IMG/VR virus record: IMGVR_UViG_3300017917_000042
Coordinates: 1 to 41,254 of that record
Origin: a virus
Length of the DNA stretch: 41,254 bases
Strand: one strand, 5' to 3'
Shown here: piece by piece, positions 1 through 41,254 of the stretch
How the letters are laid out: each line of letters opens with the position of its first letter
How positions within the stretch are numbered: position 1 is the first letter of the stretch
Notes under the pieces: generated by a model
What the model was told of the DNA's origin: nothing
The model's database searches: none
The model's input: only the letters and a program-made list of their open reading frames with translations
Translations under genes and position numbers: made by a program

Positions 1-618
1 AAAGTCTACTTGACTTACATTTTCTGATAGTTGTTGTCCGCCCATAACTTGGTCAAACATACCAACAACTGTCTGTGCTAGTTTACTATTCTTTTGTGCC
101 GCAGGATACAAACTCATAACAAGTGCTAGTTTGCGCTTGTCATTTAGTGTAGGCCATGCTTTGCGAATCTGTGTTGCGCTTGTGATACCAGGACCAAACT
201 CAACTGTAGGTAAATATGCCATGTATGCATGTTTGCCAAATGGTTGCACATCTTTACCTGTCCATGGTTGAAAGTAAGCTGGACTACCATCTTTCTTTGT
301 CCCACCTGCTTGCGGTGGTTCATTTTTATCTTTTTCACTACGAACAAAAATCAATACATCACTGTTTGGATCGTAGTTTTGCGTAATCTCTTTTGCTTGA
401 AAAGGACTCTTAACTTGTATAAAACGCCCTGGTGCTACGCCTGCTAGTTTAGCTAGTTTTTCTTTTAATGCGAAGGGGAAAGGTCTTTCGCTTTGGTCAT
501 TAGTTGCCGCTACATAAACATCAGCATTAGGAAAGGCTTCTAACGCAGACTTGTATAATGCATAATGTCCTGCGTGAAATGGATGAAAGCCTCCCGGCAT
601 AATGACAATCTGTTTCAT
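1..618 (-). CDS. HxGH-family nucleotidyltransferase, C-terminus cut by window edge
   Basis: I read 206 codons from the ATG at 618 to the window edge without a stop, so the C-terminus is missing. Residues 9-18 give GGFHPFHAGH, the HxGH signature of the nucleotidylyltransferase superfamily, which binds the NTP phosphates. Further on, SATQIR resembles the second family signature (ISSTxxR). Family members transfer a nucleotidyl group to phosphorylated substrates; NMN adenylyltransferases, pantetheine-phosphate adenylyltransferases and cytidylyltransferases all share this core, so the substrate cannot be assigned. An NMN adenylyltransferase role in NAD synthesis is one possibility and is inference only. 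The start lies one base beyond the stop of the preceding gene (620-1006), so it is probably co-transcribed and translationally coupled with it. Confidence 0.8.
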   Translation of the reverse strand, partial: MKQIVIMPGGFHPFHAGHYALYKSALEAFPNADVYVAATNDQSERPFPFALKEKLAKLAGVAPGRFIQVKSPFQAKEITQNYDPNSDVLIFVRSEKDKNEPPQAGGTKKDGSPAYFQPWTGKDVQPFGKHAYMAYLPTVEFGPGITSATQIRKAWPTLNDKRKLALVMSLYPAAQKNSKLAQTVVGMFDQVMGGQQLSENVSQVDF

Positions 619-619
619 A

Positions 620-1006
620 TTAATAACTTAACTTAATAAAATTAACACCGCCGTTATTAAAGTCAACAATCTTTGCACGTAAGAAAACGAAATTTCCTTC
701 TACGTTGGTATAGATACTAGCGTTGCTTGCAATTTGAGGTGCTGTGTTTGCAGGTGCATTAGCATCTGCTTCTAGTTCATAGACTTTAAACCAGCTATTA
801 GCTTGAGGGGGATTTGCTAGTGTAGCCTCAATAACAATATTGCCTGTTAGTTGAGTGACGTTTATGTTAACAGTCTGTAAATCTTTGTTGCCTAAATAAT
901 ATGCGGCAGCAGGTTGACTGTTTCCAGTAACTGTATAAGGTGCACCGTTACCTGGATTAGCATAAGTAGTCTGCGGTAACAGAATTAGTGTTGTAGTTTG
1001 GCTCAT
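620..1006 (-). CDS. small beta-rich phage protein, unknown function
   Basis: 128 residues, rich in Thr, Asn, Val and Ala and with no charged helical stretches, the composition of a beta-structured virion or decoration protein. No catalytic motif or signal peptide is visible. The start ATG overlaps the stop of the gene before it as TAATG, so translation is likely coupled. The stop is one base from the start of the nucleotidyltransferase. A structural role is inferred only from composition and from the surrounding genome type. I do not recognise a named family. Confidence 0.7.
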   Translation of the reverse strand: MSQTTTLILLPQTTYANPGNGAPYTVTGNSQPAAAYYLGNKDLQTVNINVTQLTGNIVIEATLANPPQANSWFKVYELEADANAPANTAPQIASNASIYTNVEGNFVFLRAKIVDFNNGGVNFIKLSY

Positions 1007-1173
1007 TATGCTCTCACTACTTCAACAACTACTGCTTCACCGACTAACTCCTGCGCTACTTGCTCAAGTGCGGCTTGAACGTCGGAACCAGCGATACCAG
1101 AAACGTCTGATTCGCTGTCCTTAACGATTTTGCTAAATTTGATGACTAATACATCCTCGACAATCTTTGCCAT
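1006..1173 (-). CDS. 55-residue conserved-type phage protein
   Basis: A short frame of 55 codons beginning MAKIVEDVLVIKFSK and ending VVEVVRA. It has a Shine-Dalgarno GGAG about 9 nt before the ATG and a TAAATA box 25 nt upstream. Its TAA overlaps the next ATG (TAATG), which strongly supports it as a real gene. The sequence alternates short beta-like hydrophobic segments with an acidic helix-like middle (QAALEQVAQEL). The function is unknown. It is probably the first gene of a late transcription unit running through 620-1006 into the nucleotidyltransferase. Confidence 0.7.
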   Translation of the reverse strand: MAKIVEDVLVIKFSKIVKDSESDVSGIAGSDVQAALEQVAQELVGEAVVVEVVRA

Positions 1174-1198
1174 GGTAAATACTCCATTTGTAATAGAG

Positions 1199-1204
1199 TA
1201 TTTA
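1199..1204 (-). promoter_or_regulatory. late-type promoter box TGATAAATAC
   Basis: TAAATA on the minus strand, 25 nt upstream of the ATG at 1173, with GGAG between. A perfect 9-bp inverted repeat (1176-1184 and 1196-1204) joins the box to the ribosome-binding region. T4 late promoters have TATAAATA; the assignment is by analogy. Confidence 0.5.
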
Positions 1205-1209
1205 TCATT

Positions 1210-1935
1210 TTAGGATTCTTCTGGACGCTTTTCTAGCTTGTACTTTTTACCCAGTACGTCACCATGCATTAATGCAAGATAACTCAAGGTAGATTCATCA
1301 TCATAGTCAATGAAATGTGCTGCACTTGTCCACCTAAAGTGCCAGATTCCCCAACGTTTAGCATCTCTGTCTACCCAACGCTTTAGTGCAGAGCTAGGAA
1401 ACAATTTAGGTTGTCTTTTCAATGTTCCCTTGAATTCTTCTAGGAATCCATCTTCAACACGCTTTGATCTTAGATAAACACGATATTTATGTTTGGGTTC
1501 CCCGACAAAATGCTTGATACCTGCATACTGACTAGTTTGCACTTGGGTATAATCAGGCAAGTACTTAGATCCTAAAAGTGTAGCAATATCTTGCAATTTT
1601 GTTAGGTCGTTGCTAAAGACTGCTAATGTACTGCCTTCAATACGTATTCCGAGGTCTTTAGTTTTCTTCCTATCTAATTGCAACTGTACTATTAATTTCA
1701 ATGCATCTTTGTTTGCTACAACATCCGGTAAGTCTGCTTTTTTGACAGATCCATAACGTTTAGACTTGCCGGCAATCTTTTCATCTATTTCATCAGGTTT
1801 CGTACACCACCAAGTATATTTTATACAAGGGATAATTACCCTCATACGATATTCATACTTGTTGTAGTAAGTGTCATCCCGATATTCGTAGAAATCAATA
1901 CCGGGCACATCATCAACTGATTTCAATAATCCCAT
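1210..1935 (-). CDS. unknown phage protein, basic, Trp/Tyr-rich
   Basis: Unrecognised protein of 241 residues when started at the ATG at 1935 (MGLLKSVDDV). In-frame alternatives are an ATG at 1971 and a GTG at 1986, but these overlap clpA more deeply; 1935 keeps the overlap with the clpA stop to 23 nt and follows a GGGTGGGTGAAG stretch. Near the N-terminus is an aromatic segment (DFYEYRDDTYYNKYEYRMR) followed by IKYTWWC, and the protein is rich in Lys and Arg throughout. A nucleic-acid-binding role would fit the composition but is speculative. It is the last gene of the dnaJ-clpA unit. Confidence 0.7.
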   Translation of the reverse strand: MGLLKSVDDVPGIDFYEYRDDTYYNKYEYRMRVIIPCIKYTWWCTKPDEIDEKIAGKSKRYGSVKKADLPDVVANKDALKLIVQLQLDRKKTKDLGIRIEGSTLAVFSNDLTKLQDIATLLGSKYLPDYTQVQTSQYAGIKHFVGEPKHKYRVYLRSKRVEDGFLEEFKGTLKRQPKLFPSSALKRWVDRDAKRWGIWHFRWTSAAHFIDYDDESTLSYLALMHGDVLGKKYKLEKRPEES

Positions 1936-4177
1936 CTTCACCCACCCTAGCTGTAGATTTTTGAACGACATTGAAGTCAATTTCACCGTTGTTCATTACG
2001 ACATTAACTGTTGCATTCTTGATTCGTTGGAATAGAATCTTCTTACTCAAGGGTACACGCAACAACGAATCAACTTTGCGTCCTAGAGGACGAGCACCCA
2101 TTTTCTTATCGTAACCTTGTTCTGCAAGATATTCAATCACCGGTTCAGACAACGACAATGTAATATTGTGCTTTTCAGCCAAACTTGACTTGAGGTCTTC
2201 AGTGAACTTGATAACAATTTTCTTGATTGCAAGCATATCAAGCTTGTTGAACTTACAAACAAGATCCAAACGATTGCGGAACTCAGGCTTAAAGAACTCA
2301 CGCAATGCTTTGTCATCTTCGCCTGTTTTTTCAATAGATCCAAATCCAATATTAGCACGTTCACTATCAGCACTACCTAAGTTACTGGTCATGATAATTA
2401 TAGTGTTTTTACAACTTACTTGTTTACCGTTACTACCTGTAATCTTACCTTCATCTAGAATCTGCAAGAATATATTAAAGATATCAGGGTGTGCTTTTTC
2501 AACTTCATCAAACAACATGATAGCATGAGGATTCTTGCTCAAGTCACTAATCAATCTACCACCTTGTACTTGACTATCACCGAAGCCAACATAACCAGGA
2601 GGAGGACCAATCAAGCTTGATACACTGTGTTTTTCTCCGAACTCACTCATGTCGTACTTGAGCAACGGCATATCAAGATTCTTACTCAATAGTTTAGCTA
2701 GTTCAGTTTTACCTGTACCAGTGGGGCCCAAGAACAAGAAGCTTGCTGTTGGCTTAGTATCGTTGCCGATTCCTGCAAAGCTTACATAGACACGATCAAG
2801 GACTTCTTGAACAACATCATCTTGACCATAGAGTTTGCCTTTGATGTTAACTTCCAAGTTGTTAATCTTGTCAAAGTTGTCACCGCTTAATTTGTCAGCA
2901 GGAACGCCAGTGAACTTTTCAACTTGTTCAAACACTAGTTCTTTAGTAATGATTGTATCTTCGTTACCCGCAACACGTTGTTTAGCGCATGCGGCATCTA
3001 GCAAATCAATACTCTTGTCTGGATTCTTACGGTCATGAATATAACGTGTAGAACTTTCAACCGCCGCCTTGATAGCTTCTTCAGTAATGTTTACTTTGTG
3101 GAAATCATTTAGTCGTGAAGACAATCCTGACAAGATGCGAATAGTAGATTCTTGACTCGGTTCATCAATAGAGACACGATAGAATCTACGCATCAATGCA
3201 CGATCCTTCTCAAAACTCTCGTAGTACTCTTCCCAAGTTGTGCTTGCGATAACTTTCAGATTGCCCTTAGTAATAGCAGGCTTAATCAAATTAGCAAAAT
3301 CAACTGAACCGGTGCTACTTCCACCAGAACCTTGCATAGTATGTGCTTCGTCAATAAACAGAATAGATTTCTTTTTAGTGTTCAATGCCTCAAGTACAGA
3401 CTTTACCTTTTCTTCAAAGTCACCGCGATACTTACTACCAGCAAGCAGTGAGCCAACTTCAAGTGAGTAAACATCGTGACCGTTCAAGAACTCAGGAGCC
3501 TTACCTTCTTCAATCATGTTAGCAAGACCTTCTGCGATTGCAGTCTTACCAACACCAGGATCACCAACCATCAATACGTTAGCTTTGAACTTTTTAGCAA
3601 GAACGTTAACGATATCATCTAGTTCTTTAGTACGTCCGATCAATGGCTCAATTCTACCTTCTTTTGCAAGCTTGGTAAGATTAGTAGTGTATTCTTCAAG
3701 GATTTCATCAGCTTGATTTTCGGTGAGATTAGTATGATAATCCTCACCCTTATAGGTCTTTTGCCAGTGTTGAATGAATTCATTCTTATTGACACCGTAT
3801 TTCAACAGGAAGTAATGTGCGTGACTGTTGCCCTCACTAGCGATAGACAAGTACAAGTCAATCGTCAATACTTGCCTACGACCAGTAAACAACACTTGGG
3901 TCACTGAACGGTTCATAACACGTTCAAGGCTATTTGTCTTTCGTGGAACAATCGGATCCTCTTTAGATACGATTGCATGTAGGTTACTCACGTATGCATC
4001 AATTTCATCAGTCATAGCAGTAACATCTACACCGAATGATGTTAGGCATTTCTTAAATGGGGTGTGAGTTACAAGTGCGTATAGCAAGTGTTCAACAGTA
4101 CAATATTGGTGCTTTTTTGCTTTTGCAAACTCAATTGCCTGTTCAATAATTGATTCAATTTCCGGAGAGTTAGTCAT
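1913..4177 (-). CDS. clpA: ClpA-like AAA+ unfoldase with a ClpP-docking loop
   Basis: 754 residues with the layout of a Hsp100 class I ATPase. There is a Clp N-domain (about 1-140), an AAA1 module with Walker A GDPGVGKT (205-212) and Walker B ILFIDEAH (272-279), and an AAA2 module with GPTGTGKT (484-491) and LFDEVEKAH (555-563). The C-terminal part carries the arginine-finger region PEFRNRLD and GARPLGR. There is no ClpB-type coiled-coil M domain between the modules, so it is ClpA/ClpC-like. An IGF tripeptide at 610-612, in the loop before PEFRNRLD, matches the position of the ClpP-binding loop of ClpA/ClpX, suggesting use of host ClpP. The start at 4177 is set by AAGGAAA just upstream. The gene lies 7 nt after dnaJ. 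Confidence 0.95.
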   Translation of the reverse strand: MTNSPEIESIIEQAIEFAKAKKHQYCTVEHLLYALVTHTPFKKCLTSFGVDVTAMTDEIDAYVSNLHAIVSKEDPIVPRKTNSLERVMNRSVTQVLFTGRRQVLTIDLYLSIASEGNSHAHYFLLKYGVNKNEFIQHWQKTYKGEDYHTNLTENQADEILEEYTTNLTKLAKEGRIEPLIGRTKELDDIVNVLAKKFKANVLMVGDPGVGKTAIAEGLANMIEEGKAPEFLNGHDVYSLEVGSLLAGSKYRGDFEEKVKSVLEALNTKKKSILFIDEAHTMQGSGGSSTGSVDFANLIKPAITKGNLKVIASTTWEEYYESFEKDRALMRRFYRVSIDEPSQESTIRILSGLSSRLNDFHKVNITEEAIKAAVESSTRYIHDRKNPDKSIDLLDAACAKQRVAGNEDTIITKELVFEQVEKFTGVPADKLSGDNFDKINNLEVNIKGKLYGQDDVVQEVLDRVYVSFAGIGNDTKPTASFLFLGPTGTGKTELAKLLSKNLDMPLLKYDMSEFGEKHSVSSLIGPPPGYVGFGDSQVQGGRLISDLSKNPHAIMLFDEVEKAHPDIFNIFLQILDEGKITGSNGKQVSCKNTIIIMTSNLGSADSERANIGFGSIEKTGEDDKALREFFKPEFRNRLDLVCKFNKLDMLAIKKIVIKFTEDLKSSLAEKHNITLSLSEPVIEYLAEQGYDKKMGARPLGRKVDSLLRVPLSKKILFQRIKNATVNVVMNNGEIDFNVVQKSTARVGEDGIIEIS

Positions 4178-4184
4178 AATTTCC

Positions 4185-4994
4185 TTAAGTTTTGGCTTTA
4201 GTTTGCTTGATACTATCAATGATAGCTGTATCAATGTTATCAGGTACGAATGGCTTTAACAATAGTATTTGGTCACCGTAGAACCCAGTGTTGTTAATTG
4301 GCATTCCTTGTCCAGCAATTTTTAATTGCATGTGGGGTTGGGTTCCTGCAGGAATCTTTACTTCAAGTGTTGTGCCCGAAATAGTAGTGAACTCAATAGT
4401 AGTTCCCACAATTAAGTCTAGTACCGAAACGGGCTGATTACAGTACAAATCATTTCCATTTCTGTCAAACTTTAAATGTTTTTGTACTCTGAATTCTACT
4501 ATCAGTGTGGCCCCGTCTATTACATCGTTGATACGAATTTGAGAACCATCGTGTACTCCCTTAGGGATATCAATCTTTACCATATTGTGACCAGTAGGAG
4601 ATTGAATCTTTAGTAACTGTTCACCACCAGTATATGCTTGGTCTAATGAAATTACAACACTAGTTCTATATATTTGTGTGGCTCGTCTTTGTTGCGTAGT
4701 TTGCTTAAAGAATTCATTGAATATATCATTGAATCCACCAGTAGCGTTAAACGAGAATCCACCTGGGAATCCAGCACCGAAGTCATGGAAGTTAAATGAT
4801 TGTGACGCTGGGTTATCGTATTGCTGCCTTTTATCCGAGTCGGATAAGGTATCGTATGCAGCTTGGATTTTTTGAAACGTAGCAGTATCACCACCCCTAT
4901 CGGGGTGATGCTGACTTGCTAATTTACGATATGCTTTTTTGATTTCATCAGGGGTTGCATTCTTTGCAACACCTAGCGTATTATAATGGTCCAT
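4185..4994 (-). CDS. dnaJ: DnaJ/CbpA-type J-domain co-chaperone
   Basis: 269 residues. The J domain covers about residues 1-65 with the HPD tripeptide at 31-33, which stimulates the DnaK ATPase. A Gly/Phe-rich linker follows (about 75-100), then a two-part C-terminal substrate-binding region with IDIPKGVHDGSQIR and VKIPAGTQPHMQLKIAGQGMP. The four CxxCxGxG zinc repeats are absent, so it is the CbpA-like class. The phage presumably recruits host DnaK. It is directly upstream of clpA, so substrates could pass from a remodelling to an unfolding machine. The ATG at 4994 lies 5 nt behind a perfect TATAAT. A TTG at 5000 would sit 8 nt behind GGAG and is the alternative start for longer transcripts. 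Confidence 0.93.
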   Translation of the reverse strand: MDHYNTLGVAKNATPDEIKKAYRKLASQHHPDRGGDTATFQKIQAAYDTLSDSDKRQQYDNPASQSFNFHDFGAGFPGGFSFNATGGFNDIFNEFFKQTTQQRRATQIYRTSVVISLDQAYTGGEQLLKIQSPTGHNMVKIDIPKGVHDGSQIRINDVIDGATLIVEFRVQKHLKFDRNGNDLYCNQPVSVLDLIVGTTIEFTTISGTTLEVKIPAGTQPHMQLKIAGQGMPINNTGFYGDQILLLKPFVPDNIDTAIIDSIKQTKAKT

Positions 4995-4999
4995 TCTCA

Positions 5000-5028
5000 A
5001 TTATAACACTCCTAGAAAATAAAATCAA
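5000..5028 (-). promoter_or_regulatory. sigma-70-type promoter of dnaJ-clpA
   Basis: On the minus strand TTGATT (5023-5028), a 17-nt spacer and TATAAT (5000-5005) fill the whole gap between the holin-like gene and dnaJ. Only 5 nt separate TATAAT from the ATG at 4994, so a transcript from it would start at about the start codon. Confidence 0.65.
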
Positions 5029-5604
5029 TTATGACTTGCCCTCTATTTTCTCTTTAGTACGGCCATATGCAGCGATACCTAGAACTGCACCCATAGCAAT
5101 GTGGTACAATCCGGCGCCTTGCAATGTTAATGGTTGCCACTGACTAGTGACATTACCTTTACTCAATGCTTGCAACAATGACCAAAGAATTGGGAACACT
5201 ACAAAGTCTGCGGTACAGGTCATCATATAGACCCAGCCCATAACAGGACGCCATTTCTTGTTGATCCAATCCGTAGAGTCTTTGTCATGTTGTACTAAAA
5301 CGTCAGCCCCTTGTGCTGCATTACTACCCGCGGCTGTGAGATTTGGTTGCGGTTGATTTGATGCGGATGCACCATTAAACCCATTTCCTGAATAGCTACT
5401 TGGTGAAGAGGATGATGAGAATCCTGCTGACGGCGAGCCAAATGTTGCAGAGCTAGAAGGTGCGTTGGAGAATGATGTTCCATAATTACTGCCTTGTGGG
5501 AATTGATTGATAGTAGGATCGGATGCTAGTGCCTCATGATGGTCATCGTCAAGAGCCATTGGTTGTTCAAAACCTGCTTTTTTGGGTAGAATTGTTTGTG
5601 CCAT
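5029..5604 (-). CDS. holin-like membrane protein (GTA-holin-type domain)
   Basis: 191 residues. A long Ser/Gly/Asn/Pro-rich N-terminal half (about 30-100) is probably disordered. It is followed by a segment beginning KKWRPVMGW and two hydrophobic helices at about 121-144 and 164-181, then a charged tail GRTKEKIEGK. The pattern RP-x-x-G-W, helix, helix, R-T-x-E-K-I-x-G resembles the holin family associated with gene transfer agents (3TM holin type). Such proteins form inner-membrane lesions that let endolysin out. The endolysin candidate lies 10 kb away (15235-15858), so lysis genes are dispersed. The function is inferred from domain resemblance; a structural membrane role is possible. Confidence 0.65.
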   Translation of the reverse strand: MAQTILPKKAGFEQPMALDDDHHEALASDPTINQFPQGSNYGTSFSNAPSSSATFGSPSAGFSSSSSPSSYSGNGFNGASASNQPQPNLTAAGSNAAQGADVLVQHDKDSTDWINKKWRPVMGWVYMMTCTADFVVFPILWSLLQALSKGNVTSQWQPLTLQGAGLYHIAMGAVLGIAAYGRTKEKIEGKS

Positions 5605-5607
5605 TTT

Positions 5608-6165
5608 TTATAGTCCTGCCATTGCTTTAAATGCTTTAAGTTCACTGTCTTGTTCTTTAACTAGATTCTTAGGATCAAGACCTGCACGTTCACGCATTTC
5701 GTTCATTTCTTCTTGTGCTTCTTCCGATTCTTCTTCTTCACGATATTCATGTGGGGACAGCTTAATGACCTGTTTTAATATATTTTCGTCAGGTTCATAA
5801 TCTTCTTCATCAACTTGTATAGTCCAATCGTTTACTGGTATATCTGTAAGTGTTTCTAAGTCTGATAATAATTCTATAATTCTAGCGGGTACTGCTGTTC
5901 TACGATTCATTTCAACAAAAACAATATACTTACCGGGAGCAATCTCACCTTCACCTAGACTTGCATCTAGTACCCAATCGTAGCCTCGTTCAAACCAATC
6001 TACGATATCGTTTCCAGCGGCTTCGCTGTTCATGATGAACGCCAACGTAACAATATCACTGTCTTTGCCCATCTTAGCCGCATATTCGTCAACCGTAACT
6101 ACAGGTTTAATTTGTCCTACTAAGTCTTGGTAGTCTAATCCTTCATTAATAATTCGTCTAGTCAT
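5608..6165 (-). CDS. acidic conserved phage protein, unknown
   Basis: 185 residues, strongly acidic in the C-terminal third, which reads as a Glu-rich coiled coil (REEEESEEAQEEMNEMRERAG). The N-terminal part has a mixed alpha/beta pattern with GKYIVFVEMNRR as a likely beta strand. No catalytic motif is visible. The start lies 1 nt from the stop of the gene before it (6167-6763), and the two proteins share an acidic tail, so they may act together. I do not recognise the family. Confidence 0.7.
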   Translation of the reverse strand: MTRRIINEGLDYQDLVGQIKPVVTVDEYAAKMGKDSDIVTLAFIMNSEAAGNDIVDWFERGYDWVLDASLGEGEIAPGKYIVFVEMNRRTAVPARIIELLSDLETLTDIPVNDWTIQVDEEDYEPDENILKQVIKLSPHEYREEEESEEAQEEMNEMRERAGLDPKNLVKEQDSELKAFKAMAGL

Positions 6166-6166
6166 G

Positions 6167-6763
6167 TTATGCTACCGGTGGTTGTTCAGGTGCTTCTGGC
6201 CCTAAAGCAGGAGTCTGTTCAGCTTCAGGATTTTCTTCTTGTGTACTTTCCTGATCTAGATCATCCTCATATGCTTCATCAATCTCATCCAAATCAATTT
6301 CTTGGTCTGCCAAGTCAATTGACCCTTCACGTATCTCGTTCATTAATTCAGTAGGAATTACGATATTTACGAACCAAACAGGACGTTCCTTCATTTTAGG
6401 ATATCTTGTTCCAGGAACATAGTCATCGTAATTTTCAATTTCTATCGGTACTTTAATTTTTGACTTTGCGAAAGAGACTTTGCATCCTATCGCTACTAGA
6501 CGTTTTGCACCTCTAGGATCGGGCATTAATTTATAGGGCCACATAAAAGTGCAGCCCACATTGTAACGTCCTACATCTGGACCCTGAACTAGTTCTCCGA
6601 TTATCCAGTTACGGAAAGCATACAAATCAGCTTCATCCAGAACTCTCTCAAAATCCAACAATGTTTTCATAGACCCGTCGCTAGTATAGATACCCTTTAC
6701 AGTATCTATAACACTAACAAAGTCAATATCATCAAAAAAGTTGTCGGCGGTTTTATTCTTCAT
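6167..6763 (-). CDS. conserved phage protein with acidic tail, unknown
   Basis: 198 residues. A folded-looking region (about 1-140) contains WIIGELVQGPDVGRYNVGC and FVNIVIPTELMNEI, followed by a disordered Glu/Asp/Pro/Gln tail. No recognised domain. No Shine-Dalgarno sequence precedes the ATG; instead a GATAAATAC box ends 4 nt before it, which suggests a leaderless transcript. A second TAAATA box lies at 6825-6830. It heads the block that continues into 5608-6165 and the holin-like gene. Confidence 0.7.
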   Translation of the reverse strand: MKNKTADNFFDDIDFVSVIDTVKGIYTSDGSMKTLLDFERVLDEADLYAFRNWIIGELVQGPDVGRYNVGCTFMWPYKLMPDPRGAKRLVAIGCKVSFAKSKIKVPIEIENYDDYVPGTRYPKMKERPVWFVNIVIPTELMNEIREGSIDLADQEIDLDEIDEAYEDDLDQESTQEENPEAEQTPALGPEAPEQPPVA

Positions 6764-6767
6764 GTTG

Positions 6768-6773
6768 TATTTA
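6768..6773 (-). promoter_or_regulatory. late-type box GATAAATAC, leaderless spacing
   Basis: TAAATA lies 4 nt before the ATG at 6763 with no ribosome-binding site between. If the box acts like a T4 late -10 element, transcription would begin at about the A of the ATG. Confidence 0.45.
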
Positions 6774-6824
6774 TCTTTTGTATCACAATAGGTCTAATAT
6801 CACATTCGGACCACCTTAGCCTAA

Positions 6825-6830
6825 TATTTA
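6825..6830 (-). promoter_or_regulatory. second TAAATA box upstream of 6763
   Basis: TGATAAATAT on the minus strand in the divergent region before phoH. It would give a leader of about 55 nt for the gene starting at 6763. Its use is uncertain because a second box sits directly at the start codon. Confidence 0.3.
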
Positions 6831-6890
6831 TCATATAATTTTGTGTTAAAACACTGCTATTCTGATTAGTTTACTTGGTTGTAAATATTA

Positions 6891-6911
6891 GTGAATGGTT
6901 ACAGCATTCAC
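6891..6911 (+). promoter_or_regulatory. hairpin in the phoH leader
   Basis: GTGAATG (6891-6897) and CATTCAC (6905-6911) form a perfect 7-bp stem with a 7-nt loop. It ends 8 nt before the AAAGGAG ribosome-binding site of phoH (6919-6925). It could affect message stability or translation; no function is proven. Confidence 0.4.
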
Positions 6912-6931
6912 GCTCTACAAAGGAGAATCAC

Positions 6932-7729
6932 TTGAGCAAAAGAAAAACTAGCGCACTTCGCACTAATAATCAAGATACACGTTACAGCACACAGACAAAA
7001 AAACACAACTCTCAATCAAATACTTTCTATATAAATGAATCTAAAACTATTGATTTCAACCAAGCAATTCCTAGCAAAGCAAAAGCTAGAAAACCTGTTG
7101 AACTAATCCCCAAATCCATAAATCAAGAAAAATACATCATATCCTTGTTAGATGATAACACTGATATCGTTGTAGTTTCTGGTCCTGCGGGAACCGGTAA
7201 AACATATCTAGCAATGCAAGCTGCTATAAAAGCTATGAAATCACAGCAATGTGATAGAATCATTTTGACTCGTCCTGCAGTGGGTGTAGACGATGAGAAG
7301 CATGGGTTTTTACCCGGTGACCTGAATCAAAAGATGGAACCGTGGACAAGACCGCTATTAGACGTACTTAGAGAGCATTACACAGCCGCGGAAATCACCC
7401 ACATGCTAGATGAACAGATAGTGGAGATTGCACCTCTAGCATTTTGTCGAGGACGAAATTTCAAAAATAGCTGGATAGTGTTAGATGAGGCGCAGAACTG
7501 TACTCCAAGTCAATTAAAGATGATTATGACTAGAATCGGAGTAGGCAGTAAGATAGTTATTACAGGGGATATTGAGCAAGCAGACCGCAAGACAGCAGAC
7601 AATGGCTTAATGGATCTATTATCAAGACTAGAAAAGGGGGTGATTCCTGGACTACAATCATGTAAGTTTGACATTCGTGATGTACAACGACACAAGATTA
7701 TTGAGCATGTCCTCAAGTTATATTCTTAA
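6932..7729 (+). CDS. phoH: PhoH-like ATPase
   Basis: 265 residues from the TTG at 6932, chosen because AAAGGAG lies 6 nt upstream; an in-frame TTG at 6875 has no such site. Walker A is GPAGTGKT (84-91) and Walker B is WIVLDEAQN (182-190). The linking motifs RPAVGVDDEKHGFLPGD and ITGDIEQADR are typical of the PhoH family. PhoH-like proteins are ATPases often found in aquatic phages; their phage role is not settled, though links to phosphate stress and to RNA helicase activity have been proposed. The first 60 residues are basic and low in complexity. It is the only plus-strand gene in the first 29 kb and has its own leader and terminator, so it is separately regulated. Confidence 0.92.
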   Translation: MSKRKTSALRTNNQDTRYSTQTKKHNSQSNTFYINESKTIDFNQAIPSKAKARKPVELIPKSINQEKYIISLLDDNTDIVVVSGPAGTGKTYLAMQAAIKAMKSQQCDRIILTRPAVGVDDEKHGFLPGDLNQKMEPWTRPLLDVLREHYTAAEITHMLDEQIVEIAPLAFCRGRNFKNSWIVLDEAQNCTPSQLKMIMTRIGVGSKIVITGDIEQADRKTADNGLMDLLSRLEKGVIPGLQSCKFDIRDVQRHKIIEHVLKLYS

Positions 7730-7733
7730 ATGA

Positions 7734-7756
7734 CAAGAGGGGCAATGCCCCTCTTG
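7734..7756. terminator. bidirectional terminator between phoH and 7758-8021
   Basis: A perfect 10-bp stem CAAGAGGGGC / GCCCCTCTTG with a 3-nt loop lies between two convergent genes. The flanking tracts are AT-rich but not strong T-runs. Position and stem strength support termination from both sides. Confidence 0.75.
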
Positions 7757-7757
7757 A

Positions 7758-8021
7758 TTATGTTTTCGCAGTGATGGCTGCTTCTTTTTCTAGTTGCGCT
7801 ATTACGTTAGGGTATACCTTACTATAGTAGGTATGCATTTTTTCCCAATCTGTATCCACAATCTTCCCTTCAATAACGCATTTTTCAACTTTCTTTTTAG
7901 CATAGTCTAAGATTACGTTACATGTTTGAATGTCTGACTGGCGTATTTTCTTTGCAACGGTCATCTGTTCGTCAATCTGACCGCCCGGTTTACGCATGAA
8001 AGTAATTAATAGATATCTCAC
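7758..8021 (-). CDS. small conserved phage protein after the clamp loader
   Basis: 87 residues from a GTG start that overlaps the clamp-loader stop as GTGA, a typical coupling arrangement; an ATG eight codons in (MRKPGGQIDEQ) is the alternative. The protein begins as a beta strand (RYLLITFMRKPGGQIDEQ) and continues with KKVEKCVIEGKIVDTDWEKM. T4 has the clamp-loader small subunit gp62 in this place, but gp62 is about twice as long and I see no resemblance. The function is unknown. Its position suggests a link to replication. Confidence 0.7.
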   Translation of the reverse strand: MRYLLITFMRKPGGQIDEQMTVAKKIRQSDIQTCNVILDYAKKKVEKCVIEGKIVDTDWEKMHTYYSKVYPNVIAQLEKEAAITAKT

Positions 8022-8941
8022 GATGTTAGCTCCACTAGTGTTGCGGCTAGACTAATCTCGGGAATACCAACTAGTGGTAGATTAGCTAAACCGTTGCGAA
8101 TAACAATGATGCTAGCATCACGTTGTTCGTTTGTATTGCCCCACAAATCTAAATTATCGTACATCCAGCGATAAGTATCTTCAATTCGTGTAGGATACAA
8201 TGCAATATATTGCATTAGTTGTTGACGACCTTCTAAGATTTTACCAGCTTTGAATAAAGATGTTGCTGCCAACAATAGTTCATGTTCACTAGCACCTTCT
8301 GCTTGAGGTGCAAGCAGTTTGCCTGTATTGCTATTGACTTGTAATTGATTCAGGCATTTACGCAAATCGGGATAAGTAGCACGAACATAGCTGTCAAGTG
8401 TATCTAAGTCAAATTCTACACCTTCAGTAACCAATACAGTTGCCGCACGTGCAGTAAATTCAGTCATATCGGTCTTTGCGATATGGAACTCATGGCATCT
8501 GCTCTTAAGTGCAGGGATAATCTTATGTTGATAGTTACAAGTAAGAATATACCGAACAGTTTGATGATATGCTTCCATATCATTACGCAATGCCGCCTGA
8601 CTTGGTTGAGTTAAGTAATCCGCTTCGTCAAGTAAAACAACTTTGAACTTACCAAAAGGCATAGTTTGTACAAAGCCATTAATCTTTTCACGTAAGAAAT
8701 CAATACCGTTTTCACGACTTGCGTTAATCTCTAGTACATCATATTCTTCTACACCAAGTTCCTGAATCAAAACTTTAGCTAGAGTGGTCTTGCCTGTTCC
8801 CGGATCACCACTTAATAGCAAGTGAGGGATAGAGCCATCTTTGACCCAGTTAGTAACTTGCTCTTTTTGACGGGCATCTACAAAAACATATTCCTCAATC
8901 TTCTGAGGTCTGTATTTTTCAACCCATAGTGAATTTTTCAT
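8018..8941 (-). CDS. 44: sliding-clamp loader large subunit, gp44-like AAA+ ATPase
   Basis: 307 residues beginning SLWVEKYRPQ, the standard opening of RFC-type clamp loaders. Walker A is GDPGTGKT (45-52), the Walker B DEAD box is at 105-108, and the SRC sensor motif is at 147-149. The C-terminal part is the helical collar domain. In T4 the gp44/gp62 complex opens the gp45 sliding clamp and loads it at primer ends. The start ATG overlaps the stop of 8938-9264 as ATGA. No gp62-like gene is recognisable nearby. Family assignment is secure; the exact subunit stoichiometry is inferred from T4. Confidence 0.95.
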   Translation of the reverse strand: MKNSLWVEKYRPQKIEEYVFVDARQKEQVTNWVKDGSIPHLLLSGDPGTGKTTLAKVLIQELGVEEYDVLEINASRENGIDFLREKINGFVQTMPFGKFKVVLLDEADYLTQPSQAALRNDMEAYHQTVRYILTCNYQHKIIPALKSRCHEFHIAKTDMTEFTARAATVLVTEGVEFDLDTLDSYVRATYPDLRKCLNQLQVNSNTGKLLAPQAEGASEHELLLAATSLFKAGKILEGRQQLMQYIALYPTRIEDTYRWMYDNLDLWGNTNEQRDASIIVIRNGLANLPLVGIPEISLAATLVELTS

Positions 8942-9264
8942 CGCTTTAACGCTTCCATAGTAATAATTTGTGAGATGTGCTTGCCAAGTTCTTCTTCGTC
9001 ATTGACAACGTATAATGAAGTCTCTACTCTATCATTTCTAGAGTCATATTGCCTAAATTCAATTGCCCAACCACCTGATGCTTTGAACATTTTGAATGTA
9101 ATAGGTTCTGTGTTTAGATCATCACTCTCTCGGACGCGGCTGATACTTTTACGGGAGCTTTTGTTTGTCCCGATCGCTAATCCAACTTGTGCCTCATGAG
9201 GACCATCTTCATCATATTGTGAACGTTGAATCTTGCTACCCAACCACTTATAAAACCATTTCAT
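8938..9264 (-). CDS. small conserved phage protein, unknown
   Basis: 108 residues from the ATG at 9264, chosen because AAGG lies 9 nt upstream; the GTG at 9282 has no comparable site. The sequence starts MKWFYKWLGSKIQR, and its second half reads as a small beta sheet (GGWAIEFRQYDSRNDRVETSLYVV) followed by a helix. No known domain is recognised. It lies between the co-chaperonin and the clamp loader with minimal gaps (1 nt and a 4-nt overlap), so it belongs to the same transcription unit. Confidence 0.7.
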   Translation of the reverse strand: MKWFYKWLGSKIQRSQYDEDGPHEAQVGLAIGTNKSSRKSISRVRESDDLNTEPITFKMFKASGGWAIEFRQYDSRNDRVETSLYVVNDEEELGKHISQIITMEALKR

Positions 9265-9265
9265 A

Positions 9266-9643
9266 TCAATATACCTTATCACTCATTGTTTCATCTTCCA
9301 TCGGCTGATCCGATACTAAGAGTATATCATTAGGATCTACTTTTCGCAACGTGACTTTGCCCGAAGGAGTCTCAACAGTGATACCACGAGTCCAACGACC
9401 GTGACTGATAAGTATGTACTTCCCGATTTCAAGTAACGGGTCTTTAACATCGGGGCCTAGACCATAAATCTTTGCCCAACGAGGACGAATACCAGAACTT
9501 TTTTTGTCATCATCCAATAGAACAATGCCGCCCTTACTAATACGTTCGTCAAAGTGCATGTCCGAAACAATAATGTTATCGTGCATGAATCGTAGACTGT
9601 CTACTTTAGTAGGACTAAATGCTGGTTTGATGTATTCACTCAT
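9266..9643 (-). CDS. GroES-like co-chaperonin (gp31 functional analogue)
   Basis: 125 residues. After a short N-terminal tail the sequence follows the GroES beta barrel: HDNIIVSDMHFDERISKGGI as the first strand and start of the mobile loop, GIRPRWAKIYGLGPDV, EIGKYILISHGRWTRGI, and VDPNDILLVSD as the last strand. T4 gp31 replaces host GroES so that GroEL can fold the major capsid protein; the same role is inferred here. The longer form and the RWAKIYGLGP and HGRWTRG segments are of the type seen in other phage co-chaperonins. It overlaps the preceding gene by 4 nt (ATGA). Confidence 0.8.
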   Translation of the reverse strand: MSEYIKPAFSPTKVDSLRFMHDNIIVSDMHFDERISKGGIVLLDDDKKSSGIRPRWAKIYGLGPDVKDPLLEIGKYILISHGRWTRGITVETPSGKVTLRKVDPNDILLVSDQPMEDETMSDKVY

Positions 9644-10020
9644 TTTTTCGCTTTCTTTACTTCTGCTGCTTTGATTTTTTCAACTTCAATATCGTCTTCG
9701 GCATTTTCTTCAAGCTCACGTTCAAGTTCAGTGAGTTCGCTCAAATCTACTTTAGGTTCTTGCACTGGTTCTGGAGCAGGTGCAGTCTGTCGTTGTGACT
9801 GTGAGTTAGCTTTACGTGGTTGGGCAGTTTTGTTACCTACTGTCTTTGAATATTTTTCATTGACTTTTTCAGTAACGGGTTTAATGATATTGCCCATTGC
9901 ATCAATAGTGTCGCCTCGGGCGTTTACACTCATATTACCCACTGCTCTAACTCTTTCATTACGGGTTTGTAGTGCAGCCATATCAACTGACTTACCCAAT
10001 GCAGTTCTATAATTAGCCAT
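9640..10020 (-). CDS. conserved phage protein with coiled-coil tail, unknown
   Basis: 126 residues. The N-terminal region (MANYRTALGKSVDMAALQTR, then VRAVGNMSVNARGDTID) looks strongly constrained and is of a type I associate with other aquatic T4-like phages. The middle is a Gln/Pro/Ala linker, and the end is a charged coiled coil (ELTELERELEENAEDD). The ribosome-binding site AAGGAG lies 8 nt before the ATG. It is followed by the co-chaperonin with an ATGA overlap, which hints at a role in head assembly, but no function is established. Confidence 0.7.
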   Translation of the reverse strand: MANYRTALGKSVDMAALQTRNERVRAVGNMSVNARGDTIDAMGNIIKPVTEKVNEKYSKTVGNKTAQPRKANSQSQRQTAPAPEPVQEPKVDLSELTELERELEENAEDDIEVEKIKAAEVKKAKK

Positions 10021-10031
10021 AGTATTTCTCC

Positions 10032-10538
10032 TTATTTTAAAAACTCGTCAATTGACAAGTCGTAATACAAACTATTTATTCTGTGGACCCCTAGTAAAAA
10101 CAATACAAAACTTGCTACGCTTGAGCCTCTGCCAACTCCCCAAACTATATTGTTCTTTCGCATTGTGTCAACCAAATACTTTAGATACTTTAGAAGCACA
10201 AACATTTCACGGTCTTGAAAAAGCAACAGTTCTTCGCCGGCTCGTTGTAATTCTGCTTCAGATTTACATTGGTCTAGTATCCATTTAGCAATATCCATAT
10301 CCATGTACTCCTTGGGGAAGAGCCATTTGGATTGAGCCTGTTCGTCAAATTCAATGACCGACAAGCCTGAATCAGTGTATAGTTTAAGATTGGGTATGTT
10401 TTCTATAGAAAGAAAACCGCTGAACTCAATAGGTTCGTCTACTAGAGCATTTTGTACAGTTCTAGTAGGGTCTTGTAAAAAAATATTACAGAGGTCAGTT
10501 TCAGATAAAATCAGTTGACCATAGATATCAGTTCTCAT
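10032..10538 (-). CDS. orphan fragment resembling DNA polymerase III alpha (C-family palm entry)
   Basis: 168 residues. The C-terminal third (about 130-168) contains IVWGVGRGSSVASFVLFLLG followed by VHRINSLYYDLSIDEFLK. This matches the segment of bacterial Pol III alpha with the consensus VGPGRGSxxGSLVxYxLxI-D-PL-FDLLFERFLNP. In Pol III the catalytic PDFD aspartates come directly afterwards; here the frame stops at exactly that point. The first 120 residues show no PHP-domain metal motif that I can see. It therefore cannot be a polymerase by itself. Binding of DNA or of a replication partner is plausible. It has its own sigma-70-like promoter with a palindromic spacer. Confidence 0.7.
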   Translation of the reverse strand: MRTDIYGQLILSETDLCNIFLQDPTRTVQNALVDEPIEFSGFLSIENIPNLKLYTDSGLSVIEFDEQAQSKWLFPKEYMDMDIAKWILDQCKSEAELQRAGEELLLFQDREMFVLLKYLKYLVDTMRKNNIVWGVGRGSSVASFVLFLLGVHRINSLYYDLSIDEFLK

Positions 10539-10544
10539 TGCACG

Positions 10545-10573
10545 ATGATAGCATAGTTATGCTATGTATGCAA
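10545..10573 (-). promoter_or_regulatory. sigma-70-like promoter with palindromic spacer
   Basis: Minus strand: TTGCAT (10568-10573), a 17-nt spacer and TATCAT (10545-10550). An 18-bp palindrome ATAGCATA-N2-TATGCTAT (10548-10565) fills the spacer and runs into the -10 box, the geometry of a repressor operator. The ATG at 10538 lies 6 nt past the -10 box. Confidence 0.5.
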
Positions 10574-10582
10574 CCTGTTAGG

Positions 10583-11176
10583 TCATTTTTCATCAGACAA
10601 GAATACTATTTCGGATGCCTTAGTACTCTTTTCTTGCCACTGCAATGAATACTCAGTCCAATCGTTTGTCTTGTTAACCAGTTTAACAATCTTGTCCTTT
10701 TTGTTCTGAGTTTTGTGTAGGTCAGAAATAGCAGTACCAGATTCGTGCCACCAGCCCATTTCTTCAAACGGACCATATACATCTTCATTATCATAGCAGA
10801 AGCTAACACCGTCGCTTAGTTTGGAAGTAAGTCTAGCATCAGTGATGATTAAACGTTTTTCAGTGATAGCGTTAAGCTTTATCAAAAGAAGCATTGAAAT
10901 GATTTGGTCATATGGTTCTTCTGGAAGTGTAGATACTTTTAGTCCAGCAGCAACATACTTGTCAATGACTTTCTTTTCGGAAGATTTAACAAAAACACAG
11001 CTTTCCAAGCACTCTACTAAGAAACAAGTTATTCTATCCATTGCTACGTTTTGCTCTCTGATAGAGCTAGTCGCAACTAGCATGGATAAAGATAAAGTGT
11101 ATGTATTCATCAAGAACTTATCTTCAAAATACACCGCTGCTTGAAATTCAAAATCTCGTTCTATTCTAGTGTTCAT
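10583..11176 (-). CDS. unknown phage protein, alpha/beta
   Basis: 197 residues, mostly alpha-helical by appearance in the first half (LSLSMLVATSSIREQNVAMDR), with a predicted mixed second half containing YDNEDVYGPFEEMGWW and ending in a Lys/Glu-rich segment. No catalytic signature stands out. The start is one base from the stop of the preceding gene, and no clear Shine-Dalgarno sequence is present, so translation is probably coupled. It is followed by a 44-nt gap holding the promoter of the Pol III-like gene. I do not recognise the family. Confidence 0.7.
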   Translation of the reverse strand: MNTRIERDFEFQAAVYFEDKFLMNTYTLSLSMLVATSSIREQNVAMDRITCFLVECLESCVFVKSSEKKVIDKYVAAGLKVSTLPEEPYDQIISMLLLIKLNAITEKRLIITDARLTSKLSDGVSFCYDNEDVYGPFEEMGWWHESGTAISDLHKTQNKKDKIVKLVNKTNDWTEYSLQWQEKSTKASEIVFLSDEK

Positions 11177-11177
11177 G

Positions 11178-11405
11178 TTAGCCGTTCTTTTGAATGTTGA
11201 TTTTTTCCGTTTGTTTTTTCATCAATGCGTCCATTTTCTTGCTATATTCTACTTTATAGCTATCCAATGCCATAAGCAATTGATGTATCAATGGTTGATT
11301 ACCCGTGCGATACGCAAAGGTAAGCTTGTTGGTTAAACTGGAAATAGTTTCTTGTAAGTCCTCTATAGACTTATCTGATAGGTCATGTATAAAAGGATGT
11401 GTCAT
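11178..11405 (-). CDS. 75-residue helical phage protein
   Basis: A small helical protein: MTHPFIHDLSDKSIEDLQ, a second helix KLTFAYRTGN, and a long Lys-rich C-terminal helix. It looks like a helical bundle or chaperone-sized adaptor. A TAAATA box lies 6 nt before the ATG, and the only purine-rich run (AAAAGG) touches the start codon, too close for normal ribosome binding. The stop of the upstream fibre gene directly abuts the box. Function unknown. Confidence 0.7.
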   Translation of the reverse strand: MTHPFIHDLSDKSIEDLQETISSLTNKLTFAYRTGNQPLIHQLLMALDSYKVEYSKKMDALMKKQTEKINIQKNG

Positions 11406-11411
11406 CCTTTT

Positions 11412-11417
11412 TATTTA
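11412..11417 (-). promoter_or_regulatory. late-type box TAATAAATA, near-leaderless spacing
   Basis: TAAATA on the minus strand lies directly after the stop codon (TAA) of 11418-12695 and 6 nt before the ATG at 11405. Confidence 0.4.
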
Positions 11418-12695
11418 TTACCAAGAATTTAGTGTAATTCTTTTCCAGATATCACTACCCACGTAAATGGTAGCGGTTGTCGCAGATGAATTTGATGACA
11501 ATGTTACTGTTGTATCAGCAACGCCATTGGTTCTAGAACGACTGACCGTGATATTTGGGCTAGAAATTGTTTTGATATAATAAACTGTGTTTGCTAACAA
11601 ACCACCAATATCAGCAGCAAAAATGATAGGGGAGTTAACTGCTAAACTAGTAGTATTGTTTAATGTCACTACGTTAGTTGTTACCGTAGTAGACAATACA
11701 TTCTTCGTGTATGTAGTTGCATCATATGTGTCTGTACAGACATAACTGTAAGATACTGGATTACCGTACATTGAACTTGTGGGGCTTGAATTACCTGCCA
11801 AGTTTACGTTTGCGCCACCAATAGATGATGAAACCGTGAACGTAGTGCTAGAAACAACGTTGCGAACATAGTATGTTGTACCAATAGTAATGTTGGCTTC
11901 CATAGACACACCTGTGAACACGATTGGCAAATCTGTGTATAGTTGCGATGTGTTCCCTGTTGTAAAGTAATCGCTTGCGTTTGAACTAGAGATAGTTAGT
12001 TGATTATATGTTGCACCCAATGCAACTGTACCATTTGTATCTCCCTTGAAACCAGTAGGAGGAACCAAACGTTGTTGAACTTGAGTTGTTTGTAACGGTC
12101 TGTTGTATGGGGTAATAGTAATAGTATCACCGCAATCAACTGAGCTTAAGACATAATCTAATTGGGTAGAACCATAGGGAACAGTGACAGTGGCAGTGTT
12201 TGCTACATTAGCATAGTTTTCTAATAGTGTAGTTCCATAGTTACCATTAGATTGTATTACTTGTGATGGGAATGAAATCACTGCATTGGCATTGCTTACA
12301 TTCAATTGTAATTCTACGTTACTTTGTGTTCCTGTAGGTGCCCAGCTACCAAATGAGAAAGATACATCGCCGGTAACTGTTCCTATTTGAACGTCACCTA
12401 AAGAAACATCAACTAAAACAGTACCAGACAAGGAGTTACCCAAATTATATGTTGTATGTCTAAAACTACGAATTGCTGCATTGCTAATCAATGTGTTAGC
12501 CATATCATTGTTCAATGTAGAATTCTCTAGTGCAGATTTTAGTACAACATTGTTTTGCAGGTCGGTAATCTCGTTGCCAGCGACATCAAGGTTCGTTTTT
12601 ATAGTGGCAAAGTTATCTCTGAACCCTTGACTGTTGTTATTGACTCCGGGTACAGGATAGTTTACGTTTAATCCATTTGTGTTAATTGTGCTCAT
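11418..12695 (-). CDS. tail-fibre-type virion protein with duplicated beta module
   Basis: 425 residues. The N-terminal motif GVNNNSQGFRDNFATIKTNL is of a type found at the N-termini of T4-like fibre proteins and probably forms an attachment helix. The rest is Thr/Ser/Asn/Val-rich beta structure. A module of about 55-60 residues with the core TYYVRNVVSSTTFTVS occurs at about 250-302 and again at 340-400 (VYYIKTISSPNITVS). The same module occurs in 12720-15233 and 37460-38845. The last residues (DIWKRITLNSW) may be a trimer tip. GGAATAA precedes the ATG. Receptor binding is inferred, not shown. Confidence 0.75.
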   Translation of the reverse strand: MSTINTNGLNVNYPVPGVNNNSQGFRDNFATIKTNLDVAGNEITDLQNNVVLKSALENSTLNNDMANTLISNAAIRSFRHTTYNLGNSLSGTVLVDVSLGDVQIGTVTGDVSFSFGSWAPTGTQSNVELQLNVSNANAVISFPSQVIQSNGNYGTTLLENYANVANTATVTVPYGSTQLDYVLSSVDCGDTITITPYNRPLQTTQVQQRLVPPTGFKGDTNGTVALGATYNQLTISSSNASDYFTTGNTSQLYTDLPIVFTGVSMEANITIGTTYYVRNVVSSTTFTVSSSIGGANVNLAGNSSPTSSMYGNPVSYSYVCTDTYDATTYTKNVLSTTVTTNVVTLNNTTSLAVNSPIIFAADIGGLLANTVYYIKTISSPNITVSRSRTNGVADTTVTLSSNSSATTATIYVGSDIWKRITLNSW

Positions 12696-12716
12696 TTGCT
12701 GTTATTCCATTATGTA

Positions 12717-12722
12717 TATTTA
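12717..12722 (-). promoter_or_regulatory. late-type box CTAAATATAC
   Basis: TAAATA, 21 nt before the ATG at 12695, with GGAATAA between. The TAA of the box is the stop codon of 12720-15233. Confidence 0.5.
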
Positions 12723-15233
12723 GTACTGTGTTTCGTCGGGTAAAATTGTTTGTCTAGGGAACAATACATAGAAGTCTTTACTATCCAACGGATCTGGTAC
12801 TGGGCTAGCACTAGGTAAACCAGTCCATGTAGGAGGTGTTGTGTTCTTGTCGTAGTTATAAGTAATGCTCTTATTGACAGTGAATCTATCAATCTTAAAG
12901 TTGATTTGATTCAATACATAGTTCCTACCAATTGGATCTCTCCAATTGTTTTCTATATTATTTTTAATTTCGGCTGCTCTGCCTGGCTTAGTGTAGCATA
13001 TTACCCAAGCTTGTGTGTATCCCAATGTGCTGCCATTGGGTTGTTGACTAGTCATCCACGCTGGTAATAATGTACTATCAAACTCTTGTCCTAATACACT
13101 AGCTACTCGGTTACGCATGTTAAACAAGCTATTAGGATATAATATTCTAGCATACCCGGGACTCAAGCTGGTATAGAACTGTTGTCCTAATATATCTACA
13201 TAGCTAGTGTAGATGTTAGTAATACTAGTATACCATGGACCTAAGCCTAAATCTATTGGTCTAGGCCAATATATCTCGTTTTGTATGCTCACACCCTTTG
13301 GATTCACTAGGTTGTCAATAACTTCACTATAAACTACTTCGTAGATTACTTCGCCGGCATTGTTTTTAGCTACCGCAGTTTTTATTTCACCTAATGTAAT
13401 GTTTCTCCAATAGTGATTCTTGGTCACGGCTGCTAGATATTCATCTATGTCGCTAGCATATATACCATATGCATGTTCGTAAATCACACTAGATGCTTTA
13501 CCAAAATAAACGTCATTAGGTCTATACAAGTAGTCAGTAGGAATCAACGTATCGTCATTTAACAATGTATCTATAACAACTCTGTCTACTACGCTAGGTG
13601 CTGCCTTGATATAAAGAATATCAGTAGGTTGTTCATACTGTTGCAATACAGTAACAGTAAATGTTCTAGTTGATGATACGACTGGATACAGTGTTGAATA
13701 AGCTTCAATACTAAATGTAAAATCAGTAGTATCACCTTGATTCAACACTTCAGTTGTAGGTTGGTTTGCAACATAACCAGTTATCTCACCGTTTTCTAAT
13801 AGTACTAGATTAGGGGGTAGGGCGCCACTAGTCAAGCGATATGATAAATCTACATCTGATGTTGCGGACACACTAAGTGTGCTGATAGTACCGTTGAATA
13901 TTGTACCTAAATCAGACGGAGTATTCCATATTACTACACCATTAACATCATTAGTTAAGTTGTATGAGAAATTGAAATATGCACTTATTAAAGAAGGATT
14001 GGTTGCTTTATAAGCAGCAACACTAAATGAAAATCTACTGATACCAGCACTTGTTAATGTAGGGGTACCTGTTATCCAACCAGAAGTACTATCTCCCGTT
14101 AGTCCTGACGGAAGGCTTGAAAAAGAATATGTCAAATTACTTCCGTCAAAATCATATCCTATAATTTTGAATGAAAAATAATTTCCACTTAGTAATGTAC
14201 CTATAAACACAGGAGTACTAGGTGGAGTAGTTAGTATATTACTATCAGCAGGGGGAACAATGTAATATCCATAATATGTATTTGTAGGGGGAATTACAAA
14301 CGATTGCGGTCTAGTGTTCAATACTGTAGGAACTCTAGTGTTAGGTAGATTGCCCGGTCCACCTTGGCTAACAGGTGTGTTTTGGTTAATTACTGTAATA
14401 GAGTAGGATGCAGTATCTCCGCCTAGGGCACTGACTATCTCTAACACAAACGCAAAGGTTCTAATTGTGGGTTGACCTGCGCTAACAGGAGGCAAAGTAA
14501 CAAGCATGTAGCCACTGTCGTTATTCAAGTTGTACACTGGCCCGTTCTGAGTAGTACTGACAGTAAAAGAAGTTGCGTTTACTACAGTCTTTACATAATA
14601 GGTTAATGTGTTAGATATACCACCAAAAGTCGTTCCAGTAAATAACACCGGTCTGCCTACTGTGAATCCAGCAGTGCTTAAACAAGTTATAGCGTTTGAT
14701 GTGTCGGTAGTAGTCGCACTAGTTACAACATTGGGTAAAGTAACACCGTTGATGGGAGGTTCTGGATAGCCTCTTATTATACCAGCTTCATTGATTTCAA
14801 GTCCTGCCGGCAATATACCTTCTTTTAACTCTACACGAATTATGTTATTAGGATCGGGGTTAGTATACTGAATAGGTAGTTCTATCCACAAACTATCTAA
14901 TGTGCTTAACAATGATCCATCAGGTGTAGTGAACTGTGGTATTGCTGATCCCGAGATTCTTATAGAAAATGTTCTGTCTCTAAGACTATTTAGGTTATCA
15001 GTAGCTCGTACAGTAAATGCACTAGTTGTATCAATCACTACTAATTCTGGAACACCTGATATTATACCGTCGGTATTTATTGATAGTCCCGGTGGCAAAC
15101 TTCCACTGATAAGAGTGTATGTTATTGTTGTTCCCGGTAATACCGCAGATGCTGATAAATTATACGCCATAGGAACAAGAGCAGGGAATGACCCTATAGT
15201 TCCTGCAGGTGTATTCCATACTGGTTGTGCCAT
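12720..15233 (-). CDS. large virion protein with putative Ig-like domains
   Basis: 837 residues. At least two clear repeats of the putative Ig (He_PIG) type, with the signature L-x-SGSLPPGLSINTDGIISGVP-like, start at about residues 38 and 132. Two more diverged ones follow (SFSSLPSGLTGDSTSGWITG and YRLTSGALPPNLVLLENGEI). One copy of the TYYVKTV...SFTVS module lies at about 170-242. From about residue 545 the protein changes to a more mixed, Tyr/Trp-rich domain of about 290 residues with no recognised family. Such proteins typically extend from the baseplate or act as adhesins. It starts 1 nt beyond the endolysin stop. Confidence 0.75.
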   Translation of the reverse strand: MAQPVWNTPAGTIGSFPALVPMAYNLSASAVLPGTTITYTLISGSLPPGLSINTDGIISGVPELVVIDTTSAFTVRATDNLNSLRDRTFSIRISGSAIPQFTTPDGSLLSTLDSLWIELPIQYTNPDPNNIIRVELKEGILPAGLEINEAGIIRGYPEPPINGVTLPNVVTSATTTDTSNAITCLSTAGFTVGRPVLFTGTTFGGISNTLTYYVKTVVNATSFTVSTTQNGPVYNLNNDSGYMLVTLPPVSAGQPTIRTFAFVLEIVSALGGDTASYSITVINQNTPVSQGGPGNLPNTRVPTVLNTRPQSFVIPPTNTYYGYYIVPPADSNILTTPPSTPVFIGTLLSGNYFSFKIIGYDFDGSNLTYSFSSLPSGLTGDSTSGWITGTPTLTSAGISRFSFSVAAYKATNPSLISAYFNFSYNLTNDVNGVVIWNTPSDLGTIFNGTISTLSVSATSDVDLSYRLTSGALPPNLVLLENGEITGYVANQPTTEVLNQGDTTDFTFSIEAYSTLYPVVSSTRTFTVTVLQQYEQPTDILYIKAAPSVVDRVVIDTLLNDDTLIPTDYLYRPNDVYFGKASSVIYEHAYGIYASDIDEYLAAVTKNHYWRNITLGEIKTAVAKNNAGEVIYEVVYSEVIDNLVNPKGVSIQNEIYWPRPIDLGLGPWYTSITNIYTSYVDILGQQFYTSLSPGYARILYPNSLFNMRNRVASVLGQEFDSTLLPAWMTSQQPNGSTLGYTQAWVICYTKPGRAAEIKNNIENNWRDPIGRNYVLNQINFKIDRFTVNKSITYNYDKNTTPPTWTGLPSASPVPDPLDSKDFYVLFPRQTILPDETQY

Positions 15234-15234
15234 A

Positions 15235-15858
15235 TTAATGTGCGCCTAAGTGTTCTAATGCTAAATGATAGTGATGTTGTCTGTCTGCCAAACCAATAGT
15301 ACCACCGTTGATTCGTTTAGTTAATGTGATGAAATCGTCTTTATCACAGAATTGATTTAACTTATTGTTATCCCAGAACCAACCTGCACTTGCTACAGCA
15401 CCGTTGGGTGTTTCTAAGTAAGCAATAGTATCTTCAATTGACATATCTAATGCTTCTGCAAACTTAGTATAGTTATCACGACCGGTCAATTGAATCAATC
15501 CGCGACCTCTGAATTTGAACCCATCACCGCTTGCTTCATCACCGTTCTTCATACGATTAGCATATACACGATTAGCAATTTTTTGAGGTTGACGTTCGTA
15601 TTGTTTTGCTATTTCTTCTGTAGGGAAATACTTTTTAAATGTACCCATTAAGCCTTTAGCACTGTAGTTTAAATTTTCAATAACAAAATTAAATCCACCT
15701 GATTCATGTGCTATCTGTGCTAAGAAACCTGCAACACGCTTGGGATTCTCAAACATCTCATAGTATTGTGCTACTGTGTTTAGCGGCTCTACATAACCTT
15801 CCAAGACTGATGTTTTTGTTTTTGGGCACATTGCCTGTAATAATTCTAAAGTTACCAT
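15235..15858 (-). CDS. GH19 (chitinase-like) endolysin
   Basis: 207 residues forming a single glycoside hydrolase family 19 domain. The catalytic acid is in FLAQIAHESGGF (Glu52), a second conserved Glu is in IENLNYSAKGL (Glu61), and the substrate-cleft signature GDGFKFRGRGLIQLTGRDNY follows. GH19 endolysins cleave the N-acetylmuramic acid/N-acetylglucosamine backbone of peptidoglycan. No signal peptide is visible, so it needs a holin for release, or it could act as a virion-associated lysozyme given its place among fibre genes. AAGGAAA lies upstream of the ATG. Confidence 0.93.
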   Translation of the reverse strand: MVTLELLQAMCPKTKTSVLEGYVEPLNTVAQYYEMFENPKRVAGFLAQIAHESGGFNFVIENLNYSAKGLMGTFKKYFPTEEIAKQYERQPQKIANRVYANRMKNGDEASGDGFKFRGRGLIQLTGRDNYTKFAEALDMSIEDTIAYLETPNGAVASAGWFWDNNKLNQFCDKDDFITLTKRINGGTIGLADRQHHYHLALEHLGAH

Positions 15859-15867
15859 TTAATTTCC

Positions 15868-18860
15868 TTATGCGTATGTTGCGCCTACTGTATACCACTG
15901 AGTAGATGTAGGTGCGATGAACTGAATCGTTGTTGTACCTAATGAGAACGATGCATTAGCAGCTAGTGTATTGATTGCTGCACCGCTAGCAGGGAATACG
16001 TTCAATACGTTTGCATTAGTGTTGGTAATAGTCAAGACCATACCCGCAACTGCTGTAGGCAATACTACGCTGTTAGCACCAGATGTAACTGTAGTCACAA
16101 TATTCATGCCTCTAGTAATTGCAGTAGCAGCACCTTGCGTTGTGCCGGCTGCTGTAATACCAGTTGCAACTGAACGTATTTGATATCCAGTTGTGATTAA
16201 GTTAGCACCGGTTATATTACCGCTAGAAGTCAAACTTGTCAGTGTACCAACACTAGTAATATTTGGTTGTGCCGCAGTTGTAACAGTACCTGCTGTAGTT
16301 GCTGTTGTAGCACTTGATACCGTACCAGAAACGTTTGCACCTGCTACACTGTTTGCTGTTGTTGCAAATGAGACTGCACCACTTACGTTGGCACCAGCTA
16401 CACTGTTTGCTGTTGTTGCAAATGAGACTGCACCAGTTACATTAGCCCCGGCTAATGAGCTTAAACCACTACCATTACCGGTGAATACACCTGTATTAGC
16501 AGTAAATGCCACAGCAGTTACAGTTCCATTAACACCTAAACTTGTCAGTGTACCAACGCTAGTAATATTTGGTTGTGCATTTGTTGTTACAGTGCCGGCT
16601 GTAGTTGCACTTGTAGCAGCACCACTTAATGCACCCACGAATGTTGTTGCAGTGATAGATGCATTGCCTAAGTTAGCACTAATGCTTGTGTTGAATACTG
16701 CTTGTGAATTACCATTAGCACTGGATGTTGTGAAAGTTGGATATACTGATGTTGAAGTTGAGGTATTCTGTAATAGTGCAGATGCATTGGTTGCACTAGT
16801 TGCACTAGAAACTGCACCGGATACATTTGCACCTGGAATAGAAGTTAATCCATTAGCATTACCAGTGAACACCCCTGTATTAGCAGTGATATTCACCCCG
16901 GTGATTGTTCCATTTACTCCCAAACTTGTCAATGTACCAACACTTGTGATATTAGGTTGTGCGTTTGTATATACAGTACCTGCAACTAGTGCGTTAGCTA
17001 CTTGACCACTAACATTAGCTCCTGCTACTGCGTTTGCTGTTGCGGCAAATGATACTTGTCCAGTTACGTTCGCACCTACGATAGCACTTAATCCACTACC
17101 ATTACCAGAGAATATGTTAGTTACTGTAACATTACCGGCGTTAATATTACCGCCGCCACTGACGATTAGACCAGCAGACCCTACAGTTAAGCTTGTCAAT
17201 GTGCCAACACTTGTGATATTAGGTTGTGATGCTGTAGCTATAGTTCCCACAATATTAGTAGCACCAATGTTGCCTACGTTAGCGTTACCAGACACATTTA
17301 ATGTACCTGTAATTGATAATTGAGGATCATCAAACTTAATATTTCCCGATGCGATAATGTTGTTTGAACCACTACTCAATAATACGGTGTTTGCTGCGCC
17401 AGGAATAGACTGTGTTACTACACTCTGATAAGTCAAATTATTAGAAGAATCGTTATATAGATACCCCGATCCACCCAATATCTTAACGTTAGCAACTACG
17501 CCCAAGTTAGCGACACCGCCACTTACAGTCAATGATGTTAATGTACCTAAACTAGTGATGTTTGGCTGCGCTGCTACTAAAACTGTATTTGCAGTGTTTG
17601 CTCTTCCGTAGAAGTTACCGATGAAATAATTAGCAGTAGCTGCATTGCCCAAGTTAGCATTACTTGTTTGTAAATTCCCCGACAATGTTAATACATTTGT
17701 CGTTTTATCAAATGTGTAATTTGCACTAGCACCTAATGATCCGCCATCGTTAAATTGAACTTGAGTATTAGACCCACCCGCTGCCGCAGTATCAACGCCC
17801 CATGATAAATTGCCGGCGCCGTCTGTTTTGATTGTATAACCAGATGCTCCGCCAGTGATGCGAATATTAGATAAATTACCAAGCGTTACATTGCTAGCAC
17901 CCGATGTATTAACTGTGCCGGTTACTGTAAGACCAGTTAATGTACCAACACTAGTAATATTTGGTTGTGCGTTTGTTGTTACTGTACCTGCTGTAGTTGC
18001 AGTAGTGGCTGTATTTGCAGAACCTGTGATATTACCAGTGATAGTTGCTGTAACAGTTAGCCCGGTCAACGTGCCCACGCTAGTAATATTTGGTTGAGCA
18101 GCAGTTGTTACAGTACCTGCAGTCGTAGCTGCTCCAGTTAATGAACCAACGAATGTTGTCGCAGTAATTGCATTGGTAGCTAAGTTCATAGACATACCAG
18201 AACTTACATATTCTGCGATATTACCTGATGTTGCGTTAGCACCTATGATATATGCAGTACCAGTTCCCGGAGCAGTTACATTGATAAAATCGCTTACGTT
18301 AGCGTATGCAACGTTCAAGTTACTTACACGGGTAGTACTAGTAACCGTTAAGGGTGCTGTTCCAGTAGCAACGTTAGAAACTAGTGTTGATGCTGTGACT
18401 GCACCACTAACACCCAAACTTGTTAATGTTCCTACGCTAGTAATATTTGGTTGAGCAGCAGTTGTTACTGTGCCTGCAGTTGTAGCAGACCCGGCACTAG
18501 TTGCATATGTTGCATTAGCCACTGTACCAGTTACGTTTGCACCAGCAATTGCACTTAGTCCACTACCATTACCAGTAAATACACCTGTGTTAGCAGTGAA
18601 CGCTACAGCAGTTACTGTACCACTAACACCTAAACTTGTTAGTGTACCAACACTTGTAATGTTGGGTTGAGCGGCTGTTGTCAATGTACCAGTTAGCAAG
18701 TTACCTCTTACTGTGCCTGAGTTTGCAAATACATTACTTGCAATTAAATTGTTACCGGCAGTGATATTTCCTGTAGTGCTAAGAGATGTTAGTGTACCAA
18801 CACTTGTAATGTTGGGTTGTGCGGCTGTGTAAACTGTTCCTGCCACTAATGCATTAGCTA
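15868..18860 (-). repeat. ten-copy AQPNITSVGTLTSL coding repeat
   Basis: Within the giant fibre gene the 14-residue core recurs ten times at irregular spacing of about 30-180 residues. At DNA level the plus-strand signature GTACCAACACTAGTAATATT and close variants recurs (for example 16246-16265 and 17943-17962). The DNA copies are similar enough for homologous recombination. Confidence 0.8.
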
Positions 18861-19488
18861 CTTGACCACTAACGTTTGCACCTGACAAACTAGACAAGTT
18901 TGCACCATTCCCGGATACATTAGTAAATGCGCCCGAAGTAGCACTTATATTTCCCGCAGTTACGTTTCCGGTTACAGATACATTTCCGGTTAAACTTAAA
19001 TTAGCGGCAGAAAGATTTCCTGCAGTAATAGTACCTGAAGTGTTTAGATTACCACCGGTGATATTACCAGTTGCAACTACTTGCCCTGCAGTAACAATAT
19101 TTCCACCTGTTATGTTCCCGTTAGCTGTAGCATATCCGGACAAGTTAATATTTGATACGTTTGAGATGTTAGCAGGTAAGTCAACCCATAATGTTTGTGA
19201 GGATGCGGTAATACTAGTATCTTGAGCACCATTGCTATCACGACCGATACTTAGTGTGCTTGTGTGAACTTGAACGCAAGCAATGTTAGCAGTAACAATA
19301 ACGTTACCTGTGGGGGAACTGACGGTTATACCAGCGCCTGGAGTTCTGTTGACTGATGAAACAGATGCTGCGACTGCACCTGCATATACCTCAGTAAAGT
19401 TTTCTTGTACCTTTTGAAACGCAGTTCGTATCGCATCAGCTTGCGGATCATCAGGGAATGTGCCAAAATCTATATTTCTTTGAGCCAT
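15868..19488 (-). CDS. giant repeat-rich tail-fibre protein
   Basis: 1206 residues. The N-terminus FGTFPDDPQADAIRTAFQK followed by VQENFTEVY is a type of opening seen in phage fibre proteins and probably docks to the virion. The body carries ten copies of the core AQPNITSVGTLTSL (one with SQ, one with SLGT, two with TGL), each followed by a short Val/Gly/Thr segment and separated by Ala/Asn/Gly-rich spacers such as NTGVFTGNGSGL. This suggests a long fibrous beta repeat. The C-terminal 120 residues are non-repetitive and end in STQWYTVGATYA, a likely tip. The repeats invite recombination and length change. AAGGTGA and a TAAATA box precede the ATG. Confidence 0.8.
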   Translation of the reverse strand: MAQRNIDFGTFPDDPQADAIRTAFQKVQENFTEVYAGAVAASVSSVNRTPGAGITVSSPTGNVIVTANIACVQVHTSTLSIGRDSNGAQDTSITASSQTLWVDLPANISNVSNINLSGYATANGNITGGNIVTAGQVVATGNITGGNLNTSGTITAGNLSAANLSLTGNVSVTGNVTAGNISATSGAFTNVSGNGANLSSLSGANVSGQVANALVAGTVYTAAQPNITSVGTLTSLSTTGNITAGNNLIASNVFANSGTVRGNLLTGTLTTAAQPNITSVGTLTSLGVSGTVTAVAFTANTGVFTGNGSGLSAIAGANVTGTVANATYATSAGSATTAGTVTTAAQPNITSVGTLTSLGVSGAVTASTLVSNVATGTAPLTVTSTTRVSNLNVAYANVSDFINVTAPGTGTAYIIGANATSGNIAEYVSSGMSMNLATNAITATTFVGSLTGAATTAGTVTTAAQPNITSVGTLTGLTVTATITGNITGSANTATTATTAGTVTTNAQPNITSVGTLTGLTVTGTVNTSGASNVTLGNLSNIRITGGASGYTIKTDGAGNLSWGVDTAAAGGSNTQVQFNDGGSLGASANYTFDKTTNVLTLSGNLQTSNANLGNAATANYFIGNFYGRANTANTVLVAAQPNITSLGTLTSLTVSGGVANLGVVANVKILGGSGYLYNDSSNNLTYQSVVTQSIPGAANTVLLSSGSNNIIASGNIKFDDPQLSITGTLNVSGNANVGNIGATNIVGTIATASQPNITSVGTLTSLTVGSAGLIVSGGGNINAGNVTVTNIFSGNGSGLSAIVGANVTGQVSFAATANAVAGANVSGQVANALVAGTVYTNAQPNITSVGTLTSLGVNGTITGVNITANTGVFTGNANGLTSIPGANVSGAVSSATSATNASALLQNTSTSTSVYPTFTTSSANGNSQAVFNTSISANLGNASITATTFVGALSGAATSATTAGTVTTNAQPNITSVGTLTSLGVNGTVTAVAFTANTGVFTGNGSGLSSLAGANVTGAVSFATTANSVAGANVSGAVSFATTANSVAGANVSGTVSSATTATTAGTVTTAAQPNITSVGTLTSLTSSGNITGANLITTGYQIRSVATGITAAGTTQGAATAITRGMNIVTTVTSGANSVVLPTAVAGMVLTITNTNANVLNVFPASGAAINTLAANASFSLGTTTIQFIAPTSTQWYTVGATYA

Positions 19489-19508
19489 GACTATATCACC
19501 TTATGAAG

Positions 19509-19514
19509 TATTTA
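19509..19514 (-). promoter_or_regulatory. late-type box CGATAAATAC
   Basis: TAAATA, 20 nt before the ATG at 19488, with AAGGTGA between. A 7-bp inverted repeat ATCGTTT/AAACGAT (19514-19533) ends on the upstream edge of the box. Confidence 0.55.
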
Positions 19515-19538
19515 TCGTTTTTAGATAAACGATGACCC

Positions 19539-19569
19539 AAAAAAATACCCGACTCTAATGCCGGGTATT
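19539..19569 (-). terminator. rho-independent terminator after 19588-21657
   Basis: On the minus strand AATACCCG / CGGGTATT form an 8-bp stem with a 10-nt loop, followed by a run of seven Ts (plus-strand As at 19539-19545). It separates the acidic-protein transcript from the fibre promoter. Confidence 0.85.
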
Positions 19570-19587
19570 GTGAGTGTGATTATACTA

Positions 19588-21657
19588 TCACTTAATGCCT
19601 GCTAATGCTTTCCAGTCGCTAACAGTGTCAACTGACTCATGTGCCACTTGACGTCCTAGTTGACTTGCGACAACAGGAACTGTAGTTTGACCAGTTGATT
19701 TCTCTTTGTTTAGGCCACCGGAAATAACTTTAGTCATAAAGTCAATGTCAGTTTTGAAAGATTCTTCGTCAAAATCTTTTGCTTTTTCACCTGCATCGTT
19801 TGCCCACTCAGTGACTTGTTCTTCGTCTTGAGCAGCATCAACTGTAGCTAAAGCTTGATCTTCCGCTGCTTCTGCATTTTCGTCAGCAGCAGTTTCAGCT
19901 TCATCAGAATCAGGTGCATTGTCTTCAGATACTTCAAATTCTTGTTGGTCTTCAGATTCTACTTCATCAACCATTTCTTTATTGTCGTCACATTCGCAAC
20001 CAGATTCCATCATTCCGCATTCGTTGCAAGTTGCTTCGTCAGTTTCTTCATGGTCGTGGCCGTCGTGGTCATGTGAACCTTCTTCATCTTCGTAATCAGA
20101 ACCGCCTTCTTCTTTTCCAATAGCTACTACGTTAGGTTGTCCTGCGCCGCCGGTAACTTTTCTGATTAGTTCCATCATACCGTCGTGATCGTCAACTACA
20201 CCGATATCTTCAGAACCTTCAGCTCCGCTGTCAGCGGGCTGTAGAGACATTGCAGAAGATTGACCTTGCGGAGCATTGTCATCACCACCAAATAATCCTA
20301 AACCAGCTTGTTTGATAACTTGTAATAACTGATCTGCTTCACCGTCTTGTGCAGTTACTGAAACTGAATCAGGAGCACCTTGTTGACCTTTAGAGATAGA
20401 AACAGTCATACCTTCTTGTATTTCTGCGTACTCATTCAATAGGTTATTTAATTCATTATCCCATGATTCAAACATGCTACCGGTTTCTTCAAGTGAAGAA
20501 TGATCGGTGAAAGTCTTACCACCAACGCTGAACTTACCACCTTGAGGTGTCTTTGCTAATGCAGCAGTGAATGCATTACCTTCATCTACTGCAGGTTCTG
20601 CAGCGGATGCCATGCCTGGAACTGTAGCAGGAATGTCTGCTTCTAATACGCCACCTGACATACCATAGCATTCATCCAAACCTTCTTTGAAGCCTTCGTG
20701 ATACATGCGTGCTTCTTCCATGTCTTCATAATGCTTGCCATTATATGAATGACCTTTTAGACCGTGTGCTTTGCCTTCTAGACGAGCAGCTTGAAGTCTG
20801 TGGTCCATACCTTCTTTAACGTTTTTCTTCTTGTCAGCGGCAGCTTTCTTCATTGATTCTTTCTTGTTACCGTCTTTGTCTAAGTCAATATAATCAGGCT
20901 TTGCACCTTCTAAAACACCTTGACTACGACCTGCGCCTAACCCAGCACCTTGGTCACCGTCATGCACTGGCAAATCTGCTTCTTTTAATCCACGTAGTTT
21001 AGCAAGAATTGCACCTGCAACTTTTTTACCTTTTTCAGCAGAACCATACTTCTCGCCGGCGCTCTTAGCAATCTTAGCAAATTGCTTACCTGGCTTACCA
21101 ATATCTTTGCCTGCACGTGCTGCTTTAGCACTGTAGTCGCCATCTTCGGCCATTTCTTGGCCCAGTTTATCACCGGCTAAACTCATTTCACCCTTACCGA
21201 TAGATTGCTTAATCTGTGCAGCTAATTGAGGGTTACTTACTGTACCTAGAGTCTTGTTACCTTGCTTGATAACTTGAGTTTGAGTTTGGCTTGCAGGTTT
21301 GATTTCAATCTGTTCTGCTTCAGCTAACATATTTTGGTCAACTGTCTCAATCCAATCTTTTAAGCTATGCTTAGTAGTTTTGTTTTTGTCCCAAGGCTTT
21401 AACTTAACATCTTTGCCGGTAGCACCGAAAGCACTGAAGTCATACTTCTTTACTTCTCCGGTTTCATCAGCGTCTTTCTTAGGACGACCGCGTCCACGCT
21501 TAGGGGCATCAGCTTTTACCTTTTTGCCCTCATCATCTTCATCGTCTTTACGACCATATCCACCTGGCTCAGCAGTATGCTTTACTTTGCCGGCTTCACT
21601 TCTGTCTGTAGCTTCGCTCAACTGGTCTAGTGAACTTAATAAACTTTTGAAATCCAT
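19588..21657 (-). CDS. acidic AT-hook protein, possible prohead core or internal head protein
   Basis: 689 residues of low-complexity, highly charged sequence. An AT-hook, KRGRGRPKK, lies at 53-61 and would bind AT-rich DNA in the minor groove. The middle part has a Lys-rich basic segment and a His/Glu-rich segment (GKHYEDMEEARMYHEGFKEG). The C-terminal third is extremely acidic and contains a Cys cluster (CNECGMMESGCEC, about 544-556) next to a His/Asp-rich stretch, a possible metal site. Such a charge pattern fits a scaffold, core or internal head protein, but that is inference. AAAGGAA and a TAAATA box 18 nt upstream precede the ATG. Confidence 0.7.
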   Translation of the reverse strand: MDFKSLLSSLDQLSEATDRSEAGKVKHTAEPGGYGRKDDEDDEGKKVKADAPKRGRGRPKKDADETGEVKKYDFSAFGATGKDVKLKPWDKNKTTKHSLKDWIETVDQNMLAEAEQIEIKPASQTQTQVIKQGNKTLGTVSNPQLAAQIKQSIGKGEMSLAGDKLGQEMAEDGDYSAKAARAGKDIGKPGKQFAKIAKSAGEKYGSAEKGKKVAGAILAKLRGLKEADLPVHDGDQGAGLGAGRSQGVLEGAKPDYIDLDKDGNKKESMKKAAADKKKNVKEGMDHRLQAARLEGKAHGLKGHSYNGKHYEDMEEARMYHEGFKEGLDECYGMSGGVLEADIPATVPGMASAAEPAVDEGNAFTAALAKTPQGGKFSVGGKTFTDHSSLEETGSMFESWDNELNNLLNEYAEIQEGMTVSISKGQQGAPDSVSVTAQDGEADQLLQVIKQAGLGLFGGDDNAPQGQSSAMSLQPADSGAEGSEDIGVVDDHDGMMELIRKVTGGAGQPNVVAIGKEEGGSDYEDEEGSHDHDGHDHEETDEATCNECGMMESGCECDDNKEMVDEVESEDQQEFEVSEDNAPDSDEAETAADENAEAAEDQALATVDAAQDEEQVTEWANDAGEKAKDFDEESFKTDIDFMTKVISGGLNKEKSTGQTTVPVVASQLGRQVAHESVDTVSDWKALAGIK

Positions 21658-21674
21658 TTTAATATTCCTTTGAA

Positions 21675-22295
21675 TTATTTACTTGCGCCAGTTGCTGGCT
21701 TTGCTGGTCGTGTGATTTTGCTCATAGGACTTGTGTTTCCTTTAGCGTCATTCAAGTACGGCTTGAATGGATCGAACGAATCCTTTGTCTTTTCACCTGC
21801 ATAAGGGATATCAATCTGAGATCCTTTTGCTTGTGCTTCTATGCTAGGTAGATATGATTGGCCATATGCCTTATTTGCTTCTTTAGCACCTGGTTGTTCT
21901 TCCATTTCTTCGTGTGTTAGAACAGGTGAATGTTGCATCTCGTTAGCATAACCTTCAGCTTCACTGTTAATGCTGTCATTGAAATCACTAGTGATGACAC
22001 GAACCATATTAACATTATAGCCTAATAATTGTGCGATTTGCTGAATCATTGGCTCAGTAGCTGGGTATCTAAAGTCAGCCTTAATAATAGTTATAGACTG
22101 ATTTGATAGATCGGGGAATCCATAAGGATCTTTTTGTATAGGTGTAGTTACCGGGTTACTAATTTTGATAGGATCAAACTTGTTTAGATTGTATTTGAAC
22201 ATATCTAAGAAGTTCTTATCCACTTCACCGGCAATCTTGATAGTGTAATTGTATGTCTTTACACTCTCAGTTATGTAATGTTTAAGGCTTTTCAT
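21675..22295 (-). CDS. conserved virion-region protein, unknown
   Basis: 206 residues. The N-terminal half is a compact alpha/beta unit: KTYNYTIKIAGEVDKNFL, then TPIQKDPYGFPDLSNQSI, then YPATEPMIQQIAQLLGY. It resembles a conserved protein I associate with the structural block of aquatic T4-like phages. The C-terminal 80 residues are Pro/Ala/Lys-rich and probably disordered. AGGAATA precedes the ATG. It lies between the small terminase and the AT-hook protein, suggesting a head-related role, which is inference from position. Confidence 0.7.
   Translation of the reverse strand: MKSLKHYITESVKTYNYTIKIAGEVDKNFLDMFKYNLNKFDPIKISNPVTTPIQKDPYGFPDLSNQSITIIKADFRYPATEPMIQQIAQLLGYNVNMVRVITSDFNDSINSEAEGYANEMQHSPVLTHEEMEEQPGAKEANKAYGQSYLPSIEAQAKGSQIDIPYAGEKTKDSFDPFKPYLNDAKGNTSPMSKITRPAKPATGASK
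21676..21681 (-). promoter_or_regulatory. late-type box AGTAAATAA
   Basis: TAAATA, 18 nt before the ATG at 21657, with AAAGGAA between. It overlaps the TAA stop of 21675-22295. Confidence 0.45.
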
Positions 22296-22314
22296 TTCTT
22301 ATTCCTGTATTCTG

Positions 22315-22320
22315 TATTTA
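22315..22320 (-). promoter_or_regulatory. late-type box TGATAAATAC
   Basis: TAAATA directly follows the TGA stop of 22321-22803 and lies 19 nt before the ATG at 22295, with AGGAATA between. Confidence 0.55.
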
Positions 22321-22803
22321 TCATTTCTCATCCATTTTGGGATTCAACATCCTTAATAGTTCGTTACGATCTAATGCTTTACCCTCGCCTAAGGGGGTAG
22401 CCTCAACTTCTTCGTGCTTTTCTGCGGTTTTTTGATCTAGATGTGCTTTCTTTAACTGTAAATCAAGCATTTTTAGCTTTTTATTAATCTTTGCTGTCTT
22501 TGCAGAGATAGCATGTCCTAACATAGTTCCGGCAACATTGAATATTTCGCTAGAAAATCTACTATCAACTTGCATACCCAAGTCCATCAAGTCTTTATAA
22601 CTTGATGTTGCCATGTTTGCAATCTCGTCCATTTCAGCATCGGCTGTGTCAAGACCACGCACTTGAGGCAATGCATTCTCTATTTTTTCTAAGTTACTAA
22701 GAGCCTCAGTAGTAACCTCCTGAGCATTCTCGGGAATAGGCTTCCCCAATTCATCTATTGCATCTTGGGGAAGTTCAAAAAGTTCTTGAAGTTTTTTGGT
22801 CAT
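22321..22803 (-). CDS. 16: small terminase subunit, gp16-like
   Basis: 160 residues, almost wholly helical. The central part (MDLGMQVDSRFSSEIFNVAG, then TMLGHAISAKTAKINKKLKM) matches the helical-hairpin core of T4 gp16, which is 164 residues long and has [20 protein letters not shown] in the equivalent place. gp16 forms rings that recognise DNA and stimulate the large terminase gp17 in head filling. The gene lies directly after the gp4 gene. No Shine-Dalgarno site is present; a TAAATA box ends 4 nt before the ATG. The family call is by pattern only, so moderate. Confidence 0.6.
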   Translation of the reverse strand: MTKKLQELFELPQDAIDELGKPIPENAQEVTTEALSNLEKIENALPQVRGLDTADAEMDEIANMATSSYKDLMDLGMQVDSRFSSEIFNVAGTMLGHAISAKTAKINKKLKMLDLQLKKAHLDQKTAEKHEEVEATPLGEGKALDRNELLRMLNPKMDEK

Positions 22804-22807
22804 ACAT

Positions 22808-22813
22808 TATTTA
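22808..22813 (-). promoter_or_regulatory. late-type box CTAAATA, leaderless spacing
   Basis: TAAATA, 4 nt before the ATG at 22803 and one base after the stop of the gp4 gene. No ribosome-binding site lies between. Confidence 0.45.
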
Positions 22814-22814
22814 G

Positions 22815-23252
22815 TTACCTACTTCTACCATTGTAGAAAAGGTCATCTTCTGTAATGACTCTAAATGTAAAGCCTTGCGCTTTACAGTAACCCATAGCAG
22901 CTTGCCATTTTGCGTGATTAATAGCTACTACCATTCTATCTTTAGCACTGGCAACTTTACTTTCTATGAGACTTTGTTTTTTTGGTTTGATTTCTACTAC
23001 TTCAGCTATCTGCTTACCGTATTTGTTTTGGTACACCACAAAGAAATCGGGAATGTAGTTTGTTATTTTTCCTGTGAAAGGAAGTCTATATGGCACCACC
23101 AATGATTCACTAGCCCAATATAAAACATGATTGTTGTTGTCACAAAACGTCATAAACGTAAGTTCCCAACCACTACGATATTTAGGTCTATTTTTACCTA
23201 TATATTTCTGCGAGTTCTTGGGAACGTATGTGCCTTGTGCGAACTTTGCCAT
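22815..23252 (-). CDS. 4: head completion protein gp4, PD-(D/E)xK nuclease-like
   Basis: 145 residues aligning along most of T4 gp4 (150 residues). WVPKN in T4 corresponds to YVPKN here, YRSNWE to YRSGWELTF, WGSE to WASE, EIKPKK to VVEIKPKK, and FRILTEDGL to FRVITEDDL. The residues E (SGWE), D (YIPDFF) and E-x-K (VEIKPKK) form a PD-(D/E)xK nuclease-type active site. In T4, gp4 (gp50/65 complex) completes filled heads before tail attachment. The start overlaps nothing and has no Shine-Dalgarno sequence, being 1 nt after the previous stop, so coupling is likely. Confidence 0.88.
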   Translation of the reverse strand: MAKFAQGTYVPKNSQKYIGKNRPKYRSGWELTFMTFCDNNNHVLYWASESLVVPYRLPFTGKITNYIPDFFVVYQNKYGKQIAEVVEIKPKKQSLIESKVASAKDRMVVAINHAKWQAAMGYCKAQGFTFRVITEDDLFYNGRSR

Positions 23253-23253
23253 A

Positions 23254-23616
23254 TTACAAAACTATGTTTCTTGCAACTGGAACATTGGGTTGTGGGACAA
23301 TACTTATTCCGTACAGTGAAGTCTTGGACTTAAAGCTATTAAGATAGTAATTAATAACTTGATTCATCTGTAGTTTGTTGTTAGTTCCTTGAACTGCTCC
23401 TAACAAGTCTAGTGTAGGAATGCCAGTTTCTTGTGATATTCTGAATAATATTGCTGTAAAGTTTTCTGCAATGTTTCTTGTATCGCACACTGACAGAAAA
23501 TATCCACGCACAATGTCATATTCATTTGAATTTACTGTAAGATCAAATGCATAAAATGAATCAAAGATTCTAACTGTTTGATCCAATGATGTTCTTGTAT
23601 CTAAAATTTTTGCCAT
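23254..23616 (-). CDS. small virion-region protein between tube-like and gp4 genes, unknown
   Basis: 120 residues. The sequence is mostly helical, with DQTVRIFDSFYAFDLTVNSN at the N-terminus and TLDLLGAVQGTNNKLQMNQV in the middle, ending in a hydrophobic tail. A strong GGAGGA site precedes the ATG, which overlaps the stop of 23616-24812 (TAATG). In T4-like phages this position is often held by a small baseplate or tail-completion gene, so a structural role is likely, but I do not recognise a named family. Confidence 0.7.
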   Translation of the reverse strand: MAKILDTRTSLDQTVRIFDSFYAFDLTVNSNEYDIVRGYFLSVCDTRNIAENFTAILFRISQETGIPTLDLLGAVQGTNNKLQMNQVINYYLNSFKSKTSLYGISIVPQPNVPVARNIVL

Positions 23617-24812
23617 TATTGTCCTCCGGTACTACCTATCTGCTTACCTGCATATGGGTTGTTTCCTATAGTAGCCGGATTAGTTGCATATCCTGAAGGT
23701 GTTCCTGCAGTACCTGAATACGTAGGGGTTGAACCATAAATAGGAGTATTTACAGTCAACGATCTTCCTGCAGATGCAGCGCCTGCTACTAATACATTAC
23801 TTATGCCTTGTGTAACTTCGGCTTTAGCAATTGATTTTAGATTTGCATTTTTGAAAGTGTTGTATGTAGTACCTGCTTTTTGTATAGCACCCAAGATATT
23901 TCCATTAGCTAAGTCATTTATAGCACCACCAACACCGTCAACTAAACCGTTAGGACCTAATATAGTACTATTTGAACCTGGTCTTGCAATAGGGCTTAGT
24001 GTTCTGTCATATGAGTTTTCAAGACCAAAGCCAGTGACAATATTGCTAGGACTCTGACCATCTAATGCACCTTGATTATAAACTACCGTTTCATAATCAA
24101 TACCCATAGACATTTCCATAGTCCCGCCGCCTTCTGAGTAACTATAAGTGTCATGTGCGGCTCTTGTCAATATAGGATTGATAAGAGTGTAAGCTACGAA
24201 ATTATGTTGGTTAAATCCAAATATTGTTATGTTCTTAAAGAACGGTAACTTAGCAGAGTTAGGACCTGACGGAGTGCTAGTCTCACCTATGTAACCCCAA
24301 TTATCATCACCTGTGATTGAAGGTGAATATTGATTTCGTGTGTTGTAATTAGCAGCAGTTGCTCCTGCTTGAGGTTGACCACCTCTAGACCCTGCAAATA
24401 CTACTTTTGGTTTCGTTGCGTCTGCGTAGTAATACGTGAAATACGCTTGCCATAGATTTCTAATAAGATTTCCATTGTCATCATGGAATGTAATATCTAT
24501 AGGGTCATATTTTACTTTTGTCTGTATAATACGTTTACGATTGTACTGATTCAATTCAGTAGTAGAAAAATTAAAAGACGGTAGTTTAACTGTTTTCACA
24601 GCTAAACCAAAGTTTGCACCTGTTTCTACATTATACGGGTACGCCTCACGGTTGATATCAAAATATACGTGAAAAAGAAACTTAAACTTTGGTGCATATG
24701 CATATGCATTGGGTTTAAATATTTTTGCAGCATGTTGCTGGTCACGTAGGTAATCGCTGCCGAAGAAAGCTCCGGCAGCGTCTGATAGTATATTCTGAAA
24801 TAATCCAGCCAT
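23616..24812 (-). CDS. tube-fold baseplate protein (gp54/gp48-like)
   Basis: 398 residues. The region of about 40-230 follows the tail-tube fold: FKFLFHVYFDINREAYPY, VKTVKLPSFNFSTTELNQYN, VKYDPIDITFHDDNGNLIR and later GTMEMSMGIDYETVVYNQ. The same layout, a core beta strand, the SxPxxxF-type motif, then P(I/M)xxxFxDD, appears in the tail tube protein next door (24835-25473). In T4 the tube-fold proteins gp48 and gp54 cap the baseplate and start tube assembly. The extra Gly/Ser/Pro-rich 170 residues at the C-terminus may be flexible. Which of the two T4 proteins it replaces cannot be told. Confidence 0.7.
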   Translation of the reverse strand: MAGLFQNILSDAAGAFFGSDYLRDQQHAAKIFKPNAYAYAPKFKFLFHVYFDINREAYPYNVETGANFGLAVKTVKLPSFNFSTTELNQYNRKRIIQTKVKYDPIDITFHDDNGNLIRNLWQAYFTYYYADATKPKVVFAGSRGGQPQAGATAANYNTRNQYSPSITGDDNWGYIGETSTPSGPNSAKLPFFKNITIFGFNQHNFVAYTLINPILTRAAHDTYSYSEGGGTMEMSMGIDYETVVYNQGALDGQSPSNIVTGFGLENSYDRTLSPIARPGSNSTILGPNGLVDGVGGAINDLANGNILGAIQKAGTTYNTFKNANLKSIAKAEVTQGISNVLVAGAASAGRSLTVNTPIYGSTPTYSGTAGTPSGYATNPATIGNNPYAGKQIGSTGGQ

Positions 24813-24834
24813 ATATTACTAGATTTAAAATCTA

Positions 24835-25473
24835 TTAACCTTGACCAGAACCAATACCTGTGACTGTTGCGCCACCTAATGCACGACCTACGCTTGCGCC
24901 TACGCCAGATGCTAACGGTGACTGAATTGCATTATCAAAACGTAATGTCATAGAAATTGTAACTGCTTCGTTAGTACCATAGTTCAAGGTATTATAGTTA
25001 GCTGTCTGTAAGAAGCAACCATAAAGTTCCCATGTCTCTAATACTGCCGGGGCTGCTGCTCCGTTACCACCGTCTAAGATTTCAATGTTTGTTTGGAACT
25101 TGTAATCTTGACCAGTTGCAGCAGATGCTTGTTCAACAAAGTCCATTTGCTTTTGTAATTGTTGTCCCACTAACCTAGAGACAGAACCTGATGCGTCATC
25201 ACGCACGTTAACTGTCATTGGGTTCCATGTGTGCTTACCTGCTAGATACAATGTTGAGTTGTACACTGGTAATGTGATCTCTGCGAAAGACACGTTAGGA
25301 CGTGAGCAGTCAATAACTTGTTTAGTCAATTCTACGCTAGATGCACTTGCACCAAAGTTTAAGAAGTTTACTCTAAAACGATACTGTAGTTTGGGCATCA
25401 ACAAGCCTTGGTTTCCACCTGCGTTGTCTGACGCTACGGTCATGTTGAACAATGATTGTGAGGCTGTTGCCAT
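24835..25473 (-). CDS. 19: tail tube protein gp19
   Basis: 212 residues (T4 gp19 has 163). Core elements of the tube fold are visible: LMPKLQYRFRVNFLNFG, CSRPNVSFAEITLPVYNSTL, HTWNPMTVNVRDD and WELYGCFLQTANYNTLNYG, followed by a Gly/Ala-rich C-terminal tail. Hexamers of this protein stack to form the inner tail tube through which DNA passes. GGAG precedes the ATG, and a TAAATA box lies 19 nt upstream. It is directly downstream of the sheath gene, the normal T4 order, and is separated from it by a strong hairpin. Confidence 0.92.
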   Translation of the reverse strand: MATASQSLFNMTVASDNAGGNQGLLMPKLQYRFRVNFLNFGASASSVELTKQVIDCSRPNVSFAEITLPVYNSTLYLAGKHTWNPMTVNVRDDASGSVSRLVGQQLQKQMDFVEQASAATGQDYKFQTNIEILDGGNGAAAPAVLETWELYGCFLQTANYNTLNYGTNEAVTISMTLRFDNAIQSPLASGVGASVGRALGGATVTGIGSGQG

Positions 25474-25492
25474 TTTTTTCTCCTGTTAATCT

Positions 25493-25498
25493 TATTTA
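25493..25498 (-). promoter_or_regulatory. late-type box AGATAAATAA
   Basis: TAAATA, 19 nt before the ATG of the tail tube gene at 25473, with GGAG between. It lies 8 nt past the 11-bp hairpin at 25507-25531. Confidence 0.55.
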
Positions 25499-25506
25499 TC
25501 TATATT

Positions 25507-25531
25507 GGATTGGGTACTTAGTACCCAATCC
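25507..25531 (-). other. 11-bp perfect hairpin between sheath and tube genes
   Basis: GGATTGGGTAC and GTACCCAATCC pair perfectly around a 3-nt loop. It starts 9 nt after the sheath stop. No T-run follows on the minus strand (the next bases are AATATAGA), so it is not a standard terminator. It may stabilise the 3' end of the sheath message or mark a processing site ahead of the tube promoter. Confidence 0.7.
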
Positions 25532-25539
25532 ATTCTTCA

Positions 25540-28500
25540 TTAAGCTGATAGTTCACCTGTATTTAAAATACGTACGGGTACGTAAATGAATTCAGCTGCC
25601 TTAACTGGCTCAACTGCAACGTCAATCCATAGCTCGTTTCTGTCAATACGAGCAGGAGTGTTGTTACTTTCGTCACAAACAACCAAGTAGTCGTATAGAC
25701 CGCGCTTCGCAACTAAGTCAACCATTAATGATTCAACTACACCTGCGATTTGATTACGAGTCAATGCATCGTTAGGTTCAAATACGAAAGGTCTGCAAGC
25801 CAATGTCAATTGACGACGGATGTAAGCGATTAAACGAGCAACGTTGGTTCTGTCTAATGCAGAATTAGAGTTGAAGCTTGTCTTGTTACCATAGTTCAAC
25901 AAACCAATACCAGTGAAGAACACTAGTGGGTTGATAAAGTTGATATACAACACATCACGAATACCTAAACGTGTCTTAATTGTCTGGAATTCACCAGTTT
26001 GACGATCTAGATAACCGATGTTAGTAGCGTTATCAATATTACCGCGGCGTGTTCCGGCTGCTGCTAACCAAGGATAAGAAACAGTGTCATTTCTTAAGAA
26101 TGTACGCAACATCATGTGTGATGCTGGAACAGCAACTAAGTTACCTGACAAGTCAGGAGCGATTCCGCTTGGATAGAACAGACCTAAGTATGTGTTACGA
26201 GTTACGCAACCTTCTTCACCTGTACTTGTTGCGCCTGCTGCGTTAGTAGCCCATGCTTGAATGTCTGTAGCACTGTCAGCAAGACCCATTGGAGTATCAC
26301 CAATGATGTAACCTGTCTCACCGCGATCAGCATTCAACACAACCATGTTAGGTTGCATTTCTGGATAGTTAGGAGAAGCAATCAAGTTGAAGAAGTTATC
26401 TTCGTCACGAATTGCTAAGTTTGTATCGCAAGCTGAACGCAATGCTTCAACAACCATAGCACGTTGTGCCTTACGACCCATGTATGGTGAACCGTTAGAC
26501 TGTAGACCACTTACTGATACCCATGCATCAGTCTGTGAAGGTAGACTTGCATCAGGGAAGGTTGCATTGTTAAAGTAATTTACACGATACTGCTTAACGT
26601 TGTAACCTGAGCGGCGTGTGTTGAATAACAACATTCCTGGTGGATACAATGATGATTCAGGAGCATCTAAATCTAAGTAGTCGCTTGTTAATAAGCTAAC
26701 GATAGTTGGGATAGGATCATCTGCAGGGTTTACGTTACCGTTAGTTGCCCAACGTGCGTCAGCAAACAATACACCAGTAGAACTTGTTTGATCGGTGTTG
26801 TCAATCAATACCCATTGATCGGTTCCACTTACGCTTTCCCAACGACTGATTACTGGATAGTCTTCTAAGTTAGCTGTGCTGATCCACAAGTCACCGTATA
26901 CCAATGCTGTACCGTCGCTCTGTGTCAACGGTGCGCTAGCACTGATGATAGGACCGTTAGGGTCAGTAGCATTAGAACCGGTTGATGTTGGGAAACCAGA
27001 ACTATCGTAGTTCAAGCTACCATAACCATTCCATTGACCGTTATAGTTTACCATAATATCAACTTGATCTACTACTGAGTAGAACCAGTTTGTATTATTA
27101 GCAGGAGCTACGTTAGGTGCACCTTCGTTTGCAGTGTATTCAAATTCTACCCAATTAGACAATTGTGTTGCGTAGTTAGCTGGGGGTGCACCTGTGTAGC
27201 GAATCAATGATGTTACTGCACCGCTACCACCAACTGTAGTAACTGTTGCTACTAAGTCGTTAGCAGGTGATGTTCCGCCCAATGCTGTTCCCAAGAACTT
27301 TACAGTGTCACCAACTGCATATCCAGTGCCAGCGTTAGCAAAAGATACCGGGTTGATGAAATAAGCACCGTTGACTGATAATACGTTAGGTACTAAACCA
27401 GTACCAGATGTATCAGGCTGAGTTCCTGCTTGAGCAGGAGTAAATGATAACGATACTGAAGGACCGAACTTACAACCAGTAGTAGTACCTACAGTAAAGC
27501 CGGCTGCTGCTAAGAAACCGTTACTTACACCAGTAGTTAGGTTGATATCACTTATAATGATTTCTCCACCTTCAGTGTGAACTAATTGAATTGCACCGTC
27601 TGTAGTTACAGAAGCCTGTGTAAACGGTATGTTAGCCGCAGACCATGCTGTACAGAATCCAGCAGCATTGTAATTAGAGTTGAATGTTACTGTATATGTG
27701 GAAGAAAATGATGAAGATCCAGGTGTTGAAACCTGAACATATAAAGTATAAGGACCACTACCAAACGTTGGTGTTGAATCTGTACCAGTAACTACAGTAG
27801 CACCTGTTGCAGAACGATTCCACAAGTACACTGGACTGGATCTGAAGTTATTATTAAATTCATACTGTGCATACACAGTATTTGCAGGTATCGCTTGACC
27901 TCCAGTTGGGTCCAATGCGCTACTTGCTGCTGCATCAGATACGTAATTAGTTACATTCTTGGCAACCCATGTTGAAGTAGTGCTGCTGTAGCGAGATACT
28001 GCTAAATTCATTCCTGAACCTGCACTACCAACCTTCATCCAGATAGATCCTGTTGGACGTGGATATTGTTGACTTGAAGTCCATAATGGCATTTCTGCGG
28101 CTGTACCCCAAGCAAATCCAGTTTGATAGTAGAAGCCTACCGGAATTCCTAAGTCAGCTAATACAGTTCCTGTACCACTGACAATACGTAAGTATGGATT
28201 AGCAATTCCTGAACTTTGCTTAGAGAACAAGCATAATTTACCGTCACGTACTGAAGCAGCTAAAGTGCTATAATCTAATGCGTTGATTGCTGCCGCTACA
28301 CCTGCTACTGTATTGTTAGTTGATGCAGGTACAGTGATAGTTGTACTAAAACCACCGTTAACGTTGATTGTAAATGTGTCACCTGCACTTAATGATGTAG
28401 GTGCGTTTGCTCCTTGAATAGTAGGAACATCTGCCAACCATTCAGGAGAACCTAATGATGCCCATTGATTAGTTGAAGTCTTATAGAAGAACTGCTTACC

Positions 28501-29100
28501 TGTCAAGCTTGAAGGTACAGTAGTAATTTCAATTGCATTAACTGCATAGTCACCAATACTACCAATACTGCTCTGTGGGAATCCGCCAGATAGATCGTTT
28601 GCATCAGTAATTACTATAGGAAGTTGCTCAGTGAACTTACCTGTTGTTGAATTGAATTCAAAGATACCCCATGATGTGTTAGTAGTATCTAGCCACCATG
28701 TACCGTCAGTAGGAGCACCAACAGGGCGCCCTGTTTGACCTACTAAGCTAGCTAAGTCAATGTCAGCACGTAAAACGTAGCAACGATTTGTAACTCCTAA
28801 CAAGCTGTAAGCAGCCAATAGACCATATTCGTTTAATTCGTAACCTTGAATTGGTGTACCATTCGTAGTAGTATAGAAGAATGGTGTACCATAAAGAGTA
28901 ACCAAGTCACGTTGGCTAGTAACTTGATATAATTTGTTTGCGTTTGCCGCGGTTGTAGCTTGTGCTACACCTGTACCAGTAGCGTCAGCTTTGTTCTGTG
29001 CTGTAGCTAAAATTACTAATGGGACAGAACTAGTTGGGGCTGGTAAGTACTGACTTTGGTCAATGATCGTGACTTCTACGCCTGGTGATGTTAATGCCAT
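25540..29100 (-). CDS. 18: tail sheath protein gp18, enlarged
   Basis: 1186 residues against 659 in T4. The N-terminus (MALTSPGVEVTIIDQSQYLP) and the C-terminal 200 residues are clear contractile sheath: INFINPLVFFTGIGLLNYGN, VARLIAYIRRQLTLACRPFV, FEPNDALTRNQIAGVVESLM and NTPARIDRNELWIDVAVEPV. These parts form the sheath core that rearranges on contraction. The middle (about 140-860) is much expanded with Gly/Thr/Ser-rich beta segments, probably extra domains exposed on the outside of the tail. AAAAGGAAAA precedes the ATG. A leader hairpin and a TAAATA box lie further upstream. Confidence 0.93.
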   Translation of the reverse strand: MALTSPGVEVTIIDQSQYLPAPTSSVPLVILATAQNKADATGTGVAQATTAANANKLYQVTSQRDLVTLYGTPFFYTTTNGTPIQGYELNEYGLLAAYSLLGVTNRCYVLRADIDLASLVGQTGRPVGAPTDGTWWLDTTNTSWGIFEFNSTTGKFTEQLPIVITDANDLSGGFPQSSIGSIGDYAVNAIEITTVPSSLTGKQFFYKTSTNQWASLGSPEWLADVPTIQGANAPTSLSAGDTFTINVNGGFSTTITVPASTNNTVAGVAAAINALDYSTLAASVRDGKLCLFSKQSSGIANPYLRIVSGTGTVLADLGIPVGFYYQTGFAWGTAAEMPLWTSSQQYPRPTGSIWMKVGSAGSGMNLAVSRYSSTTSTWVAKNVTNYVSDAAASSALDPTGGQAIPANTVYAQYEFNNNFRSSPVYLWNRSATGATVVTGTDSTPTFGSGPYTLYVQVSTPGSSSFSSTYTVTFNSNYNAAGFCTAWSAANIPFTQASVTTDGAIQLVHTEGGEIIISDINLTTGVSNGFLAAAGFTVGTTTGCKFGPSVSLSFTPAQAGTQPDTSGTGLVPNVLSVNGAYFINPVSFANAGTGYAVGDTVKFLGTALGGTSPANDLVATVTTVGGSGAVTSLIRYTGAPPANYATQLSNWVEFEYTANEGAPNVAPANNTNWFYSVVDQVDIMVNYNGQWNGYGSLNYDSSGFPTSTGSNATDPNGPIISASAPLTQSDGTALVYGDLWISTANLEDYPVISRWESVSGTDQWVLIDNTDQTSSTGVLFADARWATNGNVNPADDPIPTIVSLLTSDYLDLDAPESSLYPPGMLLFNTRRSGYNVKQYRVNYFNNATFPDASLPSQTDAWVSVSGLQSNGSPYMGRKAQRAMVVEALRSACDTNLAIRDEDNFFNLIASPNYPEMQPNMVVLNADRGETGYIIGDTPMGLADSATDIQAWATNAAGATSTGEEGCVTRNTYLGLFYPSGIAPDLSGNLVAVPASHMMLRTFLRNDTVSYPWLAAAGTRRGNIDNATNIGYLDRQTGEFQTIKTRLGIRDVLYINFINPLVFFTGIGLLNYGNKTSFNSNSALDRTNVARLIAYIRRQLTLACRPFVFEPNDALTRNQIAGVVESLMVDLVAKRGLYDYLVVCDESNNTPARIDRNELWIDVAVEPVKAAEFIYVPVRILNTGELSA

Positions 29101-29127
29101 TTTATTTTCCTTTTATGTAAAATTTTG

Positions 29128-29141
29128 AGGGTTACAACCCT
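29128..29141 (-). promoter_or_regulatory. hairpin in the sheath leader
   Basis: AGGGTT and AACCCT pair around a 2-nt loop in the 53-nt stretch between the TAAATA box (29154-29159) and the sheath ATG. The small loop makes it marginal in RNA. It could influence translation of the most abundant tail protein. Confidence 0.35.
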
Positions 29142-29153
29142 AATGCATAGTAT

Positions 29154-29159
29154 TATTTA
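29154..29159 (-). promoter_or_regulatory. late-type box of the sheath gene, within a palindromic AT segment
   Basis: TAATAAATAA on the minus strand, 53 nt before the sheath ATG. The adjacent plus-strand TTAAATAAA (29160-29168) mirrors it, so the region between the sheath gene and the plus-strand gene at 29222 may fire in both directions. Confidence 0.45.
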
Positions 29160-29211
29160 TTAAATAAACCAAAAAAGAACGGTTAATGGTGCCTTCAAAG
29201 GTTTTTTAAAC

Positions 29212-29217
29212 TAAATA
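29212..29217 (+). promoter_or_regulatory. late-type box CTAAATAC, leaderless spacing
   Basis: TAAATA, 4 nt before the ATG at 29222, with no ribosome-binding site between. The arrangement TAAATAC-N3-ATG is the same as at 6763. Confidence 0.45.
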
Positions 29218-29221
29218 CAGT

Positions 29222-29575
29222 ATGCCCAATAATAGACCTATATGCTCTCATTGCAATAAGAATCACTGTGCAGTGAATTACATCCGAAACGGTGTAACAC
29301 ACTATAGGTCTATGTGTGACGAATGCGGTAGAAAGAAAAATAAACTAAAGCCCAGAAAAGCTAACTGGACTAAAAGCGGGTACAAGAAAAAAGCCACATG
29401 TGACTTATGTGGCTTTAAAAGTATATTCCCTACACAGATAACTGTTTTTCACATTGACGGTGACTTAGAAAATATCAATCAATCTAATCTACGCTCAATA
29501 TGCTTAAACTGTGTAGAAGTAGTTAAAAAGAAAGACGTTAACTGGAAGCGAGGGGATTTAAAGGTTGACTATTGA
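29222..29575 (+). CDS. double zinc-ribbon / HNH-like protein
   Basis: 117 residues with four Cys pairs: CSHC (8-11), CDEC, CDLC and CLNC. The second half, FHIDGDLENINQSNLRSICLNC, has the H-x-x-GD...N-x-x-NL-x-x-x-C-x-x-C layout of HNH or endonuclease VII-type zinc folds, although the usual first catalytic His of an HNH is not evident. The protein is very basic (RKKNKLKPRK), so nucleic-acid binding is likely. It stands alone on the plus strand and its 3' end overlaps that of the convergent dNMP kinase by 18 nt. A nuclease role is possible but unproven. Confidence 0.75.
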   Translation: MPNNRPICSHCNKNHCAVNYIRNGVTHYRSMCDECGRKKNKLKPRKANWTKSGYKKKATCDLCGFKSIFPTQITVFHIDGDLENINQSNLRSICLNCVEVVKKKDVNWKRGDLKVDY

Positions 29576-30190
29576 TTTGATCTTTTGGTGTAGATCGTCA
29601 ATCGTACCATCGTTGTCTATGTAAAAATCATAGTCTAGTCCTACACTAGAATACTCACTGGCATGTACGCCTTGCTTGCGTAGTTCTTCTCTGCTAAGTG
29701 CCCAGGTCATATTGCCCCACTCACCCTTGTTGAATGATACGGCTGCATCGTACCACTCAGGCTTTGAACCACGTGAAATACGCATGGTTGTTCCACCTAC
29801 ATTCTTAATTGCTGTTACTTCATTAGCGAATCTACAATCAGTAATAACAATATTGTCTTTGGACTGTCGTAGTTTATTTTCTACACTAGCTACCCAAATG
29901 TCAGTGTGAAAGTGGTTTCTTAGAACATCTGTGCCCCAATATTGCAGTACCCAACGGGGTGTGATTGTCATACCTAATCGGTTAGTCCACCAATCATCTT
30001 GTTGCTCTCGCCATTCTCTGCTGGTCTTAGTAGAACCTTCTAGCAATTCTCTATCCCAACCAAAAACTGCTGCTACAGCATCTTTCAAACTTGCAGCAAA
30101 ACTTACTCTTTTAAAACCATGAAATGTGCAAAGATAGTCTGCTACTGTGTCTTTGCCACTTCCAATAAAGCCGGTTACGCCTAAAATCAT
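29558..30190 (-). CDS. 1: deoxynucleoside monophosphate kinase, gp1-like
   Basis: 210 residues. The P-loop GFIGSGKDTVADYL (7-20) is followed by VSFAASLKDAVAAVFGWDRE and TPRWVLQYWGTDVLRNHFHT, then IVITDCRFANEVTAIKNVGG, all typical of the phage T4 gp1 family. The T4 enzyme phosphorylates dGMP, dTMP and hydroxymethyl-dCMP to feed phage DNA synthesis; the substrate range here is unknown. AGGAG lies 7 nt before the ATG and forms part of a 9-bp inverted repeat, so translation may be controlled by RNA structure. The gene lies convergent to the zinc-ribbon gene. Confidence 0.88.
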   Translation of the reverse strand: MILGVTGFIGSGKDTVADYLCTFHGFKRVSFAASLKDAVAAVFGWDRELLEGSTKTSREWREQQDDWWTNRLGMTITPRWVLQYWGTDVLRNHFHTDIWVASVENKLRQSKDNIVITDCRFANEVTAIKNVGGTTMRISRGSKPEWYDAAVSFNKGEWGNMTWALSREELRKQGVHASEYSSVGLDYDFYIDNDGTIDDLHQKIKSIVNL

Positions 30191-30197
30191 GTGGAAA

Positions 30198-30230
30198 CTC
30201 CTGTCAGAGATACTTAGTATATGACAGGAG
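30198..30230 (-). promoter_or_regulatory. inverted repeat occluding the dNMP kinase ribosome-binding site
   Basis: CTCCTGTCA (30222-30230, read on the minus strand) pairs with TGACAGGAG (30198-30206). An inner ATACT-A-AGTAT stem extends the structure. The AGGAG that serves the ATG at 30190 is inside the 3' arm. A transcript arriving from gp13 would fold it shut. A weak -10-like TATACT inside the loop could start a transcript lacking the 5' arm. Confidence 0.5.
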
Positions 30231-30252
30231 CATGAAAAAGAAAAGAGTCAGT

Positions 30253-31038
30253 TTACCCTTGTACCCACGTTAACGGTTGACTGTAATCTACGTAACGCTT
30301 CAATTCTTCAATCAGTAATTCTTGTGCGGCTTTAGCTTCTGCTTTCATAGCTGTACCGTTTAGTGTTGTACCACCACCTGGGCCTGCGATAGTACCGAAT
30401 TTTTCACGGGCTTCACCTATAATACCTTTTAGTGTAGCAAAAATAAAGTCAGCAATCCAAACTCCTGCACCCGGATCTTGTAATAGTACTTCTTCAGTTC
30501 TTTGTACATCTGCCCATATAAGAACTCTTTCACCTGTGCCTTTAGGGTCACGCACAATTCTAAGTACTTTAGTTACCGGGTCAAACGTATAGATAACATA
30601 ACCACCGAACATACGTGCCGCTAACTCAACATATCCTGCATAGAAATCATATGTAGCCATACCACCTGCGTAGTTATAATTCAGTAGGTATGTATTTAAA
30701 ATTGCAGAGGAAAACGGATCAAAACTACTAGAACCGGGGCCTGTTTCTAAGCCAACTGTTCTACGGTAAATACAACGGACATTGATAAATTCTTGAGGTA
30801 ATGTATATGTATCTACATTCTTTACCACTGTCATTAGTGTATATGATTCAGCGGTTGCATTTTGAGCCCTTTGTCTATAGGTCTTTATGGCATAGTTATA
30901 TGCTGCTTCATAATGCTCAGGGTCAAGCTCTAAATCAATGATACCATCACCTAAACGATAACGCAAATTAGTGAACATAGTTTGCTTTAATTCGTCTAAG
31001 GTTAAGCCATTTGGTGTTGAAAGGATATTAATTGCCAT
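30253..31038 (-). CDS. 13: neck protein gp13
   Basis: 261 residues (T4 gp13 has 309). Features of the family: YRLGDGIIDLELDPEHYEAA, IKTYRQRAQNATAESYTLMT, YTLPQEFINVRCIYRRTVG, ARMFGGYVIYTFDPVTKVL and FATLKGIIGEAREKFGTIAG. In T4, gp13 and gp14 form the neck collar between portal and tail terminator. The gp14 homologue is encoded 2.5 kb away on the opposite strand. AGGTAA and a TAAATA box 21 nt upstream precede the ATG. Assignment rests on pattern similarity to gp13 of aquatic T4-like phages. Confidence 0.82.
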   Translation of the reverse strand: MAINILSTPNGLTLDELKQTMFTNLRYRLGDGIIDLELDPEHYEAAYNYAIKTYRQRAQNATAESYTLMTVVKNVDTYTLPQEFINVRCIYRRTVGLETGPGSSSFDPFSSAILNTYLLNYNYAGGMATYDFYAGYVELAARMFGGYVIYTFDPVTKVLRIVRDPKGTGERVLIWADVQRTEEVLLQDPGAGVWIADFIFATLKGIIGEAREKFGTIAGPGGGTTLNGTAMKAEAKAAQELLIEELKRYVDYSQPLTWVQG

Positions 31039-31059
31039 GTGTAGTTACCTATTATCTAT

Positions 31060-31065
31060 TATTTA
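31060..31065 (-). promoter_or_regulatory. late-type box TGATAAATAA of gp13
   Basis: TAAATA, 21 nt before the ATG at 31038, with AGGTAA between. It borders the structured gene-free region. Confidence 0.55.
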
Positions 31066-31068
31066 TCA

Positions 31069-31464
31069 GGAATAGTTGTTTAGATATTCTTAGGCAATGG
31101 CGAGTAGATATGATCCACTCAAACCATAATGACATTCTTGAGGCGTGTCAGGCGATGATGAATTTAACTATTACGGCGGAGGATTGTCTATGTCTCGCCA
31201 ACCACAAAGGGGTGTTACCATGTTCGCTGGTGTTATAGGACATTATTCATCAGGTAGTCCAACCAGCCCGGGCCCTCTATCGCAATTACCATGACCCGGC
31301 AACATCAACTATTAAGATATGGGAAACGTTTCTGTGCAGAGGACAGACGTTTAAGCATCTAAGGGTAGTCCCATAAATTCGTGTTGGTCTCACTTCTACC
31401 GTCACTACACGATGAGGACGGAGTTTCGCCGCATTTCTAGGTAGCGGAACCTATAAACCAATAA
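31069..31464. ncRNA. candidate large structured non-coding RNA
   Basis: This 396-nt stretch is the only gene-free gap above 300 nt in the window. It has no credible reading frame and looks richer in GC than its flanks. It holds many local stems: TGACA/TGTCA (31130-31150), GGCG..CGCC extended by two pairs (31175-31199), GGAC/GTCC (31238-31260), CCGGG/CCCGG (31268-31299), CCGC/GCGG (31429-31447). Four segments, CGTGT (31380), CCGTC (31399), ACACG (31407) and GACGG (31417), give an H-type pseudoknot. TTATAGG (31233) can pair with CCTATAA (31450). The octamer GGTAGTCC occurs twice (31253, 31364). The strand is undecided. The MazG operon could read into it on minus, while TTGCCA-N19-TATTAT (31032-31062) is a weak plus-strand promoter. 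I could not match it to tmRNA, RNase P RNA or a group I intron. Confidence 0.5.
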
Positions 31465-31683
31465 TTAATCTGTTAATACATCAAAGATCGTGCCGTACTC
31501 ATATCTAGCCCAATCTTCCATGTCAACATATGTGTTTATATTGCGTCGGTATACTGTCTTTAGCCACGTTCGTTGCCCGTGAATTTTGACAGGATACCAT
31601 GCAAACCACTTTTTCCAAGGACCTACTAATGTCTTTCTAGCAACATACTCGTAGTCTATCGGAGTTTGTGGTATAAATGTCAT
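31465..31683 (-). CDS. small conserved phage protein, unknown
   Basis: 72 residues from the ATG at 31683 (MTFIPQTPIDYEYVARKTLV), which overlaps the stop of the preceding gene as ATGA; an in-frame GTG at 31731 would overlap much more. The protein is aromatic and basic, with GPWKKWFAWYPVKIHGQRTW as a likely beta core. No recognised domain. It is the last gene of the MazG operon and is directly followed by the structured gene-free region. Confidence 0.65.
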   Translation of the reverse strand: MTFIPQTPIDYEYVARKTLVGPWKKWFAWYPVKIHGQRTWLKTVYRRNINTYVDMEDWARYEYGTIFDVLTD

Positions 31684-31946
31684 TCTTTGATTTTGAAAAC
31701 CAAGAACAAGTCTTTGAGTGGATGATTCCACGGATCTTTTACACCAAATGCGATGTGTCCAAATCGTGTATCCATGTCAATCTTATCTTTCCCTTTTACT
31801 ACAGGCTTGTCACCCTTCATAATTGAGTAAAGTTCAGTACCGTCAGGTAGTTGTTCAAACTCCTCGGGAGTGAATAACATTAGATTTTCATCCCAAGGGT
31901 GCATATCAGAGGTCCCCAGCCTTGCGATTCTCGGAATAAAACGCAT
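31680..31946 (-). CDS. small conserved phage protein, unknown
   Basis: 88 residues from the ATG at 31946 (MRFIPRIARLGTSD). GGAGG lies 8 nt upstream, which decides this start even though it gives a 41-nt overlap with the mazG frame. A later Met (MHPWDENLMLF) would reduce the overlap but has no such site. The segment LMLFTPEEFEQLPDGTELYS and the later FGVKDPWNHPL look well conserved in character. The function is unknown. Overlapping and coupled genes on both sides place it in the MazG operon. Confidence 0.65.
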   Translation of the reverse strand: MRFIPRIARLGTSDMHPWDENLMLFTPEEFEQLPDGTELYSIMKGDKPVVKGKDKIDMDTRFGHIAFGVKDPWNHPLKDLFLVFKIKE

Positions 31947-32319
31947 CAAAACTACCTCCGGGATAACGTGATTCTAATTTAGAAACGTTCTCAGCAATGA
32001 CTTCATTAGGATCATATCCAAGTGACCTGCAGGCATTAATCCAATACCAAATGATATCACCGAGTTCACGCTTCATGTGAAAACGATTTTCTTCATTGAA
32101 TGGCTTACCTTGAAAGACCATCTTCTTAACGATTTCGTTAAACTCGCCGCCTTCACTTGCTAGACCGATGCCAGCAGTCATCAATAGACTGATATTCAGA
32201 TTGGGTTCGTTGTCAAGTTCTTGTAGTCGGCGAATCATAGCCGCAGTGTCGTTACTTGCCTCGCTTGTAACTGCTTGGACAAAGTCCTGATATTTGTTTA
32301 GATCAATTTGTTGTGTCAT
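31906..32319 (-). CDS. mazG: MazG-like nucleotide pyrophosphohydrolase
   Basis: 137 residues, all-alpha. The metal-binding motifs of the MazG fold are visible: GGEFNEIVKK as the ExxE pair and KRELGDIIWYWINA as the ExxD pair, with a C-terminal NVSKLESRYPGGSFDA helix and loop. MazG-type enzymes hydrolyse (d)NTPs to monophosphates. In phages they may recycle host nucleotides or act on alarmone-type signals; the substrate here is unknown. The start overlaps the preceding stop as TAATG. The unit begins at a canonical sigma-70 promoter at 33525-33553, so this is probably an early gene. Confidence 0.85.
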   Translation of the reverse strand: MTQQIDLNKYQDFVQAVTSEASNDTAAMIRRLQELDNEPNLNISLLMTAGIGLASEGGEFNEIVKKMVFQGKPFNEENRFHMKRELGDIIWYWINACRSLGYDPNEVIAENVSKLESRYPGGSFDAFYSENRKAGDL

Positions 32320-33497
32320 TAGAATGCCTTTAGAATAATAAGATTTTCATTAAAGCGACCGTTAGGTGTAGTTGCTACTGCTTTAATGTCTGCAAAGAAT
32401 TTACGTGCCGCGGGCTTTGAACCCATGACTTCTTTGATTTGCTCACCCGGCTTACGCAGGGTTTTAATCTCTGATTTGTTTGTATCAAATCCAAGAATAG
32501 TGTTACCTTTGACTGTAAAAGTCTTGGAGTATTCGTCTGCAATATAGTGATGCAGTTTGCGCTTTGCGGTGTCGTACACCCATGCTTCGCTTGCACCATG
32601 CAATTTTACAGGACTGATAGATACCAAGTCAAGCTTATTGGTAGGGTCTTTGAATTCCTTGAGATACTTGAGTTTAGACACAATTTTCTCAACCGGAACT
32701 GCTTTCTTTTTGCGAGGAGCTTTGCTAGCTTTCTTGACAGAAATATATGCATTGAGGTCTGCTAGGACTTGGTCAATATATTTCAAAATATTGCGTACTT
32801 GAATCTTGGTCAAGTAATTGTAACCTTCATTAAGCTGTTTATCTAGACCGCCTTGAAGTTCTTCAAATTCTGCTTGTTTCTTTTTCCAAACATCAGAAAT
32901 CAAGCTTACATGTTGCGGCATGACATTGAACCTAGCAACAATGTCCATTGTTTTTGTACTGACTTTACCAGTTAGAATAAAGTCATCAAACGCTCCTTCA
33001 AGTTCACCTGCGGCATCTTTAGCTTTTTCACGCAGAATGTCCTGAATGTTGGGACGAGCAGGAGACTCTGTTGCATCTTTAGTAACAGAAGTAATGCTTT
33101 CTTTGACTTCGGGTTTGTGATATGCCTTGAGCAGGCGAGAAATCTCATTCTCAAACTGAGCCGTCTCACGATCGGTCAATTCAAGACCTCGCAACTTCAT
33201 TCGGGCTAGCCAACAGTAAGTGTTGATAAATTCGCTTTCAGCAACCTTACGCATCATCTTGGCTTCAGTGTCACGTTTAGTAAAGTCCAAGAATTGGCAC
33301 ATGAGTTCTTTTGCATCTTTCTTGCCATAGAACCAGTTATACCAACCGAAACCGTAAGAAAGTGCAGAAGTCCTGCGATCTGGATCAGGTTGAACTACAT
33401 ACAGTGGTTCTTCACCCATGTATTTGGTATCGGGATTCTTGGGATTCAGTGCTTTAACTTGACTATGATCCTCAGAATTACGTTTGCGTGTAGCCAT
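32319..33497 (-). CDS. conserved phage protein of the MazG operon, unknown
   Basis: 392 residues. The N-terminus is polar (MATRKRNSEDHSQVKALNPK), then a helical region with WYNWFYGKKDAKELMCQFLD, a central helical part, a basic linker (KKASKAPRKKKAVPVEK), and a C-terminal beta-rich domain with LHGASEAWVYDTAKRKLHHY. That layout would fit a nucleic-acid-associated protein, but no domain is recognised. AAAGGAG lies 7 nt before the ATG. It is the first gene of the operon, after a TTGACA-N17-TACAAT promoter, so early expression is likely. Confidence 0.7.
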   Translation of the reverse strand: MATRKRNSEDHSQVKALNPKNPDTKYMGEEPLYVVQPDPDRRTSALSYGFGWYNWFYGKKDAKELMCQFLDFTKRDTEAKMMRKVAESEFINTYCWLARMKLRGLELTDRETAQFENEISRLLKAYHKPEVKESITSVTKDATESPARPNIQDILREKAKDAAGELEGAFDDFILTGKVSTKTMDIVARFNVMPQHVSLISDVWKKKQAEFEELQGGLDKQLNEGYNYLTKIQVRNILKYIDQVLADLNAYISVKKASKAPRKKKAVPVEKIVSKLKYLKEFKDPTNKLDLVSISPVKLHGASEAWVYDTAKRKLHHYIADEYSKTFTVKGNTILGFDTNKSEIKTLRKPGEQIKEVMGSKPAARKFFADIKAVATTPNGRFNENLIILKAF

Positions 33498-33524
33498 CAG
33501 GCGCTCCTTTACATTGATTTATCT

Positions 33525-33553
33525 ATTGTATCACCGTACCCATTTATTGTCAA
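33525..33553 (-). promoter_or_regulatory. canonical sigma-70 promoter of the MazG operon
   Basis: TTGACA (33548-33553), 17-nt spacer, TACAAT (33525-33530) on the minus strand. The predicted start of transcription near 33518 leaves a 20-nt leader with AAAGGAG before the ATG at 33497. A TAAATC variant of the late box (33516-33521) lies 18 nt before the same ATG, so the operon may be read both early and late. Confidence 0.75.
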
Positions 33554-33592
33554 CCTTACGGGAAAGTGTACTTATTGTTCTGGAAATTGCGA

Positions 33593-33598
33593 TAAATA
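33593..33598 (+). promoter_or_regulatory. late-type box GATAAATAAC, leaderless spacing
   Basis: TAAATA, 5 nt before the ATG of the gp14 gene at 33604, with no ribosome-binding site between. Confidence 0.5.
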
Positions 33599-33603
33599 AC
33601 TAT

Positions 33604-35325
33604 ATGCCAAGATTATCACTATACCACCCGACAAAATCAAACGATTATCGTTTCTTTGATAAAACCATTTCGCAAATGTTTACTGCGGGTGCTACGGACC
33701 TGTATGTACATAAATATTTAGGTCCTACTAATCAAGGCCCTTCAATTGATTATACGCAACCTGAATACGCTGAATTAAGTCCTACAAATATACAGGATTT
33801 ACTATTCTTAGAAAACAGAGATAGAACATATGATCCAAATATCTATAGATTAAGAGGTCACTATAATGTTCAGAATTTAGATTTTGATTTAAGTCAGTTT
33901 GGATTATTTTTGAATAATGATATTATATTCATCACTGTTCATTATAATGATATGATTGATTTAGTTGGTCGTAAATTAATGGTGGGTGATGTTATTGAAT
34001 TACCTCACTTACTTGATTATAACCCATTAAAAGAAACTATACCTACTGCATTAAAAAGATTCTATCAGATAACAGACGGTAACTTTGCCAGTGAAGGATT
34101 TAGCCCAACATGGTATCCTCATTTATGGCGTATTAAGTGTGAGCCATTAGTTGATAGTCAAGAATTCAGTCAGATTCTTAATGAACCTGTTAACCAAGAC
34201 AATTATCTTGGATTATGGGATAAAGATAAAACTTATCCAGCCGGATATGTTATTAGTTACGGGGATAAAAACTACATATCTAAAGTTGATGTTCCTGCAG
34301 GAGTTTATCCGCCCAATGAAACATATTGGGAATTAGATACTGCACAGGATCTAAAAGATATACTATCTACATATAATACAAATATTGCAATTAATAATGC
34401 TAACTTACAAGAGGCACAACGTAACTTACCTAAATCTGGTTATGACCGTAGCAAACTATATATTGTACCTACTTACGGTGAATATTCAGAAAACAATACT
34501 CTTTCTGGAAAGAATAATCAGCCCGCACCTCCTGTTAATATTAATACTAATTCTAGTGGCGCACCAATTACAGTAACCGGTACCGTTGCTATGATGCGTA
34601 ATCCTAAATATAAAAATGCTAGCCCTGTAATTCGTATACCTAAAGAGGCAGTAAAAAGTATTTGGGACATGACAGCAGACAGTGACGGATCAGTAGATCC
34701 TATTGATGCGTTTGTTCAAATGAGTTTAGAGGGTTTAGAATTAGCTCCTGAACCTATAGGCAATGGCTCTGGTGCATTACAAGGTGATCGCATAATCGTA
34801 GCACAATCATTAGGTACTATCACTGGTCCATACGGTACAGCAGACAACACTTATGCCACCGCCGACCAAGATCCAACTCAACCGGGATTCACTGGTACAG
34901 TCAGTACTCAAATGGACTTTAGAGCAGACTGTGATCCTGCGTTCCAATATATTGCACGTAGTAGCCCAAGAACATTTGGTTATACAACTGGTTATCTAGA
35001 TGGTGATGGTACTGCGCCCAACGGGTTCCCAACTGGTGCCGGCATTGCATTCCCGCAAAATCCGCAAGTAGGCGACTACTTCTTGCGTATTGATTATTTC
35101 CCGCAGTTACTATATCGTTGGGACGGTAAGCTTTGGGTTCGTATCTCTGAAAATGTACGTACTGAAACTGCATTTAATGCAACAAATACATCGCAGTTGT
35201 CAGGGTTCATAAATAATGAGAATCAGACAAGATTGACTAGTGGCTCAACCGTACCTCAGGCTCAACCATTGTCAAGCATCTTAAAGCTAACACCTGATGC
35301 TATACCACCGAGAAATAATTTATAA
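33604..35325 (+). CDS. 14: neck protein gp14 with inserted chitin-binding-like module
   Basis: 573 residues (T4 gp14 has 256), starting MPRLSLYHPTKSNDYRFFDK. The first 185 residues follow gp14 of aquatic T4-like phages: FLENRDRTYDPNIYRLRGHY, DFDLSQFGLFLNNDIIF, GDVIELPHLLDYNP, and ASEGFSPTWYPHLWRIKCEP. Residues 203-244 (LWDKDKTYPAGYVISYGDKN, then YISKVDVPAGVYPPNETYWE) look like a CBM5/12-type carbohydrate-binding module. The rest is Thr/Pro/Gly-rich and probably beta-structured. gp14 joins head and tail in the neck. The start at 33604 follows a TAAATA box by 5 nt; longer in-frame starts lie inside the promoter region. Confidence 0.82.
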   Translation: MPRLSLYHPTKSNDYRFFDKTISQMFTAGATDLYVHKYLGPTNQGPSIDYTQPEYAELSPTNIQDLLFLENRDRTYDPNIYRLRGHYNVQNLDFDLSQFGLFLNNDIIFITVHYNDMIDLVGRKLMVGDVIELPHLLDYNPLKETIPTALKRFYQITDGNFASEGFSPTWYPHLWRIKCEPLVDSQEFSQILNEPVNQDNYLGLWDKDKTYPAGYVISYGDKNYISKVDVPAGVYPPNETYWELDTAQDLKDILSTYNTNIAINNANLQEAQRNLPKSGYDRSKLYIVPTYGEYSENNTLSGKNNQPAPPVNINTNSSGAPITVTGTVAMMRNPKYKNASPVIRIPKEAVKSIWDMTADSDGSVDPIDAFVQMSLEGLELAPEPIGNGSGALQGDRIIVAQSLGTITGPYGTADNTYATADQDPTQPGFTGTVSTQMDFRADCDPAFQYIARSSPRTFGYTTGYLDGDGTAPNGFPTGAGIAFPQNPQVGDYFLRIDYFPQLLYRWDGKLWVRISENVRTETAFNATNTSQLSGFINNENQTRLTSGSTVPQAQPLSSILKLTPDAIPPRNNL

Positions 35326-36695
35326 TGGCACAATTTTTCTATGACAATCAAATACGCAGATTCTTGCTACAGTTTGCAAAAATCTTCAGTAATTGGCAAG
35401 TAACAAAAGGTAAAGATCCTGCGGGTAATGATATTTTAGTACGTGTGCCTATAATGTATGGTGACTCTAGCCGTCAAGCTAGTACTATTATTGCTAATAA
35501 CAGTGCTAGCAACCTACCTAGTGCACCGATGATTACTTATTATATCACTGGATTAGAATACGACCAGCGTAGAACACAAGACCCTACATTTGTTGACAGA
35601 ATCAACGTTCGTCAACGTTCATACAACAGTGATACACAGCAATATGAGCAGGTGCAGGGACAAGCGTTTACAATTGAACGTTTAATGCCAGTTCCATACA
35701 CATTGCGTTTGACAGTTGACTTCTGGACAACAAACTACAATCAAAAACTAGAATTGATTGAACAGTTAGGAACATTATTCAATCCTTCATTAGAGATTCA
35801 ATCTACTGATAACTTCATTGACTGGACAAGTTTGAGTGTGGTATATCAAGATGGACTGACTTTCACTAGTCGTACTATACCACAAGGTACAGGTAATCCA
35901 ATTGATGTAATGTCTTGGAAGTTCTATATACCTATCTGGTTGAGTACAAGTAGTAAACTCAAGAAGATGGGTGTTATTGAGAAAATCATCGCGAGTATCT
36001 ACAAGGGTAAGGCACTTGATGATATTCAAGACGATGATCTATTGTTAGGTACCCGCCAAAAGATTACACCTTACGGTTATAAATTATTACTAATCGGCAA
36101 CAGTCTTCAATTATTGCCGGCAAACGAAGCATTCTATCCTCCTAACGAGGACTTGGACTTGCCACCATCACCTAATACAAACTTGTATTGGTCTAGCTTA
36201 CTAAACGTATATGGTACACTAAGACCTGGCATAAGTCAAATATGGTTACAAAACCCATTTATGAACACTGAAATCGTGGGTACAATTGTTCCCGATCCAG
36301 TAGATGACAGATTATTGATTTATAACATTGATCCTGACACACTTCCACAAAATACATTAGACCCAGTTGATAGTGTTATCAATCCATTGTTAGTAGGACC
36401 TAATGCAGGATTGCCCGGCCCCGTCAATGGTCGCAGATACTTGATTGTAGAATCTATAGGCTCAGACGGTAATTCTACTACTGCTTGGGGTGGATTAGTA
36501 GCAAACGCAAATGATATTATTGAATACAGTACTGGTTCAAATTCATGGGAAGTTGCGTTTGACAGCGCGGCTGCTACTACTGTAGAGTATGTGACAAATT
36601 TAACCACAAATGTGCAGTACCGTTTCACTGATTCTATGTGGATGAAGAGTTATGAAGGTTGGTATGACCAAGGTGATTATTCTATCGTTATCTAA
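35325..36695 (+). CDS. 15: tail completion and sheath stabiliser protein gp15
   Basis: 456 residues (T4 gp15 has 272). The opening FFYDNQIRRFLLQFAKIFSN matches the T4 pattern FYNSSFRRYATLMGDLFSN. Further conserved segments are VRVPIMYGDSSRQAST, IERLMPVPYTLRLTVDFWTT, QLGTLFNPSLEIQSTDNFID and WKFYIPIWLSTSSKLKKMGV. In T4, gp15 hexamers cap the finished sheath and contact the neck. The C-terminal 180 residues are an extra acidic, Pro-rich extension with a fibre-like YLIVESIGSDGNSTTAW segment. Its ATG lies on the stop of gp14 (TAATG), so the two are co-translated, matching their partnership in the virion. Confidence 0.85.
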   Translation: MAQFFYDNQIRRFLLQFAKIFSNWQVTKGKDPAGNDILVRVPIMYGDSSRQASTIIANNSASNLPSAPMITYYITGLEYDQRRTQDPTFVDRINVRQRSYNSDTQQYEQVQGQAFTIERLMPVPYTLRLTVDFWTTNYNQKLELIEQLGTLFNPSLEIQSTDNFIDWTSLSVVYQDGLTFTSRTIPQGTGNPIDVMSWKFYIPIWLSTSSKLKKMGVIEKIIASIYKGKALDDIQDDDLLLGTRQKITPYGYKLLLIGNSLQLLPANEAFYPPNEDLDLPPSPNTNLYWSSLLNVYGTLRPGISQIWLQNPFMNTEIVGTIVPDPVDDRLLIYNIDPDTLPQNTLDPVDSVINPLLVGPNAGLPGPVNGRRYLIVESIGSDGNSTTAWGGLVANANDIIEYSTGSNSWEVAFDSAAATTVEYVTNLTTNVQYRFTDSMWMKSYEGWYDQGDYSIVI

Positions 36696-36702
36696 ATTTA
36701 GA

Positions 36703-36708
36703 TAAATG
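36703..36708 (+). promoter_or_regulatory. late-type box variant GATAAATG
   Basis: TAAATG, 5 nt before the ATG of the Nudix gene at 36714, with no ribosome-binding site. It forms one edge of an AT-rich palindrome (ATCTAAATTTAGAT, 36690-36703). Confidence 0.35.
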
Positions 36709-36713
36709 ATAGT

Positions 36714-37130
36714 ATGAACACTGTATCAGCCGGAGTATTCTTTTATTGCACAGCGACAAAAAGATACCTATACCTGTTAAGAACGGATGCTAAAAATCCG
36801 GGAAATTGGGGTATACCGGGCGGGAAAATAGAAGAAGATGAAACTCTATTTGAGGGTATTGCTAGAGAATGTGAGGAAGAAATTAAATTTTTCCCCAACA
36901 AAGCCAAGCTAGTACCGATACAAAAGTTTGTTAATCATAGCTTCACATATCATACATTCTTCTGCGAAGTTGATAACGAATTCATCCCTACATTGAATGA
37001 TGAACATTGTGGATATGCTTGGGTAGGAGAAGGACAATATCCCAAACCATTACATCCGGGATTGTTTAGTACAGTGAACTTTGATGTAGTACAAGAAAAA
37101 TTAGAAACACTAACAAAAAAAGCCCCTTAA
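36714..37130 (+). CDS. Nudix hydrolase
   Basis: 138 residues. The full Nudix box GX5EX7REUxEExGU-type is present at 37-59: G37, E43, R51-E52, E55-E56. The substrate is not predictable; phage Nudix enzymes can hydrolyse ADP-ribose, Ap4A, oxidised nucleotides or RNA caps. It follows gp15 by 18 nt but has its own TAAATG box. The stop codon lies inside the loop of the downstream bidirectional terminator, so this is the end of the plus-strand unit. A link with the window's other nucleotide enzymes (MazG, dNMP kinase) is inferred. Confidence 0.9.
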   Translation: MNTVSAGVFFYCTATKRYLYLLRTDAKNPGNWGIPGGKIEEDETLFEGIARECEEEIKFFPNKAKLVPIQKFVNHSFTYHTFFCEVDNEFIPTLNDEHCGYAWVGEGQYPKPLHPGLFSTVNFDVVQEKLETLTKKAP

Positions 37131-37144
37131 TCGGGGCTTTTTTT
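37115..37144. terminator. bidirectional terminator between Nudix and 37143-37457
   Basis: AGCCCC and GGGGCT form a 6-bp GC-rich stem with a 6-nt loop, flanked by seven As and seven Ts that can extend the stem and act as a T-run in both directions. Convergent genes lie on both sides. Confidence 0.9.
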
Positions 37145-37457
37145 AACGAGTTAACAATTTTGCAATCGTGTCATAACCTAGTGAACCTAGTACTATGCCT
37201 GCGCCCATCATCATCCATCGCCACTTCTCTAAACTAGAAATTTTGTCAGACATTGCCTTGTGTGCAGATGCACTATGCTCAGACATCTCTTTCAACATTT
37301 TCTGATTTTCTTCAGAATGTAGTTCAATGGTTTGACGAAGTTCCTTCACGTCCTCCTTGATTTCACCGACTTTTTGTTCAATGTTTTCAACTTGGACTTG
37401 AAGGACTGCTATATCAGTTTCAGTTTTTTGGAAATTTACTGATCTGCTAGCCGACAT
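37143..37457 (-). CDS. coiled-coil protein with C-terminal membrane anchor (XhlA-like)
   Basis: 104 residues. Heptad-like coiled coil at about 12-75 (VLQVQVENIEQKVGEIKEDV, then KELRQTIELHSEENQKMLKE), then Lys/Arg-Trp at the membrane border (EKWRWMM) and one hydrophobic helix at about 81-96, with a short basic tail. The layout is that of XhlA/haemolysin-type and related accessory holin proteins. It could aid lysis or anchor another protein to the membrane. It starts 2 nt after the stop of the upstream virion gene (37460-38845). Confidence 0.65.
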   Translation of the reverse strand: MSASRSVNFQKTETDIAVLQVQVENIEQKVGEIKEDVKELRQTIELHSEENQKMLKEMSEHSASAHKAMSDKISSLEKWRWMMMGAGIVLGSLGYDTIAKLLTR

Positions 37458-37459
37458 GA

Positions 37460-38845
37460 TTATACACCGTTAATAGTTACGATTGGGTTAGGCTGTCCAC
37501 CGTATGTATTTGCTGCATAAGCTGTGTTGAATGTAGCAATAACATCAGGGTTGACGTTAGCCAATACAGCAAGACCTGTACCAGAACCACCCGCGTTTAA
37601 CGCAGTGAATGTGACACCTGTCATGTTGCTTGCTGCACCAATTGCGGTCCAGTTTGTATCACCTGAGAAGTAAATTGTATATACTGAACCAGGAGTTAAC
37701 GAACCGTCAGCAACAGTCGCTGGGAACAACTCAGAGTTGTAATCGTTAATAGAAGAAACATATGCTACTGTTGAGCTTGCATCAGTTGAACGGATTGACA
37801 TTGTGTTTGGTGTCAATGCTGTGTTAGCAACGTTAGCTGTATAAACTGCACCAGTAATACCAGTTGTTGCACCTGTTACCAAGTACTTTGTCTTACCCTT
37901 CTGACGAACGATATAACCTGCTTCTGGTAATGCTTGAATGAATGGATCACCTAGACTAGATACACCAATTGCGTTGTTTGCAGAAACTGCACCTAATACA
38001 ACACGGTTCTGAACAGCGTTAGGTGTACCAGTTGCATCAGACAAGTCTACTTCTGCGCCGGCGCGAGTTGTAGAAACAGTGAAAGCACTAGCGTTAGCAA
38101 TTGCTTTAACAAAGTATGTAGTACCTGTTACTAGACCACCTAAGTTAGCACTGAATGTAACAGGAGTATTAACTGTCAATGTCTGTGCATTACCTGATGT
38201 ACCGATGATATTACCAGTATTTTGTGTATTAGCAACTGCAACAGTTAAGTCGCCTGCAGTTGCAGTAGTTGTACCTAATAACTGTACTGGGCCTGCGCCA
38301 TCACCCCATACTGCGAATAAACGAGTACCAGTAGCAACGTTTGCAAAGTCAGTACCTAAACCAACAACAACGTTGCTAGATGTAGATGCAAAAACTGTAC
38401 CTGTACCGTTAACACCAAATGCAACGTTACATAGAACTTGCTTACCGTATATTGCTGTGTTACCACCAACTACACCGTATGTGCTAGAGTTTGTTGCAGG
38501 ATAACCCGCACCAGACACTGGGTTGTTGAAGTATGCGTCAACAACACCAACTGACAACTGAGAAGCAGTTGTACCAGTTGTTAATGTAACTGGGGTATAT
38601 GTTGGGTTTGCGCTTAATTGTGTAGCAGAAACAGTGAATGTTGTTGAGCTAACAACTTGTAAAATCCAATATGTTGTACCAGCAACTAAGTTTGTACCAG
38701 TTGTAATGCTAGGTACAAACGGCATACCTGCGATAATACCTAATGTGTTTAAGTTTTGTGAAACAGTAACAACGTTTGTTGTTGCGGTAGTGTTAGTTAC
38801 TGTCAAGACCGCTTGGGCCTTTGCGATTTTTAGAGGACGTCCCAT
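37460..38845 (-). CDS. beta-rich virion protein, MGRxLKI family
   Basis: 461 residues. The N-terminus MGRPLKIAKAQ parallels MGRALKIRKYQ of 39672-40562, and both have a central VRQKG-x-x-x-(Y/F)LV motif, so they are paralogues. Two copies of the TYYVK...FTVS module are present (about 20-92 and 205-280). There is also a YTIYFSGDTNWTAIGAASN segment of a kind I associate with phage structural proteins. No enzyme motif is seen. A head decoration or fibre role is likely. AAGGAAAA precedes the ATG, behind an 83-nt structured leader. Confidence 0.75.
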   Translation of the reverse strand: MGRPLKIAKAQAVLTVTNTTATTNVVTVSQNLNTLGIIAGMPFVPSITTGTNLVAGTTYWILQVVSSTTFTVSATQLSANPTYTPVTLTTGTTASQLSVGVVDAYFNNPVSGAGYPATNSSTYGVVGGNTAIYGKQVLCNVAFGVNGTGTVFASTSSNVVVGLGTDFANVATGTRLFAVWGDGAGPVQLLGTTTATAGDLTVAVANTQNTGNIIGTSGNAQTLTVNTPVTFSANLGGLVTGTTYFVKAIANASAFTVSTTRAGAEVDLSDATGTPNAVQNRVVLGAVSANNAIGVSSLGDPFIQALPEAGYIVRQKGKTKYLVTGATTGITGAVYTANVANTALTPNTMSIRSTDASSTVAYVSSINDYNSELFPATVADGSLTPGSVYTIYFSGDTNWTAIGAASNMTGVTFTALNAGGSGTGLAVLANVNPDVIATFNTAYAANTYGGQPNPIVTINGV

Positions 38846-38866
38846 TTGATTTTCCTTATGTTATAT

Positions 38867-38919
38867 GCGGGTTCTAGCCGCTACGCAGTGGGTACTGCAT
38901 AAACTCTCAGAATTAAGAG
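38867..38919 (-). ncRNA. three-hairpin leader RNA, copy A
   Basis: In the leader of 37460-38845, minus strand 5' to 3': P1 CTCT/AGAG (38904-38919); P2 TATGCAGT/ACTGCGTA with loop ACCC (38882-38901); P3 GCGG/CCGC with loop CTAGAAC (38867-38881). P2 and P3 are directly adjacent and could stack. The same three elements precede 39672-40562. Relative to that copy the fourth pair of P3 changes from A-U to G-C, and the P2 loop is 4 rather than 5 nt. The Shine-Dalgarno site AAGGAAAA follows 11 nt after P3. Confidence 0.7.
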
Positions 38920-38928
38920 CGTATCGTA

Positions 38929-38934
38929 TATTTA
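38929..38934 (-). promoter_or_regulatory. late-type box TGATAAATAT
   Basis: TAAATA immediately after the TGA stop of the pirin-like gene, 83 nt before the ATG at 38845. It would produce a transcript starting just ahead of hairpin P1 of the leader. Confidence 0.6.
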
Positions 38935-39615
38935 TCAGCGAAGATCAAAAAGCAGGACTTCCGAGTTGTTTGCGTTCTCAATTGTCAATGAATTTTCATC
39001 TTCAAAACTCAATCCTGATGTTTCAACACAATCATATCCATTAATTTTTACAGTACCACTAACAACATAGACATAATATCTACGACTATTATCTAACCTA
39101 GTTGTAAAATCTTCAGTGAAAATACCAGCAAACACTTTAGCATCACTATTGATATGTATAGGACCTGTATTACTAGCAATAGGACAGAAGTTGTTCAATT
39201 TATCTTCCCTGTCAAACTGCATTGCATCGTAGTTAGGTGGGAAATTGTGTTTGTTAGGTCTGAGCCAAATTTGCAAATAACGAATTGGTTTGTCAGACAA
39301 GTTACCTTCAGTGTGCCAAATGCCTGTGCCCGAACTCATACGTTGAACACATCCACTTGGTACTTCTCCGTAGTTATGCAAGTTATCATTATGATAGCAA
39401 GGACCATCTATAATGTATCCTAGAATTTCCATGTCACAGTGTTGATGAATAGGTACACAATTTCTTGGTTGCACTCTGTCATCATTGATAACTTCTAAGT
39501 CACTAAAATGAATATAGTTTGGATCGTAATAGCTATTGTTACTGAAGGTGCGAAATGTTTCAATCCAGTCTTCTTTGAGATGTCCTAATGTATCAGGGTG
39601 TCTATATTTAATCAT
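38935..39615 (-). CDS. pirin-like cupin protein
   Basis: 226 residues with a bicupin layout. The first cupin carries the metal ligands of the pirin/YhhW group: PIHQHCDMEILGYIIDG (His-x-His) and SGTGIWHTEGN (His-x-Glu), with VQRMSSGTG and LQIWLRP as further family motifs. The second cupin is more degenerate. Bacterial pirins bind iron and some, such as YhhW, act as quercetin 2,3-dioxygenases; others regulate metabolism. The role in a phage is unknown. It sits between two virion genes but has its own TAAATA box 5 nt before the ATG and follows a terminator. Confidence 0.88.
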   Translation of the reverse strand: MIKYRHPDTLGHLKEDWIETFRTFSNNSYYDPNYIHFSDLEVINDDRVQPRNCVPIHQHCDMEILGYIIDGPCYHNDNLHNYGEVPSGCVQRMSSGTGIWHTEGNLSDKPIRYLQIWLRPNKHNFPPNYDAMQFDREDKLNNFCPIASNTGPIHINSDAKVFAGIFTEDFTTRLDNSRRYYVYVVSGTVKINGYDCVETSGLSFEDENSLTIENANNSEVLLFDLR

Positions 39616-39620
39616 GTGTT

Positions 39621-39626
39621 TATTTA
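39621..39626 (-). promoter_or_regulatory. late-type box TTAAATAA, leaderless spacing
   Basis: TAAATA, 5 nt before the ATG at 39615. No ribosome-binding site is present; the upstream sequence is the terminator hairpin at 39631-39653. Confidence 0.45.
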
Positions 39627-39630
39627 ATGG

Positions 39631-39653
39631 AAAAGCGGCCTAAGCCGCTTTTT
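39631..39653 (-). terminator. terminator after 39672-40562
   Basis: AAAAGCGGC / GCCGCTTTT form a 9-bp stem with a 4-nt loop. On the minus strand the stem ends in four Ts. It lies 19 nt past the stop of 39672-40562 and just before the pirin promoter. Confidence 0.8.
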
Positions 39654-39671
39654 CTTTTGAGTGTTATTGTA

Positions 39672-40562
39672 TTAACACCAGTTTTCTGTACCAGCTAGAG
39701 TATATACTAAATCACCAGGCGCTGATGGATTAGGTAATGTATTACCATTGTCATTAAAGAATGTAGCTGAATATGTTACCCCTGGATTTGCGTTTGTGAA
39801 GGGTGTAGCAAAGTTAGTTGAGAACTTATTCTTCAAACGCTGTGCATAATACGTATCACCGTCATCATAAATTGCAACGCTCATTGTGTTAGGTTCTGTT
39901 GGGCTATTTAAGTCTACTAATAAACAAGTAGAAACAGGATATACCTCACCGTTTGTTGTCAACCCGGTACCGTCTCTTGAAGCTGTGAAAATATCGTATT
40001 GTCCTGCAGTAGGATCAGCACCCAATGCCGCCCAATTAGTGTTACTAACTGTGGCAATCATATATGCTTGACCAGCGGCGATAGATTCATCTTGAATAAC
40101 ATCAGTAGTTCCTGCAACTAGGAAACTTCTAGAACCTTTTTGACGAACGATAGATCCATTGCCAACTGCTGTATAATACCATGCACTGTCAGTGACATTT
40201 ACAGCAGAAGGATCAGCTAATGTCAATTCTTCATCGTCAGTTGTGCCGTCATAGATACCTAATGAAGTATATCCGCCTGCGCCATCACTTACCCATAATT
40301 GACTTGAACTACGGAAAGCGTCAGTTGTAAAGTGGGTACCTGTACCTGTTACAGTTGCGCTTCCAGTGTCGGCTGTGATAGTACCTAAACCCTTTACAAG
40401 AATAGCAGTATCACACTGAATTTGTGTGGAGTTTTCATTAACACCACCCACGATACCAGGCTGATTTCCAGTGTAGTTGTTATCAGTTGACCCGTCGTTA
40501 GGGAAGCCTTGGTCAACAACCTGCTCACCCTGATATTTTCTAATTTTTAAAGCACGTCCCAT
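39672..40562 (-). CDS. beta-rich virion protein, MGRxLKI family (paralogue)
   Basis: 296 residues beginning MGRALKIRKYQGEQVVDQGF. It shares with 37460-38845 the N-terminus, the VRQKG-x-x-x-FLV motif, a PNTMS(V/I) motif, and the YMIATVSNTNWAALGADPTA / FTASRDGTG segment. It lacks the duplicated TYYVK module, so the paralogues differ mainly by inserted modules. It ends in LVYTLAGTENWC. The function is probably structural. AAAGGAAAA precedes the ATG behind an 84-nt structured leader. Confidence 0.75.
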   Translation of the reverse strand: MGRALKIRKYQGEQVVDQGFPNDGSTDNNYTGNQPGIVGGVNENSTQIQCDTAILVKGLGTITADTGSATVTGTGTHFTTDAFRSSSQLWVSDGAGGYTSLGIYDGTTDDEELTLADPSAVNVTDSAWYYTAVGNGSIVRQKGSRSFLVAGTTDVIQDESIAAGQAYMIATVSNTNWAALGADPTAGQYDIFTASRDGTGLTTNGEVYPVSTCLLVDLNSPTEPNTMSVAIYDDGDTYYAQRLKNKFSTNFATPFTNANPGVTYSATFFNDNGNTLPNPSAPGDLVYTLAGTENWC

Positions 40563-40584
40563 TTGTTTTTCCTTTATTTTGTAT

Positions 40585-40636
40585 GCGAGTTCTAGTCGCT
40601 ACGCAGTGGGTTACTGCATAAACTCTCCGAATGAGA
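40585..40636 (-). ncRNA. three-hairpin leader RNA, copy B
   Basis: In the leader of 39672-40562, minus strand 5' to 3': P1 TCTC/GAGA with loop ATTCG (40624-40636); P2 TATGCAGT/ACTGCGTA with loop AACCC (40600-40620); P3 GCGA/TCGC with loop CTAGAAC (40585-40599). The conserved core including P2, P3 and the joining sequence GAGAGTTTATGCAGTA is nearly identical to copy A, while the sequence on either side is diverged. Confidence 0.7.
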
Positions 40637-40646
40637 ATATATTATG

Positions 40647-40652
40647 TATTTA
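40647..40652 (-). promoter_or_regulatory. late-type box AGATAAATAC
   Basis: TAAATA, 84 nt before the ATG at 40562, ahead of the three-hairpin leader; the spacing is within one base of the paralogous gene. Confidence 0.6.
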
Positions 40653-40665
40653 TCTCAAATGTATA

Positions 40666-40953
40666 TTATTCTGTGCCAGTGTCAGGGTGATTTGCACCTA
40701 ATTCCGTAATACTGAATGCCCCTGCAGTACCTGCTACGTTGATGTATGCGATATAATTTCCCTGACCAACGATAACACTGTTCAATACTGTATTTGCCGG
40801 GACAATCTCACATGCCGTTAAGTTAGCAGTAACGCTTGAATTACCCACAGCAAATGCTATTGCAGATGTGGTTGTAGATATTCTTACTTTATCTGTAGTA
40901 GAAGCCGCTGTTCTTTGGCTTGATCCGTTAGCTGTATAAATTACCGATGCCAT
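40666..40953 (-). CDS. small beta-rich virion protein
   Basis: 95 residues beginning MASVIYTANGSSQRTAASTT. The protein is Ala/Thr/Ser/Val-rich with predicted beta strands and no charged clusters, like a small capsid-decoration or fibre-associated protein. AGGA precedes the ATG. It lies 13 nt after the stop of the partial protein at the window end and before the leader of the MGRALKI gene. No family is recognised. Confidence 0.65.
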   Translation of the reverse strand: MASVIYTANGSSQRTAASTTDKVRISTTTSAIAFAVGNSSVTANLTACEIVPANTVLNSVIVGQGNYIAYINVAGTAGAFSITELGANHPDTGTE

Positions 40954-40966
40954 TTTGTTTTCCTAA

Positions 40967-41254
40967 TTATAATCTACCGACAGCGATTTCAATAACGCCT
41001 TCGGTTCCGTCAAAGTTCTCTAATGCTTTGCCGATAACTGTTCCCATTGTTGGTGAGTTACTTGGTCTAGCGAAACCGTTTCCACCAGATACCATCATAT
41101 CACCTTTACGAATTGTGCCGCGAACTTTAGTTGGTACACGACCTTGTAGAGCGATTGCTACTGCAATACCTGGACATTTTGCATTCATTGCATATGCAGG
41201 ATCAGTAGATACTACACCTGCAGCTCTTGTAGTTCCGTCTTCTGCAACAGTAAC
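40967..41254 (-). CDS. virion protein C-terminal domain, N-terminus beyond window
   Basis: The frame is open to the window edge, giving at least 95 residues. The readable part, GVVSTDPAYAMNAK, then VAIALQGRVPTKVRGTIRKG, then DMMVSGGNGFARP and GTVIGKALENFDGTEGVIEI, is a C-terminal domain of a type found at the ends of fibre and other structural proteins of aquatic phages. An internal ATG at 41188 exists, but the domain clearly continues upstream, so the gene is larger. Self-assembly or chaperone-like trimerisation is a possible role of the domain; unproven here. Confidence 0.75.
   Translation of the reverse strand, partial: VTVAEDGTTRAAGVVSTDPAYAMNAKCPGIAVAIALQGRVPTKVRGTIRKGDMMVSGGNGFARPSNSPTMGTVIGKALENFDGTEGVIEIAVGRL

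Follow-up and report, generated by a model that had tools for sequence, protein, structure and literature searches.

An apparently new class of large, pseudoknotted RNA encoded upstream of a gp13-like head-tail adaptor gene in viral contigs

Few RNAs are as large and intricate as the one described here, and the best-studied ones from phages are GOLLD and ROOL. Both occur in phages or prophages, often close to tRNA islands, and have no known function; both assemble into RNA-only cages of unknown purpose, a 14-mer for GOLLD and an 8-mer for ROOL (PMC12286853). GOLLD, often longer than 800 nt, is reported there to be bound by ribosomes in pull-downs, and ROOL is credited with a highly complex secondary structure, several pseudoknots and no known protein partner (PMC12286853).

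Here we describe another candidate for this small group, from phages that carry the RNA as an optional cassette. It was found in a 41,254-nt stretch of a virus record (the window), whose nearest cultured relatives, judged by its gp13-like protein, are mostly jumbo myoviruses, at less than 60% protein identity (about 32-41% in the rows listed). Relatives with and without the RNA have closely similar gp13 genes, which offers a natural way into function through direct comparison of gain and loss, and the structure model is detailed enough for immediate experimental testing. The RNA resembles GOLLD in being a large, pseudoknotted, non-coding phage RNA of unknown function, also present in aquatic metagenomes, but it is only about 380-490 nt long, has no Rfam match and lacks a nearby tRNA gene. 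It resembles ROOL as a phage RNA with a complex secondary structure and several pseudoknots, but again without Rfam match or nearby tRNA, and it was found in viral contigs only, not in the bacterial genome collection. HEARO, or OMEGA RNA, is similar in length and compactness of fold; unlike it, the present RNA gives no HEARO match and has no nuclease-type gene in the eight neighbour clusters scanned. The phi29 packaging RNA is a phage RNA acting in trans, as is proposed below for the present one, but it is much shorter and there is no family match.

The Rfam covariance models, GOLLD, ROOL, HEARO and group I included, gave no match in the gap that contains the RNA, at gathering or relaxed thresholds, which makes a new class likelier than GOLLD or ROOL. 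Thus the proposal of the first-pass annotation, that a known or a new class is present, appears to resolve toward the second: the RNA class is apparently new, comparable in kind to GOLLD and ROOL and in neither family. As a kind rather than a family, the large structured trans-acting phage RNAs are matched by its extensive covarying structure and its non-coding nature. ARAGORN found no tRNA gene in the window and none in 60 of the 60 loci scanned, and no tmRNA in either; tRNA-like ends and a tag frame are absent, and the sense frames contain stops. A search of the open literature, as distinct from subscription papers and supplements, returned no description of the RNA. Elsewhere in the window, Rfam recognises two copies of the freshwater-2 cis-regulatory RNA (RF02980), at 40560-40638 (minus strand, 65.8 bits) and 38843-38919 (minus strand, 60.2 bits), each adjoining the beginning of an ORF on the minus strand (39672-40562 and 37460-38845, respectively).

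The locus is a gap of 426 nt (31039-31464), longer than any other interior gap between the long ORFs that we took as genes (the next is 203 nt), as had been noticed before; the sole longer gap, at 1-619, touches the window edge, and a further stretch without a long ORF lies at 1007-1209. The impression that the gap is richer in GC than its flanks also holds: its GC content is 44.9%, compared with 38.7% and 40.9% in the left and right kilobases and 39.8% in the window, and 24 of 818 equal-sized segments are at least as GC-rich. The flanking genes on both sides lie on the minus strand. Downstream of the RNA is the gp13-like head-tail adaptor gene (30253-31038, PHROG 211, E 9.8e-24); upstream are a MazG-like pyrophosphatase gene (31906-32319) and, following it, a small ORF of 88 amino acids (31465-31731) that ends at the 5' edge of the RNA. 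Folded alone, the window sequence gives nothing beyond chance, with energy z-scores of +0.21 (plus strand) and +0.35 (minus strand) and with 53 and 62 of 100 shuffles, respectively, folding at least as well. The density of hairpins, which had been offered as evidence, is therefore no greater than expected, and we relied on comparative evidence alone.

To find relatives, we searched viral contigs with the gp13 protein, which has at least 596 relatives there, and retained 80 loci. Upstream of gp13, 16 of these 80 conserve the gap in whole or for the most part, at 78-98.6% identity; this proportion is not a population frequency, given that the 80 were selected for their similarity to the window and that many of the contigs are fragments. 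Exact-pattern scans and a profile search gave 109 matching loci, the window included, with some contigs contributing two, and 104 of them are near full length. Removal of 5 partial loci, and of 39 more whose core was duplicated or contained in another, left 65 distinct cores, 57-98% identical to the window, whose comparison establishes the homology of the loci. Two later scans brought in a few further loci, four identical copies (L268, L273, L274 and L278) among them, which stand outside the 65-row alignment.

Outside this set the searches were negative. With seven queries, blastn found no homologue among the INPHARED phages, a search that would miss very diverged copies; three short matches at E 5 were taken as chance, and a 32-base match to a Clostridioides phage (E 0.03) was rejected as a hairpin without other resemblance. 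Plasmid records also yielded no homologue by blastn. A subdomain model found no accepted homologue in seven jumbo-phage isolates, where a weak match (W06, E 0.008) overlaps protein genes on the other strand and was rejected. A 17-base word occurs at 31 places in bacterial and archaeal genomes, and we treated these as chance, since in all 31 stretches the similarity is confined to a short local match (best E 8e-4). Nor did several longer contigs of RNA-negative loci show a convincing match elsewhere in the record.

The conserved core, 379 nt in the window (31085-31463, minus strand), almost equals the 31069-31464 first proposed. To assess covariation we used a custom script with a tree-simulated null of 40 simulations: more than 20 column pairs, nearly all Watson-Crick, score above every pair of the 40 simulated nulls. 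The final structure has 80 pairs in 20 helices with four pseudoknots; across the 65 sequences 94.2% of cells are paired, and 66 of the 80 pairs have changed on both sides. Doubly changed cells number 762, compared with 63-148 when the partners are slid and 208 on average when they are shuffled, and the covariation score is 0.424, compared with 0.060-0.079 and 0.174. The slid control is somewhat biased toward the structure, which was derived from these same 65 sequences, but the difference is very large all the same.

The strand is shown by the preference for G-U over A-C: interior pairs contain 105 G-U cells at 22 positions and 17 A-C cells at 8 positions, pointing to the minus strand of the window, the strand of gp13. 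A single pair accounts for 51 of the interior G-U cells, leaving 54 G-U against 17 A-C without it, and the contrast is weaker when the restriction to interior pairs is lifted (203 against 89 for all pairs, 112 against 49 for 60 well-formed pairs). By RNAalifold the two strands have similar energies (-43.3 sense, -41.1 antisense). Among the relatives' 788 indels just 78 are multiples of three and stops occur in every sense frame, which establishes that the region is not a protein gene. A 68-amino-acid ORF on the plus strand (31032-31238), considered as a decayed protein gene, was rejected: it belongs to no family, and the relatives' indels and stops stand against it. On these comparative grounds a conserved structured RNA on the minus strand is, as a structure, near certain. 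The early suspicion of a large structured phage RNA is thus supported by exactly the homologues with strong covariation that it called for, and the match to a decayed gene that it set against itself was not found.

Its individual pairings fared less well. The named repeats and complementary words are all present in the sequence, but the majority of the pairings cited as evidence are chance. In the proposed H-type pseudoknot, the arm CCGTC/GACGG, alone of the named pairings, is conserved (31421-31417/31403-31399, 99.4% of cells paired), while CGTGT/ACACG is not conserved among the 65 relatives; the long-range complement TTATAGG/CCTATAA likewise shows no conserved pairing among them. The repeated motif GGTAGTCC is a two-copy word, which we did not count as evidence. 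An H-type pseudoknot does exist, but a different one: 31452-31449/31442-31439 with 31447-31444/31432-31429, of whose eight pairs seven have changed on both sides (87.1% and 82.1% paired).

This element, pseudoknot 2 of the model, lies near the 5' end within the span of P1, in which 31461-31456 pair with 31389-31384 (six of six pairs changed on both sides, 89.4% paired). The 3' strand of P1 is itself the loop of a small hairpin, 31393-31391/31383-31381, and this arrangement forms pseudoknot 1. That hairpin is among the weakest helices (61.9% and 83.8% paired); the others are one P9 pair that was added (76.9%) and the H-type pseudoknot near the 5' end (82-87%). Then comes the P4-P6 arm (helices 7-10), with strands 31375-31369/31324-31318, 31351-31348/31328-31325 and 31346-31343/31335-31332. 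Within it, pair 31372-31321 correlates with base 31310, which may reflect a base triple or shared descent. The P7 hairpin (31299-31293/31274-31268) is 99.8% paired, with six of seven pairs changed on both sides, and its conserved 18-nt loop contains GTAATNGCGATAGA. In pseudoknot 3 (helices 12 and 13), bases 31284-31280 of this loop pair with the 3' strand 31103-31100 plus 31098; the variable loop base and its partner at the 3' end are UA in 33 sequences and AU in 28, and a further change, CG to UA, is seen in 6.

The P8/P9 stem-loop (helices 14-16) comprises 31267-31264/31229-31226 and 31262-31258/31239-31235. Its P9 loop, 31252-31245, pairs with 31163-31156 (TGATGAAT/ATTCATCA) in pseudoknot 4, which is 98.5% paired with six of eight pairs changed on both sides; of the four pseudoknots this and pseudoknot 3 have the clearest support. 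Helices 18-20 are P11 (31217-31213/31169-31165), a CCC/GGG hairpin and P12 (31200-31196/31178-31174), whose 17-nt loop, AGACATAGACAATCCTC (31195-31179), is near-invariant. Outside the counted helices, the near-invariant stretches are the rest of the P7 loop and this 17-nt P12 loop; the helices do not explain their conservation, and it is in such loops that one would expect an active site or the contact with a partner. A conserved UCCUCC in the P12 hairpin resembles the anti-Shine-Dalgarno sequence. Toward the 3' end, direct repeats CCTCAAGAAT (31142-31133) and CCTAAGAAT (31094-31086) flank the final hairpin, and their ends vary together: GAAT is missing from the second copy in 14 sequences, and in these the first copy usually carries the change as well. 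Their longest shared word averages 5.2, compared with 3.3 when different variant rows are set against each other and 3.8 when they are set against GAAT rows. The two copies differ from each other in L084, L087 and L152.

The genomic setting shows the RNA to behave as a cassette. The ORFs closest to the RNA in the 65 loci include 52 proteins of the gp13 cluster and 48 of the MazG cluster; in seven loci (L094, L100, L147, L177, L181, L186 and L201) neither is among these closest ORFs. One contig of 277,516 bases carries two diverged copies about 220 kb apart. The RNA is absent from 64 of the 80 gp13 loci, where the previous ORF mostly ends 42-90 nt before gp13; in most RNA-positive loci the gap before gp13 is about 430-480 nt. 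In the window, the RNA and gp13 are separated by a late-promoter-like GATAAATA (31060-31067, minus strand); the late-promoter consensus is TATAAATA. In 49 of the 65 loci GATAAATA or AATAAATA, that is (G/A)ATAAATA, occurs no more than 110 nt downstream of the core. RNA-positive relatives have the RNA in the gap upstream of this same motif, and close relatives without the RNA still have both motif and gp13, so that presence and absence of the cassette are established by direct comparison of loci. A gp13 tree was built with 112 rows, of which 51 have the RNA and 61 lack it (three loci with too little upstream DNA excluded). On it the RNA requires at least 12 gains or losses, four of them forced by strongly supported branches, and L034 and L149 are placed among very similar gp13 rows without the RNA. 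This scattered distribution indicates that the RNA is accessory. At the MazG/gp13 junction, which looks like a hot spot for insertion, some loci hold one or another small ORF, some an endonuclease-like gene (GIY-YIG or NUMOD3) and some the RNA.

On the 5' side of the RNA, a late-promoter-like motif occurs in the upstream 100-nt stretches of 0 of 65 loci, and an upstream promoter scan, which performed at chance level, recognised no promoter. In at least 18 of the 65 loci, by eye, a hairpin resembling an intrinsic terminator adjoins the RNA on this side; such hairpins abut it directly in L265 and in loci such as L099, L109, L143, L162 and L173. No such hairpin follows MazG, by eye, in the loci without the RNA, and the terminator may therefore travel with the cassette. 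Read-through followed by processing is one possibility for the making of the RNA. In RNA-negative loci (L008-L018 and others), the late-promoter-like TGATAAATA upstream of gp13 is usually enclosed by an inverted repeat, for example GTTTCCTGATAAATACAATATCAGGAAAC, whose left arm is often altered in RNA-positive loci.

Taken together, the late-promoter-like motif downstream, the additional genomic contexts, the contig with two copies and the clear-cut presence or absence point to an RNA that is likely trans-acting and accessory, not a gp13 leader. We give a probability of about 0.65 to the reading that this is a non-coding RNA class that acts in trans as an accessory phage RNA. Under it, an RNA of about 380-490 nt, encoded on the gp13 strand, would fold compactly through about 20 helices and four pseudoknots and so expose two nearly invariant loops, GUAAUNGCGAUAGA in P7 and AGACAUAGACAAUCCUC in P12. 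During infection it would work in trans, folding alone or with protein, and could present these loops to a host or phage partner, serving as a scaffold or decoy. A concrete version is a direct hold on the translation machinery via the P12 hairpin: given the likeness of UCCUCC to the anti-Shine-Dalgarno sequence, contact with the ribosome or mRNA is a testable guess. Several observations count against the trans-acting reading: upstream, no promoter was recognised; terminator-like hairpins adjoin the RNA on its 5' side; the single sequence folds no better than chance; and no partner gene was found.

The same conserved loops would be catalytic if the RNA were a ribozyme, which might share ancient ancestry with group I introns or be a self-mobilising RNA element. 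Large conserved unpaired stretches, patchy presence in several genomic contexts with two copies in one contig, and paired 3' direct repeats that change together all fit this idea, and in L162, L177, L181, L186 and L201 the P12 loop takes the form GAGATATAGTC, which resembles the group I S element. However, that stretch is a hairpin loop closed by P12, its would-be P7 partner shows no covariation, and the candidate 5' strand of a group I P7 (31348-31343) pairs locally, with covariation. No Rfam intron or ribozyme model matched at E up to 10 (window and L181) or up to 1 (L147, L094, L103 and L088), and in loci with called neighbours the RNA is intergenic, with no interruption of an exon seen. 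We consequently regard a ribozyme as rather improbable and reject a group I intron, for which neither a model match nor a conserved P7 pairing was found despite the S-like loop variant.

In most loci the RNA immediately precedes gp13 and shares its strand, as reflected by the 52 gp13-cluster proteins among the neighbours, and this would suit a cis-regulatory leader, riboswitch-like or exerting translational control. But the late-promoter-like motif separates the RNA from gp13 in the window and most relatives, which makes a leader role unlikely; close relatives keep motif and gp13 without the RNA, and seven of the 65 loci have other neighbours, so this reading seems to us very improbable. The RNA might instead guide an encoded nuclease or serve as its scaffold, in the manner of OMEGA or HEARO RNA; this would agree with its size (a 343-nt HEARO is mentioned in PMC12286853) and with the homing endonucleases (GIY-YIG, NUMOD3) found nearby. 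Yet there is no HEARO match, and the eight neighbour clusters to which the domain scan was confined contain no TnpB, IscB or Cas domain; we consider such a role highly improbable. Covariation would look the same if a single strand of minus-strand DNA folded, and no promoter of the RNA's own was found, as would befit an origin, packaging or recombination site. This is the least probable reading: the G-U preference over A-C and the pseudoknot-rich folding are typical of RNA, and close relatives without the stretch indicate that it is not a required genome site.

A bolder form of the accessory trans-acting RNA, which we consider unlikely, is a mobile, ORF-less phage RNA class with a catalytic or RNA-only assembling core. 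Its cassette would move between phages and genome sites, the near-invariant loops would be an active site or a grip on the host translation machinery, and the co-varying 3' repeats would mark a processing or insertion reaction.

Two further features were noted among the loci. A palindromic element of the CACGAA-stem-loop-TGATGTG type follows the RNA in L094, L100, L186, L201 and L271, and a different short palindromic element does so in L107, L148, L155 and L157; in the loci scanned these elements match no Rfam family at gathering thresholds. By eye, the RNA itself appears mosaic in L149, L084 and L058, with domains of L149 resembling different relatives, which suggests recombination within the RNA.

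Follow-up and report, generated by a model that had tools for sequence, protein, structure and literature searches.

Freshwater-2 RNA as the 5′ leader of a virion gene family in T4-like phages identified from environmental sequences

Two structured RNA leaders, each with a T4-type late promoter box on its 5′ side and a virion gene on its 3′ side, were found in the viral record IMGVR_UViG_3300017917_000042 of IMG/VR, the 41,254 nucleotides of which were analysed as a whole (hereafter, the window). Both leaders belong to the Rfam family RF02980, freshwater-2, and their relatives, preserved by compensatory base changes, almost always precede the genes of one family, whose products begin with MGRP[L/I]. 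The covariation, the gene specificity, the late promoter and a homologue annotated by mass spectrometry bear out the preliminary description of this DNA, in which a cis-acting RNA on the messages of virion genes was proposed. These sequence data suggest, with a probability of about 0.55, that the leader is gene-specific and sets the yield of the virion protein post-transcriptionally, via specific recognition of the UAGAAC loop.

Structure and identity of the leaders in the window

Both leaders are encoded on the minus strand and share a fold of three hairpins, P1, P2 and P3 (Table 1). The distance from TAAATA to the start codon is 83 nt for the gene with ATG at 38845 and 84 nt for the gene with ATG at 40562. 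P2 and P3 abut in both leaders, as is evident from the sequence and the fold. The four-pair P3 carries an identical loop in the two copies, while its loop-closing pair is G–C in leader 1 and A–U in leader 2. All these features had been noted in the preliminary description and were reproduced here. The Shine–Dalgarno sequence (SD; AGGA/GGA) begins approximately 10–12 nt 3′ of P3. The RNAfold z-scores of the leaders were −2.5 and −3.0 relative to shuffled sequence, and the core hairpin pattern occurs twice in the whole window, with 0 occurrences expected by chance.

Table 1. Leader RNAs, late promoter boxes and leader-bearing genes in the window (positions of the window)
Feature	Position	Strand	Basis
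Gene 1, virion protein of the MGRP family (461 aa)	37460..38845	−	ORF; HMM E 5.9e-15
Freshwater-2 RNA (RF02980) copy 1, full length including start codon	38843..38919	−	cmscan, 60.2 bits
P3 of leader 1, GCGG/CCGC, loop CUAGAAC	38867..38881	−	fold and covariation in relatives
P2 of leader 1, 8 bp, loop ACCC	38882..38901	−	fold and covariation in relatives
P1 of leader 1, 7 bp, loop AUUC	38903..38920	−	fold; P1 support across leaders
TAAATA, T4-type late promoter box, leader 1	38929..38934	−	sequence
Gene 2, MGRP family, MGRA variant (296 aa)	39672..40562	−	ORF; HMM E 1.6e-8
Freshwater-2 RNA (RF02980) copy 2, full length including start codon	40560..40638	−	cmscan, 65.8 bits
P3 of leader 2, GCGA/UCGC, loop CUAGAAC	40585..40599	−	fold
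P2 of leader 2, 8 bp, loop AACCC	40600..40620	−	sequence and fold
P1 of leader 2, 6 bp, loop AUUCG	40622..40638	−	fold
TAAATA, T4-type late promoter box, leader 2	40647..40652	−	sequence

The leaders had initially been taken for a layout with no described family. This claim of novelty does not stand, as an existing Rfam family, RF02980 of the type Cis-reg, covers both of them at scores above its curated gathering cut-off of 49.9 bits. In the cmscan alignment both copies match the model over its full length (84/84 positions) and fit its three-stem consensus, with UUAUGC..GCGUA in P2 and CUAGAAC as the loop of P3. The model ends in AUG, and its positions 82–84 coincide with the start codons of both genes. 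The freshwater-2 family and the leaders of the window are, accordingly, alike in the three stems, the CUAGAAC loop, the SD and the AUG. The family was reportedly described by Weinberg et al. in NAR in 2017. No description of the function of freshwater-2 RNA was found in the literature searched.

The RNA itself is already known; what is added here is its phage, promoter and gene context and its occurrence outside the range of the Rfam model. The cut-off of Rfam was reached by only 6 of the 15 sources with divergent leaders, and the natural family is therefore wider than the Rfam model. Leaders beyond RF02980 differ from it in the optional P1, in variants of P3 with 3 bp and in varied loops.

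Conservation of the structure among related leaders

Relatives were collected by pattern scans of IMG/VR, which gave several hundred loci among the matches listed. Strong covariation in P2 and P3 was found across more than 240 related leaders among these matches. In 90 diverse leaders, standard pairs occupied 98.6% of the cells of P2 and P3, compared to 77% in shuffles, and double changes were found in 193 cells, compared to 49 ± 10. The covariation score of this set was 0.508, while in controls with slid partners it was at most 0.07. Because these 90 leaders had been picked by the loop motif, so that the invariance of the loop among them is a product of the search patterns, the test was repeated on leaders picked by the SD and the start codon only.

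The second set comprised 67 such leaders, which after this selection were anchored at a relaxed version of the loop motif. In P3, 97.0% of the inner pairs were formed (54% in shuffles) and double changes numbered 85 (27 ± 7 in shuffles), and pairs 3–7 of P2 were formed in 99.4% (88% in shuffles). Leaders with the 3-bp type of P3 were misplaced by MAFFT, and the pairs were therefore counted by script. The loop CUAGAAC is present in 120 of the 156 leaders parsed from the sets picked by SD and start codon, and the remainder are mostly single-base variants, CUAAAAC, UUAGAAC, AUAGAAC, CUGGAAC and CCAGAAC being among the variants found. P2 and P3 are kept by compensatory changes, and the UAGAAC core of the loop is conserved. 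A check for covariation, as called for in the preliminary description, has thus given a positive result for both stems, including in the set chosen by neither loop nor stems.

P1 of at least 5 contiguous bp is formed in 78% of leaders, compared to 23% in shuffles, and there is no space for it in 10 of the 113 representative leaders. P1 is real but optional.

Late promoter and spacing

Late virion genes of T4 are preceded by a TAAATA-type late box, and the leaders of the window share this trait with T4 late promoter leaders. Among the matches listed, 271 of the 288 leaders examined have a TAAATA/G box on their upstream side; in some of the others, the contig end has cut it off. The presence of TAAATA at a near-constant distance in a T4-like phage is characteristic of a T4-type late leader; T4 is not known to have a conserved, structured leader that is restricted to a single gene family.

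The distance from P3 to ATG is variable, mostly 15–21 or 26–27 nt in leaders picked by SD and start codon. Predicted pairing of the SD is mostly low, with a mean of 0.33; the GGACUUCU class alone has a higher value, 0.51. With P3 mostly 15–27 nt before ATG, an overlap with the SD or start codon, or their masking, of the operator type was not found.

The long-spacer class, which comprises about 100 unique leaders (e.g., L006, L016, L004 and L290), has a conserved CAUYGGACUUCU box between P3 and SD. Two further candidate elements were rejected: an extra hairpin, P4, beside the SD in the GGACUUCU class received no support from pair counts, and the reading frame of an upstream ORF from an AUG within P2 is not conserved, because the length of the P2 loop varies. 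The CUAGAAC loop has no complement of at least 6 nt in E. coli 16S rRNA, and its single 6-nt match in E. coli 23S rRNA is within what chance allows.

The MGRP gene family

In the first scan, the leader precedes an MGRP-type gene in all but three of the matches listed, and these three look like chance matches. All 26 Rfam matches in 25 large records precede an MG[R/N] gene, and nearly every member of the MGRP family in the sets picked by SD and start codon carries the leader. The products of the leader-bearing genes start with MGRP[L/I], rarely with MGRA, MGRS, MGN or MA. The question of which genes follow the leader, raised in the preliminary description, is thus answered by almost always one family. 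One leader per record is usual, and two are present where the gene is duplicated, as in the window and in the record G002 (L132, L148). Another record with two leader copies is L167. The second copy of G002 has the loop variant AAUAGAAC.

The two genes of the window do belong to one family: a profile built from 114 short relatives matches each of their products (Table 1), with E-values of 5–7 for reversed controls. Compared directly with each other, the two show weak similarity (E 1e-6 in BLASTP, in part from low-complexity sequence). The HMM of the family also matches proteins of the cultured jumbo phages Atu_ph07 (E 1e-17), Phosso (E 5e-24) and MIJ3 (E 2e-16). A distant homologue in PA5oct, annotated as ‘structural protein, ESI-MS/MS’, is 99.1% identical to the protein of MIJ3.

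The conserved MGRP N-terminus is followed by basic residues. The AlphaFold model of one member is confident (pLDDT 86.9) and represents a mostly beta domain. No significant match to it was found in the PDB by Foldseek, and in BFVD it matched nothing but phage proteins with no known function and a single ‘possible surface protein’. From the gene position and the presence in the virion, it may be guessed that the MGRP protein is highly abundant.

Genome neighbourhood and phage type

The genes are arranged in the order protease, scaffold, major capsid, leader and MGRP. A homologue of the major capsid gene is located 1–2 genes upstream of the leader in 144 of 231 loci among the matches listed, many of the loci without it being contig fragments. 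A representative capsid protein is 66–70% identical to the capsid proteins of Phosso, Vibrio 2.275, PA5oct and CBB. Genes for the T4-like sheath, tube and clamp loader are present in the window. The phages that carry the leader, represented by environmental viral contigs, are T4-like jumbo myoviruses.

Between the two leader-bearing genes of the window, a gene of the pirin family (cupin) is located at 38935–39615 on the minus strand (Pfam Pirin, E 1.9e-20; Pirin_C_2, E 3e-15), which is unusual cargo for a late virion region. A likely terminator at 39622–39650 on the minus strand, just 3′ of the gene for the 296-aa protein, consists of a GC-rich hairpin with a run of T after it (AAAAAGCGGCTTAGGCCGCTTTT). 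A NUDIX-like gene is located at 36714–37130 on the plus strand, its BLAST match being a phage MutT/NUDIX hydrolase; in about 30 loci, a homologue is encoded 3′ of the MGRP gene and on the other strand.

Relatives without the leader

In the cultured phages, the MGRP homologues have a late box about 25–35 nt before ATG and are devoid of the leader. The leader model built here gave no match in the loci of these homologues, and the search for the leader in cultured phages gave no credible match, just short SD-like stretches. The specific leader pattern was also absent from GTDB genomes, which fits lytic phages. Among uncultured relatives, the leader is lacking in L418, L430, L502, L503, L506, L447 and L512, where the late box is 34–47 nt before ATG.

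The leaderless homologues retain the MGRP N-terminus, which is thus not there solely for binding of the leader. Since such relatives exist, the leader is an add-on: in one large clade, roughly 50 nt seem to have been inserted between the late promoter and the ribosome-binding site, and the leader does not look like an ancestral trait. Loss of the leader in the leaderless lines is the alternative.

Possible function of the leader

According to the proposed mechanism, late transcription would start just 3′ of TAAATA, and the 5′ end of the mRNA would adopt a fold of two or three hairpins. The P3 loop on the P2–P3 stack would be recognised by a conserved partner, encoded by the phage or the host, and this recognition would set the yield of one virion protein by means of mRNA stability and/or ribosome loading. 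The mostly accessible SD, together with the end of the leader mostly 15–27 nt before ATG, argues mildly against simple masking of the SD and mildly in favour of an effect on mRNA stability or on the loading of ribosomes. Stabilisation or boosting seems somewhat likelier than repression, since the leader leaves the SD free, is restricted to a single late virion gene that in many cases neighbours the major capsid gene, and is dispensable in evolution. The proposed mechanism is at odds with the variable distance from P3 to ATG and with the leaderless relatives, which manage without the element, and a highly conserved loop would suit the operator of a repressor equally well as a stabiliser.

Such repression could take the form of translational feedback, in which the MGRP protein or a complex that contains it, when there are enough subunits, binds P2–P3 of the message that encodes the protein and represses its translation. 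This is possible, though on balance rather unlikely. The near one-to-one link between the leader and the gene family, maintained across very different proteins, would be explained by it, as would the joint duplication of leader and gene in the window, G002 and L167, the strong conservation of the P3 loop and the basic residues after the conserved N-terminus. However, the element is clear of the SD and start codon, ending mostly 15–27 nt before ATG, the leaderless homologues have the same N-terminus, and Foldseek, with no significant match among solved structures, provides no support from a known RNA-binding fold.

The coat protein of ssRNA phages represses translation via an RNA operator, which in MS2 is located at the start of the replicase gene. 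Operators of the MS2 type and freshwater-2 are both mRNA hairpins with a conserved loop and a possible link to a virion protein, but in MS2 the operator overlaps with the beginning of the replicase gene, whereas the freshwater-2 element precedes the SD of the very gene that encodes the virion protein, and binding of a protein to this element is hypothetical. It is doubtful that freshwater-2 is a feedback operator in the narrower sense, with a capsid-associated protein binding the UAGAAC hairpin and matching its synthesis to that of the neighbouring major capsid protein; if true, this would represent RNA control in the style of coat proteins in giant T4-like dsDNA phages.

A generic 5′ stabiliser of late genes, the hairpins of which merely shield the 5′ end from decay with no specific recognition, is improbable. 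The leader does begin near the expected late start site, and in leaders that lack P1 it is replaced by P2 near the 5′ end, but the loop and the base sequence of P2 are conserved beyond the needs of a simple hairpin, and the element is restricted to one gene family instead of occurring at many late genes. An element acting as DNA, either a regulator site or a recombination hotspot, is hardly credible: inverted DNA repeats could serve proteins too and the two copies flank the pirin gene in the window, but a U–G pair is kept at one position of P2 in 87 of the 90 leaders, pairing is preserved by compensatory changes, the order of promoter, element, SD and ATG is fixed and the strand orientation is constant.

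Conclusions

Freshwater-2 RNA is thus placed at the 5′ end of the expected late messages of a single family of virion genes, which often follow the major capsid gene immediately, and the Rfam model is shown to miss part of the RNA family. The relatives without a leader in the cultured phages PA5oct, MIJ3, Atu_ph07 and Phosso are usable as controls. An orphan RNA motif has in this way become a testable hypothesis on the control of virion proteins, namely that recognition of the UAGAAC loop may set the yield of the protein encoded downstream.
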